A stretch of 26,223 nt of DNA from an uncultured Bacteroidales bacterium (GTDB lineage Bacteria > Bacteroidota > Bacteroidia > Bacteroidales > F082): the NCBI GenBank assembly GCA_905234765.1, contig CAJOIF010000042.1, positions 6,877 through 33,099 on the forward strand. The letters are read 5' to 3'. Below the pieces are notes generated by a model, which was not told where the DNA came from, made no database searches, and saw only the letters and a program-made list of their open reading frames with translations. Positions 1 to 26,223 of this stretch are shown one piece after another. How positions within the stretch are numbered: the first letter of the stretch is position 1; each line of letters begins with the position of its first letter. A program made the translations under genes and the position numbers.

Positions 1-48
1 GGATGCTTCTCCGCCATGACGGTTAAAGGCTTTAGAGCAGTGAATCCC

Positions 49-99
49 AGTCTCGTAGTCTCGCGTCTTCTATGTAAACTAAATTTGAACATCTACTTA
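49..99. repeat. Degenerate copy (A) of the modular octamer hairpin repeat
   Basis: Two tandem octamers, AGTCTCGT and AGTCTCGC (49-64), are followed by GTCTTC and a flank whose reverse complement matches the left side of the element at 5661-5715. The shared blocks are TAAGTAGATG and GTTTACATA, separated by 10 bases in both places. Only one arm is recognisable here, so this is probably a decayed or truncated copy in inverted orientation relative to the one at 5661. The rest of positions 1-164 holds no gene that I can support. Confidence 0.6.
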
Positions 100-164
100 T
101 CTATTTTGCGATATACAAAAAAGATAGTGGATAAATTTTCTTATTAATTGAAAATCAGTGATAA

Positions 165-920
165 TTATTGTTTTCTCTTCTTCAGAAAGCCACTTTTCAT
201 CTCGCTATAAATCAAAAACACTGCCGGTTTCTTGTTCAAGTCGCCTTTGAATTGCTTCCATGTGGCGATGTCTTGGCTGATGATTTGTTCGTTGTCGCAA
301 GTGAGATTGCTGGCGATGCAGAGCCTCGTCGACGGGTGCAAATTCTTGCAAAGGTCTTGCAGCATGGCGTTGTTGCGGAAAGGTGTCTCAATGAACAGTT
401 CCGTTTCGTTGTTGGCCAACGAGCGGCGTTCCAGATCCTTGATGGCGTTCTGACGTTCGGGACTCTTGATGGGTAGGTAGCCGTGGAAGGCGAAGGCCTG
501 TCCGTTGAAACCGGAGGCCATCAGCGCAAGGATCATTGCGTTAGGGCCGACCAACGGAACAACTTGAATGCCAGCGGTATGCGCCAGATCCACCACCAAC
601 GCGCCTGGGTCGGCGACGCAGGGTGTGCCGGCTTCAGACATCAAGCCCATGTCTTCCCCTTGCAGGCAGGCACCGAGGTGTTCCATCAGGTCGAGGTTGC
701 GGGCGTTGTGCTTGTCCAGTTCGATGAACTCGATGTCGTCGATGGGGCAGTTCATCCCGATGCGACTCAGTACGCGGCGTGAGGTGCGTGTGTTCTCCAC
801 CACGAAGTGTCTCAGGCGTTTCACGATGTCCAAGGTGCCTTGGGGCAGCACATGGTCGGGTCGGGTGGCACCGAGCAAGTTGGGGACTAAGTAAAGCTTT
901 CCGAATGTGTTGGTAATCAT
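165..920 (-). CDS. RsmI-like SAM-dependent methyltransferase (tetrapyrrole methylase fold)
   Basis: This 251-residue protein belongs to the tetrapyrrole methylase superfamily, in the branch related to RsmI, which 2'-O-methylates C1402 of 16S rRNA. What is visible: an N-terminal beta strand GKLYLVPNLLG in the place of the RsmI segment that normally reads like YVVATPIGN, the diagnostic SAM-site loop EAGTPCVADPG at residues 96-106, and a downstream VGPNAM segment. It is shorter than classical RsmI and lacks the usual C-terminal extension, ending in a basic KKRKQ tail. Bacteroidota commonly carry such a short paralogue, so the exact rRNA target is uncertain. It starts 11 bases after the dnaA stop codon, suggesting co-transcription with dnaA. 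No clear terminator is visible downstream (121-164 is AT-rich). Confidence 0.8.
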   Translation of the reverse strand: MITNTFGKLYLVPNLLGATRPDHVLPQGTLDIVKRLRHFVVENTRTSRRVLSRIGMNCPIDDIEFIELDKHNARNLDLMEHLGACLQGEDMGLMSEAGTPCVADPGALVVDLAHTAGIQVVPLVGPNAMILALMASGFNGQAFAFHGYLPIKSPERQNAIKDLERRSLANNETELFIETPFRNNAMLQDLCKNLHPSTRLCIASNLTCDNEQIISQDIATWKQFKGDLNKKPAVFLIYSEMKSGFLKKRKQ

Positions 921-931
921 CGTTTTGAGGA

Positions 932-2350
932 TTACATGACGATTTTCTTCTCGATTTCAGCCATCATCGCCTTAAATTGTTTGTCGGTCTCAAGGCGGTC
1001 ATTGATGGTCTTGCAGGCATGGTGCACGGTGGCGTGGTCTTTCTTGCCGCATTGCTGTCCGATGGCGGCCAGACTTGCGTTGGAGTATTTCTTGGAGAGA
1101 TACATGGCGATTTGTCGTGCTTGCACCACCTGTTGTTTGCGCGTCTTGAGGGCCAGTTGGTCGGCCGATATCTTGAAGAAGTCACACACGATGTTGATGA
1201 TGTATTCCACCGACAGTTCCTTGACGCTGTTGCGCACGAAGCGGTCGATGATTTGTTGGGTCATCTCGATGGTGATGGCCTTTTTGTTGATGGACGACTG
1301 GGCCATAAGCGAAATCATCACGCCTTCCAGTTCGCGTACGCTGGTGCGCAGGTTAGAGGCGAGGTATTGCACCACGTCATCGGGCAAGTTGATGCCGTTG
1401 GTGTAAAGTTTCTCACGGATGATGGCGGTTCGGGTGGTCACGTCGGGCATTTGAAGGTCGGCGGTGAGACCCCATTTGAAGCGCGACAGCAGCCGCGTCT
1501 CAATGTTCTGCAAATCCGATGGGAACTTGTCGCTCGTGATGACGATCTGCTTGTTGTTTTGGTGCAAGTAGTTGAAAATCTGGAAGAAGACCTCTTGTGT
1601 CCCTGCCTTGCCCGCGAGAAACTGGATGTCATCAATGATGAGTAGGTCGATCATCTGGTAGAAGTGGATGAAGTCGACGCGGTTGTTGTTTTTGGTGGCG
1701 GTAAAGTACTGGTTATAAAGCTGTTCCGCTTGTACATACAGCACCGTCATGTCGGGATGGAGGCGTTTGGCCTCTAGGCCGATGGCGTGGCAGAGGTGGG
1801 TTTTGCCCAAGCCCGTGCCGCTGTAGATGAGCAGCGGGTTGTAGGCCGTGCCGCCGGGTTTACGAGCCACCTCGAGGCCGCACTGACGCGCCACTCGGTT
1901 GCACTCGCCTTCGATGAAGTTGTCGAAGGTGTAGTTCTCGTTGAGTTGGGAGTCAATCTGCCTTTTTTGCAGTCCTGGGATGACGAATGGATTGATAGGG
2001 CCTTCGGACAATTTCTCGGGAGCGGGACGCCCAATGGGATTTTTCGGGTTGTTGCGGTTGGAGCCGGGCATCTGCACCGTGTAGGGACGCTCTGAGCTGT
2101 CCATTACGATGCTGTAGTTCAACTTGGCCTCGGGACCGAGGAAGCGTTTGATGGTCATCCGCAGCAAGTCGATGTATTTCTCTTCCAGCCATTCATAGAA
2201 GAATGGACTCGGCACCTGGATGGTGAGGATGTTGTTGTCGAGCGACACGGGGACGATGGGTTTGAACCATGTGGCAAAACTCTGCGGCTCGGTGTTGTCT
2301 TTGATCACCGAGAGACATTTTTCCCATATTTCGACATGGCGATTGCCCAT
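932..2350 (-). CDS. dnaA: Chromosomal replication initiator protein DnaA
   Basis: DnaA binds DnaA boxes at the origin, forms an ATP-dependent filament and melts the duplex to start replication. The 472-residue length is normal. Domain I is residues 1-90 (WEKCLSVIKDN..FATWFKPI), followed by a short linker. The AAA+ domain has a Walker A at 178-184 (GTGLGKT, catalytic K183) and a Walker B IIDDIQFL with D240/D241. Domain IV carries the signature DNA-binding helix KKDHATVHHACKTI near the C-terminus. A promoter-like TATTTTTG lies on the minus strand about 80 bases upstream. The gene precedes the RsmI-like gene by 11 bases. No gyrB, dnaN or recF neighbours are present, which is usual for Bacteroidota where dnaA often sits alone. 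Confidence 0.98.
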   Translation of the reverse strand: MGNRHVEIWEKCLSVIKDNTEPQSFATWFKPIVPVSLDNNILTIQVPSPFFYEWLEEKYIDLLRMTIKRFLGPEAKLNYSIVMDSSERPYTVQMPGSNRNNPKNPIGRPAPEKLSEGPINPFVIPGLQKRQIDSQLNENYTFDNFIEGECNRVARQCGLEVARKPGGTAYNPLLIYSGTGLGKTHLCHAIGLEAKRLHPDMTVLYVQAEQLYNQYFTATKNNNRVDFIHFYQMIDLLIIDDIQFLAGKAGTQEVFFQIFNYLHQNNKQIVITSDKFPSDLQNIETRLLSRFKWGLTADLQMPDVTTRTAIIREKLYTNGINLPDDVVQYLASNLRTSVRELEGVMISLMAQSSINKKAITIEMTQQIIDRFVRNSVKELSVEYIINIVCDFFKISADQLALKTRKQQVVQARQIAMYLSKKYSNASLAAIGQQCGKKDHATVHHACKTINDRLETDKQFKAMMAEIEKKIVM

Positions 2351-2428
2351 TGAAATCTGCTATTTTGTTGTCGTTCAACTGATAAATTGGAGTCGTCAGA
2401 GACTGTTTCCAGCCTCATTTTGACATGG

Positions 2429-2436
2429 CAAAAATA
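2429..2436 (-). promoter_or_regulatory. Putative dnaA promoter, -7 box TATTTTTG
   Basis: Read on the minus strand, the box is TATTTTTG followed by C, matching the Bacteroidota TAnnTTTG -7 element. It lies about 80 bases before the dnaA start. The upstream -33 TTTG is not convincingly spaced (nearest candidate 25 bases away). Confidence 0.5.
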
Positions 2437-2491
2437 TGCGATTAATTGTTTATAAAAAAATCAAAATCGTATTGATTTTTAATTTTCTTTT

Positions 2492-2505
2492 CTCGTAATT
2501 ACGAG
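2492..2505. other. Perfect 14-base palindrome in the AT-rich yigZ-dnaA gap
   Basis: CTCGTAATTACGAG is a perfect palindrome flanked by TTTT on the left and GAAAA on the right, inside the 198-base AT-rich region between yigZ and dnaA. It could be a weak hairpin, a regulator site for dnaA, or chance. I see no perfect DnaA box nearby. Confidence 0.4.
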
Positions 2506-2548
2506 GAAAATTGACTTAAAATCCAAAATCAATTGGTAAAATGTTGAT

Positions 2549-3163
2549 TTATATTGTGTTGATGTGGGTTATTTTTACCCCGTACAAATTGCTGAATTTT
2601 TCGGCGATTTTTGAAGCGGCATTTTTCCTTGTTGAAAACTCCATGTAGCAGTCCATCTCGAAGCGCGGGTTCAAGGTGTCGAGGTTTTCCTCTTTCATGA
2701 TGCGCATCACGTCGTTCATGAGTGGGTATTCGAACTCCAAACTGTAAATTTCATTTATGGTTTTTTCCACAACCTGCGCGTTGTCAAGGGCTTCGCGCGA
2801 GGCGGTCTTATAGGCGTTGATGAGTCCCGAAGTGCCCAGTTTGATACCGCCAAAATACCTTGTCACTACAACGCAGACATTGGTGACATCCTTCGAAAGA
2901 ATCTGGTTGAGGATGGGTTTGCCCGCCGTGCCAGAGGGTTCGCCGTCGTCGCTGGAGCGGAAGGTTTTCTTGTCGGGACCAATCATGTAGGCGTAGCAGT
3001 GGTGCCTCGCGTCAAAGTATTTCTTCTTGATTTCTGCAATGGCGGCCTTGGCTTCGTCTTCGTTCATCACGGTGAAGGCCTCGGCGATGAACTTGCTGCC
3101 TTTTTCCTTGTAGAGGCCTTCGCCAGGTGCGGCCAACATATTATAGGTGTCGTCCTGGGTCAT
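2549..3163 (-). CDS. YigZ / IMPACT family protein
   Basis: This 204-residue protein is a member of the YigZ/IMPACT (UPF0029) family. The conserved core runs through DARHHCYAYMIG (51-62), the signature SDDGEPSGTAGKPIL (71-85) and VVVTRYFGGIKLGTSGLINAY (98-118), followed by an EF-G-like ferredoxin fold domain at the C-terminus. The eukaryotic homologue IMPACT modulates Gcn2 signalling; the bacterial function is unsettled, although nucleic acid or ribosome-related roles are proposed. The ATG overlaps the stop of the upstream EamA transporter gene by four bases (ATGA), so translation is probably coupled. It has no clear terminator before dnaA. Confidence 0.92.
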   Translation of the reverse strand: MTQDDTYNMLAAPGEGLYKEKGSKFIAEAFTVMNEDEAKAAIAEIKKKYFDARHHCYAYMIGPDKKTFRSSDDGEPSGTAGKPILNQILSKDVTNVCVVVTRYFGGIKLGTSGLINAYKTASREALDNAQVVEKTINEIYSLEFEYPLMNDVMRIMKEENLDTLNPRFEMDCYMEFSTRKNAASKIAEKFSNLYGVKITHINTI

Positions 3164-4020
3164 GGCTTGAGGGTGATGAGGATGACGGCGATGATGGCGA
3201 TGGCCAAGCCCAAATAGTTCTTCCAGGTCAGTTTTTCCTTGAAAAGCAACCAGCCTGTCAGTGCAGTCACGCTGACCACACCTATGTTATATACAGGGAA
3301 CAGCACCACGTTGTCGAAACAGCGCATGGCGTGATAGACGCAGTAGGTCGAAAAGAAGTTGATGACGCCTAAGCCGATGCCGCCGAGGGCACTTTTCCAC
3401 TGCCATTTCGACTTGCCTCTGACGAGGTCGTAGGCCACAATGAGGATGCCAAACAGCAAGGCGATGAAATAGATGAAGGCAATCATGAAACTCATGTCTT
3501 CGGCTTCGTTGCGTTGTTCGGTGAGTTTCATCAGGATGTCGCCCGTGCCTGTCCCGAAAAAGATGAGAATGGGTAATAACCAATTGATTTTGTTTGTTTT
3601 ATCAGTTTGCCCTTTTCCGCCTACCACCAACACCAACGCCACCAATGCCAGCAGGATGCCCATCGTAGCAACAAAATTCAGCTTCTCGCTAAACAACACC
3701 ACGCCCGCCAAAGTGGGTAACACTACCGACAATTTGCTCGATAGTGAAGTGACCGTCACGCCGGAGCGTTGGGTGGAGGCCGTCATCAGCACGTAGGTGA
3801 AGATGAACCAAAAGCCCGTAACCAGAGAAAGCCCGAACCATGGCTCCGCGACCAACTGCGGCAGGGTGTCGAACTGCTTGCACAGCAGGAAGCCCGTGCC
3901 TGCCGCGAAGACATAGTTCCACATCAGCGCCTGGTGGTTATCGAGGTGGAAGCGTTCGAAGAGGCGCATCGCCACGAAGACGCCGGTGGAGAATACTATG
4001 GCAAGGATAAGGTAAATCAC
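3160..4020 (-). CDS. EamA/DMT-superfamily inner-membrane transporter
   Basis: The 286-residue product has about ten hydrophobic segments arranged as two five-helix halves, the normal architecture of drug/metabolite transporter (EamA) permeases. Recognisable EamA features are the N-terminal MIYLILAIVFSTGVFVAMRLFERF helix, SKLSVVLPTLAGVVLFSEKL in the first repeat, and VTALTGWLLFKEKLTWKNYLGLAIAIIAVILI in the second. The substrate cannot be predicted from sequence. It lies 13 bases downstream of the DUF2442 gene and overlaps yigZ by four bases, so DUF4160-DUF2442-EamA-yigZ looks like one transcription unit on the minus strand. Confidence 0.85.
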   Translation of the reverse strand: MIYLILAIVFSTGVFVAMRLFERFHLDNHQALMWNYVFAAGTGFLLCKQFDTLPQLVAEPWFGLSLVTGFWFIFTYVLMTASTQRSGVTVTSLSSKLSVVLPTLAGVVLFSEKLNFVATMGILLALVALVLVVGGKGQTDKTNKINWLLPILIFFGTGTGDILMKLTEQRNEAEDMSFMIAFIYFIALLFGILIVAYDLVRGKSKWQWKSALGGIGLGVINFFSTYCVYHAMRCFDNVVLFPVYNIGVVSVTALTGWLLFKEKLTWKNYLGLAIAIIAVILITLKP

Positions 4021-4033
4021 GGGGCAAACCTAA

Positions 4034-4267
4034 TTAGGCAGCTTTGCCAATGTCGTAGAGAAACTCGGGAGCAAGGTCGGCACCATTGGCCCATTCGATG
4101 GTGTAGCCGGTCAGACCGTATTGGATGAATTTGTCATGATCCAACAACTCGCTGAAGACCTCACCGGTAAGGTAAGGTTTGAGGTCGGCCAATTTGCGAC
4201 TGCCGTCATTGAAGGTAATCAGCAATTCATAATCTCCAACATATTCTGCGTCAATGATTTTCAACAT
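4034..4267 (-). CDS. DUF2442 small protein
   Basis: This 77-residue protein matches DUF2442: it starts with a beta-rich LKIIDAEYVGDYELLITFNDGSRKLADL segment, then a LTGEVFSELLDHDKFIQYGL helix region and the typical GYTIEWANGADLAPEFLYD ending. The family's molecular role is not established, but it is repeatedly found next to DUF4160 genes, and here it follows one by 15 bases. It has a strong Shine-Dalgarno sequence, AAGGAGG, seven bases before the ATG, unlike most genes in the window. This may reflect acquisition or a need for high expression relative to its partner. Toxin-antitoxin-like stoichiometric pairing is a hypothesis only. Confidence 0.85.
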   Translation of the reverse strand: MLKIIDAEYVGDYELLITFNDGSRKLADLKPYLTGEVFSELLDHDKFIQYGLTGYTIEWANGADLAPEFLYDIGKAA

Positions 4268-4274
4268 AGTTTTG

Positions 4275-4281
4275 CCTCCTT
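4275..4281 (-). promoter_or_regulatory. Strong Shine-Dalgarno sequence of the DUF2442 gene
   Basis: Minus-strand AAGGAGG is seven bases from the ATG at 4267. Bacteroidota genes rarely use such sites, so it stands out. It lies in the 15-base gap between the DUF4160 stop and the DUF2442 start. Confidence 0.75.
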
Positions 4282-4282
4282 G

Positions 4283-4540
4283 TTATTTAAGCGGTTCGAT
4301 TCTGCCAAGTTTGTCACCATTTTGGGCTTTTTCCCACAAGGAAAGGATTTCAGTTTCGTGCAAGTCCATCCACTCATTAACCTTGGCAATGACTTTTGAC
4401 GGCGCTTTTCCGTCTACAACCCTGTCAAGCACACTAATACTGCACTCATAATCGCCATAGGTGAAATGAATATGCGGCGGATTATGGTCGCGCCAATAGA
4501 GGCTTACTATGATTCCATAGAATCTGCTGATTTCAGGCAT
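4283..4540 (-). CDS. DUF4160 small protein
   Basis: This 85-residue protein matches DUF4160. It begins MPEISRFYGIIVSLYW and carries the diagnostic RDHNPPHIHFTYGDYECSI motif (about residues 17-35), with conserved histidines in PPHIHF. A helical segment, SKVIAKVNEWMDLHETEILSLWEKAQNG, follows. The motif is the usual marker of this family, whose activity is not known to me. It is the first gene of the minus-strand unit running to yigZ and is paired with DUF2442. A TAATTTTG box lies 29 bases upstream. Confidence 0.87.
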   Translation of the reverse strand: MPEISRFYGIIVSLYWRDHNPPHIHFTYGDYECSISVLDRVVDGKAPSKVIAKVNEWMDLHETEILSLWEKAQNGDKLGRIEPLK

Positions 4541-4568
4541 AATGGTCTTCTATTTTTTCAATACGCTG

Positions 4569-4576
4569 CAAAATTA
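4569..4576 (-). promoter_or_regulatory. Putative promoter of the DUF4160-DUF2442-EamA-yigZ unit, -7 box TAATTTTG
   Basis: Minus-strand TAATTTTG followed by CAGC lies 29 bases before the DUF4160 start and is divergent from the prmC promoter 43 bases away. The -33 element is not clear. Confidence 0.55.
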
Positions 4577-4618
4577 AACAAAAAACCTTGCTTCTCGTGT
4601 TTTCCAAAACTTTTTCCA

Positions 4619-4626
4619 TAGTTTTG
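4619..4626 (+). promoter_or_regulatory. Putative prmC promoter, -7 box TAGTTTTG
   Basis: TAGTTTTG followed by C lies 16 bases before the prmC ATG, giving a very short 5' leader of about ten bases. Confidence 0.5.
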
Positions 4627-4642
4627 CCACAAAATTGGGCAA

Positions 4643-5503
4643 ATGATTGGATTTAATTTGCAGAAAACCAAACGCCATTTCACCGAGGCGTTGGCCGTGA
4701 CCTTCCCTCAGCGCGAGGCGGAACAACTGATGCGCATCCTTTTGGAAGACCTTTTCGGCATCGACCTGAAACGCCAGCTGATGGAACCTGAATTGCGCAT
4801 TGACGAGTGGCAATATCACCAGTTGGAAGAAGCAGTGAAGCACTTGCTTTTGGGCGAGCCGGTGCAGTACGTGACGGGCATGGCGCGTTTCGGCGACCTA
4901 TTAATAAAGGTGTCGCCGGCGGTGCTCATCCCGCGCCCCGAGACGGATGAAATGGTGCAGAAGATTTGCGCCTCGCTGCCAAAGGAAAAGAATATACGCA
5001 TTTGGGACATCGGCACAGGCTCAGGCTGCATCGCCATTGCCTTGGCCCAGCATTTCCCCAATGCCGAAGTCATCGCCTTCGATGTCTCGGAGGAAGCCCT
5101 GAAAATCGCCAAGGAAAATGCCGAAAGCAACGGCGTAAAGGTGACTTTCGTGCAAGACGATGTCTTGAATCCCCAATCCGAGTTTTTCAGCCAGCCCGTC
5201 GATTTGGTGGTGAGCAACCCACCCTACGTTTGCGACAGCGAGCGCGCCGCAATGGAAAAGAACGTCCTCGACTGGGAACCTGAAAATGCTTTGTTTGTCC
5301 CTGACAATGATCCTTTGTTGTTTTATCGACAAATCTTGCGTTTGGCGAAAAACCAATTGAACCCCGACGGCCAAGTTTGGTTCGAAATTAATGAAGCAAA
5401 AGGGGTGGAAATGCTGCATCTTTGCCATGGAATGGGCTTCGCCGAGGCGGAAATCTTGACTGATTTTGCGGACAACCCCCGTTTTTTGAGGATTTTTCCC
5501 TAA
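4643..5503 (+). CDS. prmC: Peptide chain release factor N5-glutamine methyltransferase PrmC
   Basis: PrmC (HemK) methylates the glutamine of the GGQ motif in release factors RF1 and RF2 using SAM, which raises termination efficiency. The 286-residue length is normal. An N-terminal helical substrate-binding domain (about 1-95) contains GEPVQYVTGMARFGDL and the conserved VLIPRPETDEMV. The SAM-binding motif DIGTGSGCIAIALA starts at D122, and the catalytic NPPY tetrapeptide is at residues 192-195 (VVSNPPYV). The gene is monocistronic between a divergent unit and a long gap with a terminator at 5621-5656. Confidence 0.97.
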   Translation: MIGFNLQKTKRHFTEALAVTFPQREAEQLMRILLEDLFGIDLKRQLMEPELRIDEWQYHQLEEAVKHLLLGEPVQYVTGMARFGDLLIKVSPAVLIPRPETDEMVQKICASLPKEKNIRIWDIGTGSGCIAIALAQHFPNAEVIAFDVSEEALKIAKENAESNGVKVTFVQDDVLNPQSEFFSQPVDLVVSNPPYVCDSERAAMEKNVLDWEPENALFVPDNDPLLFYRQILRLAKNQLNPDGQVWFEINEAKGVEMLHLCHGMGFAEAEILTDFADNPRFLRIFP

Positions 5504-5508
5504 TTTTG
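5501..5508 (+). promoter_or_regulatory. Possible promoter box TAATTTTG overlapping the prmC stop codon
   Basis: TAATTTTG followed by CC begins at the prmC stop codon (TAA). It would start a short transcript covering the 5531-5581 ORF and ending at the 5621-5656 terminator. The -33 element is not well spaced. Confidence 0.35.
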
Positions 5509-5530
5509 CCGCCCGAATTAACACAAGCCA

Positions 5531-5581
5531 ATGGATTTCAATCATAAACCGTTGATTATTAATGTTTTAGGGGGGGGGTGA
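5531..5581 (+). CDS. Possible 16-codon leader ORF or gene remnant ending in a G9 tract
   Basis: ATG at 5531 opens a reading frame encoding MDFNHKPLIINVLGGG, closed by TGA immediately after nine consecutive G (5570-5578). With one more G the frame would extend 12 more codons, and with one fewer G eight more codons. It lies between the box at 5501 and a strong terminator. It could be a leader peptide, a length-variable switch, the fossil start of a lost gene, or non-coding. There is no homology evidence. Confidence 0.25.
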   Translation: MDFNHKPLIINVLGGG

Positions 5582-5620
5582 TAAACTCCAACTCCTTGAC
5601 TTATAGCTTGTTATAAACCC

Positions 5621-5656
5621 ATCCGATGCGAGACTTTGTCTTGCTTCGGATTTTTT
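5621..5656 (+). terminator. Strong rho-independent terminator
   Basis: ATCCGA pairs with TCGGAT and, inside it, GCGAGAC pairs with GTCTTGC (one G:U) across a TTT loop. Six T follow. This terminates transcription from prmC and/or the 5501 box. The 314-base gap 5504-5817 otherwise contains the G9 micro-ORF and repeat copy B. Confidence 0.85.
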
Positions 5657-5660
5657 ATTG

Positions 5661-5767
5661 TAAGTAGATGAGCATGATTTGTTTACATAAAAGACTCGAG
5701 ACTTCGAGACGCGGGACGCGAGACATAAGCCTCGTCCCGTGTCCCGTAGTCCCGTGTCCCGTGTCAA
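5661..5767. repeat. Modular octamer hairpin repeat, copy B
   Basis: The left arm (5693-5724) is a tandem of GACTCGA, GACTTCGA, GACGCGG, GACGCGA and GAC. After a six-base loop (ATAAGC), the right arm (5731-5767) is a tandem of GTCCCGT/AGTCCCGT units ending GTCAAAA. The two arms form an imperfect long hairpin. The left flank (5661-5692) is homologous to the inverted flank of copy A near 71-99. Confidence 0.8.
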
Positions 5768-5817
5768 AAGAAATTGCAGTTTGATTTTGTACAGATATAT
5801 CAATTAACTTACTGAAA

Positions 5818-6144
5818 ATGAGAATAGAAAAACAGAAACTGAAAACCGTCGTGCTATCACTGGCATTGGCGGGAATGTTGTGGCCGGCTGGTGCTTCCGC
5901 GCAAGGCGGATTGTTTAGGCCTGAAAATCCTGAACCCAGCCGCAGCTTATTAAACCGAAGCGGAAGCAATGCACAAGAAGGCGTCACCCTCCAGAACTTT
6001 GGTGAGAACCAAGACGGCATAACCCTGCAGAACTTCGGCGAGACGGCCCCACTTGGCAGCGGATGGCTTGTCCTCATGGGCGCTGGTTTTGGCTATGCCG
6101 CATTGAAACAGAGAAAAACAACAAAAAGCAATCGAAATAAATAA
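5818..6144 (+). CDS. Small secreted protein with tandem 11-residue repeat and membrane-anchor-like C-terminus
   Basis: The 108-residue product has a basic N-terminus (MRIEKQKLK), a hydrophobic signal segment and a likely cleavage site after GASA. A repeated unit, EGVTLQNFGEN and DGITLQNFGET (about residues 56-78), is followed directly by PLGSGWLVLMGAGFGYAALKQRK: a Pro-Leu-Gly-Ser-Gly motif, one hydrophobic helix and a basic tail. That tripartite end resembles Bacteroidota C-terminal sorting signals of the PID-CTERM kind, though the exact motif differs. I do not recognise the protein family. It precedes the lipoprotein gene by 13 bases and is probably co-transcribed with it. No clear TAnnTTTG box is visible upstream. 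Confidence 0.7.
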   Translation: MRIEKQKLKTVVLSLALAGMLWPAGASAQGGLFRPENPEPSRSLLNRSGSNAQEGVTLQNFGENQDGITLQNFGETAPLGSGWLVLMGAGFGYAALKQRKTTKSNRNK

Positions 6145-6149
6145 GGAGA
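6143..6149 (+). promoter_or_regulatory. Shine-Dalgarno sequence of the lipoprotein gene
   Basis: AAGGAGA lies eight bases before the ATG at 6158, straddling the stop codon of the preceding gene. Such sites are uncommon in this window. Confidence 0.65.
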
Positions 6150-6157
6150 ACCATACA

Positions 6158-7792
6158 ATGAAAAGAATAAGTCTATTCGCAATGGCCGTGGCCTTGGTGA
6201 TGACCTTGGCACAATGCAAGAAAACGGAAACCCCGACCAACGAGAACGAGAGCGGGAAAGTGCACATCACCTTGGACGTGAGTAGCGGCGCAAAGGTGAT
6301 CATCTCCCCCGAAACGGGCGGCACAGCCTTTGAGCAGGGCGACAAGGTGCTGGTGGCCAACGGCGGCCATTATGTGGGCACGCTGACCTACGACAAAAGC
6401 CTGCGCAAATTCGACGGCGACCTTGATGCGGGTCTGGACGAGGGAGACTACCTCCATTTCTACCTGCTCGGCAACAAGGACACCGAGGAAGCCCTTGATA
6501 ATGAAACAAGTAGACCGACTACGCTCACCGTCAATATCAGCGACCAGACGGCGGCTTATCCCGAAATTGCCTACGCTCATTCAACCGATACATACACCGA
6601 GGGTGTGACCGCCTACAATGCCCGACTCCTCAACAAGTGCGCCTTGGTGAAGTTCACCACCAACAGCATTCGTACTACGGTGGCTGTTACCATTACTGGG
6701 ATGAACAATATGGTGGCGGTCAATTTAAACCCTGCCAACGAGGAAGAAAGGTTTACTTACAGTCAGGTTGACGATGGTGCCATCTTGCTTCACGCGGAGA
6801 GTAGAACGGAACGTTGGGGCATCCTTCTTCCGCAGGGCGAAGTGACCGATGCCACATCATCTGCCAATGGCTTTGCAATGACGGAGGCTTTCACCGTGCC
6901 TGAAATCTTTGAAAATGGTTATTTGGATGCGGGAATTGCTGTGAACCTTGTGGCAACCAATCCGATTGGCTCCATCAATGGCAAGTTTACCGTTGCAGCA
7001 GGCAAACAAGTATATTTCTCACAGGGAAATATGCAGTATCAGGCTTCAACAAGCACATGGCGTTTCGCTGAACACCAGTATGACTATGTAGGTGATGCTT
7101 TAAATGGCAATGTGTATGTAGGTGAGGTGAAATGTAACAATGCCAACATTTCATCTACTTATACAGGTTGGATAGACCTCTTTGGTTGGGGTACGAGCGG
7201 CTATGCCAACGGTGCGACTTGCTATCAGCCCTATAGTACAAGTACAACAGAAAGCAATTACAACCCTTATGGTAGCACTTCGTATAATCTATATGACCAA
7301 ACAGGAAAGGCCGACTGGGGTTACAATGCCATTTCAAACGGAGGCAACGCCGAAAACATTGGTTGGCGTACCCTTACAGCAAGTGAATGCGGGTATGTGT
7401 TCACGGGTCGAGCCAATGCCAGTTCAAAATATGGACACGGTGTGGTGAATGGTGTAAACGGGATGATTCTCCTTCCTGATGAATGGACATTGCCCGAAGG
7501 GCTGAGTTTTATTTCTGGTTCCAGCGCTTGGGCTGCTAACAGCTACGATACTGACCAATGGGCATTGATGGAATCCAACGGTGCTGTTTTTCTTCCTGCT
7601 GCTGGATTTAGAAGTAATGCTGCAACAGTTTCTAATGCAAATGGAGGTTTGTTATATTGGTCGAGCACTCATAATGAAATTAACGCATATTATATCCGTA
7701 TCTTTAATAATGCTGTGTATCCACAGTATAATAATGGGGGACGCAATTGTGGATTGTCAGTCCGTCTCGTTTGCGATGTAGAAAATGAATAA
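6158..7792 (+). CDS. Surface lipoprotein: fimbrillin-like N-terminal region plus C-type-lectin-like/DUF1566-type C-terminal domain
   Basis: The 544-residue product begins with a lipoprotein signal (MKRISLFAMAVALVMTLAQC, lipid-attached C20). Residues about 30-270 look like the beta-rich fimbrillin-like proteins of Bacteroidales (FEQGDKVLVANGGHYVG, ALVKFTTNSI, WGILLPQGE). From about 275 (GKFTVAAGKQVYFSQGNMQYQ) a different domain begins, with WIDLFGWGTSG, WRTLTASECGYVFTGR, ILLPDEW, FLPAAG and LYWSSTHNE, and the terminal GLSVRLVC. This is a paralogous Bacteroidota domain resembling C-type-lectin/formylglycine-enzyme-like folds. Its function is probably surface binding; the ligand is unknown. Base composition drops sharply across the domain boundary. 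It has a Shine-Dalgarno site and a terminator at 7836-7889. Confidence 0.75.
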   Translation: MKRISLFAMAVALVMTLAQCKKTETPTNENESGKVHITLDVSSGAKVIISPETGGTAFEQGDKVLVANGGHYVGTLTYDKSLRKFDGDLDAGLDEGDYLHFYLLGNKDTEEALDNETSRPTTLTVNISDQTAAYPEIAYAHSTDTYTEGVTAYNARLLNKCALVKFTTNSIRTTVAVTITGMNNMVAVNLNPANEEERFTYSQVDDGAILLHAESRTERWGILLPQGEVTDATSSANGFAMTEAFTVPEIFENGYLDAGIAVNLVATNPIGSINGKFTVAAGKQVYFSQGNMQYQASTSTWRFAEHQYDYVGDALNGNVYVGEVKCNNANISSTYTGWIDLFGWGTSGYANGATCYQPYSTSTTESNYNPYGSTSYNLYDQTGKADWGYNAISNGGNAENIGWRTLTASECGYVFTGRANASSKYGHGVVNGVNGMILLPDEWTLPEGLSFISGSSAWAANSYDTDQWALMESNGAVFLPAAGFRSNAATVSNANGGLLYWSSTHNEINAYYIRIFNNAVYPQYNNGGRNCGLSVRLVCDVENE

Positions 7793-7835
7793 CATCCTCT
7801 CGCCCCAGCAAATCATCTGAAGGCGGAAGGCGAGT

Positions 7836-7889
7836 CACCCCAATTCGGGCGTATGGAGGATACGCTTGGGTTGGGGTGGGTTGTTTTTT
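7836..7889 (+). terminator. Rho-independent terminator after the lipoprotein gene
   Basis: CACCCCAA (7836-7843) pairs with TTGGGGTG (7871-7878), continuing through wobble pairs to GCGTAT/ATACGC around a GGAGG loop. Six T follow at 7884-7889. It separates the lipoprotein unit from the ATPase gene. Confidence 0.85.
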
Positions 7890-7901
7890 ATGGTCAGGGG
7901 C

Positions 7902-7930
7902 TTGTCTGTTGAGAAAAAGTTGTATTTTTG
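7902..7930 (+). promoter_or_regulatory. Promoter of the AAA_14/DUF4143 ATPase gene
   Basis: The -7 box TATTTTTG (7923-7930) is followed by C and preceded by TTG at 7902-7904 with an 18-base spacer. The ATPase reading frame remains open through this box, so the gene must start further downstream, at ATG 7973. Confidence 0.7.
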
Positions 7931-7972
7931 CAGCATCATAATGTAGTTATTTTAAGAAAAAAATACAATGCC

Positions 7973-9112
7973 ATGTATCAAAGATTGCTTCGTTTTGAGG
8001 ATGAGAATAATGACAGCTTGTTTCTTTGGGGAGCGCGTCAGACAGGAAAAACCACGCTTTTGCAGATGGCATTTCCCGATAGTCGTTATTATGACCTTCT
8101 TCGCGCCAACGATTTTGAGAGACTATTCAGACGACCGGGACTGTTGAGTGAAGACCTTGACGCTTTTGGGCCAAACGACACCGTGGTCATTGATGAAATA
8201 CAAAAAGTGCCGCAACTGTTGGACGAGGTACATTCCTTAATCCAACGCAAAGGCATTCGCTTCATTTTGAGTGGGTCAAGTCCAAGGAAGCTGAAAAGAT
8301 ATGGCGCCAATCTGCTTGGCGGCCGTGCCGATAAGGTTCAACTTTTCCCTTTTGTGAGTGCGGAGATCCCTGATTTTGACATTATCCGTGCAGTGAATAA
8401 CGGAATGATTCCGCGCCACTACATGGTTGCCAATCCTTTGGAACGTTTTCGAGCGTATATCGGTGTCTATCTGAATGAAGAGATTCGTGAGGAAGCCTTG
8501 TCTCGCAACTTGAAGAGTTTTTCCCGTTTTATGGAAGTGGCGGCCCAAAGTGATGGTGAGATAGTTGTTTATAAGAACATTGCTCAAGACTGCGGTATTG
8601 ATTATCGAACAGTGAAGTCGTACTTCGAAATATTAGAGGACACCTTGCTGGGATACTTGATTCCTGCTTTTACGATGAGTAAGAAGCGCAAGGCTGTTGC
8701 CAGTCCGAAATTCTACTATTATGATGTTGGAATCGCCAATTATCTATTGGGAAGAAAAGCGATGCAACCGGGCTCTGATGATTTCGGCCATGCTTTTGAA
8801 CACCTAATCGTCCAAGAATTAGTCGCTTGGTTGGGGTATCATCGCTCTGACGAGAAGCTGTCGTATTGGAGGACTGCCAATGGCTATGAAGTGGATGCTA
8901 TTGTTGGCGAAGCTCGCGTGGCCATAGAAATCAAATCCTGTCGTGAAGTAATGTCGCGTCATCTAAAAGGTCTGAAGGCCTTTTCTGAAGAATTTCCCGA
9001 CAGTCGACTTATTGTGGTGTCTTTCGACATCTATCGCAGGATGATGAATGGTGTGGAAATCATACCAGTACATGAATTTTTGAAGGATTTGTGGAATGGT
9101 AAAATATTGTGA
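7973..9112 (+). CDS. ATP-binding protein, AAA_14 ATPase with DUF4143 domain
   Basis: The 379-residue protein has the AAA_14-DUF4143 architecture, widespread in gut Bacteroidota with no settled role. The Walker A is WGARQTGKTT (residues 19-28), the Walker B is VVIDEIQKVP (around 71-80), and the sensor strand is FILSGSSPRKLK. The C-terminal DUF4143 part contains AQDCGIDYRTVKSYFEILEDT, a winged-helix-like segment, and a PD-(D/E)XK-like core: YEVDAIVG then AIEIKS. The upstream in-frame extension to 7928 overlaps the promoter, so I chose ATG 7973 with its A-rich leader. It is flanked by terminator-like hairpins on both sides, so it is an independent cassette. Confidence 0.87.
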   Translation: MYQRLLRFEDENNDSLFLWGARQTGKTTLLQMAFPDSRYYDLLRANDFERLFRRPGLLSEDLDAFGPNDTVVIDEIQKVPQLLDEVHSLIQRKGIRFILSGSSPRKLKRYGANLLGGRADKVQLFPFVSAEIPDFDIIRAVNNGMIPRHYMVANPLERFRAYIGVYLNEEIREEALSRNLKSFSRFMEVAAQSDGEIVVYKNIAQDCGIDYRTVKSYFEILEDTLLGYLIPAFTMSKKRKAVASPKFYYYDVGIANYLLGRKAMQPGSDDFGHAFEHLIVQELVAWLGYHRSDEKLSYWRTANGYEVDAIVGEARVAIEIKSCREVMSRHLKGLKAFSEEFPDSRLIVVSFDIYRRMMNGVEIIPVHEFLKDLWNGKIL

Positions 9113-9116
9113 AATT

Positions 9117-9138
9117 CTACATGATAATGTAGTTTTTT
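9117..9138 (+). terminator. Weak terminator after the ATPase gene
   Basis: CTACAT, a GATA loop and ATGTAG form a six-base-pair stem followed by six T. It begins four bases after the ATPase stop codon. Confidence 0.55.
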
Positions 9139-9277
9139 CTTGAAAAAGCTGCAATAACATGTTGTTCTATACAATATTTGGCAGAAATCGAACTTTAATA
9201 TATTCGGATATTTTAAAGTATAAGTTTATGTTATCATGGTTTTTAAAATGCAAGACATTGAAGCCGAGAGTTCAAAT

Positions 9278-9301
9278 CACCGAATATTATAATATTTGGT
9301 G
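9278..9301. other. 24-base near-perfect palindrome upstream of the RNase P RNA gene
   Basis: CACCGAATATTA is followed directly by TAATATTTGGTG, its reverse complement with one mismatch. It lies 61 bases upstream of the rnpB -7 box in an AT-rich 230-base non-coding stretch. It may be a protein-binding site, or a weak hairpin; nothing else in 9139-9340 is interpretable. Confidence 0.45.
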
Positions 9302-9361
9302 AATACATTCCCTGAAATTAGGTTTTTTATGGTGGAGAGCATGTTTGTCTTGGAAAAGTTG

Positions 9362-9369
9362 TACCTTTG
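9362..9369 (+). promoter_or_regulatory. rnpB promoter, -7 box TACCTTTG
   Basis: TACCTTTG followed by CAGC lies just before the RNA's 5' end. It shares the context AAAAGTTGTA-nn-TTTGCAGC with the ATPase promoter at 7915-7934. Confidence 0.65.
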
Positions 9370-9371
9370 CA

Positions 9372-9730
9372 GCGCGATTCAGGCAGACTGTCGCGGGTCG
9401 GGAAAGCCGGCGCGAGGAAAGTCGGGACAGCACAGAGCACCATACTTCTTAACAGGAAGGTGTCCGCAAGGAAGTGCCACAGAAACATACCGCCTGCGAA
9501 GGTAAGGGTGAAAACGCGAGGTAAGAGCTCACGCATCGGATGGCGACATTCCGATGAGGTAAACCTTATGGGCTGCAAGTCCAAGTATAGAGGCAATGAG
9601 GCTTCGCGCCTCAAACGGGCTGCTCGTCCGTCGTCTCAGGGTAGGGCGCTTGAGCCTGCGGGCGACCGCAGGTCTAGAGAAATGACAGTCGCCCCGCAAG
9701 GGGAACAGAATCTTCGCCTGAGTCGTTGCT
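9372..9730 (+). ncRNA. rnpB: RNase P RNA (bacterial class A)
   Basis: This is the catalytic RNA of RNase P, which removes 5' leaders from pre-tRNA. The 5' strand CGATTCAGGC (9375-9384) pairs with GCCTGAGTCG (9716-9725) to form helix P1 with one G:U. Conserved core elements occur in the expected order: GAGGAAAGTC near 9413-9422, CCACAGAAACATACCGCC near 9477-9494, GGTAAGGGTGAAA near 9500, GTAAGAGCTCACGC near 9522, and ACAGAATC near the 3' end. The roughly 355-base length fits. Open reading frames seen across this interval are artefacts of the RNA sequence. A strong terminator follows. Confidence 0.95.
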
Positions 9731-9732
9731 AC

Positions 9733-9758
9733 AAAAAGCTCCGTTACGGAGCTTTTTT
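9733..9758 (+). terminator. Terminator after rnpB, probably bidirectional
   Basis: AAAAAGCTCCG, loop TTA and CGGAGCTTTTTT form an 11-base-pair stem with a T-run on the plus strand and a T-run (from the leading A-run) on the minus strand. It abuts the stop codon of the convergent small membrane protein gene at 9758. Confidence 0.88.
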
Positions 9759-10048
9759 CATTTCTTACGATTCTCGACCCACACCCACAGCCGCCACATC
9801 AGCCAGCCCCAAGCAAAGAACAGCACATAGAAAATCCACTTGGGAACGGAGTTCTGAAAAGTGCCTTCGTGGTCGATTTGTTGGTATTGTTCAGTGGGGA
9901 TGTCGGCATAGTAATAGGCTCCCGCACCGAAGTCGTAGCCTTTGACGACTCCAAGTTTGTTGGCCATGATCCAGCCAGCCAAAAACAAAGTGATTACCAC
10001 CACGACGATGGTAATCACTTTGAATATCTTGTGGTTTCGGTTCATCAT
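9758..10048 (-). CDS. Small two-helix membrane protein partnered with the YeiH-family transporter
   Basis: This 96-residue protein has one hydrophobic helix at about 9-29 (IFKVITIVVVVITLFLAGWIM), a polar middle (VKGYDFGAGAYYYADIPTEQYQQ) and a second helix rich in Trp and Phe at about 70-90 (IFYVLFFAWGWLMWRLWVW), ending ENRKK. I do not recognise the family. Its ATG overlaps the stop of the YeiH-family gene by four bases, indicating translational coupling and probably a functional partnership, for example as an accessory subunit. The start could be the first or second of two adjacent ATG codons. Confidence 0.75.
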   Translation of the reverse strand: MMNRNHKIFKVITIVVVVITLFLAGWIMANKLGVVKGYDFGAGAYYYADIPTEQYQQIDHEGTFQNSVPKWIFYVLFFAWGWLMWRLWVWVENRKK

Positions 10049-11385
10049 TTGAACATGTCGAGGACAGGAACATCAAACACCACGCCTGAGAGCAGGAACC
10101 ACACGGCAAACAGTGTGAGTGCAATGTTGAACAACTGGCCGATGATGTAGAGCCAGAGCACCTTGCCGCCTTGCATCTGCTTGAAGAGGGCTTTGAAGTT
10201 GGTGTCGAGGCCGATGCTGGTGAAGGCCAGCACGAAAGCCCAGTTCTTGTATTGGTCGAGCACGCCGTTGATGGCTTTCACGTCGCCACCGAGGGGCTTG
10301 ACGATGAAGGAAGCCACGAGCGAGGCCACGAAGAAACCGATGATGAACTTCGGAAAGCGGTTCCAGATCTCGCCGGCACCGACCTTCTGGTTCGGGTCCT
10401 TGTCGACCTTGGTGGCGAAGAAGATGGCCACGAAGAAGGCGATGAAACCGATTAGGATGTTCTGGATGGACTTCACGAGCACGGCGGCCTGCTCGGCTTC
10501 CTCGCCGAGGGCGTTACCGGCCAGAACCACAGCACCCGTTGAATCGACTGTGCCTCCGATGAGCGACCCGCCCATGAGTTGGTTCATACCGCAGGCACGG
10601 ATGATCATGGGCTCAAACACCATCATCAGGATAGTGAAGATGATGGAAATGCTGATGGCCAACGAGAGGTCTTCCTTCTTTGCCTTCGATGCGGCTCCCG
10701 TAGCGATAGCAGCACTGGTACCGCACACCGAGGTGGCTGAAGCCAGTGTGATGACCAACGGCTTGTTGTCAATCTTCAAAACTTTGGTGCCTAACCACCA
10801 CATGAAGATGATGACGATGGGCGTCACGATCCAGGCGATGCCGAGACCATAGAGACCGAACTTGGCGATGTTGCTGAACAGCACCGAGAAGCCCATGATG
10901 ACCAAGCCCGTCTTGATGTAAAACTCGGTCTTGATGGCGGGTTTCAGCCATTCAGGTGTGCCGACGGTGTTGGAGATGAGCAGGCCGATGAGCAAAGCCC
11001 AGAAAGCCCACTCGAGGTACATCTTCAGGGTGAATTCGGCACTCACCATGCGCACGAGGATGGAGATGACGAACAGCACGATAAAAGCGGGGATGAACTT
11101 GCCGACCTTCTCACCGATCAGTTTGATGCCGATGGTGAACAGGATGCCGAGCACCAGAAAAGTGCGGAGTAGATTGCCCCAGAAGGCTCCGTTGAATTGT
11201 GATGCCAGTGATTTCTTTTCTTCAACGTTCTCCCACCAATGCCATGTGCCGAACTTGGCAGCGGAGAAGTCGAACGAACCGGTCAGGACGGCGATGCAGG
11301 CCACGGCGATGACGATGAAGCCGATCCAAACGGCCAGCCAGTCCTCTTTTTTCCAAAGGTTCGAGATGTTGTTGTTATTTGCCAT
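10045..11385 (-). CDS. YeiH-family putative sulfate exporter
   Basis: The 446-residue polytopic protein belongs to the YeiH/PF03601 family, annotated as putative sulfate exporters; the substrate is not firmly established. It has about ten hydrophobic segments, with the family hallmark SATSVCGTSAAIATGAA at around residues 216-231, then GGSLIGGTVDSTGAVVLAGN, and late FTSIGLDTNFKALF. It is longer than many YeiH proteins because of an N-terminal extension with an added helix (WLAVWIGFIVIAVACIAVL) and a periplasmic-looking segment. A weak AAGGAA ribosome-binding site is present. It lies downstream of the porin, separated by repeat copy C, and overlaps the small membrane protein gene by four bases. 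Confidence 0.88.
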   Translation of the reverse strand: MANNNNISNLWKKEDWLAVWIGFIVIAVACIAVLTGSFDFSAAKFGTWHWWENVEEKKSLASQFNGAFWGNLLRTFLVLGILFTIGIKLIGEKVGKFIPAFIVLFVISILVRMVSAEFTLKMYLEWAFWALLIGLLISNTVGTPEWLKPAIKTEFYIKTGLVIMGFSVLFSNIAKFGLYGLGIAWIVTPIVIIFMWWLGTKVLKIDNKPLVITLASATSVCGTSAAIATGAASKAKKEDLSLAISISIIFTILMMVFEPMIIRACGMNQLMGGSLIGGTVDSTGAVVLAGNALGEEAEQAAVLVKSIQNILIGFIAFFVAIFFATKVDKDPNQKVGAGEIWNRFPKFIIGFFVASLVASFIVKPLGGDVKAINGVLDQYKNWAFVLAFTSIGLDTNFKALFKQMQGGKVLWLYIIGQLFNIALTLFAVWFLLSGVVFDVPVLDMFK

Positions 11386-11398
11386 GATGTATTCCTTT

Positions 11399-11470
11399 TT
11401 TTGACTTCGAGACTTCGGGACGCGTGACTTCGAAATCCTAAGTCTCGTAGTTTCGCAGTCCCGCAGTCAA
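11399..11470. repeat. Modular octamer hairpin repeat, copy C
   Basis: On the plus strand TTTGACTTCGA, GACTTCGG, GACGCGT, GACTTCGA, an eight-base centre, then AGTCTCGT, AGTTTCGC, AGTCCCGC, AGTCAAA. The element occupies nearly all of the gap between the porin stop (11472) and the YeiH-family start (11385), so it lies inside the presumed polycistronic transcript. Confidence 0.85.
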
Positions 11471-11471
11471 A

Positions 11472-12707
11472 TTAAAACTTGAAGTTGACGGCAGCCACCA
11501 CGCGGTTGGCATAGGCTTTCTCGTATTTGGCGTTCTCGTTCAACGTGTAGCTCTCAATCAGCTGATAGTTGAGTTTGAGGTTCACATACTTGATGGGCCA
11601 GTAGCTGAGGCCAGCGGTGTAGAAGGTGGTGCCGCCTTTTTCAATTTCGGTGTCGGGCAGGAAGTGCTCGTAACGGAAGACAGGCATGAGTTGTTGGCTC
11701 TTTTCCTTGCCGAAACGGAAGTTGTAACCGGCCACGGCATAGTAACCATTGCTGAGGTAAGAGTCTTCGGAGATGATGTTGTTGAGGCTGTCAACAACAG
11801 TGTTATAGCCGGTTTTGCCGCTTATGTATTCGGAACGGAAGAGGATTTTGCCGTCGTTGTATTGCGCGCCAGCGGCCCAACGGTTACGGCTGCCTCTGTC
11901 GACGGTTTCATTGGAATACTTGCCGTTGTAGTACGAACCGCTGATAGTCAGGGCTTTCAGGCCAGGATGAAAGTCCAAACGGCCCACGATGTCCTTGCGA
12001 TTGTTGTTGTCGGCAGCGTTGGCACCATTGCCATTGAACACGCCGATGCTGTAGTCGACGATGTTGTATTTGATGCCTTCTTCTCCTTTGATTGGGAATA
12101 GGCTACCGGTGGCCATCATGCCGATGTCACGACCCATAGCCTTGACACCGCACATGTCCTTGTATCCGACGAGTTTGGTGATGACCTCGCCGTAATCATA
12201 GGTCTCAAGGTTGACAGGGTTGATGGGGCTCTCAATAGAGAAGGGAGTCTTGAACTGACCGACCTGGATGGCGAATTCGTTGCAGGGTTTGTACTTCACG
12301 AAAGCGTCGACCAATTGGGTGTCGTCAGCTTTGCCAAAGTTGCCTTGCAGTTTATAGGAGAACTTCTCGTTGAACTTGCCTTCCACCACCAGACGGGCAC
12401 GGCGCATCTTGAATTCGTTGTCCTGAAGTTTGCCCTTCTCGTCCATGTTGGCTGTGTAGAAGGTCTGTACGAAACCCGAAACCTTGACCAAATCAGGGCT
12501 GACTCTAGGCTCTTTCTTAGGTTCCTTTTTCTCTGGTTTTTCTGGTTTCTCAGGCTTTTCTGGTTTTTCAGCTTTCACCGTTTTTTCTGTTTTCGGCTGC
12601 ACTTCTTTGTTGTTTTTATCAGCCTTGACAACTTTTACTTGTGCGTTGAGACCCAATGGAATGGCTAAAAGCAGCATTCCGACAATGATGCGAAATTTGC
12701 GTTTCAT
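11472..12707 (-). CDS. Outer-membrane porin of the OprO/OprP (phosphate-selective porin) family
   Basis: The 411-residue product has a signal peptide (MKRKFRIIVGMLLLAIPLGLNAQ) and then a charged Lys/Glu/Pro linker with repeated EKP triplets (about residues 40-68). From about 75 comes a beta-barrel starting VSGFVQTFYTANMDEKGKLQDNEFKMRRARLVVEGKF, typical of the OprO/P family, with VGQFKTPFSIESP in the next strands. It ends in NFKF with C-terminal phenylalanine, as expected for an outer-membrane barrel. The anion specificity is not established by sequence; phosphate is the family prototype. The gene leads the porin/YeiH/small membrane protein unit and has a promoter overlapped by a palindrome. 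Confidence 0.88.
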   Translation of the reverse strand: MKRKFRIIVGMLLLAIPLGLNAQVKVVKADKNNKEVQPKTEKTVKAEKPEKPEKPEKPEKKEPKKEPRVSPDLVKVSGFVQTFYTANMDEKGKLQDNEFKMRRARLVVEGKFNEKFSYKLQGNFGKADDTQLVDAFVKYKPCNEFAIQVGQFKTPFSIESPINPVNLETYDYGEVITKLVGYKDMCGVKAMGRDIGMMATGSLFPIKGEEGIKYNIVDYSIGVFNGNGANAADNNNRKDIVGRLDFHPGLKALTISGSYYNGKYSNETVDRGSRNRWAAGAQYNDGKILFRSEYISGKTGYNTVVDSLNNIISEDSYLSNGYYAVAGYNFRFGKEKSQQLMPVFRYEHFLPDTEIEKGGTTFYTAGLSYWPIKYVNLKLNYQLIESYTLNENAKYEKAYANRVVAAVNFKF

Positions 12708-12748
12708 AGTTGTGAGATTTATAACGTTTTCAATTAGAAATTTCGCCG

Positions 12749-12756
12749 CAAAAATA
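12749..12756 (-). promoter_or_regulatory. Porin promoter, -7 box TATTTTTG
   Basis: Minus-strand TATTTTTG followed by C lies 42 bases before the porin ATG. The 18-base palindrome at 12770-12787 covers the place where the -33 element should be. Confidence 0.6.
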
Positions 12757-12769
12757 GTAAAAATACTTA

Positions 12770-12787
12770 TAGTAAATATATTTACTA
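12770..12787. promoter_or_regulatory. Candidate operator: perfect 18-base palindrome upstream of the porin
   Basis: TAGTAAATATATTTACTA is self-complementary over all 18 bases and spans the -33 region of the porin promoter. It fits an operator for a dimeric regulator. AT-rich chance palindromes are possible, but the placement is suggestive. Confidence 0.5.
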
Positions 12788-12816
12788 ATTATTTGGACGA
12801 AAATAATCCTTGAAAG

Positions 12817-12903
12817 CATAGATACACTCACCTTTTTGTACATGTCATACCGACAGACGAAGGAAGGAGTGTATCTATGTGCGGAAAGGTTCGGTATGAC
12901 ATG
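12817..12903. repeat. Interleaved perfect inverted repeats overlapping the idi 3' end
   Basis: CATAGATACACTC (12817-12829) is matched by its complement GAGTGTATCTATG (12867-12879). CATGTCATACCGA (12841-12853) is matched by TCGGTATGACATG (12891-12903). The four 13-base arms are separated by 11, 13 and 11 bases and are interleaved, so the two stems cannot form together without a pseudoknot. The words resemble a dispersed intergenic repeat (TGTCATnCCGA...GTATCT) seen in many Bacteroidota. It encodes the last residues of Idi. Confidence 0.85.
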
Positions 12904-13420
12904 CCTTCAATACTTTAGCATGGCGTGTCATTTCCTCAAAGGTGATCTTGAACCATTCGGTGTAATGCTCTGGATAAAGTGTAATATCATTATCTAAGTC
13001 GTTGATGGTCATGTATTTCCACGATGCAACCTCTTCGGTGTTGATGATAGGGATGTCATCGCTCTTCCCGATGAAGACATGGTCGAATTCGTGTTCGGTG
13101 AGGCCTTCTCCGACGGGAGCCTTATATATAAAGGTGTAGACTTCGCGCATCTCGCAGCGCATTCCCATCTCTTCCCTGAGACGGCGTGCGGTGGCTTCAG
13201 CCAAGGTCTCACCGTCGCGAGGATGGCTGCAACAGGTGTTGGTCCATAGGCCTGGGGAGTGGTACTTGGAGAAAGCCCTTTGTTGCATAAGCAGTTCGCC
13301 CTTCGAGTTGAAGATGAAAATGGAAAACGCACGATGAAGATGAGGCTCAACGTGGGCCGCGTGTTTTTCCATCAGGCCGATGGGGTTGTCTTGCTCGTCG
13401 ACGAGGATGACCTGCTCCAT
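12875..13420 (-). CDS. idi: Isopentenyl-diphosphate delta-isomerase, type I
   Basis: Idi interconverts isopentenyl and dimethylallyl diphosphate for isoprenoid synthesis. The 181-residue protein carries a NUDIX-like fold. The catalytic cysteine is in NTCCSHPRDGE (C64, metal ligand H66), the NUDIX-type helix is EATARRLREEMGM, and the second catalytic glutamates are in GLTEHEFDHVF (E109 and E111). Metal-ligand histidines are near HVEPHLHRAFS. The C-terminal tail, ending CHTEPFRT, is encoded by the interleaved repeat 12817-12903, which seems to have supplied the stop codon. The ATG overlaps the ychF stop by one base (TAATG), so the two genes are translationally coupled. Confidence 0.95.
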   Translation of the reverse strand: MEQVILVDEQDNPIGLMEKHAAHVEPHLHRAFSIFIFNSKGELLMQQRAFSKYHSPGLWTNTCCSHPRDGETLAEATARRLREEMGMRCEMREVYTFIYKAPVGEGLTEHEFDHVFIGKSDDIPIINTEEVASWKYMTINDLDNDITLYPEHYTEWFKITFEEMTRHAKVLKACHTEPFRT

Positions 13421-14490
13421 TACACGTTGAATCTAATATTCAGAATGTCACCGTCTTGCACGACATAGGTCTTGCCTTCCACGCGGAACTTGCCCGCTTC
13501 CTTGACGGCAGCCTCAGAGCCATATTGCAGGAAGTCTTCCGTACTCATCACCTCGGCGCGGATGAAACCGCGTTGCAGGTCGCTGTGGATGGCACCGGCA
13601 GCGATGGGAGCGGTGTCGCCCACATGGATGGTCCAAGCTCTTGTTTCATCGGGACCGGTCGTGAAGAAGGAATGCAGGTTCAAGGTGTGGTAAGCGGTGC
13701 GCACCAGTTTGTTTACGCCAGGCTCGGTCAGGCCAGCGTCTTCCATGAAGAGGGCGCGGTCGTCGGCATCGAGTTCGGCGATTTCAGCTTCCAACTTGCC
13801 TGCGATGATCAGCATCTCTTGACCTTCCTTCAAGGCGGCTTTCACGGCCTCGGAATACTTGTTTCCCGTGGTGGCGGAGGCGTCGTCCACGTTGCAGACA
13901 TAGATGATGGGCTTGGCGGTGAGCAACTGGATGTCCTGCACAAACTTCTTGTCTTCCTCGGCCACTTTCGCATCGCGGGCATTGCCGAAATTCTCCAAAG
14001 TCTCTTTGTAAACGCTGAGCACGTCGAAGGCTTTCTTGTTGTCTTTCTCGCCGTTTTTCAGCAGTTTTTGCACACGTTCCAACTTGCGCGTGACCAAGTC
14101 GAGGTCGCGCACTTGAAGCTCAAGGTCAACGAGTTCCATGTCGCGGACAGGGTCGATGCTGCCTTCACTGTGGGGGATGTTGGGGTCATCGAAGCAGCGC
14201 AGCACGTGGATGAGGGCATCCATGGTCTGAACCTCGGCCAAGAGCTTGTTGCCCACACCCTGACCGCCTTTGCTCAATCCGGGCAAGTCGACAATCTCGA
14301 CCGTAGCGGGCACAATGCGCTTCGAGTGGGAGATGTTGTCGATTTTCTTGAGGCGGTCGTCCACCACCTCGCACATGCCGATGTTCGACTTCGAGGCAAA
14401 ACCGATTTCTGCCTTAGTGTTTGATATACAGTTGAATATAGTGGTCTTGCCAACGCTTGAAAGACCGATGATTCCGCAATTGAGTGCCAT
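13420..14490 (-). CDS. ychF: YchF-family (Obg-like) ATPase
   Basis: YchF is a conserved P-loop NTPase associated with ribosomes and stress responses that prefers ATP to GTP. The protein has 356 residues, near the usual length. G1 is GIIGLSSVGKTT (about residues 6-17), G3 is DLPGLSKGGQGVGNKLL, and the G4-like motif reads YVCNVDD instead of NKxD, consistent with relaxed base specificity. A coiled-coil insertion (around 125-190) precedes the C-terminal TGS domain containing TTGPDETRAWTIHVGDTAPIAAGAIHSDLQRGFIRAEV. It is followed by idi with a one-base overlap and has a -7 box 24 bases upstream. Confidence 0.96.
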   Translation of the reverse strand: MALNCGIIGLSSVGKTTIFNCISNTKAEIGFASKSNIGMCEVVDDRLKKIDNISHSKRIVPATVEIVDLPGLSKGGQGVGNKLLAEVQTMDALIHVLRCFDDPNIPHSEGSIDPVRDMELVDLELQVRDLDLVTRKLERVQKLLKNGEKDNKKAFDVLSVYKETLENFGNARDAKVAEEDKKFVQDIQLLTAKPIIYVCNVDDASATTGNKYSEAVKAALKEGQEMLIIAGKLEAEIAELDADDRALFMEDAGLTEPGVNKLVRTAYHTLNLHSFFTTGPDETRAWTIHVGDTAPIAAGAIHSDLQRGFIRAEVMSTEDFLQYGSEAAVKEAGKFRVEGKTYVVQDGDILNIRFNV

Positions 14491-14513
14491 GGTATTGAGT
14501 ATTAAATTGGTTG

Positions 14514-14521
14514 CAAAAATA
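14514..14521 (-). promoter_or_regulatory. ychF-idi promoter, -7 box TATTTTTG
   Basis: Minus-strand TATTTTTG followed by CAACC lies 24 bases before the ychF ATG and gives the unit its own start between PrsW and ychF. Confidence 0.6.
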
Positions 14522-14561
14522 GAAAAATCCTTGGATTCGACGAAACGCAGTGAGTCAATTA

Positions 14562-15353
14562 CTAGTTATCTCCCGCGTTCCAATCGATGCGCTTGTATTC
14601 GGAGTTGTAACCTATCATGTTGTTGTTGACTTCATTGTCAGGGTTGAAGCTGTTGGCTTCGGCTTGCAAACGCGAGTTCTCCTGTTGCTTGTTGATGTAT
14701 TTCAGGCCGAGTTTCCACAGTTTGATGTCGCCCCAAAGGAAGACGACATAAATGATGCTTCCGAGAAGTGGCAATACGTTGGAAATCATCAGTAACCAAT
14801 CGAAAAGACCGTGGGCGAGCATGGCCAAAAGCAACCCCGACCAAAGGTAAATACCGCGTTTCTCGGGATGGAACTTGGCCAAGGAGAGGAAGTAGCCCAT
14901 CACCACGCCAAAGAGGAAGTGACCCGGGACGGAGAGCAATGCCCGCACCACGCCGGTTTGGAAACCGTAGATGAACACGTATTGGATGTTCTCCACACAG
15001 GCGAATCCCAGTCCTATGAAAGAAGCATAGATGATGCCGTCAAAATATTCGTCGAAGTTCTTGTCGCGCCAGATGAAAATCATGAAAATCAGGAATTTGG
15101 AAAACTCTTCGGGGATGCCTGCTTCTAAGAATGCGCTAAAAAACACAGTATTTCCGAGAAAGGTGTCTCCCAATAAGCTATCAATTCCGGTCACAATTAG
15201 GATGTCCAAAGGGATGGCAATCATGCCGCCGATAAAGGCTTTGACAAGCGAGCCGACGGGCTCTTTCTGGTATTTGTCCTGCCGGTAGATGTAAATCATC
15301 AGAACCACTACAGGTAAAATGGCGATGCCTAATAAGAGAAGGTAATAGAGCAT
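14562..15353 (-). CDS. PrsW-family intramembrane metalloprotease
   Basis: This 263-residue membrane protein matches the PrsW/CPBP-like intramembrane protease group. PrsW of Bacillus cleaves an anti-sigma factor. The probable active-site elements are IPEEFSKF (E82, E83), [10 protein letters not shown] (E121), SVPGHFLFG (H145) and LAHGLFDW (H181). There are about seven hydrophobic segments, ending at about residue 210, then a hydrophilic tail of about 50 residues rich in Asn and Glu. The substrate is unknown. The gene is divergent from guaA and its stop is 71 bases before the ychF start. Confidence 0.88.
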
Positions 15354-15370
15354 ATTTGGCTACTTTTCTG

Positions 15371-15378
15371 CAAAAGTA
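15371..15378 (-). promoter_or_regulatory. PrsW gene promoter, -7 box TACTTTTG
   Basis: Minus-strand TACTTTTG followed by CAG lies 17 bases before the ATG. It sits in an inverted repeat, CTACTTTT..AAAAGTAG (15360-15379), and is 24 bases from the divergent guaA box. Confidence 0.55.
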
Positions 15379-15402
15379 GAAAAATTATCTATGAAAAAAG
15401 CC

Positions 15403-15410
15403 TATCTTTG
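15403..15410 (+). promoter_or_regulatory. guaA promoter, -7 box TATCTTTG
   Basis: TATCTTTG followed by C lies 16 bases before the ATG at 15427. The upstream in-frame ATG at 15391 would put this box inside the coding sequence, which argues for the start at 15427. Confidence 0.6.
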
Positions 15411-15426
15411 CGCAAAATTTTCGTCT

Positions 15427-17001
15427 ATGCAAGAAATGATTCTCATCCTTGACTTTGGCTCGCAGGTGACCCAGCTTATCGGCCGTCGCCTACGCGAACT
15501 GAATGTCTATTGCGAAATTCATCCCTACAACAAGATTCCAGCCATCGGACCCAATGTGAAAGGTGTGATTCTCAGCGGCAGTCCGTTCTCGGTGCGTGAT
15601 GCGAAAGCTCCGTTTGCCAACCTGTCGGACATCAAGGGCAAGTTGCCTCTGCTCGGCATCTGCTATGGTGCACAGTTCATCGCTCAGCATTATGGAGGTG
15701 AGGTTAAGGGATCCGTTGCACGCGAATATGGACGTGCTAAGTTGCATTTGCTGGATTTGAGCAGTTTGATGTGGCTGGGTGTGGATGATGACTCTCAAGT
15801 ATGGATGAGTCATGGTGACACAATTACGAAGCTCCCTGAAAATGCGCGTGCCATTGCTTGTACCGATGATGTGTTTTTTGCTGCATACAAGATCGATGGG
15901 GAAGAGACATATGCTGTGCAGTTCCATCCCGAGGTGTTCCATACTGAAGACGGAAAACAGATGTTGGAGAATTTCGCGATCAGAATTTGCGGCTGCAAGG
16001 GTGACTGGACTCCTGATTCGTTTATTGACAATACTGTGGCAAGTCTGAAGAAGCAGCTGGGCGACGACAAGGTCATTCTTGGCCTCTCGGGTGGTGTCGA
16101 CAGCACCGTGGCCGCTGTGTTGCTCAACAAGGCGATAGGCCAGCACCTGACTTGCATCTTCGTCGATAACGGCCTGCTCCGCAAGAACGAGTTTGAGGAA
16201 GTCCTTGATTCTTATAAGGAAATGGGAATCAACGTGATAGGTGTCCATTCAGGATCTTTGTTCCTTGAAAAGTTGAAAGGCGTCACCGACCCAGAGGCCA
16301 AGCGCAAGGCCATAGGCTCCACGTTTATTGATGTATTTGACGCTGAAGCGCAGAAGATTGAAGGCGCGCGTTGGCTCGCCCAAGGCACCATTTATCCTGA
16401 TGTCATCGAGAGTGTGAGCGTCAACGGGCCGAGTTGCAAGATCAAGTCGCATCACAATGTGGGTGGCCTGCCCGAGAAGATGAACCTGAAGATTGTGGAG
16501 CCGCTGCGTTCGCTCTTCAAGGACGAGGTGCGCCGTGTGGGTCGCGCTTTGGGCATCAAGCGCGAGTTGATCGGAAGGCATCCTTTCCCAGGACCGAGTT
16601 TGGGTATTCGCATCTTGGGTGAAGTCACCGAAGAAAAACTCCGCATCCTGCGTGAGGCTGATGACATCTTCATCAAAGGCTTGCGCAACTGGCCTTGCGA
16701 GTTGCCGAGTGCGTCCTATCCCAACGAGATGGCCGACAACCTCTACGACAGTATCTGGCAAGCAGGCACCATCCTGTTGCCAGTGAAGTCGGTCGGCGTG
16801 ATGGGTGACGAGAGGAGTTATGAGTACACCATCGCCCTCCGCGCGGTTATCTCCACCGATGGCATGACTGCCGACTGGGTGCATCTGCCTTACGAATTTA
16901 TGGCCAAGGTGTCGAACGACATTATTAATAAGGTGAAAGGTGTCAATCGCGTGTGCTATGACATTTCGTCGAAGCCGCCAGCGACAATTGAATGGGAGTA
17001 A
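15427..17001 (+). CDS. guaA: GMP synthase (glutamine-hydrolysing)
   Basis: GuaA converts XMP to GMP in purine synthesis using glutamine and ATP. With the start at 15427 the protein has 524 residues, a standard length. The N-terminal class I amidotransferase has the triad C79 (GICYGAQF), H167 and E169 (FHPEV). The ATP-pyrophosphatase P-loop is [10 protein letters not shown] from S221, and the C-terminal dimerisation domain ends PPATIEWE. The upstream ATG at 15391 is in frame but spans the -7 box. The gene starts a co-oriented unit with the LysM/PBP fusion (stop to next ATG 18 bases) and the MORN lipoprotein. Confidence 0.97.
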
Positions 17002-17019
17002 TTGAAAATCAATAAGATA

Positions 17020-19572
17020 ATGAAGAAAATATTCATCCTGATATGTTTCCTGTTTGGCCTTTTGTTTTCGGGTAACCTGAAAGCTCAGGCACCGATTGAG
17101 CGATCCAAAAACATTACCAAAATTGGAGGCAAGGAGTATTACCTGCACAGTGTGAAGTCGGGACAGACGCTTTATAGTATCTCGAAGGTTTATAACGTCT
17201 CCATCGAGGAAATCGAAAAGCTGAATCCCGATGTGAAGAAAGACGGCTTGAAAACGGGTCATGTGTTGGGTATCCCAGTGCGTCCTCTGCCAGAACAGAA
17301 GGTAGAGGAACCCGTTGTGGTACAGCCAGAACCCAAACCTGTTATTGAAGAACCTAAACCAGAGCCTGTTCCAGAGCCCGAACCGATAGTTGAAGAGCCA
17401 GAGCCCGAACCTGTTATAGAAGAGCCTATTCCTGAACCAGAGCCGATAATTGAGGAACCAGAACCTAAACCTATTATAGAGGAGCCTATTCCAGAGCCCG
17501 AACCGATAATCGAGGAACCGGAACCCGTTGTTGAAGAGCCGGAACCTGAGCCTATAATAGAGGAGCCTGTAATGGAACTAGAACCGATAGTCGAAGAGCC
17601 GGAACCTGAACCTATTATAGAGGAGCCTATTCCAGAGTCAGAGCCTGTCATTGAGGAGCCTGTCCCAGAACCGGAACCGATTATCGAAGAACCAGAACCA
17701 GAGCCGATTATTGAAGAGCCTGAACCCATTATCGAAGAAATTGAACCTGTTGTAGAAGAGCCTGAGTCGATAGTGGAAGAACAGGAACCTGAGCCAGTGA
17801 CGGTGAAAGTAGGAGGGCGTCATACCGTTCAACCCAACGAGGACCTATACGACATCGCCAAACTCTATGGCATCGACATCGCTGATTTCAAGGCGATTAA
17901 TCCTGGCATAAGCAATGAGCCTTTCGCTGGGATGTACGTTCGTGTGCCGGACATTGTGAACGAGAACGATTATATTGTCCATAAATGTGAATACAACGAA
18001 CGCACGGCATCCCTGCTGAAACGTTGGAAAGTCAAGGAAAGCGAGTTCCGTGCCTTGAATATTTCAGTCGGAACACATGTGTTTGTCAATCAAATTGTTA
18101 TGATTCCAATTCGGCCTGTAAAGTCGGAGCGGGAACCAGTCGAAGAGCCGCAAGTGGAGGTAGTGGAAGAGCCGGTGCAACCGCAGGAGGCACCCGTGGC
18201 GACAGAGGAGCCTGAACCATCGCAGGAAGTTCCTGTTGCGATAGAAGAACCAGCCATTATTTACAGTGAGCCGGTGCCCACTCCTGAGTGCTATTCCGAC
18301 CCTGACAACGCCTATCGGCGTTACAAGGTGGCGTTGTTGGTGCCGCTTTATCTCAATGAAGTGAGTGGTCTCGACATTGCTAAAGGCCAAAAAGCGCGTC
18401 CTCTTTCGTTTCTGCCGTTTTACGAAGGTTTTATGATGGCCGTTGAACAAATGGTGGAAGAGGAAGACTTGAAACTGGACTTGACTGTTTTGGATGTCAC
18501 CGATAATGTGAGTACTGCTCAAAATGCTTTGGAAAAAATTGAACGTCAGCACTTTGATATGATTATTGGCCCGTTCTTCGGCAAATCGTTTGCTATCATA
18601 GAGGAGTATGCCAAGGCGCATGACATCCTTGTGGTGAACCCGCTTTCGACCCGAAACGAAGTCGTTGAAGGCAACTCCAATGTCATCAAGTTGAAACCTT
18701 CTCCGAACGGACAGATTCTCGACATTGCTTATTTGGTGCGCAACCATTACCCCAATGCCAACGTGTTCATTCTCAGCCGCGAAAAAGTAGCCGACTCATT
18801 GTTTTTGTCACGTTTGGAGAGTGAGTTGAACATCGCCGTCAATGATGAGGTGACCGTTGAGGGAAGCGACTTCCTTCAATATGCTCGTGAGGAAAGTCAA
18901 CGTTTGAAAATGGGGAGCCGTATGGTGTCGACCATCACCGTGGAAGGTCAAGTGTACTCCACCAACGATTTGAAAGACGGTGCCGTAGGCCGAGTGGTGC
19001 TTTCCAATCTTGTACATCGTTATGAATACAATTCGGAGAACATCCGTTCGTTGCTTTCGCAATTGTCGGGCGTGCGTGACAACGTCATTATCGCTTACGG
19101 GGATGACAACGTGTTTGCCACCCAGGTGCTCAATACACTGAAGAAAGAAGCCGACCGATTCCCCATCATTTTGGTCTGCGCCCCCGATTGGACGAAATTC
19201 GAGAAGCTTCTTGTGGATAATTTGCTGCAAATGAACGCCATATATCTTACTGATAATTTCGTGGATTATCGCAGCGATGAGGCCAAACGCTTTGTCATGG
19301 ATTTTAGGCAGAAATATGCCGTTGAGCCTCAAAATTACGCCTTTGAGGGTTACGATGTGGCGCGTTATTTCCTGACAGCCTTGATGCGTTATGGTAGTGG
19401 GATGAAGGAGTGTCTGCCTTATTTCACGATGCCGATGCTCCATACGAGCTACCATTTCATGCAAAAGGGGATGGGCGATGGTCTTGAAAATCAGAATTGG
19501 ATTATGTACCAATATGACAATCAAGAAGTTGAACTTGTTCCAATCAATCCTTTCAAAAAGCCCGTGGAATGA
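17020..19572 (+). CDS. LysM cell-wall-binding protein fused to a type 1 periplasmic-binding-protein domain
   Basis: The 850-residue exported protein (signal [23 protein letters not shown]) has LysM domains at about residues 40-87 ([20 protein letters not shown]), 264-311 ([19 protein letters not shown]) and 316-365 (more divergent). A roughly 170-residue Pro/Glu-rich region of PEP-I-(I/V)-EEP repeats lies between the first two. After a second acidic linker, residues about 430-850 form a class 1 periplasmic-binding fold beginning [16 protein letters not shown]. LysM should bind peptidoglycan; the binding-fold ligand is unknown and could be regulatory as in LpoA. An in-frame TTG at 17002 is possible but ATG 17020 precedes a clean signal peptide. 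It overlaps the next gene by four bases. Confidence 0.88.
17320..17790 (+). repeat. Coding tandem repeat, Pro-Glu-rich spacer in the LysM protein
   Basis: Degenerate units encoding PEP(I/V)IEEPEP-type motifs repeat about fifteen times between the first two LysM domains. Third positions vary, indicating selection on the protein. It is a rigid acidic spacer, and a likely place for copy-number variation between strains. Confidence 0.8.
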
Positions 19573-20222
19573 AGAAACAATGTCTTTTTCTCGTCGCGGC
19601 ATGGCTGATTTTATTGGCCGCCTGTAACAGCAACGTGAAAAAATCCTATTGGGAAAATGGCAAGCTGAAGTCGGAGTTGCACTATGCCGATGGCAAGTTG
19701 AACGGTGAGTGCCGTTGGTATTACGCCAATGGTCAGCCTTTGATGCAGGTGGCTTATGTCAATGACCAAAAAGAAGGCCTTTCACAGCGTTGGCATGAGA
19801 ATGGGCAATTGGAGACGGAATGCTGGTATCGTCACGATACACTCGACAGCCTGAGCCGTTCCTATTCGGAAAAAGGCGTGTTGGTGGCTGAAGCGTATTA
19901 TTCTCATGGTGAGCTCGACGGTCCTTACAAGAAGTGGCACGAAAACGGCCAGCTTTTCTATGACGGACAATATGCCGATGGCATGATGGACGGGTCGTGG
20001 TTGATATTCTATCCTGATGGGCAGTTGGCATCGAAGGCCAGATACGATAAAGGTTGCGGCAAACAGACCGGCTACAACGAAGAAGGCTGTGTCATTTTTG
20101 AAGTGACGTATCGTGACAATCTGAAGCAGGGTCGGGAAGTGCGATATGCTCCCAATGGAACTATTCTGCAAGTGATTGAATATGAGAATGGTAAAAAAGT
20201 GGAAGAACCAAAAGAACCGTAA
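19569..20222 (+). CDS. MORN-repeat (YwqK-like) lipoprotein
   Basis: This 217-residue lipoprotein has the signal [19 protein letters not shown] with lipid-attached C19. It then has repeated MORN-type units of the pattern W/YxNGxLxxExxYxxGxxxGxxxxW, such as [26 protein letters not shown] and [26 protein letters not shown]. Homologues are often auto-annotated as YwqK-family antitoxins, but no toxin gene is adjacent and a structural or surface role is as likely. The ATG overlaps the LysM-PBP stop by four bases, so the two exported proteins are translationally coupled and may work together at the cell envelope. No clear terminator is seen in 20223-20290. Confidence 0.85.
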
Positions 20223-20264
20223 AAAAATGTTTCTGCTGGAAAGGGGAGAAAATATTTTGCATAA

Positions 20265-20298
20265 TTTGGAAATTGTTCAAATAAAAGTCCTACCTTTG
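20265..20298 (+). promoter_or_regulatory. gdhA promoter (TTTG, then TACCTTTG)
   Basis: TTTG at 20265-20268 and TACCTTTG at 20291-20298 (followed by C) are separated by 22 bases. A 64-base leader precedes the ATG at 20363. Confidence 0.65.
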
Positions 20299-20362
20299 CA
20301 CCGTTTTACCAATTGAAGCAAACTTTCTAACCAACAAATAAACCTTTAATTAAAGTCAAAAA

Positions 20363-21706
20363 ATGAAAGTAAACGAAATTATGACCGCTCTGGAAGCCAA
20401 GCATCCAGGCGAGAATGAGTACCTGCAAGCAGTGCGCGAAGTGCTCGAAAGCATCGAAGAAGTCTACAACCAGCATCCTGAGTTCGAGAAGGCCAAGATC
20501 GTCGAAAGACTCGTTGAGCCCGATCGTATCTTCACGTTCCGCGTGACTTGGGTTGACCGCAACGGCGAAGTTCAGACGAACCTCGGCTACCGCGTTCAGT
20601 ACAACGCCGCCCTCGGCGCTTACAAAGGTGGTCTCCGTTTCCACAAGGCCGTCAACGTCTCCATGCTGAAGTTCTTGGGCTTCGAGCAAATCTTCAAGAA
20701 CTCTCTGACCATGCTGCCTCTCGGCGGTGGTAAGGGTGGTTCCGACTTCGATCCGGTTGGTAAGACTGACGAAGAGATCATGCGTTTCTGCCAAGCTTTC
20801 ATGTATGAACTTTGGAGAAACATTGGTCCCGACCAAGACAGCCCCGCTGGTGACGTCGGTGTCGGTGGCCGTGAGATCGGTTACATGTACGGCATGTACA
20901 AGAAGCTCGCTCGCGAGCACAGCACTGGCGCTCTGACCGGCAAGAGCTATGGCTGGGGTGGTTCTCTGATCCGTCCCGAAGCCACTGGTTTCGGCGCCAT
21001 CTACTATGTCGAGCGCATGGTGAAGCAGACTGGTGACAAGATGGAAGGCAAGCGCATTGCCCTCTCCGGCTTCGGTAACGTGGCTTGGGGTGCTGCCATC
21101 AAGGCCACCGAGCTTGGCGCTAAGGTTGTTGCCCTGTCAGGTCCCGACGGCGTGTGCGAACTGCCCAACGGTATCGACAAGGAAATGATCGACTACATGC
21201 TGGAGATGCGTGCCTCCAACCGTAACAAGGTTGAAGACATGGCCACCAAGTTCCCTGGCAAGGCCGTCTTCACTCCTGGCAAGAAGGCTTGGATGGTGAA
21301 GTGCGACATCGCTTGCCCCTGCGCTTTCCAGAACGAGCTGGCTGAAGCCGATGCAAAGGAACTGATCGCCAATGGCGTGAAGTACGTTGCTGAGGTCTCC
21401 AACATGGGTTGCCAACCCGCTGCTATCGCCGCTTTCCAAGCCGCCAAGATCCCGTTCGGTCCTGGTAAGGCTGTGAACGCTGGTGGTGTTGCCACCTCTG
21501 GCCTCGAAATCTGCCAGAACGCCGAGCACCGCAACTGGACCGCTGAAGAGGTTGACAAGAACCTCCACACCATCATGAACAACATTTATGACATGTGCGT
21601 CCAGTATGGTAAGCAAGCCGATGGTACCATCAACTACGTGAAAGGTGCCAATATCGCTGGCTTCATGCGCGTTGCCAACGCCATGCTTGCTCAGGGTATC
21701 ATCTAA
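20363..21706 (+). CDS. gdhA: Glutamate dehydrogenase, hexameric family (probably NADP-dependent)
   Basis: GdhA reversibly aminates 2-oxoglutarate to glutamate and is the main ammonia-assimilation route in many gut Bacteroidota. The 447-residue length is typical. Substrate-site lysines are in GAYKGGLRFH (K88) and GGGKGGSDFDP (K124), the Rossmann segment is SGFGNVAWGAA, and CPCAFQNE follows. Coenzyme choice is inferred from the 450-residue family and not tested. The codon use is strongly biased (few rare codons, preferred C in third positions), fitting an abundant enzyme. It has its own promoter and a clean terminator. Confidence 0.97.
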   Translation: MKVNEIMTALEAKHPGENEYLQAVREVLESIEEVYNQHPEFEKAKIVERLVEPDRIFTFRVTWVDRNGEVQTNLGYRVQYNAALGAYKGGLRFHKAVNVSMLKFLGFEQIFKNSLTMLPLGGGKGGSDFDPVGKTDEEIMRFCQAFMYELWRNIGPDQDSPAGDVGVGGREIGYMYGMYKKLAREHSTGALTGKSYGWGGSLIRPEATGFGAIYYVERMVKQTGDKMEGKRIALSGFGNVAWGAAIKATELGAKVVALSGPDGVCELPNGIDKEMIDYMLEMRASNRNKVEDMATKFPGKAVFTPGKKAWMVKCDIACPCAFQNELAEADAKELIANGVKYVAEVSNMGCQPAAIAAFQAAKIPFGPGKAVNAGGVATSGLEICQNAEHRNWTAEEVDKNLHTIMNNIYDMCVQYGKQADGTINYVKGANIAGFMRVANAMLAQGII

Positions 21707-21727
21707 TCCCAGAGTTCAAAGGTTTTT

Positions 21728-21759
21728 GCAAGGCGGCCAATCGGCCGCCTTGCTTTTTT
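21728..21759 (+). terminator. gdhA rho-independent terminator
   Basis: GCAAGGCGGCC, loop AATC and GGCCGCCTTGC form a perfect 11-base-pair stem followed by six T. Confidence 0.95.
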
Positions 21760-21764
21760 AAGGT

Positions 21765-21783
21765 CCTTGAGCCTGTCGAAAGG
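21765..21783. repeat. Short REP-like word (CCTTGAGCCTGTCGAAAGG)
   Basis: The word contains TGAGCCTGTCGAAAGG, the complement of the TTCGACAGGCTCA core found widely in bacterial intergenic repeats. Only one copy is seen here, between the gdhA terminator and the NUDIX gene. A decayed element is possible. Confidence 0.4.
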
Positions 21784-21804
21784 CCGTACCAAACAAATCA
21801 GTAA

Positions 21805-22275
21805 ATGAAACAAACGACATTGTGTTATCTTGAACGCGGCTCGCAATACCTCATGCTGCATCGCACCAAGAAGAAAAACGACCTCAACCACGACAAATGG
21901 CTCGGCGTGGGCGGCAAGTTTGAGGAAGGGGAGAGTCCCGAAGACTGTATGCTGCGCGAGGTGTGGGAGGAAACGGGCTTCACCGTCACGAAATGGCGCT
22001 ATTGCGGCATCGTCACCTTTGTACACAACATCTACGACGACGAGCATATGCACATCTTTGTTTGCACCGACTGGACCGGCGACCAAATCGTCTGCAACGA
22101 GGGCGACCTCGAATGGATTGAGAAACAACGCCTGCTGGAACTCACCATGTGGGAAGGCGACAAGATATTCCTGCGCCTCATCGACGACCATAGGCCTTTC
22201 TTCTCGCTGAAATTGACCTACGAATACGACACGTTGAAAGAGGCGGTATTGGATGGGAAAAAGCTGGAACTTTAA
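21805..22275 (+). CDS. NUDIX hydrolase, 8-oxo-dGTP diphosphatase-like
   Basis: The 156-residue protein has a perfect NUDIX box, G37-x5-E43-x7-R51-E52-V-x-E55-E56-x-G58-F (GGKFEEGESPEDCMLREVWEETGF region). The N-terminal segment TTLCYLERGSQYLMLHRTKKKND is characteristic of MutT-like 8-oxo-dGTP diphosphatases. The latter half is HIFVCTDWTGDQIVCNEGDLEWIEKQRL. The substrate specificity is not certain: other oxidised or non-canonical nucleotides fit equally. It follows gdhA beyond a terminator with no clear promoter box and converges on the Fic gene. Confidence 0.9.
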   Translation: MKQTTLCYLERGSQYLMLHRTKKKNDLNHDKWLGVGGKFEEGESPEDCMLREVWEETGFTVTKWRYCGIVTFVHNIYDDEHMHIFVCTDWTGDQIVCNEGDLEWIEKQRLLELTMWEGDKIFLRLIDDHRPFFSLKLTYEYDTLKEAVLDGKKLEL

Positions 22276-22291
22276 GGTTGAGTTCGAGAAA

Positions 22292-22316
22292 GCAATGTGC
22301 AAATTTTGCAAATTGC
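22292..22316. other. Convergent-gene hairpin between NUDIX and fic
   Basis: GCAATGTGCAAA is followed by one base and TTTGCAAATTGC, pairing at 11 of 12 positions. It overlaps the Fic stop codon region. It lacks a T-run, so it is only a possible transcription end signal. Confidence 0.45.
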
Positions 22317-23197
22317 TAATATCTCACGCCAAAATATTCTAACAATCCTTTGAAGTTGTCTTGTGCCGTGAGGCATGTGTCTCGCAAATACCCATTGATT
22401 TTCCCCCAGTTTTGAATGCCTCGGTAATAGAACAAACGCAAATCATCAGTGATGATAAACGGGACGATACCCGTTTGTAAGCATTGCCAAAACAGCAACA
22501 GCCTTCCGACACGCCCGTTGCCGTCTTGGAAAGGATGGATGCGCTCGAATCGTACATGGAAATCTAGCAAGTCGTCAAACGCAACGTGTTTGAGGGAGTT
22601 GTAATCGGCAACCAGCGACTTCATCTGACGGTGGACTTCTTCGGGACGTGCGGTTTCCTCTTCTCCCACGGCATTGGCAAGACGCTTGTAATCGCCGATG
22701 GCAAACCATGACTTGCGGCTGTCGGAAGTGTTCGTTTTCAATATCAAGTGCAGTTGCTTGATGTGCGTTTCGGTAATTCTTTCCGTGGCATGGTCGATGA
22801 CATAGTCAATGCAACGGAAATGGTTGACGGTCTCCATGATGTCGTCAATGCGCGTGTTTTCTGTGGTGATGCCAAGTGTGTTGGTCTCAAAGATGTAGCG
22901 CGTCTGTTCTTTGGTCAGGCGGCTGCCTTCGATGTAGTTGGAGTTGTAGGTCAGGTCAATCTGTGTGCGGTGGTAGATGCCCCCTTTCATCCTGGCTTCT
23001 TTCTGCTCGCGCAAGGCGGTGAGCAACGGCGACACCTTCTTTTTGCCACGTTTGGGCAAGGTAGCATCGGCAGGGATGTTCCATGTTTTTCCCGTAAGGA
23101 ATGCACTTTCAATTTTGCCCGTAGCGCAATAGTTGCGGGCGGTACGCTCGCTGATGCCGTATTTTTCGGCAAACTGACTGACTGAAATGTATTCCAT
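22316..23197 (-). CDS. Fic-domain protein with N-terminal helix-turn-helix
   Basis: Fic proteins transfer AMP or related groups to hydroxyl side chains of target proteins. The 293-residue product has a full HPFQDGNGRVGR motif at H221-R232. A probable autoinhibitory motif of the (S/T)xxxE(G/N) type, S86-N-Y-I-E90-G91, lies before the Fic core. Residues 1-50 (SVSQFAEKYGISERTARNYCATGKIESAFLTGKTWNIP) form a MerR/excisionase-like DNA-binding helix-turn-helix. That combination suggests autoregulation, and the promoter contains a perfect palindrome. It is probably a regulated adenylyltransferase or doc-like toxin; its target is unknown. Confidence 0.93.
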   Translation of the reverse strand: MEYISVSQFAEKYGISERTARNYCATGKIESAFLTGKTWNIPADATLPKRGKKKVSPLLTALREQKEARMKGGIYHRTQIDLTYNSNYIEGSRLTKEQTRYIFETNTLGITTENTRIDDIMETVNHFRCIDYVIDHATERITETHIKQLHLILKTNTSDSRKSWFAIGDYKRLANAVGEEETARPEEVHRQMKSLVADYNSLKHVAFDDLLDFHVRFERIHPFQDGNGRVGRLLLFWQCLQTGIVPFIITDDLRLFYYRGIQNWGKINGYLRDTCLTAQDNFKGLLEYFGVRY

Positions 23198-23198
23198 C

Positions 23199-23208
23199 TA
23201 TCGGCAAG
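23199..23208. promoter_or_regulatory. Half-site TATCGGCAAG at the fic start codon
   Basis: TATCGGCAAG occurs here immediately upstream of the fic ATG (23195-23197) and again in the right half of the 16-base palindrome (23251-23260). The second copy is consistent with a second operator half-site for the Fic helix-turn-helix. Confidence 0.45.
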
Positions 23209-23228
23209 TTTTACTTCAAAATCCGAGG

Positions 23229-23236
23229 CAAAGATA
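23229..23236 (-). promoter_or_regulatory. fic promoter, -7 box TATCTTTG
   Basis: Minus-strand TATCTTTG followed by CC lies 31 bases before the fic ATG. TTG at 23259-23257 (minus) would be the -33 element with a 20-base spacer and falls inside the palindrome. Confidence 0.6.
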
Positions 23237-23243
23237 CGAATTT

Positions 23244-23259
23244 TTGCCGATATCGGCAA
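23244..23259. promoter_or_regulatory. Candidate fic operator: perfect 16-base palindrome
   Basis: TTGCCGATATCGGCAA is perfectly self-complementary and covers the fic -33 element and part of the spacer. Binding here would block the fic promoter. The same region is 50 bases upstream of the divergent threonine aldolase promoter, which could also respond. Confidence 0.6.
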
Positions 23260-23283
23260 GGTTTCTGGTGAAAAGCACATTTT

Positions 23284-23316
23284 TTTGCCATGCTCGTCCT
23301 AAATCAATTATCTTTG
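23284..23316 (+). promoter_or_regulatory. Threonine aldolase promoter (TTTG, then TATCTTTG)
   Basis: TTTG at 23284-23287 and TATCTTTG at 23309-23316 are separated by 21 bases, close to the Bacteroidota consensus spacing. The box is 16 bases before the ATG. Confidence 0.7.
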
Positions 23317-23332
23317 CCCAAATTTTACGACT

Positions 23333-24358
23333 ATGAAACGAGGATTCGGAAGCGACAACCATTCGGGCGTGTGCCCCGAGGTTTTGGAGGCCATCGCTCG
23401 CGTGAACAAGGAACATGCCTTGGCCTACGGCGATGATGAATATTGTGCTGCAACGGAAGCGAAGTTCCGCGAGCAGTTCGGTGAACAGGCCCGCGTCTTT
23501 TTCGCCTTCAACGGCACGGGCTGTAACACTCTCTGCATTGACGCCATGACGCACTCGCACGAGGCAGTGGTGTGTGCAGAGACCGCCCACATCAATGTGG
23601 ACGAATGTGGCGCCCCGCAGCGTATTGTGGGCTGCCGCCTGTTGACTGTTGATACACCTGACGGAAAACTGACACCTGAACTGGTCAAAACGCGCTTACA
23701 CGGCTTCGGCTTTGAGCACCATAGCCAGCCTAAAGTCATCAGTATCACCCAGCCGACAGAACTTGGAACGCTGTATTCTATGGACGAAATCAAGGCGCTG
23801 GTGGCTTTGGCAAGGGAGTACAACATGTATGTCCATATAGATGGTGCTCGTTTGGGCAATGCCGCCGTGGCTCTAGGCTGCACGTTCAAGGAGATGACCA
23901 CCGACCTCGGCGTGGATGCCGTTTCCTTCGGCGGCACCAAGAACGGACTGATGATGGGCGAGGCTGTCGTCTTGCTCAATCCCGACCTCTGTCCCGACTT
24001 CAAATACCGCCGCAAACAGGCCATGCAGCTCTGCTCGAAGATGCGTTTCATAGCAGCGCAGTTCGACGCTTATTTCGAGAACGACCTCTGGCGCCGCAAT
24101 GCCGAGCACAGCAACCGCATGGCGCAGTTGCTTTACCGAGCCGTAAAGGACATCCCTGGCGTGAAGGTCGTCTATCCCGTGCAGGCCAATGGCGTGTTCG
24201 CGCAGCTGCCTCGCAAAGTGTGGAAAGAGCTCCAAAACCATTATTTCTTCTATGACTGGGACGAGGATGCCGATGTCGTCCGCTGGATGTGCGCGTTCGA
24301 CACGACAGAGGAAGAAATAGAAAAGTTTGCAGGGCTGTTGCGGGAGCTAATGGGATGA
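23333..24358 (+). CDS. ltaE: Low-specificity L-threonine aldolase
   Basis: This PLP enzyme cleaves threonine or allo-threonine to glycine and acetaldehyde. The 341-residue length is normal. The N-terminus GFGSDNHSGVCPEVLEAI is the diagnostic family start. The PLP aspartate is in YMYVHIDGARLGNAAVA and the Schiff-base lysine is K203 in SFGGTKNGLMMGEAV. The conserved H in TAHINVDECGAPQ and a late QANGVFAQLP are also present. It has its own promoter, divergent from fic, and converges on the S4 gene 17 bases away without an obvious terminator. Confidence 0.93.
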   Translation: MKRGFGSDNHSGVCPEVLEAIARVNKEHALAYGDDEYCAATEAKFREQFGEQARVFFAFNGTGCNTLCIDAMTHSHEAVVCAETAHINVDECGAPQRIVGCRLLTVDTPDGKLTPELVKTRLHGFGFEHHSQPKVISITQPTELGTLYSMDEIKALVALAREYNMYVHIDGARLGNAAVALGCTFKEMTTDLGVDAVSFGGTKNGLMMGEAVVLLNPDLCPDFKYRRKQAMQLCSKMRFIAAQFDAYFENDLWRRNAEHSNRMAQLLYRAVKDIPGVKVVYPVQANGVFAQLPRKVWKELQNHYFFYDWDEDADVVRWMCAFDTTEEEIEKFAGLLRELMG

Positions 24359-24375
24359 TCCAAAGGGCTTGACGG

Positions 24376-24765
24376 CTACATTTCGTCTTTCATCCGTTCA
24401 ATCATACGACGTTCCTTCTTGGTCGGGCGACCAGCACCGCGGTCGCGCCACTCGGCTTTGTAGGCGTGCATGAACTCGATGCGCTCGTATTCCTCCTTGG
24501 GCGTGAGGTCGGTGTAGACTTCAGGTACTTGCTTGGCTGAAACGCGGTTTTTGATGACGGTTTTCACTTCCACCACCTTATGAAGTTGGTCGATTTGCAC
24601 TTGGATGACATCGCCTACCTTCACCTCACGCGATGGCTTGACGGGATTGTCGTCCATTTTCACTTTGCCGCCCTTGATGGCATCGGCAGCCAACGAGCGC
24701 GTCTTAAAGAGGCGCGCCGCCCACAGCCATTTGTCCATCCGGACGATGTTTTCTTCGTTTTCCAT
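24376..24765 (-). CDS. RNA-binding S4-domain protein, Hsp15-like
   Basis: The 129-residue protein is an S4-domain protein of the Hsp15 (HslR) type. The S4 motif runs from residue 10 through RMDKWLWAARLFKTRSLAADAIKGGKVKMDDNPVKPSREVKVGDVI. It continues with VQIDQLHKVVEVK and a basic C-terminal tail (RGAGRPTKKERRMIERMKDEM). Hsp15 recognises stalled 50S subunits carrying a nascent chain; that role is inferred here. It lies downstream of der across an 89-base gap almost entirely filled by repeat copy D. Confidence 0.9.
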   Translation of the reverse strand: MENEENIVRMDKWLWAARLFKTRSLAADAIKGGKVKMDDNPVKPSREVKVGDVIQVQIDQLHKVVEVKTVIKNRVSAKQVPEVYTDLTPKEEYERIEFMHAYKAEWRDRGAGRPTKKERRMIERMKDEM

Positions 24766-24768
24766 TGT

Positions 24769-24848
24769 TTTTGACTTCGGAACTTCGGGACTTCGAGACG
24801 GCGGGGATTGGCATGTCTCGTAGTCCCGCAGTCTCGTAGTCTCGTGTC
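24769..24848. repeat. Modular octamer hairpin repeat, copy D
   Basis: On the plus strand TTTTGACTTCGG, AACTTCGG, GACTTCGA, GACGGCGG, then a centre and GTCTCGT, AGTCCCGC, AGTCTCGT, AGTCTCGT, GTCAAAA. The ends TTTTGAC and GTCAAAA are perfect inverted repeats. It fills nearly all the gap between der (stop 24855) and the S4 gene (start 24765), in the same relation to genes as copy C. Confidence 0.88.
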
Positions 24849-24854
24849 AAAATA

Positions 24855-26162
24855 TTACTTCTCCTTGAAGATGAGTTGAATCGGCACGCCGTTGAAGTCC
24901 CAGGTCTCACGCAACTTGTTCTCCAAGAAGCGTTTGTAGTTCTCCTTCACGTCTTTGGGCAGGTTGCAGAAGAAGATGAACTGCGGAGTACGGCCTTTCA
25001 GTTGGGTGATGTATTTGATGCGGAGGAAACGTCCGCGCGAGGCCGTCTGTAGCGGCACGGAGTTGATGATTTCTAGCATTTGGTCGTTCAGTTCGCGGAC
25101 GGGGATACGGCGTTCGCGGTTCTCGTAAACCTTATGCGCTGTTTCCAGAACCTTATAGATGCGCTGCTTGTTGATGGCCGAGGTGAAGATGATGGGATAG
25201 TCGGTGAACGGTGCCGTCCGCGAACGGATGAGCTCTTCGTAAGCCAAGTGCGTGTTGGAGTCTTTCTCCACAAGGTCCCACTTGTTGACGACCATCACCA
25301 AGCCTTTCTTGTTCTTCTCGATGAGGTGCAGGATGTTCATGTCTTGGGCCTCAAAGCCTTGTGTCGCATCAAGCATGAGAATGGCCACGTCGCAGTCCTC
25401 GATGGCACGCACGGAGCGCAGCACGGAGTAGAACTCGATGTCTTCCTCCACCTTGCTCTTCTTGCGGAGACCGGCGGTATCAACAAGCATGAACTCCATG
25501 CCAAAGGCGTTGTAGCGCGTGTAGTTGGCGTCGCGGGTGGTGCCTGCGATGTCGGTCACAATGTGACGGTCTGTGCCCAAAAAAGCGTTGATTAAGGATG
25601 ACTTGCCCACATTCGGGCGCCCCACCACGGTGAAACGGGGCAGGTCGGTATTGAAGTCGGTGGTGTCGGAGGGCAGCAGCTCGCAGACCTTGTCCAATAG
25701 GTCGCCTGTGCCTGTGCCGGTCATGGCCGACATGGGGTAGGGCTCGCCCAGACCCAAGGCGTAGAACTCACTCGCCAGTACTTCCTTGCTTGGCTCGTCT
25801 ATCTTGTTGACAGCCAATAAGACAGGTTTTTTCTGCTGTCTCAGGATGGCTGCCACATCTTCGTCAAGGACATGGAGCCCTTCGCGACCATCTACGATAA
25901 AGACGATGACATCGGCCTCGTCGATAGCCAGGTCCACCTGCTTGCGGATTTCTTCTTCAAAGATGTCGTCCGACCCCACCACATAACCGCCGGTGTCGAT
26001 GACGGTGAATTCCTTACCATTCCAATCGCTCTTGCCGTAGTGCCTGTCGCGCGTCACGCCACTCGTCTCTTCCACGATGGCCATGCGCTGCTTCAGCAGA
26101 CGGTTGAACAGCGTCGATTTTCCTACATTGGGTCTCCCCACTATTGCTACAATGTTTGACAT
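24855..26162 (-). CDS. der: Ribosome biogenesis GTPase Der (EngA)
   Basis: Der is the tandem-GTPase factor for 50S subunit assembly. With the start at 26162 ([17 protein letters not shown]) the protein has 435 residues. It has two G domains, each with a GRPNVGKS P-loop (about residues 8-15 and, in the second domain, after FTVVGRPN). DTGGYV and DTAGLRKKS are the G3 motifs, and NKID and NKWDLV the G4 motifs. The KH-like C-terminal domain ends with [15 protein letters not shown]. An upstream in-frame ATG at 26222 would add 20 residues but spans the promoter box, so it is rejected. It precedes the S4 gene. Confidence 0.97.
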
Positions 26163-26188
26163 GTCTTTGATGGTTTTATTTTTGGCTG

Positions 26189-26196
26189 CAAAAATA
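26189..26196 (-). promoter_or_regulatory. der promoter, -7 box TATTTTTG
   Basis: Minus-strand TATTTTTG followed by CAGCC lies 27 bases before the der ATG. A TTTG at the window edge (26223-26220) is 23 bases upstream. The location supports the start at 26162. Confidence 0.55.
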
Positions 26197-26223
26197 CTCA
26201 AAATTCCCCGAAATTTTGACAAA

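Follow-up and report, generated by a model that had tools for sequence, protein, structure and literature searches.

The DNA analysed here, referred to throughout as the window, is a stretch of 26,223 nucleotides from an uncultured Bacteroidales bacterium. A repeat built from short units with a conserved GAC occupies several of its intergenic gaps. The copies of this GAC family and the genes flanking two of them are as follows (genomes, contigs and loci of relatives carry our own G, C and L numbers):

Copy A, about 48-67, no strand assigned: lone right arm of the AGTCTCG type
Copy B, 5693..5768, minus strand: GAC family, mostly 7-mers
YeiH-family gene (PF03601), 10045..11385, minus strand: downstream gene of copy C
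Copy C, 11399..11470, minus strand: GAC-family 7/8-mer hairpin, by sequence and fold
Porin O/P gene (PF07396), 11472..12707, minus strand: upstream gene of copy C
S4-domain protein gene (PF01479), 24376..24765, minus strand: downstream gene of copy D
Copy D, 24769..24848, minus strand: GAC family, between der and the S4 gene
der/engA GTPase gene (PF01926, PF14714), 24855..26222, minus strand: upstream gene of copy D

The first-pass annotation had described copies C and D as filling the gaps between co-directional genes, and the coordinates, reading frames and protein families bear this out. In gene direction, copy C starts 1 nt past the porin stop and stops 13 nt short of the YeiH-family start; copy D starts 6 nt past the Der stop and stops 3 nt short of the S4-protein start. 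Both copies stand, and copy B and the lone arm A are now added to them. The arm polarity of copy B is weak (few 8-mers), and its reversed orientation relative to the flanking plus-strand called genes makes it an exception. Read in mRNA sense, on the minus strand, copy C proceeds from a GACTRCGR arm through a loop to a YCGAAGTC arm and an A-run.

An Rfam search of the window at the gathering score returned no family for the hairpin; its sole match was an ordinary RNase P RNA of class A (RF00010, 9375-9729). The window also holds a nine-G run with no clear gene around it (5570-5578), possibly unstable in length, and a repeated coding segment (17295-17795, spacing of about 60 nt) inside the 17002-19572 frame. 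A second common sequence (GTTTACATA.../TTGCAGTTTAATTTTGAACA), perhaps a promoter or leader, adjoins some copies of the hairpin (window 50-99 and 5661-5710; L087, L091, L140 and L145).

Units, fold and pairing of the arms

Each arm is a chain of GAC-(T)N-CG-R units in which the 8-mer GACTNCGR is mixed with the 7-mer GACNCGR, two bases separating GAC from CG in the former and one in the latter. In gene direction, the 5' arm consists mostly of GACTGCGR, GACTACGR, GACACGR or GACGCGR and the 3' arm of YCGAAGTC (8-mer) or YCGTGTC/YCGCGTC (7-mer). The octamers of the first-pass annotation are therefore genuine units, but the arms are not purely octameric, since 7-mers are mixed in. The regularly interrupted stem that it proposed was also recovered, in a different form: instead of one mismatched pair of neighbouring bases, each 8-mer has two separate sites of interruption, N5 and R8, on either side of a paired CG. 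Two further properties had been set as checks, and both were found. The window holds 19 two-unit seeds, whereas 200 first-order Markov sequences held 0.45 on average and never more than 3, and both copies fold into the interrupted stem on either strand (C, -28.5 and -26.9 kcal/mol; D, -37.8 and -35.3 kcal/mol).

To describe the family more broadly, we assembled 61 distinct two-armed elements, a set extended to 78 with 17 from G403, and a second set of 40 more from L211-L280, mainly from G443, G450 and G004. Both sets are biased to the search pattern and leave out lone arms and the long-loop copies L241/L242. Orientation was taken from the variable base of the 8-mers and could be assigned in 74 of the 78 and 39 of the 40 elements. 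This base is G108 A74 T5 C4 in the 191 8-mers of the 5' arms and, in reverse complement, T170 A20 G9 C7 in the 206 of the 3' arms, a difference partly built in because the same base defines orientation. The relation of orientation to the genes is not built in by this definition.

The two arms of an element keep a common register. Facing units match in length more frequently than they do after arms have been swapped between elements, whether counted from the outer ends (0.670 versus 0.600, P=0.0025) or from the loop (0.682 versus 0.593, 0/2000), and the excess recurs in the second set (P=0.035 and 0.0135). Compensatory covariation at R8 was expected, and the opposite was seen. Agreement of the R8 purines is rarer than with exchanged arms, both from the outer ends (0.298 versus 0.401, 0/2000) and from the loop (0.335 versus 0.413, P=0.004), and again in the second set (0.284 versus 0.430, 0/2000; from the loop 0.303 versus 0.442, P=0.0005). 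Both results hold when a single element is drawn per homologous-flank group (113 elements, 72 groups, three draws), with outer R8 agreement of 0.288-0.294 versus about 0.42 (0/1000 in each draw) and P of 0.002-0.008 for the lengths. Where two 8-mers face each other, the combinations most frequent at N5 are G or A opposite A. The stem thus stays in register, while two positions of each 8-mer forgo Watson-Crick pairing.

Folding energies were compared over the 74 oriented elements of the first set. The mean is -36.9 kcal/mol for sense RNA versus -41.1 kcal/mol for antisense, which folds better in 58 of the 74. When all arms are given a common artificial loop, own arms are weaker than exchanged ones by 1.4 kcal/mol in sense (weaker in 41/74, P=0.0125) and by 1.0 kcal/mol in antisense (42/74, P=0.10). 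One reading of this avoidance of pairing is that selection, acting at the DNA or the RNA level, disfavours perfect palindromes or long RNA duplexes.

Some elements depart from the usual architecture. In L241 (G443 C45) and L243 (G443 C75), one arm reaches about 8 to 11 octamers or more and the other is short. Other hairpin repeats, of the CCTTCGACAGG and CCCCCTTTCAAGGGGG types, are nested in the loops of GAC elements at L119, L127, L129 and L187 (G403 C16 near 337742).

Spread, position and orientation

A search with the YeiH-family protein yielded 364 relatives, of which 80 were kept; all are metagenome-assembled genomes (MAGs) titled Bacteroidales, Bacteroidia or, in one case, Bacteroidaceae, many of them from ruminants by title. 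The GACTNCGRGACTNCGRGAC pattern, with at most one mismatch, occurs in all ten genomes tested, with 2 to 86 matches each, whereas the reversed pattern used as a control gave one match over all ten. As an exact 19-mer, it is present in 32 of the 60 genomes sampled from the genus to which G005 belongs, with 0 to 57 matches per genome, and in 2 of 393 genomes of an order-wide sample, namely the centre G005 itself and G001. In Bacteroidales MAGs, the GAC hairpin is an interspersed repeat bound to one clade and very uneven in copy number. Copies beyond the window, the remaining check of the first-pass annotation, thus exist in 10/10 genomes tested and 32/60 of the genus, and its view of an interspersed intercistronic hairpin repeat is supported by this spread together with the gene context.

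Gene context was obtained with a home-made gene caller. In the first set, 52 of the 74 oriented elements lie between two genes of one direction with the A-end downstream and 7 are reversed; the remainder comprises 5 divergent and 1 convergent placements, 2 at a contig end and 7 inside a called frame, several of these frames looking over-long. The bias is weaker in the second set, where 22 of 39 are concordant, 7 reversed, 7 divergent, 2 in frame and 1 at an end. Over both sets (113 oriented elements), 74 lie between co-directional genes and have the A-run on the side of the downstream start, compared with 14 reversed, copy B among them. As a comparison, the gaps of at least 60 nt in the 660 kb of G403 include 234 co-directional, 62 divergent and 28 convergent ones. 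In the 52 concordant elements of the first set, the median distance is 6 nt from the stop to the first seed and 23 nt from the last seed to the start. The four bases past the last GTC are A in 67, 64, 63 and 60 of the 74 elements, respectively. Judged from position and orientation, the element would be consistent with a role in mRNA processing or expression.

Orthologous junctions offer a view of occupied and unoccupied sites. By eye, stop/start junctions of sister species fall into three kinds: nearly gapless ones, ones with a GAC hairpin and ones with different repeats, several of which are hairpins. At the recF junction, ten loci include four gaps of 1-3 nt, three GAC elements (L010, with the arms reversed; L014, degenerate; L017), two heptamer hairpins (L013 and L046) and one other hairpin (L007). 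The near-empty recF junctions lack an A-run, so that the A-run in L014 probably arrived with the insert. No target-site duplication, a criterion for MITEs, is evident between occupied and near-empty recF junctions, which offer few nucleotides to compare.

At the der-S4 junction, 30 loci were inspected by eye in a printed 125 nt that did not always reach the der stop, and only some were folded; L236, where no start was found, and L235 and L238, which have another upstream gene, were set aside. In the remaining 27, the stop and start overlap in two (L228, L233); the rest divide into loci with a GAC element (four), a CGTCATTGCGAGG repeat (six), a TTAGCTA heptamer repeat (five) or a AAGAAATC repeat (four) and six others, two of them linear and heptamer-like. 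At this one junction, the gap has been opened by repeats of several unrelated kinds.

Unrelated hairpin-like repeats (TTTCGACAGGCTCA; CGTCATTGCGAGGAACGAAGCAATCC) were also noted at the same intercistronic junctions (L003, L007 and L016; L211, L213, L214 and L224-L226). Linear heptamer arrays whose sequences differ by species precede one shared start codon (L009 16906-16959, L027 18551-18589, L029 17617-17662).

Units of seven or eight bases are not particular to the GAC family. Over the 1.42 Mb of the window plus its 80 relatives, intergenic tandem arrays have period 7 in 30 cases, 8 in four and 9 in one, with none at periods 4-6 and 10-15; 34 of the 35 are thus at 7 or 8. Over the 660 kb of G403, the counts are 16 at period 7, 10 at period 8, one each at 11 and 12 and none at 5, 6, 9 and 10, that is, 26 of 28 at 7 or 8. 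For frames of at least 120 codons, some of which may be spurious where they bear arrays, the counts are highest at periods 7 (24 arrays), 12 (10) and 6 (6), and every other period has 0-2.

PF05635 genes between inverted repeat arms

At one position in two genomes, L241 (G443) and L242 (G001), the GAC family encloses a gene: the arms lie about 430 nt apart around a same-sense gene of 115 codons. Its product belongs to PF05635, the 23S rRNA-intervening sequence protein (IVP; E about 3e-30), with a match to TIGR02436 and a solved relative, 2GSC (E=4e-11). Both copies precede similar downstream proteins and therefore probably represent one event. The loops of copies C and D and of 118 short-loop elements have no room for such an S23p/IVP frame.

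PF05635 genes are frequent in these bacteria, with matches in 23 of 25 genomes (the 25 being 23 members of the genus sample together with G001 and G009), and they are common also in genomes without the GAC pattern. Of 30 IVP loci, 27 were usable, L301-L303 being excluded because they are cut by contig ends. The inverted similarity of the two flanks exceeds that of all 100 shuffles in 24 of the 27 (not in L286, L299 and L308), and L286, the TTAGCTR IVP locus of G004, barely misses it (24 versus 25). Among control genes of similar size, 12 of the 250 sampled pass the same test. The presence of PF05635 genes between inverted arms of 7/8-mer repeats, at 24/27 loci versus 12/250 controls, is the main new result of this study.

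The arm sequences vary by IVP group (TTAGCTA, TGACCCTGAC, TTGGCTA, GAATGCT, AGTTTAG, AACTGAAC and others). Their period is more constant: 45 of 54 IVP flanks have their best self-lag at 7 or 8, versus 48 of 294 flanks of control genes, which all come from the genus and are matched in size rather than in position. Strongly periodic flanks (at least 0.8) make up 36/54 and 23/294, respectively, with lag 7 or 8 in 35 and 18; that 18 of the 23 control flanks also have these lags follows from the abundance of such arrays in genomes of the genus. In a phylum-wide sample, PF05635 has a match in 75 of 99 genomes. From it, the 29 best-scoring new loci were taken; the strict inverted-arm test is passed by 9 of them, and 47 of their 58 flanks have the best lag at 7 or 8, with controls from the genus only. 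Of the 27 IVP genes, 19 lie between two genes of the same direction, 6 share it with the upstream gene only, 1 with the downstream gene only and 1 with neither, so the next gene runs the opposite way after 7 of the 27.

In G005, G443 and G421, TTAGCTR matches in opposite orientations enclose an IVP gene, and each genome has more matches elsewhere; gene-bearing and gene-less forms of one arm family therefore share a genome. In G004, this pattern catches the left arm and the right arm is visible in the sequence only. G403 has 42 exact matches of the GAC pattern and no IVP gene was found in it, so that either IVP is dispensable for persistence or this MAG is incomplete. The association of arms with IVP genes is the solid part of these results; the mechanism considered below is inference.

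Origin of the hairpins and relation to known systems

We consider it probable that the octamer hairpin consists of the arms alone of an element that resembles the intervening sequences (IVS) of 23S rRNA and resides in the gaps between cistrons. The computed part of this reading comprises the copy number, the clade restriction, the stop/start position, the orientation bias, the 7/8-mer arms, the IVP genes between arms, and the occurrence, within one genome, of copies of one arm family with and without IVP. The full-length form would consist of a tandem 7/8-mer arm, a PF05635 gene encoding a 23S_rRNA_IVP four-helix bundle, the inverted arm and often an A-run, followed by the next start codon. 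Once transcribed, the hairpin would be cleaved or bypassed without harm to the product of either cistron, and insertion between cistrons would be tolerated for the same reason as that of an IVS in an rRNA helix. The A-run may supply the downstream gene with its own initiation region of the Bacteroidota type, the regular loss of Watson-Crick pairs may prevent a perfect palindrome or long RNA duplex in the stem, and IVP or a partner acting in trans could spread the arms. Taken together, this suggests that the 23S rRNA inserts belong to a wider class of elements colonising intergenic gaps.

We regard it as unlikely that the hairpin is instead a DNA repeat of REP/BIME or MITE type, non-autonomous and mobilised by a Y1 or other transposase, with the IVP genes as passengers that landed in loops. 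REP/BIME sequences are multi-copy intergenic hairpins associated with RAYT. The GAC elements are likewise multi-copy hairpins between genes, some copies hold other hairpin repeats in the loop, and Y1_Tnp (RAYT-like) genes are present in 11/11 copy-rich genomes. These genes also occur in 6/11 copy-free genomes, however, a tendency rather than a clean association, and inspection by eye of three of the five Y1 matches of G403 showed no copy of the repeat in the flanks as printed, from which the nearest 50-100 nt were missing. Membership of the REP/BIME group, an analogy raised by the first-pass annotation, thus finds no clear support but keeps a low probability. The arms of tandem 7/8-mers and the orientation with transcription (74 versus 14) also differ from REP/BIME; a DNA transposon would not itself impose such a bias, although selection could. 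Passengers, moreover, poorly explain IVP genes between arms of many different sequences.

A host-selected regulatory module is a doubtful alternative, in which a hairpin and A-run at tight operon junctions would uncouple translation or stabilise or process the mRNA, the origin of the sequence being secondary. It would fit the bimodal gaps at some orthologous junctions, the several different repeats at a single junction and the variable purine that avoids Watson-Crick pairing. The A-run before the start agrees with it too, the phylum being described as favouring A-rich leaders and low structure for initiation (PMC6847099). Many orthologous junctions without a hairpin and the range of 0 to 57 matches among the 60 genus genomes argue against it.

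The IVS-like reading could be carried further, speculatively and with little confidence on our part. The IVP gene with its 7/8-mer arms would be the autonomous form, and the arms alone the non-autonomous form, of an RNA-level mobile element inserting in transcript sense at stop/start junctions, perhaps through reverse transcription with IVP as an Avd-like partner. PF05635 is reported to resemble Avd of diversity-generating retroelements (PMC10053308). Genes for reverse transcriptase (PF00078) follow no pattern (15/19 genomes, 10/12 copy-rich and 5/7 copy-free). If such mobility were true, 23S IVSs, intergenic heptamer arrays and the IVP genes of cas operons would be traces of one class. An intrinsic terminator or simple slippage product is very improbable despite the stable hairpin and tandem units, since A rather than T follows the hairpin in gene direction (60-67/74 at positions 1-4), the T-run of the opposite strand precedes the hairpin, and slippage alone yields no inverted arm with matching unit lengths.

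The IVS-like reading would link three loose ends: the unexplained 7/8-mer arrays between genes, the four-helix-bundle genes of PF05635, which have no assigned function, and the inserts (IVS) in 23S rRNA. On this reading, IVP genes should be found between 7/8-mer arms far outside rRNA as well. Those reported in cas loci, including one that lies between cmr3 and cmr2 (PMC3936711), could be read as intercistronic insertions instead of CRISPR parts. A stem that stays in register and yet regularly avoids Watson-Crick pairs is unusual, and it is testable.

Several known repeats resemble the GAC family in part. Cyanobacterial STRR are heptameric tandem repeats of intergenic DNA and are not known to have been described as enclosing an IVP gene with their arms. 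The hallmark that STRR share with TAACTGA repeats, tandem 7-mers between genes, is found in the GAC family as well, here mixed with 8-mers. The TAACTGA heptamers are described from Beggiatoaceae, mostly close upstream of start codons, and at other positions from cyanobacteria and five Bacteroidetes (PMC4679880). They are intergenic and tandem like the GAC units, but are presented as direct repeats. The terms 'S23', 'four helix' and 'intervening sequence' are absent from the main text of that paper, which was the sole close one among the open-access matches listed on heptamers, REP and intercistronic repeats; in RepRanger (PMC12306157), the one passage with Bacteroid- is a table row on other genera. 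Among the matches listed, again from open-access literature only, there was no description of IVP genes between 7/8-mer arms in intercistronic gaps.

The closest system is the 23S rRNA IVS, a hairpin with a PF05635 gene in its loop (PMC4990558). The IVS of Coxiella is 428 nt long, lies in helix 45 of 23S rRNA, carries an S23p frame in the loop and is excised by RNase III; its stem of 28 bp has one mismatch and one bulge, and its 5' region contains three tandem heptamers, or two in some strains (PMC4990558). The statement of the first-pass annotation that no described element is built this way was thus only partly right, with IVS hairpins bearing a PF05635 gene and the heptamers of Coxiella coming close (PMC4990558). 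The GAC elements have the inverted arms that form a stem in an IVS, and the family shares with the Coxiella element a mismatched stem and tandem heptamers and, at L241/L242, a PF05635-type gene in the loop (PMC4990558). They differ in arms that are 7/8-mer throughout and in being mostly gene-less. Because they lie between protein genes and not in a 23S rRNA helix, we call them IVS-like rather than IVS.
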